DNA of 46,527 nt from Methanobacteriota archaeon (GTDB lineage Archaea; Thermoplasmatota; Poseidoniia; Poseidoniales; Poseidoniaceae): assembly GCA_002722135.1 (NCBI GenBank), contig PBKJ01000025.1, forward strand, positions 1 to 46,527, in the 5' to 3' direction. Below, in pieces: positions 1 through 46,527 of the stretch. Under the pieces are notes generated by a model. It searched no databases. It had not been told where the DNA came from and worked only from the letters and a program-made list of their open reading frames with translations. A program made the translations under genes and the position numbers. How positions within the stretch are numbered: the first letter of the stretch is position 1; each line of letters begins with the position of its first letter.

Positions 1-62
1 CAGGACTCAAACCGCTTGGTCGCGAGAACCCTTGGTCTCACGGTGTGGGTCTGCGACGAGCG

Positions 63-533
63 TCACGGTGATGGCCCCATTCGACGTTCAATCTCCGCTT
101 CAAGGTCCGCAAAGGCTTGCTCGATGCGTTCGGCGAGCTTGGCGTCCAGCCTCGTCTGCAGCGCTTTCAGCAACACGGGTGGGAGCTTGAGGTCAAGGCT
201 GGCCTTGCCGGAGACGCGTGTTGAGGCTGCGCCATCGGCTTCCACCATGTAGTCGCTGATCATGGATCCGATGGGCAGGCCCTCGCTCCGCGTCACCTCA
301 ACGCGCATGATGGCCTGCGGCTCATACGCAACGATGCGTTCGTGCACGATCCGGCCTGGGAGCAATTCACACCCGCGCTCCGCCCCAAGACCTGTGCTCG
401 GCCCGTCGCCTTCGGGCCAGGACCGGTGGATGCTCGTGCTCCACTCGGCCACGTCGCTGAAGCCGTCGAGCACCGCCCACACTTGTTCCACCGTGTAAGG
501 CACGGTTCGTGAGGCCTCGACGTTGAAGGTCAC
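63..533 (-). CDS. SRPBCC/polyketide cyclase-like protein
   Basis: 156 aa ORF; N-terminal 'EASRTVPYTVEQVWAVLDGFSDVAEWSTSI' is typical of the SRPBCC fold; GTG start. Confidence 0.7.
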   Translation of the reverse strand: MTFNVEASRTVPYTVEQVWAVLDGFSDVAEWSTSIHRSWPEGDGPSTGLGAERGCELLPGRIVHERIVAYEPQAIMRVEVTRSEGLPIGSMISDYMVEADGAASTRVSGKASLDLKLPPVLLKALQTRLDAKLAERIEQAFADLEAEIERRMGPSP

Positions 534-607
534 AGCGTGGCGTCGAGACGCTTCGCCATCAAGATGCGGGTCGGAACGACCGGGGGCTCAGGCTGGATGG
601 CCGAGGC

Positions 608-1618
608 TCACATCGCGGACTTGGTCGTCTCGATGATGACGGCCCCGATCTTGTACGGGTCGCCGTTGGACGCCGGGCGGCGGTCCTCGAGGCGACCGAC
701 CCAACCGTCGGTCGGGACGGAGGCGGGAACGCGAATCGAGGCGCCACGGTCGGAAACGCCGTAGGAGAACTGGTCGATGGCCTGGGTCTCGTGGAGGCCG
801 GTCAGACGCTCTTCGTTGTGGGCGCCGTACACGGACATGTGACGCTCGATGTTGCGGCCGAAGGCCTCGCAGATGTTGTCGAACATCTCCTTGCCACCGA
901 CGTCGCGCATGGCACCGTTCGAGAAGTTGGCGTGCATGCCCGAGCCGTTCCAGTCACCCTTGATGGGCTTGGGGTGGTACTCGATGTAGTAGCCGTAGCT
1001 CTCGGTCAAGCGATCGAGGAGGTAGCGGGCCACCCAGAGTTCATCGCCTGCGCGCTTGGCGCCCTTGGCAAAGATCTGGAATTCCCACTGCCCGCAGGCG
1101 ACTTCTTGGTTGATGCCCTCGAAGTTGATGCCCGCCTCGAGGCACATGTCAGCGTGCTCCTCGACCATGGCGCGTCCATGGGTGTTCTTGCCGCCCACGG
1201 AACAGTAGTAGAGGCCCTGGGGGCCTGGGTAACCGCCGACAGGGAAGCCGAGCGGCTGCTGAGTGGCCACGTCCATGATGAAGTACTCCTGCTCGAAACC
1301 GAACCAAAAGTCGTCGTCATCATCGTCGATGGTGGCACGGCCGTTGCTTGGGTGGGGCGTGCCGTCGGGGTTCATGACCTCGCACATCACGAGGTAACCG
1401 TTGATGCGCGCCGGGTCGGGGAAGATCGCCACAGGCTTGAGCAAGCAGTCCGAGGCACCACCTTCGGCCTGACGCGTCGAGGAGCCGTCAAACATCCACA
1501 TCGGACACTCTTCGAGGGTCCCCGTGAAATTGCTGCGCACCATCGTCTTGCTTCGCATGTTCTGGGTGGGTTCGTAGCCGTCCAACCAGATGTACTCCAA
1601 CTTCGCTTTGTCGTCCAT
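608..1618 (-). CDS. glnII: Glutamine synthetase, type II (eukaryotic/GlnII-like)
   Basis: Motifs 'WMFDGSSTRQAEGGASDCLLKPVA', 'WFGFEQEYFI', 'FPVGGYPGPQGLYYCSVGGKNTHGR', 'GINFEGINQEVACGQWEFQIF', 'GDWNGSGMHANFS'; start placed at MDDKAKLEYIWLDGYEPTQNMRSKT (1618). Confidence 0.92.
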   Translation of the reverse strand: MDDKAKLEYIWLDGYEPTQNMRSKTMVRSNFTGTLEECPMWMFDGSSTRQAEGGASDCLLKPVAIFPDPARINGYLVMCEVMNPDGTPHPSNGRATIDDDDDDFWFGFEQEYFIMDVATQQPLGFPVGGYPGPQGLYYCSVGGKNTHGRAMVEEHADMCLEAGINFEGINQEVACGQWEFQIFAKGAKRAGDELWVARYLLDRLTESYGYYIEYHPKPIKGDWNGSGMHANFSNGAMRDVGGKEMFDNICEAFGRNIERHMSVYGAHNEERLTGLHETQAIDQFSYGVSDRGASIRVPASVPTDGWVGRLEDRRPASNGDPYKIGAVIIETTKSAM

Positions 1619-1800
1619 AAGAATCGGCCATGTCCCTGACGAGCCGGTATATGAACAATTTCCGGCGCAATATATGCTCATAAATCTCGTCTTTTTGAAT
1701 TAATTCTATTCTAATGAACACCCCCGCCCGGAAAATTTCCACAAACGCGGAGCGTTTTCACTCCCGCACGGGTCGTGTTTGCGCGGTCGAACACCGCATC
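1619..1800. promoter_or_regulatory. AT-rich promoter region upstream of glutamine synthetase, containing palindrome GAATTAATTC (1697-1706)
   Basis: Locally AT-rich stretch in a GC-rich window; 10-bp perfect palindrome; lies upstream of the minus-strand GS gene. Confidence 0.5.
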
Positions 1801-3601
1801 ATGCGTTGTTCGCGGCGTCCTCGGACTGGGGCGTGAGGAACGCCGAGGACCCGTCGCGGTCGATGACCGGCAGCGTGAGGGTTGATCCGTCCATCAACAC
1901 TTGAACGGGGCACGCGAGACCGCATGCGGGGGCGAGGTAATCCTCGCCGGTTTCGGTCATGACCACGCGGAGGCCGTGTCCTGCGGGCAAAATCACGTCC
2001 ATGCCTTGGAATTCCATGTACATCGTCACAACGCTGCCCGGCGCGACCGTCTGAGGCTCATATCCACCGGCATGGTACCGCACGTCCATGGTGGCGTGAC
2101 CGAGTCGGAGGCCGGTCTCAGCGTCTTGGAGTTCAGCGAAAATCTGCCCGCCGTCGTACGTCGGGCTGACTTGGAGGTGAAGGGTCGGCAGGCCGGCGAT
2201 GTGGAGGTCTTCGTCGCTGAACGAGGGGCATTCAACGGTGACGGATTGCAGGCCTCCGCCAGCCACCGAAGCTCCGCCCACCCAACTGCCGTCGGCTGAG
2301 CAGGTGGCGAGGTCGATCGGTGTGGATTCAGCGTCGCGCGGAGGCCAGGTGGATTCGACGCGCCACTGCCCGTCGTTGCGCTGGATTTGGGCATGCAGAT
2401 CCGGCTTCTCCCCCTCACCCTTCAGGTAGTAATCGAACCATTCCAGCAAATCCTCCGCCCAATCCCAACGCGTCATTTCAGCAATTGCTTCGCCGCCGTA
2501 GCCCGAATCCTGCGCGTTGTGTTTGCTCCACTGGTCCGGGTAATTGTGTTCCCACTGCCCGAGCATGCCTCGAACGTCGTAGCCGGCGTCTTCGTAGGCA
2601 TGGTACCACACGGTCCCTGACGGCCCGCCGAACACCTGGTGAGGATCGACGTTCCAATCCTGCATCCCTTGAACCCAATACACGCTCCCGTTCCAGTTCT
2701 GGAAGGCTTTGTCGATGTGGCTGCGCTCGTCGTAGTAGTTCTCCATGTACGGATCCATTTCGCCGCCAACATAGGTCACGGGTCCCGCGAAGAGGCCCTC
2801 GACAATGTCCGGACAGATGTTGTCGAGGTCATCACCGTTGTAGTCGACGGTGCTGGAGAAGTAGTTCATGTGCATGACTTGGGAACGCGCCTCGGCACTC
2901 CCGTTCTTGTACAACAGCGGATGGAGGGCGGTCGTGCCGGAAATCGGCACGATGGTCTTGAGGTACTCGCTGCCCATGGCGGCCGCTTCCCATTGCGTGG
3001 CGCCTTCGTAGGACTTTCCGTACAGGCCGACGTGGCCGTTGGACCACTCCTGCTGGCCAAGCCACTCCACGGCCGCGTGGATGCCAAGGCCCTCGCCGGC
3101 CCCTCGGTAGTCGAAACATCCGCTGCTTTCCTCGGTGCCGAACACGGCGACTTGCGCCAAGGCATAGCCGTGGGGCACGTAATTGTCGAAGATGAATTCG
3201 CCACGCCCAGGGCTGACGACATTGGTGGCCGAGGATTCCGAGCCTTGCGGCCCGTAGGAATAGTAGGGCGAAATCACGGCGATTACCGGCACCTGCTCAC
3301 CGGCCTCAACGTTGGACGGCAGCCAGTAGGAGAGGTGCACTTCGGAGGTCGGCGGTCCGGTTTCCCAAATGTCAGAGGTGTCCACCTCGATCAGCGCTTC
3401 CTGCACCGGGAGTGCGGTGTACGGTCCGTCCTCCAGCACCCGGCTGTAGGAGCCGGTCCAGTTCCATTCGACGAGGTGGCGATCCTCCAGCCGAAGCCGG
3501 TCGTCGACGACGCTCGGGTTGTCGCCTGCGGGGTCGCTCAAACAGCCCGATAGCGGCACGCAAAGCATGAGCAGTGCCAACACCATGGCATGCCCCCGCA
3601 T
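1799..3601 (-). CDS. Secreted lipoprotein, CocE/NonD S15-family hydrolase (X-Pro dipeptidyl-peptidase-like)
   Basis: Lipobox 'LCVPLSGCLSD'; 'GRGEFIFDNYVPHGYALAQVAVFGTEESSGCFDYRG', 'VGLYGKSYEGATQWEAAAMG', C-terminal jelly-roll-like region. Confidence 0.8.
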   Translation of the reverse strand: MRGHAMVLALLMLCVPLSGCLSDPAGDNPSVVDDRLRLEDRHLVEWNWTGSYSRVLEDGPYTALPVQEALIEVDTSDIWETGPPTSEVHLSYWLPSNVEAGEQVPVIAVISPYYSYGPQGSESSATNVVSPGRGEFIFDNYVPHGYALAQVAVFGTEESSGCFDYRGAGEGLGIHAAVEWLGQQEWSNGHVGLYGKSYEGATQWEAAAMGSEYLKTIVPISGTTALHPLLYKNGSAEARSQVMHMNYFSSTVDYNGDDLDNICPDIVEGLFAGPVTYVGGEMDPYMENYYDERSHIDKAFQNWNGSVYWVQGMQDWNVDPHQVFGGPSGTVWYHAYEDAGYDVRGMLGQWEHNYPDQWSKHNAQDSGYGGEAIAEMTRWDWAEDLLEWFDYYLKGEGEKPDLHAQIQRNDGQWRVESTWPPRDAESTPIDLATCSADGSWVGGASVAGGGLQSVTVECPSFSDEDLHIAGLPTLHLQVSPTYDGGQIFAELQDAETGLRLGHATMDVRYHAGGYEPQTVAPGSVVTMYMEFQGMDVILPAGHGLRVVMTETGEDYLAPACGLACPVQVLMDGSTLTLPVIDRDGSSAFLTPQSEDAANNA

Positions 3602-3709
3602 GGTGTGGCCTCCACGTCGCCCTTCATCACGCTGACGCCCTCACCTATCCGGCGCCAAGAGCATGCGCAAGACGGGAAACGTCAAGCCACACCCGCTCGA
3701 CCCTGTGGC

Positions 3710-4297
3710 ATGGGCGCTGGTCCTGCCGAGGTCGGGAAGAAGTGGTTCATGCGCCAGTATTGGCGCTTGCAGCAGTCGCAGAGCCTCATTTCGATGGGGT
3801 TCTGGTGCGTCACCCTGACCCTGCTCATTTGGCCGTACGTGTCGTGGCGTTTTGACGCCAACACCGCGTGGTTGGGCATCCCCGCGACCTACATCGGACT
3901 GGCCTCCATTGCGCTGATGGTGTTGGTGACGGTGCTGCTCATCGGCTACATCTACGATCAATTCCTCTCCTTGTGGAAGGAGCACCAAAACGTCATCATC
4001 GAACGAAACCCGTTTGCCACCTATCTTCTGACCCCCCGTGACGCGATCATCATCGGTCAATTGTCGGAGATGATGAGGACCATGCACCCCGATGACGAGC
4101 GCATCCAAGTGCAAGCGGAGTGGATGGAACGGTGGCTGGCCTCCATGCCGGAATTGGAGGTGTTTGAGCGGATGGTGACCGAACTTGACGACCGCCTCGG
4201 CATGCCCGTGCCCGAATTCACCTTCCTCCCAGACGGGGCAGTGGAAGCAGCCCGTCAATCTGCAGCGTCACGAAGCAACGGCGAAGAAGGTGCCTGA
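3710..4297 (+). CDS. Membrane protein of unknown function (two predicted TM segments)
   Basis: 'SLISMGFWCVTLTLLIWPYVSWRF' and 'YIGLASIALMVLVTVLLIGYIYDQF'; start trimmed to avoid overlap with the divergent lipoprotein gene. Confidence 0.6.
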   Translation: MGAGPAEVGKKWFMRQYWRLQQSQSLISMGFWCVTLTLLIWPYVSWRFDANTAWLGIPATYIGLASIALMVLVTVLLIGYIYDQFLSLWKEHQNVIIERNPFATYLLTPRDAIIIGQLSEMMRTMHPDDERIQVQAEWMERWLASMPELEVFERMVTELDDRLGMPVPEFTFLPDGAVEAARQSAASRSNGEEGA

Positions 4298-4298
4298 G

Positions 4299-4847
4299 AT
4301 GATGTGGCCGAGCGATTGGGTTCGCCCCTCGGCGGAACTTGTCGCTCGTTTGTCCCGTTTGGACATGCTGCTCCTCGACGTTGACGGTGTCCTCACCGAC
4401 GGGACGGTGTTGCGCGGGGCGGACGGCACGGAAGCGCGCCGCTTCTCGGTCATTGACGGGCACGGACTTGGCATGCTTCGTGACGACGGAATGATTGTCG
4501 GCGTCGTCAGCCGCGAAGACTCAGCCATCACCCGTGCGCGCATGGAAAAGCTGCGCATGCCCGAAATTCACGTGGGAGCCAACGACAAGGCCGTGGTCGT
4601 GGCCGACATCCGCGTCAGGCACGGATTGGGCGAAGGGACCATCGCCTTCGTCGGCGACGATCTCCCAGACCTTGCCGCCTTCCAAGAAGCGGACCTGTGC
4701 ATCGCTCCAGCCAACGCTCATCCTGCCGTCAAGGCGGCCGCGGACCTGGTGCTGTGCCGTCGCGGCGGCCAAGAAGCCGTGCGGGAATTGGCCGAAATCA
4801 TCCGTGCAGCCAAGGGACGAGGGCCCATGGCCGGCCTCTTGTCCTGA
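4299..4847 (+). CDS. HAD-family KdsC-like phosphatase
   Basis: 'MLLLDVDGVLTDGTV', 'VSREDSAITRARMEKL', 'VGDDLPDLAAFQEADLCIAPANAHPAVKAAADLVLCRRGGQEAVREL'. Confidence 0.82.
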   Translation: MMWPSDWVRPSAELVARLSRLDMLLLDVDGVLTDGTVLRGADGTEARRFSVIDGHGLGMLRDDGMIVGVVSREDSAITRARMEKLRMPEIHVGANDKAVVVADIRVRHGLGEGTIAFVGDDLPDLAAFQEADLCIAPANAHPAVKAAADLVLCRRGGQEAVRELAEIIRAAKGRGPMAGLLS

Positions 4848-5534
4848 TTACGCCGGGGAGAGGTTGCGCTCGGCCACGACCTGTTCAAGGCGGAACCAGT
4901 CGTCTTCGGTGTCGATTTCCCAGGCCTGCCACGGCTGCATGACGTAGGCGCCCGTTCGCCCACCGAGGCGGCAGGCCTCTGCATCCCACACCTCACGAGA
5001 GGCGATGTAGAAGGCGCCGTTTTCAGCAACACGATCCGGTATGTCTTGCCGGCGGGGGCGGTGTTGGGGGTCGTAATTCAGCGGCGTGGCCGTTCCGTCC
5101 TGTCCGAGGGACCATTGGAACACGTGACTCTCAACCACAGAGAGCAGGCTGTCAAGATGCCCCGCTTCCATCTGGTGCAGGGCCGCGTCGAGGTCGGCGG
5201 GCCGGGTCAACGGAGACGTGGCCTGCATGAGCACCACGGTTGTGGCCTGTTGCCCGATTGGATGCTGCTGTAGCACGTCGAGAACCACCGGCTCGGTCGC
5301 TGCTTCGTCGGTCGCCAACGCATCGGGGCGGCGGTGCGGGAGCGCACCGTGAGCTTCGGCGACGGCGAGAATGTCGTCGTCGTCGCTGGACAGCACGACG
5401 TGCTCGATGCCATCGGCCGCAATCGCAGCACGGATGGTCCAAGCGATGAGGGGGTGGCCCGCAAAAGCGCGGATGTTCTTTCGCGGGATGCCCTTGGAAC
5501 CGCCGCGTGCACAAATGATGGCCACGACGGACAC
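4848..5534 (-). CDS. neuA: Acylneuraminate cytidylyltransferase (CMP-nonulosonate synthetase)
   Basis: 'VVAIICARGGSKGIPRKNIRAFAGHPLIAWTIRAA', 'VLMQATSPLTRPADLDAALHQM'; GTG start. Confidence 0.88.
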   Translation of the reverse strand: MSVVAIICARGGSKGIPRKNIRAFAGHPLIAWTIRAAIAADGIEHVVLSSDDDDILAVAEAHGALPHRRPDALATDEAATEPVVLDVLQQHPIGQQATTVVLMQATSPLTRPADLDAALHQMEAGHLDSLLSVVESHVFQWSLGQDGTATPLNYDPQHRPRRQDIPDRVAENGAFYIASREVWDAEACRLGGRTGAYVMQPWQAWEIDTEDDWFRLEQVVAERNLSPA

Positions 5535-5543
5535 GGAGAACCC

Positions 5544-6419
5544 TCACTGGACGCGGCGGAGTTTCGCCCGCATGGGCACTTCTTCTTCGTAGACCCGCTT
5601 GATGCCGTCACCGAGGGCCACTTCGAAGGCGCGAACGTCGCGCACCAACTTCTGGAGGCCGGGGACTTCGAGGCTGGCCGCGTGGTCGCTGCCGCGCATG
5701 GCACGGTCAAGGGTGAAGTGGCGCTCGAGCACTTTGGCGCCCATCGCCACGGCCGCGACGTCCATGGCGATGCCTTGATGGTGCCCTGAGAAGCCGAGAA
5801 TGAAGTCGGGATAGCGCTCCTGCAGGGTGGCCATGTAGGCGAGGTTGAGCTGCTCGAACTTCGCAGGATAGGTGGACGTGCAGTGGAACATCACCTTTGG
5901 TTGCGACGAGGTGCGAAGCCACTCGGCGCAGACGTGGATCTCCTCCTCGGTGCTCATACCGGTGGACATCATCATCGGCACGTCAGCCGCGAGCATGGCG
6001 CGAACCGTTTCTTCGTCGGTGATGCTGGCGCTGGCGATCTTGAACATCGGAATGCCGGCTTCAGCCATCTGCGCGGCGCTCACCGGATCCCACGCGGAGA
6101 CGAAGTAAGCCACGCCACGGTCTTCGGCGTGAGCCTTCAATTCCATGTGCTGCTCGACCGAAAGTTCGAGGGCATCACGGTGGGCACCGTAGGTGTCTGC
6201 GAAGGCGTTGGGTGAATCGTAGGGTCGGTCGTACTGATCCGGCGTCAGGAGGGTCCGCGTGTGGCGCTTCTGGCTCTTGATGGCGTTCACGCCTGCGTCT
6301 GCGGCGGTATCGATCAACTGCTTTGCAATCTCCATGTCGCCCTGATGGTTTTGACCAATCTCTGCGATGATGTAGGTCTGCCCTGCGGCGACGGCTTCGG
6401 CGATGTCGCTGATGGCCAT
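5544..6419 (-). CDS. neuB: N-acetylneuraminate synthase family protein, lacking C-terminal SAF domain
   Basis: 'IIAEIGQNHQGDMEIAKQLIDTAADAGVNAIKSQKR', 'FKIASASITDEETV', 'MMSTGMSTEEEI', 'HCTSTYPAKFEQLNL', 'GFSGHHQG', 'KVLERHFTLDRAMRGSDHAASLEV'. Confidence 0.88.
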   Translation of the reverse strand: MAISDIAEAVAAGQTYIIAEIGQNHQGDMEIAKQLIDTAADAGVNAIKSQKRHTRTLLTPDQYDRPYDSPNAFADTYGAHRDALELSVEQHMELKAHAEDRGVAYFVSAWDPVSAAQMAEAGIPMFKIASASITDEETVRAMLAADVPMMMSTGMSTEEEIHVCAEWLRTSSQPKVMFHCTSTYPAKFEQLNLAYMATLQERYPDFILGFSGHHQGIAMDVAAVAMGAKVLERHFTLDRAMRGSDHAASLEVPGLQKLVRDVRAFEVALGDGIKRVYEEEVPMRAKLRRVQ

Positions 6420-6468
6420 GCACCACGGCACCGGACCCGAGGTTATCAGCCTGTGGACCGGAGGTCAC

Positions 6469-7650
6469 TCACTCAGCGTCGGTCCATGCGTGAGGTGCTC
6501 GCCCTTCCGCCAACCACCGCGCCAAGGCAGCCACGCGGGCCCCATTTTTGCCGTCGGCACGGTAACCGAGGCGAGCAAAAGCCCGTTCGCAGGCGGCTTC
6601 CTCTGGACGAAGTTCGCCGTCCAGGATGGCGTCGAGGTCGTTTTCGGTGAACACCGCCCCCTCAAGCAGGCTCAGGAGCGCCGTCACCTCGTCAGAGGGT
6701 GCGCCTCCATCCGAGGGTTGGATGGTGTTGATGAACGGTGTCCGGAAGGCGAGCGCGGGAATCACGACCGAGGTCGCGGGTGAAATCACGACGGTCGCAT
6801 GGCGCACCAGCGGGAGGTAGAGGTCCTGATCCATGGTGGTCACGACGCCCCCCGGCATGGCGAGAGCCGTGCCTTGGCTGACCTCGACCGGGTGTGGCTT
6901 GTGAACGAACACCACGTCATCACGCCCGCCGTGTTGGTTCATCGCGTGCTGAAAGAGCGCGTCAGCCGGACCTTTGACGGGGCCCCGGTGCGAGCCGAGC
7001 ATCAACACGATTTTTCGGTTTGGATCTAGGCCTAAGGCCGCGTGGACGTCGACGTTGCTGGCCGCCTCCAAACCGTCCAGCGAGGGCGAGCCCGTGATGA
7101 TTTGACGTTCAGCCGGAGCGCCGACGCCGACGTTGATGTCCCGGCATACCTCCGACCACACCGCATTGGCGTCGCATCCCATCATGCTGCCTCGGTACCC
7201 AAGCCAAGGCCACGTCAGCGTCGGTGAGCCGTGATCGATGGACAACACGGGAATCGATTCACGCCGCGCCCAAGGCACGACCTGGTGCTTGGTCCACCCT
7301 TGGTTTGGCGTCACGACGATGATGACGTCTGGGCGCCACGGCAAGCGCCCTCGGCTTGGCGGGAATGGCGTGGTCCACGCCGCGTTGCTCGGGTCCAACT
7401 CGTCACCTGATGGCCCTTCCCAGCGCCAGGCGCTGGCGCTGTAGCGGTTTCTCGCCCAACCGAGGCGCGCCCACAGAAAGCCGTTGATCATCCGGCCAAG
7501 TTTCGTTCGCGCCTCGTAGGCATAGGGGCCGGGCATCGAGGCGCCGATGACCAGCAGGGCGTCGTCGCCGGCTTCGTTCAGGGCGTCGAGCACGGTGGTG
7601 ACGTGTTGGCGGTTGGTTGGGGCTTCCCCGGCGACCACGAGTACGCGCAT
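6469..7650 (-). CDS. GT-B-like glycosyltransferase / surface polysaccharide biosynthesis protein
   Basis: Start at 'MRVLVVAGEAPTNRQHVTTVLDALNEAGDD'; 'KIVLMLGSHRGPVKGPADALFQ', 'VVFVHKPHP', 'VVISPATSVVIPALAFRTPFIN'. Confidence 0.5.
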   Translation of the reverse strand: MRVLVVAGEAPTNRQHVTTVLDALNEAGDDALLVIGASMPGPYAYEARTKLGRMINGFLWARLGWARNRYSASAWRWEGPSGDELDPSNAAWTTPFPPSRGRLPWRPDVIIVVTPNQGWTKHQVVPWARRESIPVLSIDHGSPTLTWPWLGYRGSMMGCDANAVWSEVCRDINVGVGAPAERQIITGSPSLDGLEAASNVDVHAALGLDPNRKIVLMLGSHRGPVKGPADALFQHAMNQHGGRDDVVFVHKPHPVEVSQGTALAMPGGVVTTMDQDLYLPLVRHATVVISPATSVVIPALAFRTPFINTIQPSDGGAPSDEVTALLSLLEGAVFTENDLDAILDGELRPEEAACERAFARLGYRADGKNGARVAALARWLAEGRAPHAWTDAE

Positions 7651-7730
7651 CGTCTCCCCAACGTCACGAGACGCTTTCTGCTTATAGCGACCCAAGCCTT
7701 GATGAACGCGTTGAGGGGGTCTTCGGTTGC

Positions 7731-8585
7731 ATGTCAGGCATGTTCGAAGGCCTACGGGAAGCCTACCGTCGCGATGGTTTCGTCGTGGTTCGTGGTCTGC
7801 TCGAGGTCGAGGAGGCCATGGCGTTGCGTCAGCGGCTCGTTGAACACTCTGGGGTGACGGACGCTGATTTCGACGATGTGGAGGACGGCGTTCCTCGGAA
7901 GTGGACCTCGCCTGCCGGCGTGGCTCAGGTGCCGGCCTTCCAGCATTTGCTCGTCGATGAGCGCCTCGTTGGCCTCGCGCGTGAGGTGCTCGGACCCGAG
8001 GCCGTGTATTTGCATCACAACGATTTGCATGCAGGCTACTCCTCGCCGGGATGGCATCGCGACAACGTCCACCGCACCTTCGGTCAAGGTGAAGACTGGG
8101 ACGAGTCGACCACGCCGTACCGATGTGCACGCATCGCGTTGTACCTCCAAACCCACGCTGAATCTGGGTTCAAATTCGGGTTGATCCCCGGCTCGCATCG
8201 TCGCGAGTCTCGCCTGGTTCGCTGGGAGCGCCGAGCACCTCGGTTCTCGACCGTTCGTCGGATGGTGATGGGGCAAGGGCTGGCCTTCGCCCGTGCCCGT
8301 TGGATCGCCACAGAGCCCGGTGATGTGGTCATCTTTGACCACCGTGTGCTGCATTGTGGAGGACGAACGCGGGGTCCAAAGTATTCCATCTACCTGGGTG
8401 CAGGGATTCAGAACGATCATTTCAACCGCCATTGGTCCTACTACCGAGACCTCCGATCAGACCTGCACTATCCGAGCGTGCCCGAGGCCTTGCGCGAACG
8501 CCTGCAGTCGGAAGGGTTGTGGCCTGAAGCTGAGGTTCCTGTCCTCGAGCACGTCGACCACGCCTTCCTTCCGAAGGCGGCATGA
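7731..8585 (+). CDS. Phytanoyl-CoA dioxygenase (PhyH)-like Fe(II)/2-oxoglutarate oxygenase
   Basis: 'YRRDGFVVVRGLLEVEEAMALRQRL', 'GWHRDNVHR' (HxD), 'FGLIPGSHR', 'FDHRVLHCGGRTRG' (distal H). Confidence 0.75.
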   Translation: MSGMFEGLREAYRRDGFVVVRGLLEVEEAMALRQRLVEHSGVTDADFDDVEDGVPRKWTSPAGVAQVPAFQHLLVDERLVGLAREVLGPEAVYLHHNDLHAGYSSPGWHRDNVHRTFGQGEDWDESTTPYRCARIALYLQTHAESGFKFGLIPGSHRRESRLVRWERRAPRFSTVRRMVMGQGLAFARARWIATEPGDVVIFDHRVLHCGGRTRGPKYSIYLGAGIQNDHFNRHWSYYRDLRSDLHYPSVPEALRERLQSEGLWPEAEVPVLEHVDHAFLPKAA

Positions 8586-8645
8586 TGGTGGATTTCTGAC
8601 GTCGAGCCCCACCACGCTCAAAGGGGTCGAAGCGAAGGCAAGGGC

Positions 8646-9881
8646 GTGAGCACCCGCCGCCTCTTTGCCGCAGTGCGTGACCTCGACCCCCCGGGCGGGG
8701 GCGCAGAGCGTTCACTTGCGGCCCTGCTCAACGGGCTTGCCGCGCCGGGTCCGACGCTTGAAACGGCTCCACCATACACCCCGATGATGCCTGCAGAGGA
8801 GGCTCAAACCCACCCGGCATGGTCGGTGCACGCCTTTGCGAGCCAAGACCGGGGTGAGCCAATCGGCTTGCTCGATTCAGGGGTCAGCATCAGCAGCACA
8901 GATCTCTCCATCGAAGGATTCTGGTCGAAGGTCGCGTGGGGGCTTCGGGAGCGCGGAGGCGAGCGTCGCAGAAGGAAGTGGGCGCACGACCGGCACATTG
9001 CGCGTCGAAGCGCTCAATTCGCGAAACACGTCGGTGCCTGGCTGGACGGCATGGATCATGCCGGCGGGATTGGCTTGACGCAGCTCGAGTGGGCCCCGGG
9101 GGCAGCGCAAGCCTTCCGTTCGCGCAGCGTGCCTTACATCATGTTCGTCCGAGACGATACCGTGTTCCGTTTGGAAGAACGGTTTCGCCCGGTCATGGAG
9201 GGCGCTGCGCTGATCTGTGCGGCCGGAGAAGGGTTGCTCGGCGACATCCAATCGCGCTTCACCGTTCAACGCGCGCACAGCGTGCCCCTTCCCGTTGACT
9301 TTGGAGGGCGCTTCGGGAGCATGGACAAGGTGCGTGCGTTGCGCGCCGAAGTTCAATCAAAGCGCGGAAAGAACGCCCCTCCCGTCATCGGAATCATGGT
9401 CGTCACACCCGAAAAGGGCCTTCGGATGTATCAGCACCTGCTCCCAAGGCTCCTGAAACGCTGGCCTGAAGCCGAAGTGCACATCGCGGGGGGAAGCGTC
9501 TACCCGCAGGAACTGGCCCACCACCCAAACGCCCGAATCCTGGGTCACGTGGATGCTGCGTCCTTCTTTGCCGGCATCGATGTGCACCTCATCCTCTTCG
9601 AAACGACGGGTTCGTGGGGCCGCGTCATCGGGGAAGCCGGTTTGTTCGGGGTGCCGAGCGTGACCTCCGACGTTGGCTCACAGCGGGAGGCCTTAGGCGA
9701 GGGGGGCATTTTGGTCCCGGACGGACACGATGCCGAAGCGGTGATCGACGCCCTACAAGCGGTCTATGTCGACCGCGAGCGCTACGGCGATCTGGCGCAC
9801 CAGCACACGAAAATGGTCGACCACCGTCGGTCAGTGGCCGCTTTCCGAAGCGGAATTGAGGGGTTGTTGGACGACCTCTGA
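8646..9881 (+). CDS. Glycosyltransferase family 4-like protein
   Basis: 'AVRDLDPPGGGAERSLAALLNGL', 'PVIGIMVVTPEKGLRMYQHLLPRLLKRWPEAEVHIAG', 'ETTGSWGRVIGEAGLFGVPSVTSDVGSQREALGEGGILV'; GTG start. Confidence 0.75.
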   Translation: MSTRRLFAAVRDLDPPGGGAERSLAALLNGLAAPGPTLETAPPYTPMMPAEEAQTHPAWSVHAFASQDRGEPIGLLDSGVSISSTDLSIEGFWSKVAWGLRERGGERRRRKWAHDRHIARRSAQFAKHVGAWLDGMDHAGGIGLTQLEWAPGAAQAFRSRSVPYIMFVRDDTVFRLEERFRPVMEGAALICAAGEGLLGDIQSRFTVQRAHSVPLPVDFGGRFGSMDKVRALRAEVQSKRGKNAPPVIGIMVVTPEKGLRMYQHLLPRLLKRWPEAEVHIAGGSVYPQELAHHPNARILGHVDAASFFAGIDVHLILFETTGSWGRVIGEAGLFGVPSVTSDVGSQREALGEGGILVPDGHDAEAVIDALQAVYVDRERYGDLAHQHTKMVDHRRSVAAFRSGIEGLLDDL

Positions 9882-9919
9882 GCCGGAACCCTTGAGGGGT
9901 TCACCACGGCACACCAATC

Positions 9920-10723
9920 ATGGAGCCGGAGACGGTCTGGGGTGAGCGTTGGCGCGCCATGGCCACGCCCATCGCGCGTCAATACATGACCACGGCGGCG
10001 CGCTCCAACAGCCTGGTGTGCCTTGCTGCGGACAAATCCCGCATGAGCGACCTTCTCACGCTCGTTCGTAGCGTTGGCCCCTTCTTGGCGGCCCTGAAGA
10101 CCCACGTCGACGTGGTCGAGGACTGGACCGATGAAGGATGGAAGGAGGTCCGTGCGGCGGCGGATGACGTGGACTTGCTGCTCTTCGAAGACCGGAAGTT
10201 CGCGGACATCGGTGGCATCACGCAGAAGCAGATGCATGGCATGTACGGCATCGCGAGCTGGGCCGATCTCGTGACCGCGCACCTCATTTCTGGACCCGAT
10301 ATTGTGGACGGGTGCATGGCCGCGTGGGCCGACGTCGGGCGAAGCGGTGGTGTGCTCCTGCTGGCCCAGATGTCCAGCCGCGGCAACCTCCTCGCAGGCG
10401 CATATTCCGACGCTGTCGTCGCTCACGGGCGCGAGCACGATGGGGTCATGGGCTTCATCGGCAACGGGAGTCGCCCGGAAGAGTTGCGCGACTTGCGCGG
10501 ACGTGTTGGTGAAGGACGCATGATTTGGACTCCCGGGGTGAACCTTGCCGTTGGTGACGGCTTGATGGGGCAGCGGTACGGGCATCCCCGTGACGCTGTC
10601 TTGGCAGGATCGGACGCCATCATCGTCGGTTCTGGCATCCACAAGGCCGAGGATCCCGTCGCGGCCGCAAAGGCCTACGCTGACGCCTCTTGGCACGCCT
10701 TGCTCGAGCGGAGCGGAGTCTGA
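9920..10723 (+). CDS. pyrF: Orotidine 5'-phosphate decarboxylase, eukaryotic (UMPS-like) subtype
   Basis: 'LVCLAADKSRMSDLLTLVRSVGPFLAALKTHVDVVEDW', 'LLLFEDRKFADIGGITQKQ', 'FIGNGSRPEELRDLR', 'WTPGVNL'. Confidence 0.88.
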   Translation: MEPETVWGERWRAMATPIARQYMTTAARSNSLVCLAADKSRMSDLLTLVRSVGPFLAALKTHVDVVEDWTDEGWKEVRAAADDVDLLLFEDRKFADIGGITQKQMHGMYGIASWADLVTAHLISGPDIVDGCMAAWADVGRSGGVLLLAQMSSRGNLLAGAYSDAVVAHGREHDGVMGFIGNGSRPEELRDLRGRVGEGRMIWTPGVNLAVGDGLMGQRYGHPRDAVLAGSDAIIVGSGIHKAEDPVAAAKAYADASWHALLERSGV

Positions 10724-10962
10724 TGGACGCCGTGGACCTCATCGGTTGGATGTTGGCGGCGCTGTCCATTGCGGCCATCGTGTGGATGGTTCGAGCGGCC
10801 GCGCGACGGGACCGTGCGCTCGATGCTCGGTTGGCCGCGGGAGACATGTCGCTGTTCGACGACGCCAACCTGGACATTGAGGAGGTCGTTCGGGCACCGG
10901 CGGGCTCCACGATTCAACCCGGGCGCCTGATGGAACTCGGGCCACAGCCGCCCTTCAAATGA
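10723..10962 (+). CDS. Small membrane protein of unknown function
   Basis: Starts at ATG overlapping the pyrF stop (TGATG); N-terminal TM 'LIGWMLAALSIAAIVWMVRAAARR'. Confidence 0.5.
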   Translation: MDAVDLIGWMLAALSIAAIVWMVRAAARRDRALDARLAAGDMSLFDDANLDIEEVVRAPAGSTIQPGRLMELGPQPPFK

Positions 10963-11857
10963 CGATCATGCCGGTTTGGTAGGCATATCCTGCGCCACCA
11001 AGGGCTGCAAGCACCACGAGTGCGAACAGGCGCCGGCCCCAGCGACGCTTTTTCTTCGGTGGCGTGACCTCTCCGTTCACGATTTTCTTGAACTCTTCAA
11101 ACGACACCCGGGAATCTCCATCGGTGTCGCCAAGGTTGAGCATCTTCTTCACCTCGGCATCCGACATCGCTGATCCGACCGCGCTCATGCCGTTGAGCGC
11201 CACCTTGAGTTCCTCGAAGTCGATGTCGCCCGAGTTGTCCGTGTCAATTTCCGTGAAGACCGCACGCAATTCATCCTCGGTGTACACCTGCGGCTTTGCG
11301 TTTGCAACCGCAGGGAGCGGTGGCAATTCCGCATCAACGACCACGGCGGGCAAGGGCGGTAGTGGAAGGTCTGGAAGGGGGAGGTCGAGGGGCGGAGGCG
11401 TCCGATCCGGGTAGAGCTCTTCGAGGTCATCGAGTCCGGGGGCAGCAGGGACCGGCCCCTCAACGGCCGCCCAAACGGCGTCAAGCGCGCTGCGGGTCAC
11501 GGGCTTCTCCAACACCGCCACGGCCCCGGCGCTGAATCCCGCGTCCTTCGCAAGGGCCAACATTCTGCGGGGTGCGACGAACATGATCCGTTCGTCACCG
11601 CCGTGCTCACGCATTTCCAAAGCAGCGAGGTGCCCGTCCAACGAGGGCAAATCGAGGGCGAGCACGACCAGTTCGGGATCCAGCCGGATGTATTCGTCAA
11701 CGGCAAGGTCCCCGTCCTCGCAGACGCTGACCTCGAAACCGCGCCCCTGCAAGAGTTCCGTCAAGCGAAGGACGTTCATCGGATTCGAGTCAACCACCAG
11801 GACGGTCGGGACGACGTCCGGGGCGGTCATGGCTCGCTCCACCGCATCGCCGGACAT
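10955..11857 (-). CDS. CheY-like (pseudo)receiver domain + Pro-rich linker + paired EF-hands + C-terminal TM anchor
   Basis: 'TVLVVDSNPMNVLRLTELLQGRGFEVSVCEDGDLAVDEY' receiver-like; EF loops 'DTDNSGDIDFEE' and 'DTDGDSRVSFEE'; 'KKKRRWGRRLFALVVLAALGGAGYAYQTGMIVI' terminal TM. Confidence 0.8.
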   Translation of the reverse strand: MSGDAVERAMTAPDVVPTVLVVDSNPMNVLRLTELLQGRGFEVSVCEDGDLAVDEYIRLDPELVVLALDLPSLDGHLAALEMREHGGDERIMFVAPRRMLALAKDAGFSAGAVAVLEKPVTRSALDAVWAAVEGPVPAAPGLDDLEELYPDRTPPPLDLPLPDLPLPPLPAVVVDAELPPLPAVANAKPQVYTEDELRAVFTEIDTDNSGDIDFEELKVALNGMSAVGSAMSDAEVKKMLNLGDTDGDSRVSFEEFKKIVNGEVTPPKKKRRWGRRLFALVVLAALGGAGYAYQTGMIVI

Positions 11858-11878
11858 GAAGGATGCGCCGGTTCGGAC

Positions 11879-12232
11879 TCAAAGTGCCTCAGACGGACCG
11901 TCCCTCGGTGAGGCGAAGGTCTGCTTCACGGTCTCAGCGTCCTGCTCCTCTTCCTCGAGTTGCCGCTTCCGGCCGGGTGCTTTGACAAATTGGAGGCGTA
12001 ATTCGGAGAGCAGTCCATCGAGCAGGGCCTGAGATTTTGCGTCCAGATTGCCCTTCGTCGTGGTCTGCAACGCCCCAATCAGGTCGATGGCCTCCTTGGC
12101 CTCGGGCAGATTGAACTGGAATCCGCCCTCGGGGTGCGGAAGGTGGCCGAGGTTCAACAGCGCGGTCCGCTGAAGCATGTGAATCAACTGAAAGAGCCGT
12201 TCCGTGGCTTCGTCGGGGAAGACGGTGTCCAT
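11879..12232 (-). CDS. DUF1844-like protein
   Basis: 'ERLFQLIHMLQRTALLNLGHLPHPEGGFQFNLPEAKEAIDLIGALQTTTKGNLDAKSQALLDGLLSELRLQFV' matches the recalled DUF1844 pattern. Confidence 0.6.
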   Translation of the reverse strand: MDTVFPDEATERLFQLIHMLQRTALLNLGHLPHPEGGFQFNLPEAKEAIDLIGALQTTTKGNLDAKSQALLDGLLSELRLQFVKAPGRKRQLEEEEQDAETVKQTFASPRDGPSEAL

Positions 12233-12242
12233 GGCCAGCACC

Positions 12243-13571
12243 TCACTCGAAAATTTCCTCAATCAGCCAATCTGGATCGAAGGGCGTGAGGTCTTCGTAA
12301 CCCTGGCCCATGCCGGCGAAGACGATCGGCCGTCCCGTGGCGAACGCAATGGAAAGTCCAGCACCACCTTTGGCGTCGGTGTCAAGCTTGGTCAACACCG
12401 CTCCGTCGAACTGGAGCATGGACTGGAACATGCGTGCTTGTTCAACGGCATCGTTGCCCGCCAGGCTGTCGCCGACAAAAAGCGTCAGGTGAGGGTCTGC
12501 AACGCGTCGGACCTTGGCCAGCTCGTTCATGAGGTTCGTTTTGTTCTGCATTCTTCCAGCGGTGTCGACCAACACGACGTCGATGTTCTTGGCCTTCGCT
12601 GAAGCGATGGCGTCCCGAGCAATGGCTGCGCTGTCACCGCCGCGTTGGCTCGAGATGCACCGCACGCCGAGGTTGTCGCAGTGCTGTTCCAACTGCTGGA
12701 TGGCGCCGGCTCGGAAGGTGTCGCCAGCCGCAGCGATGACCGAGTGGCCCTGTGACAACAACCGGTGCGCCAGCTTCGCCGTCGTCGTCGTCTTTCCTGT
12801 TCCATTGACGCCCACGAGCATGATGACGACCGGTGTATCCCCGGCCTCGAGCGCTTTGGACACCGTCGCGTCGAAGTCCCAGTAGCCGGCCTCAAGCAGT
12901 GAGCGAAGTGCACGCTTCAGGCTGGCCTCGAGCACTTTCGAAAGGTCGGCGCCACGTCGCAGACGGGCGCCGATCAGCTGGTCGCGTAGCGCGTCAACCA
13001 CGCCACTGACGGCATCGGAAGACACGTCGGACTCGAGCAAAGCCCACTCGAGTTCTTCGAGAAGGTCGTCGAGCGCCTTGCTGGCTTTGATGACGCGCCC
13101 GCCCTCGCTGACGACACCGCCACCAAGGTCGATGCGAATGTCGCTACCGGATTCTGTGGTGAGGTTCGCCTCAACAGTCGAGCCGCGAGGCGCTTGAGCG
13201 ACCTCTACCAATTGTCGACCGGTGGTCGAGCGCATCATGCGAAGTTCAACCTTCGACGCCACCGGTGCTTTCCGACGGGGTTTGGGCACCGGTGCAGGGG
13301 CAGGTGTCTCCTCTTCCTCGGGTAATTCCCAGTCGTCTTCTGGCTCGTCCCAGTCGTCCTCAGCCGCAGGCTCAAGGTCGTCCTCTGGGTCGTCCCAATC
13401 GTCGTCAGAAGAGGGGGTCGGTGGTGGGGTTGCAGATTGTTCCTGTGCCGCTTCGCGTGCTTGCAGGGCAGCGTTGGCTTCGTCTGAACCCTCGTCAGCC
13501 AGCATGCCCTCAGCGTCAGAAGCGTCCACCGTTTCCTTGACACGGCGGCGAAATCGGTTGAACAGCCCCAT
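12243..13571 (-). CDS. ftsY: Signal recognition particle receptor FtsY with acidic N-terminal region
   Basis: 'VIMLVGVNGTGKTTTTAKLAHRLL', 'AAGDTFRAGAIQQLEQHCDNLGVR', 'DVVLVDTAGRMQNKTNLMNEL', 'AVLTKLDTDAKGGAGLSIAFATGRPIVFAGMGQGYEDLTPFD'. Confidence 0.95.
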   Translation of the reverse strand: MGLFNRFRRRVKETVDASDAEGMLADEGSDEANAALQAREAAQEQSATPPPTPSSDDDWDDPEDDLEPAAEDDWDEPEDDWELPEEEETPAPAPVPKPRRKAPVASKVELRMMRSTTGRQLVEVAQAPRGSTVEANLTTESGSDIRIDLGGGVVSEGGRVIKASKALDDLLEELEWALLESDVSSDAVSGVVDALRDQLIGARLRRGADLSKVLEASLKRALRSLLEAGYWDFDATVSKALEAGDTPVVIMLVGVNGTGKTTTTAKLAHRLLSQGHSVIAAAGDTFRAGAIQQLEQHCDNLGVRCISSQRGGDSAAIARDAIASAKAKNIDVVLVDTAGRMQNKTNLMNELAKVRRVADPHLTLFVGDSLAGNDAVEQARMFQSMLQFDGAVLTKLDTDAKGGAGLSIAFATGRPIVFAGMGQGYEDLTPFDPDWLIEEIFE

Positions 13572-13580
13572 GATGTCACC

Positions 13581-14138
13581 TCAGTCGTCGAGGGTCAATT
13601 CGGACCCGAATCGGCGGCGGCGGGGCGCGGGCCGTGGAGCGGTTGGTTCTGGCTGCTCCGGGGCATCCTCGACAGGTGAAGCCGGTGGCGTCTCGGCCTT
13701 GGCGTCCGCCTCGATGCGTTCGGCCATGGTGTTGAAGGCCACCGCGTTTTGAGCAATCTCTTCCTCGAGCTCGCTCATGCGGCCCTCCAATTCATCGACG
13801 ATGCTCTGCAGGTCTTTCTGCCGTTGGAGGGTCACCTCGAGGGCGCCGCTCCAGGTTCGCTCGCCGTACACGCCGCTTCCTAAATCGACGATGGAGCGGC
13901 CCTCGGCGTCAGACGGAGCCAAGGGCAGGCTGACGCCGGCTCCGATGCCCACGTGGCCGCTGGCGGTTCCGGCCTCAGCGGATTCGATGAGGGAGGTCAA
14001 AACCGCCCCCGTGCGTCGATGATCTTCCACGACCTCCAGGACGCTTTGTTTGCGGCGGTCAAGCTCCTCCAAACGCTGGCGGCTGCGCTCCACGATGCGG
14101 GCAAGCCGCTGCAACTCAGCACGTGGTTCAGATGACAC
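13581..14138 (-). CDS. pfdA: Prefoldin alpha subunit
   Basis: Coiled-coil ends around 'GHVGIGAGVSLPL...SIVDLGSGVYGERTWSGALEVTLQRQKDLQ'; next to ftsY and L20A as in other archaea. Confidence 0.8.
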   Translation of the reverse strand: MSSEPRAELQRLARIVERSRQRLEELDRRKQSVLEVVEDHRRTGAVLTSLIESAEAGTASGHVGIGAGVSLPLAPSDAEGRSIVDLGSGVYGERTWSGALEVTLQRQKDLQSIVDELEGRMSELEEEIAQNAVAFNTMAERIEADAKAETPPASPVEDAPEQPEPTAPRPAPRRRRFGSELTLDD

Positions 14139-14180
14139 CGACCGAGCGTGGTCGGCCGCCCTTGATGAATGCCGCGACGG

Positions 14181-14450
14181 TCATTCTTCTTCCGCGAGAG
14201 CGATGGGGCCGCCAGCAGCGGCGATGTCCTCGCGGAAATGGTGGAGCACGGCGGGCTCTTGGGACGTGCGGGGGTCAATCTCCGTCACGGATTGGAGGTC
14301 CATGGAGCGACGGGTGACGTTGTGCCGGGATCCCATGATCGAATAGACGCGGTGTTCCGCATCGGCCGCGTCAGCGGCGGGGAGGTCCATGGAAAACGCT
14401 TGGCGCTGCTGTCCGAAAGGCGCGGTGCCGGTCACGCGAAAGGCCTTCAT
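14181..14450 (-). CDS. rpl20A: 50S ribosomal protein L20A/LX (eL20 family)
   Basis: 'MKAFRVTGTAPFGQQRQAFSMDLPAADAADAEHRVYSIMGSRHNVTRRSMDLQSVTEIDP'; upstream of pfdA-ftsY. Confidence 0.82.
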   Translation of the reverse strand: MKAFRVTGTAPFGQQRQAFSMDLPAADAADAEHRVYSIMGSRHNVTRRSMDLQSVTEIDPRTSQEPAVLHHFREDIAAAGGPIALAEEE

Positions 14451-14534
14451 GAGCCCGCCGACCGGCCGTTCCGTCTTAAACGCGGCGGCGCAGGTCCGCC
14501 GGGGGTTGATAGGGGCCATGCCCGTGCAGAAGAC

Positions 14535-17483
14535 GTGCGCACCGCCCTGATGCTCATGCTGCTCCTCGGAGCAGGACTTGGCCCGATGGCCGCGCCAGAA
14601 GACGCGTCCGGGCTAGCGGTGCTCGAAATCGAGGAAGGGGTGTGGACCCAAGCCGCTTGGACGGAACTCTCAGCGGACGGGTGGAGCTTGCTTCGGCTGT
14701 CGTCATGGACGCAAGCCGTGATTTGGCACGACGGACACATGGAGGCGCCCCATGGGTTCCACCTTCTCGACGCTGCCCGACCGGACGTGAGCGATCTTCG
14801 TTTGGGTCAAGACGTTCGGCTGATCTTCGAACCCCGCCTTCCAGCGGATGCGGTCGCTCGGTTGGTTGAGGTGGGCGGACCGCCTGAGGTCGTGCCGAAT
14901 CTGCGCTCGACGCAGACCATTGCCACGACCTTTCATCCAGACCAACAGCACTGGCCTGGCGTGCAACGGATTGAGCCCGTGCTCGTCACGGAAGCACGAA
15001 ACGACCGGGGTGCTGGCTTGCTGCAATCCGGCGACCAGAACCACATGCCGTTGTGGGAGATTGGGCTCAACGGAAGCGGCGTGGTGTTGGCGACCGCCGA
15101 CAGTGGATTGGACCTCGATCACGCGTGCTTCCGTGCAGGTCTGAACGACATCGGCGTCCCGGGCCCAGACCATCGGAAAATTCGCCTGCTCAACACCACC
15201 CTCCACGACGGGGACACGCCGGGGCATTCCGATTACCGTCACGGCACGCACACCGCGGGTACGCTCGGTTGCGAGCCTGTGGATTGGAACCGTTCAGAGG
15301 CTCCCGGACAAGGGGTCTCGCTGGCGCATGGCTCATCGTTGGTGGTTGCGGACATCGTGGACGAAACGGGCTGGGTGCCTCCCTCCTTCGACGCCCTCCT
15401 TTCTGAGGCAGCCTTGCACGGCGCTGTGGTGCATGCGCATTCGTGGGGTGACGCCACCACGGACTACACGGCGCGCAGTGAAACCCTTGACCGCTGGTCT
15501 TTGGAGCATCCCTGGACCTTAGCCTTCATCGCGCCGGGCAACGGTGGGCAAGTGCTTGAGCCCGCCAACGCCCTCAACGCGGTTGCTGTCGGGGCCACGA
15601 CCGTGGCCACACCCGGCCAGCGGTGGGTCGGCTCACCCGATGGGCCCACCGTGTTCGAGAACGACGGCATCGGGTTGTTGGCACCTGGCGCACACATCGT
15701 CTCCGCAAAGGCCGATGGCGAGGCCACCAGCATGAACGGCGATTGGCGGGGGTCAAGCGGGACGAGCATGGCCACGCCCATGGCTGCCGCGGCCGCAGGC
15801 GTGGTCCAACAGATGATCGAGCAAGGGTGGCTCCACGGCGGTTCAACGAGCGAAGCAAGCCTGAATTTGAGTGCGACCGCGCCGCTGTGGGCCAACCCTG
15901 CGCAAGCGGGCATGGCGTGGGTGGCCGAAGGGTGGACGCCCTCAGGCCCGATGCTCCGAGCAACGTTGGCCCTGAGCGCAGAACCGCTGCCTGCCGCACA
16001 CGCCAACGACGGCGCGGGTCCCGCTGGATTGAGCAACCCGCACGACGGTTGGGGTCAGCCACGGCTCGAGCGTCTGTTGGCACCGGCGCTCGTTGAAGGT
16101 GCATGGGATATGGCGCCGCACGTTGTCCTCCATGACGCCTACAGGCTGGTGGACACGACGCCGGTGGACCTCCTCCACACACGGCTGACTGAGGCCGGGG
16201 CGACCTCGCGCCTCAGTGAGGCGCCTTGGAACGGCACCGGGGCCGTGGGGCCTTTCCTCGCTGAAGGAGAGCGTTTCGTGCAGACCTTTGAGGTGCAGCC
16301 CGGAAGCGACCTTGAGGTGCGATTGGCCTATCCTTCCATTGGAGGGCAGGCCGTTGACGACCTTGTGGTGCGTGTTCATCTCGACGACGGTCGCTCGGCC
16401 ACCTCTGGCGTTGACTTTGCTGGCTCGTCGGTGTTGAGCACAACGGTTGCTTCGCCTGAACGGTCGAACGAGACCCTCCGTGGCATCCGCATCGACAGCA
16501 GCGCGTTGGACAACGTCTCGTCGATCACCGTTGAAGTGGTCGCGCGCCACGTGGTGCCCGGCAACCTCCAAGGCCACTTGGGCGCGGATGGAGACCGCAT
16601 CGGTTTCGCCCTCGCCGTGATGGGTGTTCAACGGGCCGCACCGGGCCCTCAAGACCAGGACGAGGACGGCATCATGGATGACGTGGACGCATGTGTGGAT
16701 GAGGCGGGGGGTTCCTTCGACACGGACCGCGACGGCTGCCCGGACGATCGGGATGGCGACGGTGTTGACGATGTCGTTGACGCATGTCCAGACGAAGATG
16801 CTCGGCCCGCCGATGGCAATCAAGACGGATGTTTGGACGATCTTGACGGAGACGGCGTGTCCGACCACCTCGACGCATGTCCAGACACCTCCTTTGATCC
16901 CGCATGGCCTGTGAAGGTCGACGGATGTCGGCCGGTTGACGCCGTGCCCGCTCTGGAGGTCGTTCTTCTTCGGCCTGAAGTGCTTCCAAACGAGGACATT
17001 GTGGTCGTGGTCACCGTCATGGACGAGGACGGAGACGGAGGTCGCCTCACCGCATCCTTGGTGGTTGACGGCATCCCTCTGCCGGTCAGCCGCTCCAGCC
17101 AAAACGGAACTGGGCCGTTCCAAGTGACGTGGAATGCATCGGTGTGGGCCACGCCCTGGGTGAGCAACGGCTCCGCTGTGGACGTCATCTTGACCTTTGA
17201 AACGTCCAACGCCTCGCCGGAAGCCACCGCTGAAATCGTGATGCCAGGGTCGCCCGTTCGCTCGCTTGTGCTCGACCCTCCTGTCACGGACACAGGCGTT
17301 GAATCAAGCCTCTCGCTCCGGCCGGTGGCCAACGCGCTGCTCCTCCTGTTGCTCATCGGTCTCCTTCTCCGAGCGCGTGGCCCTCCTGAACGGGGGGCTG
17401 CGGCGCTTCGTGATCCCTTTGTGGACACGTCTCGGCGGGATTTTGAGGGTGATGAGGCCCCCATTCGTCAGGGTGAACCTTGA
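14535..17483 (+). CDS. Secreted subtilisin-like (S8) protease with thrombospondin type 3-like repeats and C-terminal TM anchor
   Basis: Signal 'ALMLMLLLGAGLGPMAAPEDA'; triad 'ATADSGLDLDH', 'YRHGTHTAGTLG', 'GSSGTSMATPMAAAAAG'; 'DQDEDGIMDDVDACVD..DTDRDGCPDDRDGDGVDDVVDACPD..'; terminal 'VANALLLLLLIGLLLRARG'. Confidence 0.88.
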   Translation: MRTALMLMLLLGAGLGPMAAPEDASGLAVLEIEEGVWTQAAWTELSADGWSLLRLSSWTQAVIWHDGHMEAPHGFHLLDAARPDVSDLRLGQDVRLIFEPRLPADAVARLVEVGGPPEVVPNLRSTQTIATTFHPDQQHWPGVQRIEPVLVTEARNDRGAGLLQSGDQNHMPLWEIGLNGSGVVLATADSGLDLDHACFRAGLNDIGVPGPDHRKIRLLNTTLHDGDTPGHSDYRHGTHTAGTLGCEPVDWNRSEAPGQGVSLAHGSSLVVADIVDETGWVPPSFDALLSEAALHGAVVHAHSWGDATTDYTARSETLDRWSLEHPWTLAFIAPGNGGQVLEPANALNAVAVGATTVATPGQRWVGSPDGPTVFENDGIGLLAPGAHIVSAKADGEATSMNGDWRGSSGTSMATPMAAAAAGVVQQMIEQGWLHGGSTSEASLNLSATAPLWANPAQAGMAWVAEGWTPSGPMLRATLALSAEPLPAAHANDGAGPAGLSNPHDGWGQPRLERLLAPALVEGAWDMAPHVVLHDAYRLVDTTPVDLLHTRLTEAGATSRLSEAPWNGTGAVGPFLAEGERFVQTFEVQPGSDLEVRLAYPSIGGQAVDDLVVRVHLDDGRSATSGVDFAGSSVLSTTVASPERSNETLRGIRIDSSALDNVSSITVEVVARHVVPGNLQGHLGADGDRIGFALAVMGVQRAAPGPQDQDEDGIMDDVDACVDEAGGSFDTDRDGCPDDRDGDGVDDVVDACPDEDARPADGNQDGCLDDLDGDGVSDHLDACPDTSFDPAWPVKVDGCRPVDAVPALEVVLLRPEVLPNEDIVVVVTVMDEDGDGGRLTASLVVDGIPLPVSRSSQNGTGPFQVTWNASVWATPWVSNGSAVDVILTFETSNASPEATAEIVMPGSPVRSLVLDPPVTDTGVESSLSLRPVANALLLLLLIGLLLRARGPPERGAAALRDPFVDTSRRDFEGDEAPIRQGEP
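16660..16935 (+). repeat. Thrombospondin type 3-like (Ca-binding Asp-rich) repeats within the subtilase gene
   Basis: Repeated DxDxDGxxDxxDxC units, e.g. 'DRDGDGVDDVVDACPDED', 'DLDGDGVSDHLDACPDTS'. Confidence 0.85.
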
Positions 17484-17516
17484 AGTCCGGACGCGCAGTC
17501 GAGGGGTCATAGGACG

Positions 17517-18530
17517 TTGGACCCAATGAGCGAACGACTGTACATCGGCATTGACCTCGGCACGTACCAATCGACCATCGCCTCGAGCTCCGGCACCATC
17601 CACACCGTGGAAACCGTCGTCGGTCGTCCCAAGGACCCCGTGGCCCGAAACATGCTCAAGCGCGACGTCTTGTTTGGCGCTGAAGCGCTGAAGCACAAGA
17701 TGTCCTGTGACCTGTACCGCCCCATGGCGAAAGGGGTCACGCAAGACGATGAAGCCAACCTCGCGGCGGCCAAGGCCTTCATGGGCCACCTCATCGAGAC
17801 CATGGATCCCGAAGAGTACGACGAAGTGGTTGGCGTGGTCTGCTCGCCCTCCCACGTCTCCTTCACGGACAAGTCCAACCTCGTGGCCACCCTTCGCGGT
17901 CAGGTCAACGCCATCATGGTCGTCAGCGAACCGTTCGCTACCGCCTATGGCATCGGCGAATTCCACGGCACCATCGTCGTCGACATCGGTGCGGGAACCA
18001 CCGACATCGCCCGCCTCTACGGCACCTTCCCAAGCGATGACGACCAGCTCAGCATCGCCGAAGCCGGTGACTGGCTTGACCTCCACCTGATGGACCTCAT
18101 CCGCAAGAAGTACACCGGCGCTCAGGTGACCAAGGACATGGTCCGCCGCTGGAAGGAAGCCTCGTCCTACGTCGGCGGCGACGTGCGTGAAGTGCTCGTC
18201 GACCTCTCTGTCGAAGGAAAGCAGCAGCGCGTGGACATTGGCGACCTCATCGGTGAAGCCTGCGATGCGCTCGTGCCCCTCCTCGGCAACGGCATCAAGA
18301 AGACCGTGGCTGGGGCTGACCCGGAGTACCAGGAAACCTTCCGCCAGAACATCATCCTCTCCGGCGGCGGCTCGCTGATCGAGGGCATCGCCGAGCGCTT
18401 GGCGGCGGAGATCGCCGACATCGGAAACGTGGCCGTGCGCTGCGTCGAAGACCCCATCGACAAGGTGGCCGTCGGTGCCGTCGCCCTCGCCCAAGACATG
18501 CCTGAAGACATGTTCACCTCCATCGAGTGA
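17517..18530 (+). CDS. Actin-like ATPase, MamK/MreB-like
   Basis: 'LYIGIDLGTYQSTIAS' (phosphate 1), 'VETVVGRPKDPVARNMLKRDVLFGAEAL', 'TIVVDIGAGTTDIARLYGTFP' (phosphate 2), 'QNIILSGGGSLIEGIAERL' (adenosine motif). Confidence 0.85.
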   Translation: MDPMSERLYIGIDLGTYQSTIASSSGTIHTVETVVGRPKDPVARNMLKRDVLFGAEALKHKMSCDLYRPMAKGVTQDDEANLAAAKAFMGHLIETMDPEEYDEVVGVVCSPSHVSFTDKSNLVATLRGQVNAIMVVSEPFATAYGIGEFHGTIVVDIGAGTTDIARLYGTFPSDDDQLSIAEAGDWLDLHLMDLIRKKYTGAQVTKDMVRRWKEASSYVGGDVREVLVDLSVEGKQQRVDIGDLIGEACDALVPLLGNGIKKTVAGADPEYQETFRQNIILSGGGSLIEGIAERLAAEIADIGNVAVRCVEDPIDKVAVGAVALAQDMPEDMFTSIE

Positions 18531-18619
18531 CGGCGCGGCCGTTTTGCTCCGACAACGCAGGCCCTCAGGGGCTCGATTGAAGGAAGGTTCAAGTGCGGTT
18601 CGACGGGCTTCACGCTCAC

Positions 18620-19873
18620 ATGTCGTCCAGCGAAGCCGCTTCGACTCGTGGGACCTCCAATGCTCGTGAGGAACGGGCCGCCCTCGAAGGTATGCTCCGC
18701 GGGTATCCCGTGGAACAGTTGGTCGAGGAGGTCATGACGGCGTGGGAAGAGCTCGCAGAGCGCAACGACGAGGTCGTGGAAGCCAAACAGCGGCTCCGCG
18801 TCATGGAACTGGACCTCGCAGAACGTGCTGACGAAGTCGCTCCTGAAGTCAAGCGGCTCAAGGAAATCGAGCAGGTCGCAAGCGATGCACAAGCCCGCAT
18901 CGTTCACCTCGAGCGTTTGCTGGAAGACGCGCGAGAAGAAGCGGCCATGCACGCAGCGTCCGCCTCTGCTGAGGAGCGCAAGCGTTTGTCCAGCGAAGTG
19001 GAACGGCTCGGTGCGCTCTGTGAAAGCCAAGACGAAGTCATTGGCGAAATGGAAGAACGCGTGGAGCGTATGGTCGTGGCGCTGGAACGCGCTGCTGATG
19101 CGGGCCTGACCTCGGTCACGGCGGACGAGGTCCGTCGCCTCAAGCAACTCAACGACGAAGCGCAAAGCGCGTTGGCCGGCGAACAGGCCAGCGTCAAGAG
19201 CCTCGAGGAAGAGCGTCAGCGTTTGCGCGACATCGCCGACCGACTTCGTGGCCTCATCGACGTCCGCGATCAGCGCCTTGCCGAACTCGAGGATCAAGTG
19301 GAGCGCGTCATGAGCGGCCCCAAGTCCATCTCGGCTGAACACGATTACCTCGTCGAGCAAATCGAGGACCTCAAGCGCCGGCTCCTTGAGCGAAACCGCG
19401 AGTATGAATCTCTACGGAGGCGAGAACGCCGTCTGCACAACGACGTCTTCGAGCGTGATGAGCGCCTTGCTCAGATGACGCTGACGATGACCGATCTTGA
19501 GGCGGCCCTGCAGGACCGGACCGCCGAGTTGCGCGACCTCGAGACCCGTGCGGCGGATGCAGAGGGCGAAGTCGAGCGTCAGCGCCGCGGCGAGCGTACC
19601 CGTGAAGTGGTCGGCAAAGCCTTCTCCGACACGCTCGGTTTGGTTCGAGGTCACGACCAGCGTGAGGCGGCGCGTGCTGCGTACGCGGACGCACCAGACG
19701 TTGAACGCCGCATCAGTGCGCCGACCGTTGAGGACATCGAGCGCTTGGCTGAGGGTGAGGAAATCGATCTTGCCGTGGACGTGACGCCCGTTCCCGTGGG
19801 CGAGGAGGTCGAAGAGGACCGACCGCCGACACCGGGCGGGAAAGGCGACCCGGTCGTCTACGACGAAGACTGA
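18620..19873 (+). CDS. Long coiled-coil protein with acidic/Pro-rich C-terminal tail
   Basis: About 300 aa of heptad-rich E/R/L sequence; tail 'EDIERLAEGEEIDLAVDVTPVPVGEEVEEDRPPTPGGKGDPVVYDED'; directly downstream of the actin-like gene. Confidence 0.75.
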   Translation: MSSSEAASTRGTSNAREERAALEGMLRGYPVEQLVEEVMTAWEELAERNDEVVEAKQRLRVMELDLAERADEVAPEVKRLKEIEQVASDAQARIVHLERLLEDAREEAAMHAASASAEERKRLSSEVERLGALCESQDEVIGEMEERVERMVVALERAADAGLTSVTADEVRRLKQLNDEAQSALAGEQASVKSLEEERQRLRDIADRLRGLIDVRDQRLAELEDQVERVMSGPKSISAEHDYLVEQIEDLKRRLLERNREYESLRRRERRLHNDVFERDERLAQMTLTMTDLEAALQDRTAELRDLETRAADAEGEVERQRRGERTREVVGKAFSDTLGLVRGHDQREAARAAYADAPDVERRISAPTVEDIERLAEGEEIDLAVDVTPVPVGEEVEEDRPPTPGGKGDPVVYDED

Positions 19874-20679
19874 GCGGACAACCCGCTCAACACGTCGTCC
19901 AAAGCATGCACCAAGGCCTCGGTGTCGGCCGTTTCTTCGATCAGCGTCCCGGTCACCACCCAGTCGGCTCCTGCCTCGACCGCCCGCCCTACAGACGTGC
20001 CGTCGCGCAACCCGCCGCCCACCATGAGGGTCAGACCGGGTACGTCCCGCGCTGCGCGGATCAGCTCAGAAGTGACCGGCGCATCAGCACCTGACCCTGC
20101 TTCAAGGTACAGCAAACGGAAGCCGTACATCGAGGCGGTCAAGGCATTGGCCCTGACGCGTCCGATGTCATCGGGCTGGACCAGATCGGCTTTGCCAACG
20201 CGACCGACTTCCCCACCAGGAGCGATGACGAGGTATCCTGTTGGCACCGTATCGATGTCAAATTGGTCAATGTAAGGAGCGCCCCGGACCTGCTCCGAGA
20301 TGAGGAAACGCGGGTCGGTGCTGTTCATGAGCATCATGAACAGGATGCCGTCGGCGGCGGGGGAAAGCGCGTGCGCGCCACCGGGGAAGAGCACCACAGG
20401 GACATGCCATTGGTCTTCGTCGCCTTCGGGATTCTGGGACGCGGCCATGGCCGCGAGATCGAGCGCGTCTTGAATCGCCGTGCACGTGGCGTGGACCACG
20501 TCGTCAGGGGTGTCTGTGGACCCACCGACGAGGATGAGGCGCGTGCCGCGCTCGACGGCCACCAAGGCCCGGCGAGCGGCCAGCTCCACCTCTTGCTTGC
20601 CGGGATCGATCAGCAGCGCATGGCGTGGACCGACCTTTGCCGTCACGTGAGCCAACACATCGCCGTGCTCTGAACGCAT
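19858..20679 (-). CDS. Geranylgeranylglyceryl phosphate synthase
   Basis: 'ALLIDPGKQEVELAARRALVAVERGTRLILVGGSTDTPDDVV', 'VVLFPGGAHALSPAADGILFMMLMNSTDPRFLISEQ', 'GYLVIAPGGEVGRVGKA', 'LLYLEAGSGA', 'LMVGGGLRDG'. Confidence 0.88.
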   Translation of the reverse strand: MRSEHGDVLAHVTAKVGPRHALLIDPGKQEVELAARRALVAVERGTRLILVGGSTDTPDDVVHATCTAIQDALDLAAMAASQNPEGDEDQWHVPVVLFPGGAHALSPAADGILFMMLMNSTDPRFLISEQVRGAPYIDQFDIDTVPTGYLVIAPGGEVGRVGKADLVQPDDIGRVRANALTASMYGFRLLYLEAGSGADAPVTSELIRAARDVPGLTLMVGGGLRDGTSVGRAVEAGADWVVTGTLIEETADTEALVHALDDVLSGLSAQSSS

Positions 20680-20747
20680 CTCGACCGGTTTGACCACGGG
20701 ACAGAGGACGATAGCCGTTGCCGAGCCAACCACCACCATGAAACCGG

Positions 20748-22535
20748 ATGGCACCAGCGACCACCATGGACGAACGGGGTCCGCTGCGGCGCCTCATGGG
20801 CCACGTGGCGCACCGGGCCGCCACCATCCGTTTGGCCGTCTTATGTTCCATCCTCAACAAAATCTGGGACCTTGCGCCGCCGTTGCTGATCGGTGTCGCC
20901 GTTGACGTGGTGGTGACGCAAGAGGACTCCTTGCTCGCTTCCTTCGGCATCATTGACCCTTGGCATCAGCTGCTGGTGCTCGCAGCGGTCACCGTCGCCA
21001 TCTGGGCGCTCGAATCCCTGTTCGAATACTGGTACGGCGTCTTGTGGCGAAACCTCGCCCAGAGCGTCCAGCACGACGTGCGCATGGCGACCTTCGAACG
21101 CGTGCTGGGTCACGCCCCATCGTGGTTTGATGAACGGCGAAAGGGCGACCTGTTGGCGGTCCTCAACGACGACGTCAATCAGCTCGAACGCTTCCTCGAC
21201 AAGGGTGCAAACGACCTGTTGCAGGTGGGAACCACCGTCATCGTCGTTGGCGCGATTTTCTTTGCCATCGCTTGGGAAGTGGCCTTGCTGGCCTTCATGC
21301 CTGTCCCGCTCATCCTGTGGGGTTCCTTCCGGTACCAGCGCGCGTTGGAACCGAAGTACCTGAGCGTCCGTGACGCGGCAGGTGACCTGAACGCGTTGCT
21401 CGAAAACGACATTGGCGGCATGACCACCATCCAATCCTTCACCGCGGAACGCATCGAAGCCGGCCGGTTGACCGATCTCAGCGAGGCCTACCGGGCACGA
21501 AACCGTGAGGCGATCCGGTTGTCGGCGGGCTTCGTCCCGCTGATCCGCATGGCCATCCTTGTCGGGTTCACCGGCACCTTGCTGCTCGGTGGCTGGTTCA
21601 CCCTCGAAGGGGCCCTTGAAGTCGGGGCGTATTCGGTGCTGGTGTTCATGACGCAACGCTTGCTGTGGCCGCTCACTCGCCTCGGGGAAACCTTCGACCT
21701 GTACCAGCGGGCCATGGCCTCAACCGCTCGAATCCTCGACCTCATCGAAGCACCAGACAGTTTGGTGGACGGTGACGTGGCCCCCACCCGCGAGGAGGCG
21801 AGTGCGTCCACGCTGCGCCTGGAGAACGTGACCTTTGCTCACCCGGGCCGGGAGACCGTCCTCGACGGCATCAGCGTCGACATCGAAGCGCAAACCACCG
21901 TGGGCATCGTAGGCTCGACCGGATCTGGGAAGACCACGCTCATCCGTCTGTTGATGCGGTTCATCGACCCGAGCGAGGGGGCCGTCACCTGGTGTGGGCA
22001 CGACCTTCGTGAGTGGTCCACGACCTCCCTCCGCTCAAACATGGCCTTGGTGGACCAACACGTGACCCTGTTTCCCACCAGCGTGATGGAGAACATCCGA
22101 TACGGTCGACCGGATGCGAACGATGACGAGGTTGAGGCGGCCGCAAAGGCGGCCGAGGCTGACGCCTTCATCCGGTCCTTCCCCGACGGCTATGCCACGC
22201 TGGTGGGCGAAGGAGGGCACCGCTTGTCCGGCGGCCAGCGGCAACGCTTGGCCCTGGCCCGGGCTGTGCTGAAAGACGCCCCCGTGCTCATCCTCGACGA
22301 AGCAACCTCAGCGGTTGACAACGAAACCGAAGCGGCCATCCAACGCTCCTTGCACCGCATCGCCGAGGGGCGAACCACGGTCATCATCGCCCATCGCCTG
22401 TCAACAGTACGACACGCCGACCGCATTTTGGTCCTCGAGGGCGGAGATGTGGTCGAGGCAGGTTCGCACGAGGAATTGCTCGCTGCAGAAGGGCTCTACC
22501 ACCGGCTTTGGTCGGTGCAAACCGGATCGCGATGA
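20748..22535 (+). CDS. ABC transporter, fused permease-ATPase (MsbA/exporter type)
   Basis: Six-TM exporter domain; Walker A 'GSTGSGKTT', signature 'LSGGQRQRLALARAVL', Walker B 'VLILDEATSAVD', 'IAHRLSTVRHAD'. Confidence 0.93.
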   Translation: MAPATTMDERGPLRRLMGHVAHRAATIRLAVLCSILNKIWDLAPPLLIGVAVDVVVTQEDSLLASFGIIDPWHQLLVLAAVTVAIWALESLFEYWYGVLWRNLAQSVQHDVRMATFERVLGHAPSWFDERRKGDLLAVLNDDVNQLERFLDKGANDLLQVGTTVIVVGAIFFAIAWEVALLAFMPVPLILWGSFRYQRALEPKYLSVRDAAGDLNALLENDIGGMTTIQSFTAERIEAGRLTDLSEAYRARNREAIRLSAGFVPLIRMAILVGFTGTLLLGGWFTLEGALEVGAYSVLVFMTQRLLWPLTRLGETFDLYQRAMASTARILDLIEAPDSLVDGDVAPTREEASASTLRLENVTFAHPGRETVLDGISVDIEAQTTVGIVGSTGSGKTTLIRLLMRFIDPSEGAVTWCGHDLREWSTTSLRSNMALVDQHVTLFPTSVMENIRYGRPDANDDEVEAAAKAAEADAFIRSFPDGYATLVGEGGHRLSGGQRQRLALARAVLKDAPVLILDEATSAVDNETEAAIQRSLHRIAEGRTTVIIAHRLSTVRHADRILVLEGGDVVEAGSHEELLAAEGLYHRLWSVQTGSR

Positions 22536-22541
22536 GGCGTC

Positions 22542-23555
22542 TCAAACCTTGGTGAGCGCCCCTTCAAAGGTCCATCTGCGCCCAGATTCCGGCCATAGTG
22601 CTGCGATTGGCCACCACATCAAGGTCAGCACGATGACCAGGCCGGCGGAAAGGGTAGCGCTCGGTGCTTCGACGGCCCGATGGAGGAGCCACAGCATGGG
22701 TGTATGTGCCACGTACACGGTGAGGCTGAGGCGCCCAAGGGCAGGAAGGCCAGGCGCTCGAGCCAGCGATGCGCCAGTGGCCCAGAGGATCAACACGCCC
22801 GTGCTGGCCGCGAGGAGGAAGGGGGCATTGGCTGGGAAGAAGGTGAGGAGTGCGCGTCCGTCGGGGCTGGTGGGAGCGGCCCACGGCACTCCGGTTTGGC
22901 CGGCACGGTACAACAAGAGGCCACAGACCATCACGCCGCACAAGCACCAAGCGATGCTCGGCCGGCGCATGGCATCCCCATGCGTGCGCAGCATGACACC
23001 GAGCCACGCCAATCCACACCAAGGGATGAGGGGGTAGAGTCCTGTCAGCATCAGATGCGACACCAGGTCCTGAACTCCCCTCACCAGCACGCGTTCATCC
23101 CACGCTGAGGGGCCCTGAAGTGTGGGGGCCAGCAGCACCACTGCGGGCAACATCGCTGCTGTCGCCCGAACCCCGCGCTGGACCGCTTGGGAGGGGTGCG
23201 TCCACGGTATGAGCGCCAAGAGCGCGAACAAGGAAAGCACGCCAGGCGTGAACGGGCCATACAGGTGGGGCGCACAGAGGTTCACCAACACTTGGGCTGC
23301 AAGAAGCAGGCCTGCTCGCGCACACCGGGAACGCCACGGCCGGGGTTTCCCCGCGGCCCCCCAACCGGCCAGCACGACGAAGAGTGGGGCGGCCAAACCG
23401 CCGAGGCCAGCCACGACGTAGCCGAGGGCTGAGGTGGAACCGATCGATGGCGGCGGTGCCGTTGCCGCCACGTGCACCATGACCATCAGCAACACGGCAA
23501 GGCCGCGGAGGGCGTCAATGTCGTCGCGACGGGCGGTGTCGGGCGCCGAGGACAG
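22542..23555 (-). CDS. Polytopic membrane acyltransferase (HGSNAT/DUF1624-like); start uncertain
   Basis: Frame reads 'ALSSAPDTARRDDIDALRGLAVLLMVMVHVAATAPP' upstream of the track start; multiple TM segments; only CTG (23555) available upstream of the DALRG motif. Confidence 0.55.
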   Translation of the reverse strand: MSSAPDTARRDDIDALRGLAVLLMVMVHVAATAPPPSIGSTSALGYVVAGLGGLAAPLFVVLAGWGAAGKPRPWRSRCARAGLLLAAQVLVNLCAPHLYGPFTPGVLSLFALLALIPWTHPSQAVQRGVRATAAMLPAVVLLAPTLQGPSAWDERVLVRGVQDLVSHLMLTGLYPLIPWCGLAWLGVMLRTHGDAMRRPSIAWCLCGVMVCGLLLYRAGQTGVPWAAPTSPDGRALLTFFPANAPFLLAASTGVLILWATGASLARAPGLPALGRLSLTVYVAHTPMLWLLHRAVEAPSATLSAGLVIVLTLMWWPIAALWPESGRRWTFEGALTKV

Positions 23556-23564
23556 GGCACCACC

Positions 23565-24440
23565 TCAACCTGAACGAGCTCGGACGTGCTCCACCGCGTT
23601 GCGGAAGATCTGCAGTCCTTCGCCCTCCCATTCGCCAAGACTCCGCTCCTCCACCGGCACGCTGGCTTCGGCCTCTGGAGCGGTGTAACGGGTGTGGTCT
23701 GGGTGAAGCCACTTCGCGTAGATGGCTTCGGGGTGGGGCATGAGGCCGAACACCAGGCCGGTGGCGTCGCATACGCCCGCGATGTTGCGCGCCGATCCAT
23801 TCGGCGAAATCGGGTAAGGGAGGAGTGCGTCGGTTCGCCCTTCGCCCTTCGGGCTTGCGGGATCCACGTAACGCACCGTCAATTGGTGGGCCTCGTCCAT
23901 CCGGTCAAGGACGCTCTCGTCTTCAACCACGAAGCGCCCCTCGCCGTGGCGTACGGGACAGTCGATGCGCGTCAGCCCCTTGGTCCACACGCACGGGCTC
24001 TCAGGATCAAACTCGAGGGTCACCCATCTGTCCTCGTAGCGCCCGCTTTCGTTCAGGGCAAGGGAGGCGCGCTGCTCGAAATCTGGCGTCACGTCTCCGC
24101 CGGCGGGCGGGCCGGGGAGGAGGCCTGTCTTCACCAGCACTTGGAAGCCGTTGCAGATGCCAATCACAGGGCCGCCATTGGCCACGAAATCACGCAGCGG
24201 ATCTCGAAGGGCAAACCTGAGGCGGTTGCCAAGCAAGCGTCCGCTCCCAAGATGGTCGCCAAAGGAAAATCCGCCAGGAATGGCCAGAATGTCGTAGGTC
24301 GCAAGCACCTCTGGAGATTCGATGAGGCGGTTGACGTGAAGCCGGTCTGCTTCTGCTCCGACAAGCCGGAACACGGCGGCCGTTTCATGATCGCAATTGA
24401 TGCCAAAGCCAAACAGCACGGCCACGCGCACATCAGACAT
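23565..24440 (-). CDS. purQ: Phosphoribosylformylglycinamidine synthase, glutamine amidotransferase subunit
   Basis: 'VRVAVLFGFGINCDHETAAVFRLVGAEADRLHVNRL', 'YDILAIPGGFSFGDHLGSGRLLGNRLR', 'GPVIGICNGFQVLVKTGLLPG', 'GLMPHPEA'. Confidence 0.94.
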   Translation of the reverse strand: MSDVRVAVLFGFGINCDHETAAVFRLVGAEADRLHVNRLIESPEVLATYDILAIPGGFSFGDHLGSGRLLGNRLRFALRDPLRDFVANGGPVIGICNGFQVLVKTGLLPGPPAGGDVTPDFEQRASLALNESGRYEDRWVTLEFDPESPCVWTKGLTRIDCPVRHGEGRFVVEDESVLDRMDEAHQLTVRYVDPASPKGEGRTDALLPYPISPNGSARNIAGVCDATGLVFGLMPHPEAIYAKWLHPDHTRYTAPEAEASVPVEERSLGEWEGEGLQIFRNAVEHVRARSG

Positions 24441-27400
24441 CAGCGGCCACCTCCAACGGGGAGGGCCAATGGCGCCTTCCACGCCTCAACCATCTCCTCG
24501 ACCTCAAGGTCGATGAGCACGTCAAAGCCGTCTTCCACCACGAGGCGACCTCCGCTGACCACGAGTCCGATGAGGGTCAGCCCGTGCTGTTCGAGGGCTT
24601 GACACACCTCGGCTTCGTGAAGGGCTTCCACCCCGATGACAATGCGACCAAGGGACTCGCCCCACAGCTGGCCGAAGGTGTCCGCGCCATCGAGGCCGAG
24701 GCCGTCAAGGTCAACCATCGCGCCACGGCGGCCGCCAATGCACATCTCGGCCAAGGCCACGCCAAGGCCGCCTTCGGAACAGTCGTGCGCGGTTCGGATG
24801 CGCCCAGCGGCGATCTCAGCGGAAAGGGCGGCGTAGGCTTCGCGCTGCGCCACAGGGTCGTCCATGGACGGCACGGTGCCGCCGATGCCCGCTGCTTCGC
24901 CCGCTTCGCTGAGCATGCTGGCGACTTCCGAGGCCCCCAGCTCCTGGCGGCAGCGGCCGAAGAGGTAGAGGCGTTCGCCTTCTCGTTTGAGATCCGAAGT
25001 GGCCGTCATGCGCACGTCGGGATGGTCGCCAAAGAGCGAGAACAGCATGGTTGGGGGGATGGAAATCTTGTCCGGCCCCGTCCCGTAGTCGTTCTTCATC
25101 GAATCCTTGCCCGACACGCACGGCACGCGGTAAGCTCGGCACATGCGCTCCAGTTCACGGTTGGCGCGAACGAGTTGGGCGAGTTTGAACCGCCCGTCGG
25201 GGGTCTTTTCGGACACGATTGGATCGGGCCAGCAGAAGTTGTCGAGCCCCGCCATCCTGTCGACGTCCACGCCCACGCAGACCGCGTTTCGCACCGCTTC
25301 GTCCACGGCAGCGACAACCATGGCGCCCGCATCGATGTCCGCGTAACGTGGCACAATCCCGTTGCTGATCACCAGTCCGCGGCTGGAGCCGTGCAGTGGA
25401 GCGATCACGGCGGCATCAGCAGGCCCGTCGCGCTCAACGCCAACGAAGGGCTTGACTGCGGTTTGGGCGATCACTTCGTGGTCGTATTGCCGCACCCAAT
25501 CCTCCTTGCTGGCCACGTTCGGCCGTGCGAGAAGGCGCAGCAGCAACGCGTTGTGGTCCGCATCTTCTGGGGGAACAAAGGCAGGGTGCTCAGGCGGCGA
25601 CCATACGCTCTCCAGGCGTAATTGGGGTACGCCGTCGTGCAGGAATTCGAGCGGGAGGAGGGCCACAACCTCCTCGCCGTGGCGCACCAAGAAGCGCCCG
25701 TCGTCGGTGAACGTCGCCACCACGGTGGCCTCGACCTCGTGAACTGTTGCCATCGCTTCGAAAGCCTCGGCATGGTGAGGATGCACGGCCACCGTCATCC
25801 GCTCTTGGGATTCTGAGACGAGGATCTCCCATGGGGAAAGCCCGACCTGCTTGAGCGGCGCGGCCGCGAGGTCGATCTCAACGCCTCCGGTTTGCTCCGC
25901 CATTTCGCCGATGGAGGACGAAATCCCGCCTGCGCCGTTGTCGGTGATGCTGGCAATCAAGCCGGCGTCACGTGCTTCCAGCAGCATGTCGAGCATCTTC
26001 TTCTGCGTGATAGGGTCGCCGATCTGCACGGCGCTCGATGGGGAGTCTTCGGTCAACTCCAGCGAGGAAAAGGTCGCTCCGTGGATGCCGTCGGCGCCAA
26101 TTCGCCCGCCGACCATGTACACCAAGTCACCGGGTTCAGCGGTTTTTGCGTGACCCGGGCGGCCGTCGGGAAGCGTCGCAGGCATCAAACCAACCGTGCC
26201 GCAGTACACCAGCGGCTTGCCGATGTAGCGGTCGTCGAACACGATGGCCCCGTTGACCGTCGGGATGCCCGATTCGTTGCCGCCCACACGCACGCCGGCA
26301 TGGACGCCACGCAACACGCGGCTCGGGTGGAAGAGGTTGGAGGGGAGGTCACCCTCCCAATCGGGTGGGCCGAAGCAGAACACATCGGTGTTCGCGATGG
26401 GGCGAGCGCCCAAACCGGTCCCGAGGATATCGCGGTTGACGCCCACGATGCCCGTCATTGCACCGCCGTACGGGTCAAGGGCCGAGGGTGAATTGTGGGT
26501 CTCTGCCTTCATGCAGACGCTCCACGCGTCGTCCCAAGCAATCACCCCTGAATTGTCGTGGAAGACCGACAGCAGCCACGGCATCTCCTCCTGCATGTCA
26601 AGGGTGGGGCGCATGATGTGGGTCTTGAACAGCGAATCGATCTCAGAGTCCTCACCGGTCACCTCGTCCCGATGGTGGATGTGCGCGGCGAAGATCTTGT
26701 GCTTGCAATGCTCGCTCCACGTTTGTGCCAAACACTCCAATTCCACGTCCGTCGGAGCGTGTGGAGGCAACCCGAGGGCGGTGCGTGACGCTTGCACGGC
26801 AGGATCCCTGTAGTGGTCACGGATGGTTTGCATCTCTTCCAAGTTGAGGGCGAGCAAGCCATCCTCGGAAAGCCGGATGAGGGTTTCATCGTCAACTTCG
26901 AGGTCGACGGTCGCCGGCGGTTGTGCTTCCACGGCCGGACGCTCAGGATAGCCCAACAGGGTCCATCCATCGGAACCTGGCCCCGTCTGAATCAGAGCCC
27001 GTTCGATGAGTGGGTTGTGGAGGGAGGCTGCGATGTCGGCGCCGTCCGCGCCAGCAGGGAGGCCGTAGAAGGCGTACGTCAAGTCGGTAGCTACGCCTGC
27101 GCCCTCAACGCGGGCCTCGGGGAAGAGCGTGCGCAATCCGTCGAGTGCTGCGCTTCCTGCGTTGTCCGTCACACCGGGCTTGAAGCCGATCGTGATCACG
27201 AGGTCGGGGGCGTCAGGAAACAGGGCGGCGTCGGCCAACCAGGCCGAACCCAGTCGCCCGAGCTCGATTATCGGGTCCACAAACAGGTCGTCAACGCGCT
27301 CGCCGAGCGCGGCGGCGTCCATCGGGCTGCGGACCACAAATCCGCAAATGGAGCGCACCCGCGCCACGTCGAGGTTCAAGTCTTGCAAAAGACGCGCCTT

Positions 27401-27472
27401 GACCACGTTCCCGCGCACGTCAACGGCTTGGCCGTCAAGCCTCGGAGTCACCTCAACGCGGACGTCGTGCAT
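24440..27472 (-). CDS. purL: Phosphoribosylformylglycinamidine synthase PurL with N-terminal PurS-like region
   Basis: '[17 protein letters not shown]', '[30 protein letters not shown]', '[21 protein letters not shown]'-like, '[11 protein letters not shown]'; ATGA overlap with purQ; N-terminus PurS-like. Start taken at MHDVRVEV. Confidence 0.93.
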   Translation of the reverse strand: [1010 protein letters not shown]

Positions 27473-27590
27473 GATGTTCCCTCGGTGCAATCCTCAGGCG
27501 CTGAGCACGCTCCTTGAACACTTTGACCGGGCACGTGAACCGGCTGGCTCGCGACAGGCGTTCAAAGATGGAGAAAAAGCGCCCTGAATC

Positions 27591-27857
27591 ATGCACCCAA
27601 AGCGTCCCGAAGACGGCGGCATCGTTTGCCCGCATTGCCTCCATGTCATGACCGGGCGAGAAGCCGAGCCTCGGGGGAAACGAGAGGTGGTGCCTGAGCA
27701 CACCGCCGATTGGCCGCGGTGGACCTTGGCCAGCATCCGAAACCCTGCAGATCCGCTCAACAAAGGTGCGGACGCCATCAAACAAGTCTGGTGTGGTGCC
27801 TGCGATGGTTTGCTGTACACCGCTTTTGTTCCGTGGCAACCAAAGCGAACGCACTGA
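27591..27857 (+). CDS. Small protein with two CxxC motifs (zinc-ribbon-like), unknown function
   Basis: 'IVCPHCLHVM...VWCGACDGLLY'; 88 aa; abuts the 3' end of the convergent ZIP gene. Confidence 0.5.
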   Translation: MHPKRPEDGGIVCPHCLHVMTGREAEPRGKREVVPEHTADWPRWTLASIRNPADPLNKGADAIKQVWCGACDGLLYTAFVPWQPKRTH

Positions 27858-28931
27858 TCAGTGGGCGTGGCCGATTCCCAACACCTCGGCCAAGAGAAGG
27901 AGCACCACCATGCCTCCGACGCCAGCCAGCACCAACAGCAAGTCGGTGGAACCGGTTTCGGCATCATGGACGTCGGGGAGGGTGTCCAATGCAGCGACGG
28001 AAAGCAAGGTTCCTCCGGCAAAGAGCATGGCCAAACCAATCCATGCGCTGGGAAGGCCGGAAAGCAGGAAGTAGGCCAAGACGATCATCACGGGTGTTGA
28101 TGCTGCAAAAATACCGACGTCTCTGAACACTTTCCGTTCGTCGGCGTGGTCGTTGAGGCTGAACACACCCAGGGTGAAGGCCTCGGGGAACTTGTGGATG
28201 ACCACGGCGAACACGATCAGCAAACCGGCCGCCAGATCTCCGGTCGCCGTCGCGGCACCGATGGCCAGTCCGTCCGTGGCCGCGTGAATCGTAATTCCAA
28301 TCACGGCAGACCGGGACGAACCTGTTCCGTGCGCATGGCCATGGCCGTGATGCTCATGGCCGGGACCAAAGGTCTGGAAGAGGAGCATGGACACAAAACC
28401 AAGCGCCAGTGCACCGCCCATCACCACGGCGCTCAACTCATTGTCCTCGTCGTCGTGGTGGTGATGGTCCACGTCGTCCAACAAAGCGCGGATGTCGTTG
28501 ATCGCCGTGGTGGCGTTGACCCTTCCTCCGTCGTATTGCGCAATGATGTGTTTGAGACGGTCCTCAAAGGTGGCCTCTTCCCCGTGCTCGTGGTCGCTGT
28601 GCTCCCCGTGGCCGTCGCCGTGAACGATGGAGCGAATCTCGCTCATCGCCGTTCCCGCCGTGATGGCTCCGTCGTTGTACTCGAGCATGACCAACGCCAC
28701 TGGACCGGCGAGGTCGTCCCCACTCCCGTGGGCGTGTCCGCCGCTTGCGGAGTGGAAGCCTTCGGGGATGACGACAAGCAAGGCTGAGGCGAGCAAGAGG
28801 CCGGCCGCTACCGCGGTCGCAGCACGGAGGCGGGGTTGGTGGCTGGCCAAGTTCAGCGAACTTGGAAGAAGTCCGCCAAGAAGGCCGACGATGAGGGTGA
28901 GCACTGCAAACAGCAGCGCCGCACCAAACAT
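27858..28931 (-). CDS. ZIP-family metal transporter with His-rich loops
   Basis: 'MFGAALLFAVLTLIVGLLGGLLP', 'VVIPEGFHSASGGHAHGSG', 'GHEHHGHGHAHG', 'GITIHAATDGLAIGAA', 'VVIHKFPEAFTLG'. Confidence 0.88.
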   Translation of the reverse strand: MFGAALLFAVLTLIVGLLGGLLPSSLNLASHQPRLRAATAVAAGLLLASALLVVIPEGFHSASGGHAHGSGDDLAGPVALVMLEYNDGAITAGTAMSEIRSIVHGDGHGEHSDHEHGEEATFEDRLKHIIAQYDGGRVNATTAINDIRALLDDVDHHHHDDEDNELSAVVMGGALALGFVSMLLFQTFGPGHEHHGHGHAHGTGSSRSAVIGITIHAATDGLAIGAATATGDLAAGLLIVFAVVIHKFPEAFTLGVFSLNDHADERKVFRDVGIFAASTPVMIVLAYFLLSGLPSAWIGLAMLFAGGTLLSVAALDTLPDVHDAETGSTDLLLVLAGVGGMVVLLLLAEVLGIGHAH

Positions 28932-29112
28932 GGTGCAAGCGCCGTAATTATGCTTAAGTGGATTGTTATTAAACAACGGGCGTCTTGAGGCTCCGTTTGA
29001 TTCTGGCGTTCGCTCAGCGGCCAGGCCCGGGGTGGTTATGTGGGCCGAATCTGTCCAGTGGGCTCTCGCTGTTCGGACATTCGCCTATTAATCAGAAGCC
29101 CGTCCGCGGGTC
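28932..29112. promoter_or_regulatory. Divergent ZIP / NikR-like regulator promoter region with inverted repeats
   Basis: AT-rich; TTGTT-ATTA-AACAA (28963-28976) overlapping a possible TATA (rc TTTAATAA); TGTCC-N18-GGACA (29052-29079). Confidence 0.55.
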
Positions 29113-29532
29113 ATGGCGAAGGTCCTCTCCTTCAGCGTCGACGATGATTTGGACATGGAAGGGTTGGTCCAAAAGGCAGGTTATCGGAACCGCAGCCGCT
29201 TCTTGAGGGACGCCGCCACGCACTATGCTGAGGTTTTGTCGAGCGGAGATCTTGTCGATCGCCCAGCGGAAGAGTCGGTGGAAGGGACGTTGGTGTTGTA
29301 CTACCAACACACCGTCGCCGAAAAGCTCCCTGATTTTCGCCACCATTCGGACATCAGCCTCATCTCCTCGACACACGCGTGCATGACCGACAGCCACACG
29401 TGCGTGGACACCCTCCATTTGTCAGGGAAAGTTGGAACCATTCGGGATGCCGTGGAAGGGTTGCGCCGCCTCGAAGGTGTGGACCGCGTGGCCTTTGTGG
29501 CCGCGCCGACCCGTGAAGAAGGCTGTTGCTGA
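29113..29532 (+). CDS. NikR-like ribbon-helix-helix metal-responsive regulator
   Basis: 'AKVLSFSVDDDLDMEGLVQKAGYRNRSRFLRDA' RHH; C-terminal ACT-like 'STHACMTDSHTCVDTLHLSGKVGTIRDAVEGLRRLEGVDRVAFV'. Confidence 0.8.
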   Translation: MAKVLSFSVDDDLDMEGLVQKAGYRNRSRFLRDAATHYAEVLSSGDLVDRPAEESVEGTLVLYYQHTVAEKLPDFRHHSDISLISSTHACMTDSHTCVDTLHLSGKVGTIRDAVEGLRRLEGVDRVAFVAAPTREEGCC

Positions 29533-29598
29533 ACCTTCCAGTGGCCTCCGTTGTTGGACGACCTTGTCCTCGGATCAAAACCAGCGGTCGCGTATGGC

Positions 29599-30186
29599 TC
29601 AAAATTCTGGGAAATACTTCCGCGTGTACGTCGCGGCGTCTTCGTCGCTGTAACCCTGCTCGATGAGGTTTGCATGGTACGCGAGGGCTTCGGGGTCTTG
29701 TGCAGAAGGGGTTTCCATCGTCTCAGAAACGAGAGTGGGTTGCTCGGGCTCATCGTCATCCCCCCGTTCCTCGGCTTGTCGTGCCGCCACGCGCAGGGTC
29801 AACATGAGCGAGCCGATGCCCAAGAACACCACCAGTCCCACAATGAGGACGAAGTCGAGTGCGTCGCGGAACGTGCCCTCGGGTGCGTCGTCTGCGGAGG
29901 ATTGGCTTTCGTCGTCCACGACAGGCGGAGTGAATGCGAACGTTCCTTCGTGGAGGACGGTGACAGGGCCCAGTTCATGGGATGCGGTCATGCTCCACGA
30001 CACGTTCCACGCCACCGTAGATCGGTGGGCTTCGTTGTACTGGATGAAGGCGGGATTGGCTTCCCAGATGGTCCACTCCACTCCGGGTTGGATGGTGCGG
30101 TTCCACCTTTCCTCGGCGCCGTCAACGGTGGTCTGCCACGTCAACCGCACCGGCCTAAATGTTCGCTCAGGACAGCAGCCCGGCAA
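29599..30186 (-). CDS. Single-pass membrane protein of unknown function
   Basis: TM 'ALDFVLIVGLVVFLGIGSLMLTLRVAAR'; C-terminal 'YHANLIEQGYSDEDAATYTRKYFPEF'; overlaps the uvrA 3' end by about 20 bp. Confidence 0.5.
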   Translation of the reverse strand: MPGCCPERTFRPVRLTWQTTVDGAEERWNRTIQPGVEWTIWEANPAFIQYNEAHRSTVAWNVSWSMTASHELGPVTVLHEGTFAFTPPVVDDESQSSADDAPEGTFRDALDFVLIVGLVVFLGIGSLMLTLRVAARQAEERGDDDEPEQPTLVSETMETPSAQDPEALAYHANLIEQGYSDEDAATYTRKYFPEF

Positions 30187-33109
30187 GGAATTGGCCGGTG
30201 TAGCTGGACGGGGTCGCTGCGATGTCTTCGGGCGTGCCCGTGGCGACCACGGTTCCTCCCCTTCCCCCCCCTTCTGGTCCGAGATCGATGACGTGGTCGG
30301 CGCACTTCACCACGTCGAGATGGTGTTCGATGACGACCACGGTGTGGCCTTTCCCACGCAATTCAAGCAGCACGTCCACGAGTTTCTGCACGTCACTGAA
30401 CGAGAGGCCGGTGGTCGGCTCGTCAAGGATGTAGACGGTGTGCCGATTGGGTGGACGGCGCAATTCGCTGGCCAGCTTCACCCGCTGCGCTTCGCCGCCC
30501 GAGAGGGTCGTGGCGGGTTGGCCGAGGCGAATGTAATCCAAACCGACGGCCGAGAGCGTCGCGAGGGTCCGATGGATCTTGCGGTGGTTGGCGAAGAACT
30601 CCACTGCTTCACCGACAGGCATCTGCAGCACGTCGTGAATGGTCTTGCCTTTCCACGTGACTTCGAGGCATTCCCTGGTGTACCGCTTGCCTTCGCAGTT
30701 GTCGCAGGTGATCCAGACGTCTGGAAGGAAGTTCATCTCGAGTTTGATCGAGCCTCCGCCCTTGCACGCCTCGCAGCGGCCTCCCTTCACGTTGAACGAG
30801 AAGGTCCCAGGCGTGTACCCACGCTCCTTGGCCAAGGTGGTCTTGGAGAAGAGGCTTCGAATCTCATCGAAGACCTTCGTGTAGGTGGCTGGATTGGAGC
30901 GGGGCGTGCGACCGATGGGCGACTGGTCGATGATGATGGCTTTGTCCACTTTTTCGAGTCCTTCGATGGCCTTGTGCTTCCCCGGCACGGCTTCTGCGTT
31001 GTGCAGGTGCCGTTGGAGGGCAGGGGCGAGGATGCCTGAAATCAAGGAGGACTTACCGGACCCTGACACGCCGGTCACCGTGGTCAGAAGACCGAGGGGG
31101 ACGTCCACATCGATGCTCTGGAGGTTGTTGTGGGCGGCACCCTTGATGCGCAAACGATGGCCGCGCTTTGCTTTCGTCCGCTTCTCTGGGACCTCGATGC
31201 TTCGTCGGCCGGCCAGGTAGTCGCCGGTCACCGACCCTTCCGTGGCCATGACCTCCTCGGGTGGACCGTTGGCCACGATGGCCCCGCCCTCAAGGCCAGC
31301 TCCCGGGCCGAGGTCGCACAGCCAATCGGCTTGGCGGAGCGTGTCTTCGTCGTGTTCGACCACCACGAGGGTGTTGCCGAGGTCGGACAATTCCCGCAGC
31401 GTTTCGAGCAAGCGCTCGTTGTCGCGTTGGTGCAGACCGATGGACGGTTCGTCAAGCACGTACATCACACCCGTCAGACGCGAGCCGATTTGGGTGGCCA
31501 GTCGGATCCGCTGGCTTTCACCGCCCGACAAGGTGTTCGCGCGTCGGTCCAAGGTCAGGTAATCGAGCCCAACGCTGTCCAAGAAACTGAGACGTGACTC
31601 GATCTCCTTGAGGATCTCGCGTCCGATGAACAGGCTACGCTCATCGAGCACTTCGGCGCTGTCGGCCCACGCTTCGGGTGGACCTGCTTCAGCATCGGGC
31701 CACCACGCGCGGACCAAGGCCAGCGCTTCGTGAACCGCAGCCATGGAAATTTCCGGCAAACGAAGGCCGCCCACCGTGACGCTCCGCGCCGCCGGGTTGA
31801 GCTTCTCTCCATGGCATGACGGGCATGGGAGGTCGGTCATGCACGCGATGAGGCGCGCTCGAGTGCGCTCGGACGTGGTCTCGGTGTAGGTCTTCTCGAG
31901 GCGAGCGATGATGCCCTCCCAGGGCCGGTTCATCTGGTAGACCGAGCCGTTGTCCGACTCGAAGTGGAAGTGGATGACCGTGGAGCCCGAGCCGTGTAGC
32001 AAAATGTCCCGATGGTCCTCGTCGAGCAAGTCGAACGGCGTCCGCGTCGGGATGCCGTAGTGTTCAGCGACCTGAATCATGAGGCGCTTGTACCAGGCCG
32101 GCGACATCGATTGACGCCATGGGAGCACGGCACCTTGCTCGATGGTCAGGGTGCCGTCCACCACCAGGTCTTCGCTGAAACGTCGCTGCACGCCAATGCC
32201 TTGGCAATCGGGGCACGCGCCGAGCGGCGAATTGAACGAAAAGACGCGGGGGGAAAGTTCGGGCATGAAGGCCCCGTGTTCTGGACACGCGAAATCTTCC
32301 GACCATGCGATGGTCTCGCCGGCGGGTGTTGAGCGCGCACGGCTGCCTTCGCTCAATTCGGCATCGTCATCTGGAGCCTCGAGGCTCTCCACCTGCACGC
32401 TGCCTGAGCCCAGACGGAGTGCTTGTTCGACCGCTTCGGTCAAGCGCTGACGTCGGTCGCGGGTGCAGCGAAGTCGATCGATGCGCACGTCGACGTCGTG
32501 GCGGTAGGCCTTGTCCAAGGTCGGCGGGGCTTCGAAATCGGCCTCGTGACCGTTGACCCGTCCAGCCAACAGCCCCTGTTCGACGAGTTGGCGGAAGAGG
32601 TCCGCATGGGTGCCTTTTCGTGCACGCACCACGGGACTCCACACCGCCACAGCGTGACCCTCCAAGTGCCAGAGGACGTCGTCCACGATCTCCTGAACGG
32701 TGCGCCGCGCCACTTCGCGCCCACATTCTGGGCAGTGGGGCTTGCCCACGCGGGCCCAAAGCAGGCGGAGGTAATCCTGAATCTCCGTGACCGTGGCCAC
32801 GGTGGAGCGAGGGTTGTGCGAACCCTGCTTTTGATCGATGGAGATGGCCGGAGAGAGCCCCTCGATGCCGTCGCAGTCGGCTTTCTTCATCTGCCCGATG
32901 AATTGCCGTGCGTAGGAGGAAAGCGATTCCACGTACCGACGCTGCCCCTCAGCATACAGCGTGTCGAAGGCCAAGGAGGATTTTCCCGAGCCAGAAACGC
33001 CGCTCACGACGACGAAGCAGCCGCGTGGGAGGCGTACGTCAACATCTTGCAGGTTATGCGTCCGTGCCCCACGGACCTCAATCCATCCTGCATCGCCGGG
33101 ATTGGACAT
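30167..33109 (-). CDS. uvrA: Excinuclease ABC subunit A
   Basis: '[61 protein letters not shown]', '[35 protein letters not shown]', '[16 protein letters not shown]'. Confidence 0.97.
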
Positions 33110-33159
33110 GGTCCTCGAGCGAGGTTCTGGTCAACGGTTCTTGAATCCCTGCCTATCGC

Positions 33160-34038
33160 TCAGGTCACGAAGGGAACGGGGGCTTCGAAACGAACGGGTT
33201 CTTCCGACTCAGGATGGAGGAATTCCAAGGCGAAGGCATGCAGGGCGACGCGCCCCAGTGGATCCGCCGTCGCTCCATGCAAAGCGTCGCCGACGATGGG
33301 GCAGCCCAATTTCCGCATCGCCATCCGGATTTGGTGACGGCGTCCGGTTTCGATGAGCAATTCCACATCGGCCACCAAACCGTCTTCATCGAGGACGCGG
33401 TAGTGCGTGATGGCTTCACGTGCGCCGCGGAATCCTGACTTGACCTCCCGCACGTTCAGATGGCTGTCTTCCACCAGATGTGCGACGACCGTGCCGTGTT
33501 CGGCCTCGGGACAGCCTTCGGTCAAGGCACGGTAGATGCGGTGCACGTTGCGGTCCGCAAATTGCCGTTGCAGGTCATCCTTGTGACGGGCGTGGCGGGC
33601 GAAGACCATGACGCCAGAGGTTTCGCGATCCAAGCGGTGCACGACGTGCACCCAAGCGCGCTCACCGTGGTTGGCACGAACGTGAGCCACGCAGCGGCTG
33701 TGAAGCGTGTCGTCCTCCATCTTGTTCGTCGCGACAGAAAGCAGGCCCGGAGGCTTGTTGACCACCAGGATGGTTTCGTCCTCGAAAAGCACGTCGAGTT
33801 TGGGTCCTTTCTGTTTCTTGGAGGGTGCGGGGTGCTCGTCTGCGGCCGTGACGCGCGCCACCACTTCAACACGCTGCCCCGGTGTGAGATCGGCCTTCGC
33901 GGCGTGAACGGTCGCGCCGTCCACCTGAACACGGCCCTGGGTCAGCATGCGCCGAAGGGTACCGGTCGAACTGTCGGGGTGGATGCGCCGAAGGGCGTCG
34001 AGGAGGACCTCGCCGTCCTGCGCCTCTGTGCCCGGCAT
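33160..34038 (-). CDS. RluD-family pseudouridine synthase with N-terminal S4 domain
   Basis: 'GTLRRMLTQGRVQVDGATVHAAKADLTPGQRVEV' (S4), 'ILVVNKPPGLLSV', 'VHRLDRETSGVMVFARHARHKDDLQRQFADR', 'LLIETGRRHQIRMAMRKLGCPIVGD'. Confidence 0.9.
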   Translation of the reverse strand: MPGTEAQDGEVLLDALRRIHPDSSTGTLRRMLTQGRVQVDGATVHAAKADLTPGQRVEVVARVTAADEHPAPSKKQKGPKLDVLFEDETILVVNKPPGLLSVATNKMEDDTLHSRCVAHVRANHGERAWVHVVHRLDRETSGVMVFARHARHKDDLQRQFADRNVHRIYRALTEGCPEAEHGTVVAHLVEDSHLNVREVKSGFRGAREAITHYRVLDEDGLVADVELLIETGRRHQIRMAMRKLGCPIVGDALHGATADPLGRVALHAFALEFLHPESEEPVRFEAPVPFVT

Positions 34039-34129
34039 GCATGGACATCGTGGCATTGGGGATGAGGCATCCGGTGCAAACCGGTGTGCATGATTTCACT
34101 TAATGTTGAAATAATCTCGCCGGAGAATG

Positions 34130-34312
34130 CTTCTGTCCGCCCGGACAGGAGATGAACCATGGCCAAACAACCCACAGAACCTCAGCACCACGTGCTGAGG
34201 ACGGTGTTTGGTCCGTGGCATCGTCGTCGTTTCGATTGACGTCGATGCGTCGCCCCTGCTGGGCGACACCCACAGAAGGCCAAGACCATCCTGGGATGCC
34301 GTGGCCTTCACT
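34130..34312 (+). ncRNA. Candidate structured noncoding RNA (helix-dense intergenic region)
   Basis: Adjacent perfect or near-perfect helices: CTGTCCG/CGGACAG; CCATGGCCAAAC paired with GTTTGGTCCGTGG enclosing CCTCAGCAC/GTGCTGAGG; GCATCG..CGATGC; GTCGCCC/GGGCGAC; GAAGGCCA/TGGCCTTC; AT-rich region upstream. Confidence 0.5.
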
Positions 34313-34316
34313 TCAG

Positions 34317-34391
34317 GGGGGCATGGTGTAATGGAGAGCACAGCAGGCTGCGAAGCTGCAGATCCGGGTTCGATTCCCGGTGCCCCTTCCA
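34317..34391 (+). tRNA. tRNA-Arg (anticodon GCG), with encoded CCA
   Basis: Acceptor GGGGGCA/TGCCCCT; T arm CCGGG TTCGATT CCCGG; anticodon loop C-T-GCG-A-A (GCG at 34350-34352); followed by CCA 34389-34391. Confidence 0.8.
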
Positions 34392-34416
34392 CTCACGACA
34401 CAAAGGAGGAACTGCA

Positions 34417-35073
34417 ATGACACACGAGGAGGCATGGATTGACGTTGATTGGGGCTTGGACTTCGAGTCCTTCGAATGGATGGTTCACTTGGCGGCGTGT
34501 TTCAACCGCCACCTTCCGCCGAACGGACCATGGAACACGTGGCCGGATTGGCCCACCGACATGATTGGGCGCGTGTCAGAAATCCATCGCCCAGGATGGC
34601 TCTCAGCGTGCCACCTCGTGCATAGGCACCCCAGCATCGCCGTAAAGGGCAACACAATCACGGTGACCGATGCTCATGGAACGGCGAGGGTGTTGGAGGA
34701 CGTGGACGTCACCTGCAGGTGGTGGCACGTTGACGTCACCTCAGACTGGAACGTCCCACCAAGGATCATCGCCGCACTGGACGCACGCCACGGCCCGTCG
34801 GCCTCACACAAGTTCGTGCCGGGGCAAATGGAGCAAATCTGCATGGGTGTTGAGGACGATGCACTCTCCTACGGCCTCGGGCTTGCCTCGGTGCTTCAGA
34901 CGATGCTCGACCCGGTGGCCTTGTACAGCAGAGCGACCGATTACCACGGCGCAAGGTGCACCTCTTGCCATGGGACAACCTACAGGGAAGGCCTCAGGGG
35001 ACAGGGGTTGGAGCACGGGAAGGAAGTGACCTACGAATGCTGGTCCTGCAGCACGGAGTCGTGGTGCAACTGA
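34417..35073 (+). CDS. Hypothetical protein, Trp-rich, with C-terminal zinc ribbon
   Basis: Shine-Dalgarno GGAGG 7 nt before ATG; 218 aa; 'CTSCHGTTY...YECWSCSTESWC'. Confidence 0.65.
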   Translation: MTHEEAWIDVDWGLDFESFEWMVHLAACFNRHLPPNGPWNTWPDWPTDMIGRVSEIHRPGWLSACHLVHRHPSIAVKGNTITVTDAHGTARVLEDVDVTCRWWHVDVTSDWNVPPRIIAALDARHGPSASHKFVPGQMEQICMGVEDDALSYGLGLASVLQTMLDPVALYSRATDYHGARCTSCHGTTYREGLRGQGLEHGKEVTYECWSCSTESWCN

Positions 35074-35076
35074 TCC

Positions 35077-36393
35077 TCACAGGTCCACGAATTCGGTCAG
35101 CACCGCGAGCACCATCAACACGAGCAGAAGCATGCCCGTGACGGCGTGGGCCGTCAAGTGGAGGAGAATTTTCGGGCCTGGTTCGTCAACGGCCGTGAAA
35201 GGCCAGAGTTTCTCGGCTTCCTCCCGACCCCCACGCAGTCCTACGAAAGGCCGCAGGTAAGCCGTCCGCCGAAACAACACGAAGCACACCAGCACGCCAG
35301 CCACCACGAAGGGTGTACCAAGGGCCGTTGACGTCCACCAACTCATGCCGATGATTCCAGCGAACGCCATCCAGGGGAAGGTGATGTGGAAGTGCATGAT
35401 GTAGGTCGGGTAAACGGCTTCGTTCAGCCACGCCAAGGCGCGGCTTTTCCGGTTCAACAGCCGCGCGCCCCATGCGAACACCAGCAGACACCACATCCAC
35501 GCATGGAGCGTTTGCAGGAGCGTGGCTCCTGCCGTTAAGGGGGAGAAGGGGGCCCTTCCCCACATCGCCCAACCCCCTTCCATCAATCCCACCGGGCCGT
35601 CGTGTTTGAGGGAAAACCAGACCAAGCTCAGTGGGAGGGTCGTCGCCAACAGCCACCAACGCAGGGCTTCGATGCGTTCGAACCACATGGCGCCGGTCTG
35701 GATGGCCAAGTAACCAAACAAAGTGAACAGGAAGTAGTGAGGAAACTCCCACCACATGCCGACTTCGCCGTAATGCCACGGTTTGGTGAGGATCGCTGAC
35801 GCGCCGAGGATCAGTGCGGGGACGGTCATGAGGGCCAAACCTCCACCGGCCTGAACGGTCCAACGTGCGGCGCGAACGGGCCCAGCGTCTGGATTGGTTC
35901 GAACGTACGCAAACAGCGGCGCGAGCAGGACCGAATAGAGCAGCAGGTTTCGGAGAAACCAGAGGTGGGCGTACGGCATGGCATCGGCGCCCGGGAAGGG
36001 GACCAGCATCAACCACAGCGTCTCGACGGGTGCGATTAGTCCACCGAGCAGGATGTAGGTGGCAAACAACAGGGGAACGCCAAGCCGGACCACGCGCTCG
36101 TTGAGGAAGGTCTTGAGGTCCCTTCGACGGAAGGCAAAGGCTGTGCCCATTCCTGAGATCAGGAAGAGGGCGGCCAAGCGCCACTGATGCATCACGTCCA
36201 CCACGAAGAACACGGTGAGCGGAACGTCACCGTCTTCGAACAACCAGAAGGTGAACACGCCAAGATGGAACCAAATCAGCAGCCCGAACAAAATCACGCG
36301 GAGCCAGTCAAGGTCATGGCGGCGCTCTGAGGACGTTTTTGGAACTGTGAGGGCCTGTGTTTGGGTGGACCCAAACGATTGGGTGGGGTCCAT
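35077..36393 (-). CDS. Acyltransferase 3 family membrane protein (OpgC/MdoC-like)
   Basis: 'RRHDLDWLRVILFGLLIWFHLGVFTF', 'HQWRLAALFLISGMGTAFAFRRRDLKTFLNERVVRLGVPLLF', many TM segments. Confidence 0.8.
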   Translation of the reverse strand: MDPTQSFGSTQTQALTVPKTSSERRHDLDWLRVILFGLLIWFHLGVFTFWLFEDGDVPLTVFFVVDVMHQWRLAALFLISGMGTAFAFRRRDLKTFLNERVVRLGVPLLFATYILLGGLIAPVETLWLMLVPFPGADAMPYAHLWFLRNLLLYSVLLAPLFAYVRTNPDAGPVRAARWTVQAGGGLALMTVPALILGASAILTKPWHYGEVGMWWEFPHYFLFTLFGYLAIQTGAMWFERIEALRWWLLATTLPLSLVWFSLKHDGPVGLMEGGWAMWGRAPFSPLTAGATLLQTLHAWMWCLLVFAWGARLLNRKSRALAWLNEAVYPTYIMHFHITFPWMAFAGIIGMSWWTSTALGTPFVVAGVLVCFVLFRRTAYLRPFVGLRGGREEAEKLWPFTAVDEPGPKILLHLTAHAVTGMLLLVLMVLAVLTEFVDL

Positions 36394-36451
36394 GTGGCCT
36401 TGTCAGCCACCGCGGCTTTCATGCTATGGCCCCGCAAAGAACGGTTTCCAC

Positions 36452-37663
36452 TCAAAGCAACATGACATCGATGATTTCGCCGACCGCTCCCGAAGCGCCA
36501 GCGGGAAGGAGGGTCAACGCATCGGCGCTGGCGAGGCTTTCGAGGTTGCCCGAGCCTTGATGGCGCGGCTGACGGGCCACCATCTCGCCGTCTTCGAGCC
36601 TCACCGTGACCCGTCGGAGGGTCAAGCAATCGTTCGTGCTCTTGACCGGGTCCAACAGCCGGGCGCGCACCGTGGTCTCGATCGGTCCTGTGGCGCCCGT
36701 CCATGCGCGCATCGCATCGGCCACCAGCAATCGGAACACCACGTGGCTGCTCACAGGGTTTCCTGGCAAACCAAACAGTGGGGTTCCTTTCCACAACCCG
36801 AAGAGAGGGGGCGATCCTGGGCGTATTTTCACGCGCCAGTAACGAAGGTCGCCTTCTTCTTCCATGAGGCGGCGCACAAGGTCCCACTCGCCCATCGACA
36901 CGCCACCCGACGTCACGATCATGTCCGAAGCCTCGGCTGCAGCGTCCAATGCCTTGCGCAAGCCGTCGAGCGTGTCCTCCACCGCAGGATGGTGGTATGG
37001 TTCGTGACCCATGCCGCGAACCAGCCCCACCAAGCCATGGGAATTGGACTCGTACACTTCGCCGTGCCGAAGCGGTTCACCTGCGGGACGGAGTTCGTCG
37101 CCGGTGGGGATGACGGCGACACGGAGGCGTGCCCGTACCGGGACGGTCGGATGGCCCATGGTGGCGCAGAGGCCGACCTTCGCAGGCGTGAGGTGGGCTC
37201 CGGCAAACAAGCCTGCGGCCCCTTTGCGCAAGTTCTCGCCTTGCTTCCGAACGAATCCTGTACGAACGGGTGCGGTCAAGGTCACCTCGCCATCCCCGAC
37301 TTCGCAGCGCTCGATGGGAAGGATGGCGTCAGCGCCAGGCGGCATCGGAGCGCCGGTCATGATGCGCACGGCATGCCCTGGCTCGAGCGGGGCCATGTCA
37401 TCGTGCGCAGCCGCGGCCACCGTGCTCTGAATCGGGAGTATGGTCGGCACGGTGGGCACGTCTGATTCGCGCATGGCAAAGCCGTCCATCGCCGAATTGT
37501 CGAACGGCGGGTCGTCGACCAACGAGTGGAGGTCGGTGGCAAGGATGCGGCCATGAGCGGCGCTGAGCGTGACCTCAACAGGCGCAGGCAAGGGCAGCAC
37601 ACTCAGGGCCTCTGCTGCGATGCGGCGGGCCTCGTCCACTTCCACGAAGTACGGCACGTCCAT
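36452..37663 (-). CDS. moeA: Molybdopterin molybdenumtransferase MoeA
   Basis: 'DDPPFDNSAMDGFAMRESD', 'HAVRIMTGAPMPPGADAILPIE', 'VIPTGDEL', 'VTSGGVSMGEWDLV', 'LPGNPVSSHVVFRLLV'. Confidence 0.93.
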   Translation of the reverse strand: MDVPYFVEVDEARRIAAEALSVLPLPAPVEVTLSAAHGRILATDLHSLVDDPPFDNSAMDGFAMRESDVPTVPTILPIQSTVAAAAHDDMAPLEPGHAVRIMTGAPMPPGADAILPIERCEVGDGEVTLTAPVRTGFVRKQGENLRKGAAGLFAGAHLTPAKVGLCATMGHPTVPVRARLRVAVIPTGDELRPAGEPLRHGEVYESNSHGLVGLVRGMGHEPYHHPAVEDTLDGLRKALDAAAEASDMIVTSGGVSMGEWDLVRRLMEEEGDLRYWRVKIRPGSPPLFGLWKGTPLFGLPGNPVSSHVVFRLLVADAMRAWTGATGPIETTVRARLLDPVKSTNDCLTLRRVTVRLEDGEMVARQPRHQGSGNLESLASADALTLLPAGASGAVGEIIDVMLL

Positions 37664-37754
37664 GCCTCAAGGGAAGCACCGTCGCGCTTGAGGATGATGG
37701 TGGAGCCGCCGTCACCATCATGGCGGAGAGGGTGCAGGCAAGAAGGGGGGCGCC

Positions 37755-39053
37755 ATGGCATCCATCGTCGTGACCACCCTGCTCACGAGCGGTTCTGCAA
37801 CGCTGCTCGCCTCGATGATCGGCATCCCCCTCGGTGCGAAATGCGCTCGCCGGGATGGGCTTGACGGCTTACGGGTGCTCGTTCGGACGCTCTACGGGCT
37901 GCCGCCCGTGGTGGTCGGTGTGCTCGTCTACCTCATGTTGTCCAACCGAGGGCCGCTGTCCGAGCTCGACTTGTTGTTCACCGTGCCGGCCATGATCCTG
38001 GCACAAACCCTCCTCGTTCTGCCGCTGATTTGGGGCGGCACGTGGTCGGCCTTCGACGCCATCACCAACGACCACCGTGAAGCGCTGGACGTGTTGGGCC
38101 TTGAGGCAGCACAGCGGCTCCGCATCGAAGTGGGACTGGTCTGGCGTGGCGTGCTCAATGGCGTGGCCCTCGGTTTCGGCCGTGCGATCGCTGAGGTCGG
38201 TTCAGTGCTGATGGTCGGCGGCAACATCGCCGGTCAAACGCGTGTTTTGACCACCAGCATCGTCCTCGAAACGAGCCGTGGTGACCTTGGAGCCGCCGTG
38301 ACCCAGGGCGGCTTGCTGTTGGTGATTGCCTTGGCGGCGATGTTCACCGTCGAAGGCGTGCGCCTGATGCGCCCACGCAACGGCAGCGCGTGGACGTCCC
38401 CTGAAGCCTCCGGGCCACTGGCCGTTGCGCACCAAGGACACGCGTGGGCCACGATCAGTGTCGAGCGGGATGGCGTCAACGTGCTGGATCTTGAGGCCGT
38501 TGAAGTCCGAGGCGGTGAAATCTTGGTTGTCATGGGCGCCTCGGGAGCGGGAAAATCAACGCTGCTCCGGGCCATGGCGGGCTTGTTGCCTGACGTCGAA
38601 GGTCTGCCGGTCAAACGGGGCCCAGGTGGTGTCGGTCGCGTGGCCCAGAACCCCGTGATGCTTACGCCGCACGCGGTGGCCGAAATCGAATTGGTGGATC
38701 CGGCACGACTTGGCCTGCTCGAAACCGTAGGGCTGGTTGACGTGGCCATGCGCCAAGCGGCCGTGTTGTCCGGCGGGGAGCGTCAGCGGGTCAGCCTCGC
38801 CCGTGCCCTCGCCTTGCAGCCCTCAGCGCTCATCCTCGATGAATTCACTTCGGGCTTGGACCTCTCCACCACCCTCGCCGTGGAGGAGGTGGTCCGCAGG
38901 GTCGCAACCGAAGGGGCGGTGGTGGTCTTGGCCACCCACGACCTCGCTCAAGCCCGCAGGCTGGCTGACCGTCGCTTGCTGCTGGCTGCTGGCCGCTCTG
39001 TTCATGAGGACAGTGAGACGGCGGCCATGATGCTTGGAGAAGTTCAGGGTTGA
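37755..39053 (+). CDS. Tungstate/molybdate-type ABC transporter: permease-ATPase fusion (TupB-TupC-like)
   Basis: TupB-like permease 'LYGLPPVVVGVLVYLMLSNRGPL...GRAIAEVGSVLMVGGNIAGQTRVLTTSIVLETSRGD' continuous with ATPase 'GASGAGKST', 'LSGGERQRVSLARALALQPSALILDEFTSGLD'. Confidence 0.88.
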   Translation: MASIVVTTLLTSGSATLLASMIGIPLGAKCARRDGLDGLRVLVRTLYGLPPVVVGVLVYLMLSNRGPLSELDLLFTVPAMILAQTLLVLPLIWGGTWSAFDAITNDHREALDVLGLEAAQRLRIEVGLVWRGVLNGVALGFGRAIAEVGSVLMVGGNIAGQTRVLTTSIVLETSRGDLGAAVTQGGLLLVIALAAMFTVEGVRLMRPRNGSAWTSPEASGPLAVAHQGHAWATISVERDGVNVLDLEAVEVRGGEILVVMGASGAGKSTLLRAMAGLLPDVEGLPVKRGPGGVGRVAQNPVMLTPHAVAEIELVDPARLGLLETVGLVDVAMRQAAVLSGGERQRVSLARALALQPSALILDEFTSGLDLSTTLAVEEVVRRVATEGAVVVLATHDLAQARRLADRRLLLAAGRSVHEDSETAAMMLGEVQG

Positions 39054-39850
39054 CCTGGTGTAAACATCGGTTCACCGGAAACCGTGTGCGCCTCGATGAG
39101 GGTGCTGGCTTCATCTAACAAAAACGCACGAAGCGCTTCGGCTTGCTCGGCATGCGGGCCGTCGAGGGGGATGATGCTGTACGGGTTGAGCATGACCTCG
39201 TCGTCGTAGCGTTGGAGCTCCAAGGTCACCGTGTCCGCACGGAACAAGGCCGTGCCCAAATCACTGAGGGTGACGCACCGCTTTTCATCGGCCATCGTGA
39301 TGGCTGCGCCCATGCCTTGTCCGATGGAAAGGTACCAGTCGCCTTCGGGATGGACGCCTGAATCGTCCTCGATCACATCGCCCCGGCCATCCTCAGACCA
39401 TGCCTGCCACAAGGCCTGTTCCTTCATGTGCGTCCCAGAAGCATCGCCCCGGGAGACAAAGCACCGTTCCTCCTCCACCACGGCGTCCAAGACGTCGAAC
39501 AGCGTTCCGTTCATGGGTTCGGGGGTCAGGAGCACGAAGGTGTTCCACGCAAAGACCGTGCGCGACGTGCCGTGTCCTTCTTCGAGGAAAGCGGCTTCCG
39601 CTTCGGGGGCATGAACGATGAGCACATCTGCATCGCCACTTCGTCCAAGGTTCAGCGCCGCCCCCGTTCCAACCGCGACCACGTCGACGTCGTGCCCGGT
39701 GGCGTTGGTGAAGGCAGGAAGCAGCACGTTGAGGAGCCCAGAATCGCGCATCGAGGTGGTGGTGGCAAGGATCATCCTGTCCTCGTCGGGGGTGACGCAC
39801 CCCGGTGAGAGCATCAACGCAACGAGCAGCACCGCGAGCAGGGCCCGCAT
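39044..39850 (-). CDS. Tungstate-binding lipoprotein TupA-like
   Basis: Lipobox 'LMLSPGC'; 'MILATTTSMRDSGLLNVLLPAF', 'VVAVGTGAALNLGRSGDADVLIVHAPEAE'. Confidence 0.85.
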   Translation of the reverse strand: MRALLAVLLVALMLSPGCVTPDEDRMILATTTSMRDSGLLNVLLPAFTNATGHDVDVVAVGTGAALNLGRSGDADVLIVHAPEAEAAFLEEGHGTSRTVFAWNTFVLLTPEPMNGTLFDVLDAVVEEERCFVSRGDASGTHMKEQALWQAWSEDGRGDVIEDDSGVHPEGDWYLSIGQGMGAAITMADEKRCVTLSDLGTALFRADTVTLELQRYDDEVMLNPYSIIPLDGPHAEQAEALRAFLLDEASTLIEAHTVSGEPMFTPGQP

Positions 39851-39859
39851 GTCTTGCCC

Positions 39860-40150
39860 TCAGCTGAAATCCATCGTGTGTCCGCACGATTCGTAATCGC
39901 ACGTGATGGTGTAGCGGGACTTGCGTGGTTTACGTGCCTTCATCATGATGCCACACATCTCACATTGGACGGTGATGAACTCGGGTTCCGCAGCCTTGGG
40001 TGCGTCGTCGAGGGTTCGGCCCACTGCGGTCGACCAGCCAAGGCTGTCGGTGTAGGAATCAGCCGCAGTGTCCATCTTCTTCTGCTTGAGCGTCAAACGC
40101 ATCTTGCGTCGTCGTCGCCCTTTCTTCTTCGCAGGAGGCTTGGCCGCCAT
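39860..40150 (-). CDS. Small basic protein with C-terminal zinc ribbon
   Basis: 'MAAKPPAKKKGRRRRKMRLTLKQKKMD...VQCEMCGIMMKARKPRKSRYTITCDYESCGHTMDFS'. Confidence 0.6.
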   Translation of the reverse strand: MAAKPPAKKKGRRRRKMRLTLKQKKMDTAADSYTDSLGWSTAVGRTLDDAPKAAEPEFITVQCEMCGIMMKARKPRKSRYTITCDYESCGHTMDFS

Positions 40151-40237
40151 GAGGGTGAACCCCTGCGCGGCCGTCTTCAATGATTCGCACTCAAGAGCCT
40201 GCGTCGATTTGATGAGCAGGTGGGTCCAGCGAAAGGC

Positions 40238-41290
40238 ATGCGCCGCATGCTGCCGATGGGGGTCCTCCTCATGCTGCTGCTCGCTCCGGCTGCTTCGGCG
40301 TGCGAAACCGAAGTGGCGCGGCTCATCGACGGGGAGGCCCCCTCGCCCGAAGGCCTTAGCCCTGCGAAGGACGCTGCCATTCGCGAAGCCACCACCATCG
40401 CGGAGTTTGGTCAAGAGACCGCCCGGTGGATGCTTTGGCGTGTGTTGATGGGGGAAGAATTCACCGAAGCGGAAATTGCGGACGAAATTGACCGCTCAAT
40501 GATACGGAACGGTTCAAACCCGATCTGGCCAAGCTTCGAGACCATCGTGGCCAGCGGACCAAACGGCGCCATTCCGCACGGTGATCCGGAGCACCATGGT
40601 GCAGGCCCGCGCATCGTGCAGCCCGGGGATGTGGTCGTGGTGGACCTTGGTGCGCGGGTGCAGGACTGGGTCAGTGATGTGACGCGATCGTACGTTATCG
40701 GTGGAACCGACAACGAGACCATCATCGACGCCTACATGACCGTGCACGATGCGCAAAACCTGACCTTTCCCCTGATTGAATCCGGAACCCCGGCATGGGT
40801 GTTGGATGACGTGGCTCGCACCTACATCGAAGAAAAGGGGTATGGAGAGTATTTCATCCACAGCCTTGGTCATGGATTCGGTGTTTGCGTTCACGAGCCG
40901 CCGTTGCTCTCTAGCGGCCTTGACGAGCCGTTGTTTGGCCTGAATTTCAACAATGAACCCCTGACGCCGATAGATGCCATCACCATTGAGCCAGGCATCT
41001 ACATCGAAGACTGGTTCGGCATTCGCATCGAAGACGATTACCTGGTGGATGTCGACGGTCATGAACCGCTGACAGAAGACCTCCCGCGTGACCTGGATTG
41101 GTTCATGATCATGGAAGACGACTATCCTGCCTTGCCTCAACACAGCGGAGATGCAGGCGCTGACGGCAAGGACGACACGGTGCTTGAATCGATGCCGGTT
41201 CCCTTTGGATTGGTTGAGACGCTCACCATCGCCTGCGTGGTGGCCGTGCTCATTCCCCGCAAGGGGGAACCTGAATTGGATGAGGCGTGA
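40238..41290 (+). CDS. Secreted M24-family metallopeptidase (Xaa-Pro aminopeptidase-like), C-terminal TM
   Basis: Signal peptide 'MRRMLPMGVLLMLLLAPAASA'; metal ligands in 'VVDLGARVQDWVSDVTRSYV', 'HSLGHGFGVCVHEPP', 'ITIEPGIYIEDWFGIRIEDDYLV'; TM 'LTIACVVAVLIP'. Confidence 0.85.
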   Translation: MRRMLPMGVLLMLLLAPAASACETEVARLIDGEAPSPEGLSPAKDAAIREATTIAEFGQETARWMLWRVLMGEEFTEAEIADEIDRSMIRNGSNPIWPSFETIVASGPNGAIPHGDPEHHGAGPRIVQPGDVVVVDLGARVQDWVSDVTRSYVIGGTDNETIIDAYMTVHDAQNLTFPLIESGTPAWVLDDVARTYIEEKGYGEYFIHSLGHGFGVCVHEPPLLSSGLDEPLFGLNFNNEPLTPIDAITIEPGIYIEDWFGIRIEDDYLVDVDGHEPLTEDLPRDLDWFMIMEDDYPALPQHSGDAGADGKDDTVLESMPVPFGLVETLTIACVVAVLIPRKGEPELDEA

Positions 41291-41345
41291 GTTCGTCTGA
41301 AGGCTCGGGAACAAGGCTTGAATCTGTACCGGACGTGGTACACAC

Positions 41346-42350
41346 ATGGGTGAGCGCCCAACGCCCTTTGCTCCGCACCTGCTGGGGCTCATCAATCCGG
41401 GCGTGGTCATCGCCGGCAACGTGTTGGGTGGACCGGCCACGGCGATGGGTGCGGTGTGGATGTTGGGCGTCGGCCCGGTGCTTGACCGCGTGCTCGGTTC
41501 GAGGCCACGAGCTCAAGGCAAACCAACCTCTGGCACGCCGTTCAAGGCGCTCCTTTACCTGCACACCGTCTTGCACGTGTGCGCCATTGCGACCTTGGTG
41601 CAATTGGCGGCGCTCGGCGCTGAATGGTACTGGCTGGCGGCCGCCGTGGTGTCCACCGGCATCTGCTCGGGCGTCAGCGGCGTCATCGTCGCGCACGAAC
41701 TTGGTCACACGCGACCAAAGTCCATCTCGGCGAGACTGGCCAGGATGAACATGCTTCTCGTGCTGTACGGGCACTTCACCGAAGAGCACAACGTCACCCA
41801 CCACAAGCACGTGGCGACCACGGCCGATCCGGCCTCCGCAGATGAGGGAGAAACGGTCTGGGGTTTTGTGGCCAGAACCGTTCCAAAGCAGTTCAGGGAC
41901 GCCTACGCCATCCACGCCAAGCGTGGGGCTCGAGGATGGCGAAACCGTGTCGTTCGCGTGGCGGCCTTTGAGGTGGTGTTGGTCGCTGCTTTGGCTGCTT
42001 TGGCGCCGGCCGCGGCCTTGGTCTTCGTTGGGCAAGCGGCGGTGGCCGTCTTTTTGCTCGAGTACATCAACTACGTTCAGCACTACGGTCTGCGTCGGGG
42101 GAAAGGGGAGCGGCAGAGCAAAATGCACAGCTGGCAATCCGAGCGGCGGTGGTCATGTTGGACCCTGTTCAACCTCAGCCTTCACCCGGCGCACCACCTG
42201 AAAGCCAGCGAAGGGTGGTGGGACCTCCAGCCCTACGACGGGGCACCAGACATGTTCAGCGGGTATTACGGGACCTTCTGGCCCGCCTTGTTTTCACCAC
42301 TTTGGAAGCGATGGATGGCGCAGAAGCTGGCTGCTCTCCCTTCAAACTGA
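41346..42350 (+). CDS. AlkB-like membrane di-iron monooxygenase (alkane hydroxylase family)
   Basis: His boxes 'HELGHTR', 'EEHNVTHHKHVATTADPASA', 'EYINYVQHYGLRR', 'NLSLHPAHHLKA'. Confidence 0.8.
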   Translation: MGERPTPFAPHLLGLINPGVVIAGNVLGGPATAMGAVWMLGVGPVLDRVLGSRPRAQGKPTSGTPFKALLYLHTVLHVCAIATLVQLAALGAEWYWLAAAVVSTGICSGVSGVIVAHELGHTRPKSISARLARMNMLLVLYGHFTEEHNVTHHKHVATTADPASADEGETVWGFVARTVPKQFRDAYAIHAKRGARGWRNRVVRVAAFEVVLVAALAALAPAAALVFVGQAAVAVFLLEYINYVQHYGLRRGKGERQSKMHSWQSERRWSCWTLFNLSLHPAHHLKASEGWWDLQPYDGAPDMFSGYYGTFWPALFSPLWKRWMAQKLAALPSN

Positions 42351-42368
42351 CGTGATGTGGAAGACTGC

Positions 42369-43625
42369 TCAGAAGCAGTACTGAACGTCGGTGAAGCCTT
42401 CGCGCAGGGCCGCCACCTCGCCTTTGACCTGCGCAGGGTTCACGCCGTCGAGCAACACCCGTCGGAAGCACGTGGCGACGTCTTGCATCTGATCTGGGCC
42501 CATGCCGTGACGGGTCAATTCCTGTACGCCAAGACGCAAGCCTGACGGTGAAAGGGCGCGGGTGTCGCCGGGAAGCATGTTCATGTTCGTGATGATCCCG
42601 GCTTCTTCGAGGAGAGCGGCTGCGGTTCGTCCGGCACCTGAGTCCGTTTCGCCATGGCGAGTCAACACCTGATGGCTGGCGGTGTACCCACGTTCTTCGG
42701 CCAGCACGTCGAAGCCTTCCGCGGCCAGTGCCTCTGCCAACGCTTTCGCGTTGGTGACGGTGTCCTGAGCATAAGCGGCACCAAAGGCCTCGAACTCAGC
42801 CAACGCGACCGCTTTTCCGGCCACGTGATGGAGGTGGTAGGAAGAATTCGTTCCAGGGAACACCGCGTTGTTGAGGCGCCGCTGCATCTTCTCATCGTCC
42901 GTGTTGGAGAGCAGAAATCCGCCTTGTGGCCCGGGGAAGGTCTTGTGCGAGGACCCGGTCATGATGTCCGCTCCCTCGCGGAGCGGGTCTTGGAACACGC
43001 CACCGGCGATGAGGCCCAGCACGTGCGCGCCGTCGTACATCACGCGCGCTCCGACCTCGTGTGCGGCGTCGGCGAGCTCTTGCAGGGGCGTTGGGAAGAG
43101 GAACACCGAGGCTCCAAACAGGGCAAGGGCGGGTTTTGTCTCGCGGATCATGGCCGCCGCTGCGTCAATGTCCGGCTCCATGCGATCTTCGTTCCACGGA
43201 TAGGTGTGAAGGTCAAGGCCACGCAGCCCCACAGCACCCATCTGCGCGTGTGAAATATGACCGCCATCCGCGGTCGAGACCGCTGTAATACGATCGCCCG
43301 GCTTCACCATGGCCTTGAGCGCGGCGATGTTGGCGACGGTGCCCGAAATCGGCTGAATGTTGGCGAAGTTGGCGTTGAACACTTTCTTGGCCAGGTCAAT
43401 GCCGATGGTTTCGATGGTGTCGAAATCGTCGCACCCTTGGTAGTACCGCTTCCCCGGCAAGCCTTCCGCGTACCGACCGTGCAAATCGCTGTCGCAAGCG
43501 CGACGTACCATCGGGGAGATCACGTTCTCGCTGGCGATCATGGGGAAGCCGGAGCCATAGTGCGCTCCGCTTTGGTCAACGGCGTCCAGCACGCGCTTGG
43601 CGGTTTGATGGGATGAGGTGCTCAT
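42369..43625 (-). CDS. glyA: Serine hydroxymethyltransferase
   Basis: 'PMIASENVISPMVRRACDSDLHGRYAEGLPGKRYYQGCDDFDTIE', 'GGHISH', 'MTGSSHKTFPGPQGG', 'VTNAKALAEAL'. Confidence 0.95.
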   Translation of the reverse strand: MSTSSHQTAKRVLDAVDQSGAHYGSGFPMIASENVISPMVRRACDSDLHGRYAEGLPGKRYYQGCDDFDTIETIGIDLAKKVFNANFANIQPISGTVANIAALKAMVKPGDRITAVSTADGGHISHAQMGAVGLRGLDLHTYPWNEDRMEPDIDAAAAMIRETKPALALFGASVFLFPTPLQELADAAHEVGARVMYDGAHVLGLIAGGVFQDPLREGADIMTGSSHKTFPGPQGGFLLSNTDDEKMQRRLNNAVFPGTNSSYHLHHVAGKAVALAEFEAFGAAYAQDTVTNAKALAEALAAEGFDVLAEERGYTASHQVLTRHGETDSGAGRTAAALLEEAGIITNMNMLPGDTRALSPSGLRLGVQELTRHGMGPDQMQDVATCFRRVLLDGVNPAQVKGEVAALREGFTDVQYCF

Positions 43626-43719
43626 CGTTTACCTCTTGTCGCGCCCGTTCAAAGCCATTCTGACGGAGCCATGCGCAGTTCGACGGCGGCTTCAAACGGG
43701 CGTGCCCCAACCCTTCCCT

Positions 43720-44736
43720 ATGCCCAAGCGACTGGTGTTCACCAAAGCCGGGGCGCCCGAAACGATGCGGGTGGACGCCTTCGAGGCATCCGCGCCAGGT
43801 CCGGGTGAGGTGGCCGTTGACGTGGCCTATGCTGGCATCAACTTCGCCGATTTGCTGCAACGGCTTGGTTTGTACAATCCTCGGCCGCCGTACCCTTTCA
43901 CGCCCGGATACGAGGCTTCCGGGACCGTCGCGGCTCTCGGGGATGGCGTCAAGCACCTCAGCGTGGGTGATCGGGTCATCGCCGTGCCGGGCACCGGCGC
44001 GCACACGAGTCGTCTGATGTGCGCGGCCGATCGCGTCATCCGCATTCCTGAAGGTATGGGGTTGGAGGCCGCGGCCGCCATGCCGGTGACCTACCTGACT
44101 GCGCACCACATGCTGCATCATCTCGGGCACCTGTCCTCCGAAGATTCGGTACTCATTCATGGAGGGGGTGGGGGCGTAGGAACCGCTGCACTGCAGCTGT
44201 GTCGGTGGGCAGGCGTCGAGCGCGTCTGGGCCACCGCGTCCGCAGGAAAGGCCGACATCATCCGCTCCTTCGGTGGAACGCCCATCGACCGCCACACGGA
44301 GGACTTCGTTGACGTCATCCGAAAGGCAACGGACGGGTCTGGGGTGGATCACGTTCTGGACCCCATCGGTGGAGATCACCTCGTGCGCAGCCTCTCGGCG
44401 TGCCGTGAAGGCGGGAAGGTGTACACCTTCGGCATGTCCACTTTTGCCCCGACAGGAAAGCGACGACCGATTCGAACCGCGCTTGCATGGCTGCGGCGCA
44501 CAGAAATTGACCCGCTTCGCCTGATGACCCGGAACCGTGCTTTGTTTGGGGTTCACATGGGCACATGGTCGCGTCAGGACGTGATCCTCGAGCAGATGGG
44601 TCGGTTGATCCAGGGTGTTGTGGAGGGTCACTTGGATCCGGTGATCGACTCGGTTTTCCCTCTTGAGGAAGCCGTGGCTGCGCACCACCACATGCACAAC
44701 GGGAAAAACGTCGGGAAAGTGTTGCTCTCGATGTAA
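43720..44736 (+). CDS. MDR-family NADPH:quinone reductase (VAT-1-like)
   Basis: 'YAGINFADLLQRLGLYNPRPPYPFTPGYEASGTV', 'GGGGGVGTAALQLCRWAG', 'GSGVDHVLDPIGGDHLVRSLSACREGGKVYTFGM'. Confidence 0.88.
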   Translation: MPKRLVFTKAGAPETMRVDAFEASAPGPGEVAVDVAYAGINFADLLQRLGLYNPRPPYPFTPGYEASGTVAALGDGVKHLSVGDRVIAVPGTGAHTSRLMCAADRVIRIPEGMGLEAAAAMPVTYLTAHHMLHHLGHLSSEDSVLIHGGGGGVGTAALQLCRWAGVERVWATASAGKADIIRSFGGTPIDRHTEDFVDVIRKATDGSGVDHVLDPIGGDHLVRSLSACREGGKVYTFGMSTFAPTGKRRPIRTALAWLRRTEIDPLRLMTRNRALFGVHMGTWSRQDVILEQMGRLIQGVVEGHLDPVIDSVFPLEEAVAAHHHMHNGKNVGKVLLSM

Positions 44737-44740
44737 AGCA

Positions 44741-45637
44741 TCACGCCGGGGTGAGGTGTTGCCCAGTCAATTGCTCGCTCAGGGCCCACAAGCGCTCGAC
44801 GTCCTCGTCCTTTCTCGCTCTGCGGGCATGACGGCGGGGTTTTGGGGGCCCTGCAAGTTGCGTCAGGCCCTTTGCGCCAAAATAGGCGGCGGGGGCAACG
44901 TCAGGCTCCATCGCCGCACGGAGCGTGGGCCATGACCCTCGCTCAGCGCTCATGTTGAAAGGTCGCAGCACGACGTTGCCAAACGTCGCTCCAATGGAAT
45001 GGCGCTGCAAACGCGTGCGCGACCAGCCGGGGTGTGCGAGGGTGGTGTCGTACGGCACCCTTGCGGCCAAGCCCCGGATGAAGAGTTGGTTCGCCAATTT
45101 ACTCTGCCCGTACGCCTGCCAACGCACGTAACGCGTGGATTCCCAATTTGGATCGTCCCACCACATGCGTCCCACGTCGCCCGCTACACTGGTGATTGAG
45201 GTCACGCGAGAACCTTCGGTTTGAAGCAGAAGGGGATGCAAATGGCACGTCAACGCAAAATGACCGAGATGGTTGACGCCGAACTGTTGCTCAAAGCCCT
45301 GTACGGTTCGACCAAGGGGCGGCACCATGAGGCCGGCGTTGAGCACCAGGCGGTCCAAGCGGTCGTGAGCGGTCAGGACATCTTTGGCAAAGGCCGTCAC
45401 GCTCTCCAGGTCTGCAAGGTCGAGATGGCGGGCTTCGAGCGAGCCGTGTTGGGTGCTCTCGCGGATCCTCTGAATGGCCGCTTCTGCTTTCTCCATGTTG
45501 CGGCACGCAAGGGTCACGTCCGCTCCTGCATGAGCAAAGAGACGCGCGGCTTCGTACCCAATGCCGGTGTTTGATCCGGTGATCACCACACGGAGCCCTG
45601 CTGGAGAAGGCATCTGGTCTGGGGTCCAACGTGCCAT
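44741..45637 (-). CDS. Short-chain dehydrogenase/reductase (retinol dehydrogenase-like)
   Basis: 'VVITGSNTGIGYEAARLFAHAGADVTLACRN' TGxxxGIG; 'DRLVLNAGL' NAG; 'YGQSKLANQLF' YxxxK. Confidence 0.9.
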   Translation of the reverse strand: MARWTPDQMPSPAGLRVVITGSNTGIGYEAARLFAHAGADVTLACRNMEKAEAAIQRIRESTQHGSLEARHLDLADLESVTAFAKDVLTAHDRLDRLVLNAGLMVPPLGRTVQGFEQQFGVNHLGHFALTCHLHPLLLQTEGSRVTSITSVAGDVGRMWWDDPNWESTRYVRWQAYGQSKLANQLFIRGLAARVPYDTTLAHPGWSRTRLQRHSIGATFGNVVLRPFNMSAERGSWPTLRAAMEPDVAPAAYFGAKGLTQLAGPPKPRRHARRARKDEDVERLWALSEQLTGQHLTPA

Positions 45638-45683
45638 GACTGGAGGTTCGGTGTGGAGGTTTTCAACCTCCGCTTTTCTGAGA

Positions 45684-46430
45684 TCACTCTTCTTCTAGAC
45701 CGAGATCCCTGCGAAGGTCACGAAGTCCGATTTCAAATTCGGCTACGGCTTCCTGAAGCGTTGAACTGGCCAGCACGAGTTGGCGGCTCTCAAGGTCAGG
45801 AAGCACCATGGAAGCGGCCAAGAACACGCCATCAGGTCCAGACGTCTCAACCTCCTCGATGCGGGACTGAACCCATGGGCCAGCCGTGTCTTCATCGATG
45901 CCCATCGCGCCGGCGATGGCGGTCATCGTGCTGCGCACGAGGTTGAACACCGTCGTGGAGGCTCCCTCGTCGGGTTCGAACGAAGGACGGATGCGCACGC
46001 TGGCACTGATGTGGAGCGGAAGATCGGCGCGACCGAGTTCATCGGCACGAGCCATCAGGGCCTCTTGGTCCGGAAAAAAACCGTCCTCGCCGACCAGGTC
46101 GCTCACGGCGGGGTCAGAGAAAGGTGGCAGAGCTGGTTCGATCACCTCAACCACGTCAAAGCGCTCCCCGCCGCGCACCACCAGCATGTGGTTGCTGCCG
46201 GCTTCTTCGTGATGCTCGATGTAAGCGAGCGTTCCTGTGGTCCTTGGTCCGTCCCAACCGCGAACCGGTTGGAAAGGATCGTTCAGGACGAGGCCAAATG
46301 GACGTTCGTCGAGGATACACGTGTCGAGCATCTGCTTGTACCTGGGTTCGAACACCCGCAATTGCGTGACCTCACCGGGCATGAGGGTCATGGGGAGGAC
46401 GAACAACGGAAGAGGTTGGCCGTCGTCCAT
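45684..46430 (-). CDS. Stand-alone LON substrate-binding domain protein
   Basis: 'LPLFVLPMTLMPGEVTQLRVFEPRYKQMLDTCILDERPFGLVL', 'GTLAYIEHHEEAGSNHMLVVRGGERFDV'; no ATPase or protease domain. Confidence 0.82.
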   Translation of the reverse strand: MDDGQPLPLFVLPMTLMPGEVTQLRVFEPRYKQMLDTCILDERPFGLVLNDPFQPVRGWDGPRTTGTLAYIEHHEEAGSNHMLVVRGGERFDVVEVIEPALPPFSDPAVSDLVGEDGFFPDQEALMARADELGRADLPLHISASVRIRPSFEPDEGASTTVFNLVRSTMTAIAGAMGIDEDTAGPWVQSRIEEVETSGPDGVFLAASMVLPDLESRQLVLASSTLQEAVAEFEIGLRDLRRDLGLEEE

Positions 46431-46488
46431 GGGGTGACCTTGGTGCGTTGGGGTATGAATCTGTGTTGTGACCACCCGTCACGCTTGA

Positions 46489-46527
46489 CGGGGACGAACG
46501 ACGACCAAAGCGACGCTCACCAACGCG
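46489..46527 (-). CDS. Possible 3' end of a truncated CDS
   Basis: Minus strand reads ...ALVSVALVVVRPRQA-stop, running off the window edge. Confidence 0.3.

Follow-up and report, generated by a model that had tools for sequence, protein, structure and literature searches.

The protein described here is best set against three groups of known systems. The pseudo-receivers (ALR/PsR proteins): these include FrzS, RitR and HP1043, and the known examples are mostly bacterial DNA-binding or coiled-coil proteins. A 2025 review names Asn at the second metal-binding acid and Ala at the Thr position among their common changes, and reports that V, I or L at position K+2 biases CheY toward the active state; FrzS is an earlier example in which a pseudo-receiver uses its surface to bind a partner, and the authors of the review know of no published function for any archaeal pseudo-receiver (PMC12632262). 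Our literature search for such an archaeal function found none, and the literature on receiver plus EF-hand proteins or on two-component systems of MGII yielded nothing on the protein at hand. The second and third groups are the EF-hand pairs of the calmodulin/centrin type and the Ca2+-binding families specific to Poseidoniaceae, noted earlier as module 135 (PMC9258230).

Here we describe an order-wide family of probably tail-anchored pseudo-receivers in Ca. Poseidoniales (MGII). The initial annotation had picked out one EF-hand-bearing member and missed the family, which is the more interesting object.

Domain architecture and the receiver active site

The gene lies on the minus strand of a 46,527-nucleotide stretch of DNA (the window, meaning the whole of the stretch analysed) from a member of the family Poseidoniaceae. 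Its open reading frame (11857..10955) is intact and encodes 300 aa; since the orthologs of the sister clade start at a Met equivalent to M10 of this frame, the true protein probably has 291 aa, with its start at 11830. Pfam recovers two domains above their curated cut-offs: Response_reg (PF00072) at residues 19-126 (E 3e-13, with 50.3 bits where the cut-off is 30.2) and EF-hand_7 (PF13499) at residues 194-259 (E 6e-15). An AF2 model built on 56 orthologs (mean pLDDT 82.8) displays a five-strand receiver fold (residues 18-133, 11459..11806; pLDDT mostly 90-98), an additional helix at 141-148, a linker at low confidence, the EF-hand pair and a C-terminal hydrophobic helix (273-295). The top Foldseek matches of the model are the receivers VicR, BfmR and PhoP, with a TM (target) of about 0.85. 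The additional helix falls in the APGLDDLEELYP motif (139-150, 11408..11443), which is found order-wide and in which P140, G141, D144 and P150 are invariant. It is followed by the Pro-rich linker (151-190, 11288..11407), and the protein ends in a basic stretch (KKKRRWGRR) and a C-terminal transmembrane segment (TM; together 268-300, 10958..11056). The layout initially proposed, namely a CheY-like receiver, a Pro-rich linker, two EF-hand loops and a basic-TM tail, is thus borne out by Pfam, the AF2 model and the sequence.

Response regulators carry an acceptor Asp and two metal-binding acids; this family retains the receiver fold and lacks the acceptor, as is characteristic of pseudo-receivers. 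On alignment to solved receivers A67 (11657..11659) stands opposite the acceptor Asp ('pdlvvldvmlpgadg' versus 'pelvvlaldlpsldg'), and across 111 distinct orthologous sequences this column holds Ser (72), Ala (28), Gly (9), Val (1) or Thr (1), and never Asp. The initial annotation was therefore right to place Ala at the phospho-acceptor position, and the check it had proposed, by HMM comparison and structure prediction, returned a receiver fold with no Asp at this site. Its acidic pair, given as 'VDS', corresponds to D23-S24 (11786..11791) and holds in part: the first metal acid is retained (Asp in 85 of the 111 sequences), and the second is gone, its column being occupied by Asn (76), Ser (16), Gly (8), Glu (5) and a few others. 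The Lys of 'LEKPV' is indeed kept, as K118 (11504..11506) here and as Lys in 93/111. The equivalent of CheY T87 is V94 in the window's protein and mostly Val or Ile in the family, and position K+2 is Val, Ile or Leu in all readable family sequences.

The predominance of Ser in the acceptor column would fit a regulation of the receiver by a Hanks-type kinase, with Ser phosphorylation at the old acceptor position replacing that of Asp; however, the 39 sequences with Ala, Gly, Val or Thr include every copy examined in the window's genus, which makes such a switch improbable. Residual two-component signalling, by phosphorylation at the conserved D69 or from acetyl phosphate, could draw on the conservation of this residue two positions past the acceptor (Asp in 102/111) and on the mostly kept Lys. 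We regard it as very improbable: D69 occupies the position of CheY N59 rather than that of the pocket Asp, the second metal acid and the Thr have been lost, and no histidine kinase was found in the window's genome.

The three HATPase_c proteins of that genome are GyrB, TopoVI-B and MutL, and HisKA was not found in 58 of 60 Poseidoniales genomes, that of the window among them. Some unusual classes of kinase would escape searches with HisKA and HATPase_c, and the completeness of the genome is about 92%; within these limits, ordinary phosphotransfer to the window's protein is very unlikely. The receiver has a pairwise dN/dS of 0.00-0.07, and it is 96% identical to the copy of one congener (G148), a comparison in which the FtsY GTPase reaches 97% and OMP decarboxylase 88%: within the genus its conservation is about that of the FtsY GTPase, and order-wide it is nearer to that of OMP decarboxylase. 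The family is a clear natural example of strong selection acting on a receiver where an archaeal order is almost without detectable histidine kinases, and for this reason an ordinary two-component role is very unlikely. With the acceptor lost in every ortholog examined and no histidine kinases detected in the genome, the sequences make it highly probable that the receiver functions independently of phosphorylation, as had been predicted.

Among the same 60 genomes HisKA occurs only in G017 and G044 (genus g16), with two kinases each; in G017 there is also a receiver that has the normal Asp, and this distribution suggests that two-component signalling in genus g16 is an isolated gain. The window's genome encodes two other receiver proteins. 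One, of 369 aa (L188, G000:C5), carries Glu in the acceptor column ('VLLLEEAW'), a substitution common among pseudo-receivers, and frames of this length turn up throughout the genus; the other, of 131 aa, retains an Asp.

The order-wide family and its ftsY neighbourhood

At E <= 0.01 the protein has matches in 136 of the order's 146 genomes, some of them to the EF-hands only. The architecture common to the family comprises the receiver, the APGL-D-LYP helix, the Pro-rich linker, the basic stretch and the C-terminal TM, and its invariant residues gather in helix 2 (D48-G-D, AVD), helix 3 (DGHLAALEMRE) and the APGL motif. A TM-like C-terminal stretch is present in 109 of 110 distinct orthologs, with medians of 6 basic residues before it and 7 residues after it; this conserved tail supports the membrane anchoring that had been claimed for the window's protein. 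No N-terminal signal peptide was seen on inspection by eye, and the charge distribution indicates that the protein is very probably cytosolic and tail-anchored. Some orthologs from the second family, f2 (L148 and L157, from G038 and G007 of genus g14), carry in place of the tail anchor a longer C-terminus that contains Cys and several hydrophobic segments (281-aa frames); the membrane part of this family has thus been exchanged at least once.

A phylum-wide search with the family alignment found no tail-anchored homologs outside the order; its matches there covered the receiver alone, did not exceed 62 bits and were for the most part to small CheY-like ORFs. The class-level hits in the sister family (G153, G155) were weak; in G153 the receiver and ftsY are on separate contigs, and what follows ftsY is an unrelated gene on the opposite strand.

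In the window the gene closes a conserved run on the minus strand: a prefoldin-alpha-like gene (13581..14138; PF02996), ftsY, coding for the SRP receptor (12243..13571; TIGR00064 above cut-off), a DUF1844 gene (11879..12262; PF08899, E 1e-18) and the PsR gene, with OMP decarboxylase convergent on the other strand. The neighbourhood was tallied over 102 distinct loci whose upstream flank reaches at least 1 kb: in 99 of these, ftsY precedes the PsR gene on the same strand, and DUF1844 is adjacent in 83 of the 102. Where DUF1844 is missing (18 of the 99 ftsY loci), ftsY directly precedes the PsR gene, with a median of 72 nt between the matches. As for the three loci without ftsY, two keep DUF1844 with another gene in the place of ftsY and the third has a moeA-like gene upstream.

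A good ftsY match was likewise not found in any of ten tested genomes without the PsR gene: three have no ftsY match at all, and seven have only one of 37-39%, which resembles the second, SRP54-like hit in genomes with a true ftsY. To our knowledge ftsY is to be expected in every archaeon, and hence it is likelier that the PsR/ftsY region is absent from these ten assemblies than that the genes were lost. Loss of the gene in some genera, which we had considered, was dropped once these assemblies proved to lack ftsY as well.

Conservation of gene order is general in this region and extends to OMP decarboxylase on the opposite strand; for this reason we take the ftsY neighbourhood as a lead, that is, as weak functional evidence rather than proof. 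What gene order points to, a functional link of the family with FtsY/SRP, is doubtful to unlikely in our estimate. Its most specific form, in which the family is an SRP-receptor-associated membrane factor whose dead receiver docks FtsY or the ribosome/SRP complex, with Ca2+ responsiveness in one clade, we hold to be quite unlikely.

Two further genes of the region may be recorded. A 79-aa ORF after OMP decarboxylase (10723-10962, plus strand) probably encodes a small membrane protein and is recognisable in many relatives; its stop codon overlaps the 3' end of the PsR gene on the other strand. Just past the subtilase gene next to the ftsY run lies a gene for an MreB/actin-family protein (17517-18530, plus strand; PF06723, E 2e-22).

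The clade-specific EF-hand pair

The EF-hand pair (191-262, 11072..11287) sits in the linker, just before the basic stretch. Its two loops, DTDNSGDIDFEE (205-216, 11210..11245) and DTDGDSRVSFEE (244-255, 11093..11128), are canonical, with oxygen ligands at positions 1, 3 and 5 and Glu at position 12. Of the eight genus members in which the gene was found (it was not found in G112), five have the pair: the window's genome, G147, whose copy is 95% identical to that of the window, and G146, G148 and G149, at about 75-79%. It is absent from G150, G016 and G035, and was not found in any ortholog examined outside the genus. The few genomes involved might suggest an artefact of assembly or binning, but the independent copies refute this: five MAGs, of which four trace to separate public projects, share the identical fusion at one and the same position, at 75-95% identity and in frame with the conserved tail, leaving such an error a negligible probability.

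The pair is thus a clade-specific insertion, and it is mostly under purifying selection. At loop positions 1, 3, 5 and 12 the ligand residues are retained in all five copies, and dN/dS of the EF region stays under 1 for all pairs. The two closest copies give 0.11 and pairs within the other subclade 0.12-0.28; between the two EF-bearing subclades it is 0.3-0.6, where identity is 63% and the receiver shows 0.02-0.05. The initial annotation had made its reading depend on conservation of the EF loops in orthologs; this fails in that nearly the whole family lacks them, and stands in that the five species with the pair preserve its ligands. The Ca2+ control that it envisaged is consequently not a property of the family and can apply to this one clade at most. 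G150 groups beside one of the EF-bearing subclades with only 52% support and may have lost the pair, although the end of its linker resembles that of the EF-less relatives.

The nearest genomic matches to the pair are a 103-aa EF-hand protein (36%) and a multi-TM protein (30%), both too weak for a donor to be named. EF-pair matches number eight in the window's genome (G000), with hits in 17/17 relatives as against 1/14 control genomes. Such pairs are fused to many Poseidoniales proteins (L190, L191, L227, L230 and others), comprising permease-like and other multi-TM proteins, a zinc-ribbon acidic membrane protein and Pro-rich proteins; by archaeal standards this looks like a broad Ca2+-binding repertoire.

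The pair could be a passive spacer or protein-binding module that in the cell is either free of Ca2+ or permanently loaded with it, so that the clade works like its EF-less relatives. The majority of orthologs do without the pair, EF pairs are common as fused modules in these genomes and the region evolves faster than the receiver, all of which would agree with this; retention of the ligands at positions 1, 3, 5 and 12 in all five species, despite the drop of the region to 63% identity, speaks against it, and we consider it possible but rather unlikely. We lean instead, with some reserve, towards Ca2+ binding that matters to the clade, as predicted from the loops.

Proposed role and comparison with known systems

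The explanation that we moderately favour is a tail-anchored pseudo-receiver acting as a constitutive docking domain, with a clade-specific Ca2+ module in its tether. The basic residues before the TM, the tail of about 7 residues after it and the apparent lack of a signal peptide suggest a cytosolic orientation of the receiver. The loss of the acceptor, the strong selection and the flexible membrane tether argue for a receiver that would constitutively dock a protein, without phosphorylation, at the end of a Pro-rich linker; the docking surface would be formed by the family-specific invariant residues of helices 2 and 3 together with the APGL-D-LYP helix. In the one clade, the cytosolic and predictedly Ca2+-binding EF-hand pair inserted into the tether would probably alter its shape or add a Ca2+-dependent contact near the membrane. 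From gene order, the docking partner may be FtsY or another membrane-targeting component. FtsY needs a membrane site, which together with the gene order makes it a reasonable first candidate.

The family places a conserved membrane protein beside ftsY in one of the most abundant archaeal groups of the surface ocean, and sister species that differ in the EF-hand pair allow one protein to be compared directly in forms that have or lack a predicted Ca2+ module.

Like FrzS, RitR and HP1043, the family combines the receiver fold with loss of the acceptor Asp, the second acid and the Thr, keeps the Lys for the most part and has a K+2 residue of the active-biased kind; FrzS is itself among the PDB sequence matches of the window's receiver. 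In contrast to the known pseudo-receivers it is archaeal, tail-anchored on a Pro-rich tether and without an output domain, and it sits in genomes without detected histidine kinases. The EF-hand pair shares with the calmodulin/centrin type the two canonical 12-residue loops with exiting helices, its best PDB sequence matches being calmodulin, centrin and CDPK; it differs in being a single pair set into a receiver protein's tether, in one archaeal clade. With the families of module 135 (PMC9258230) it has in common that these are lineage-specific proteins with Ca2+-binding domains from the same archaeal family.
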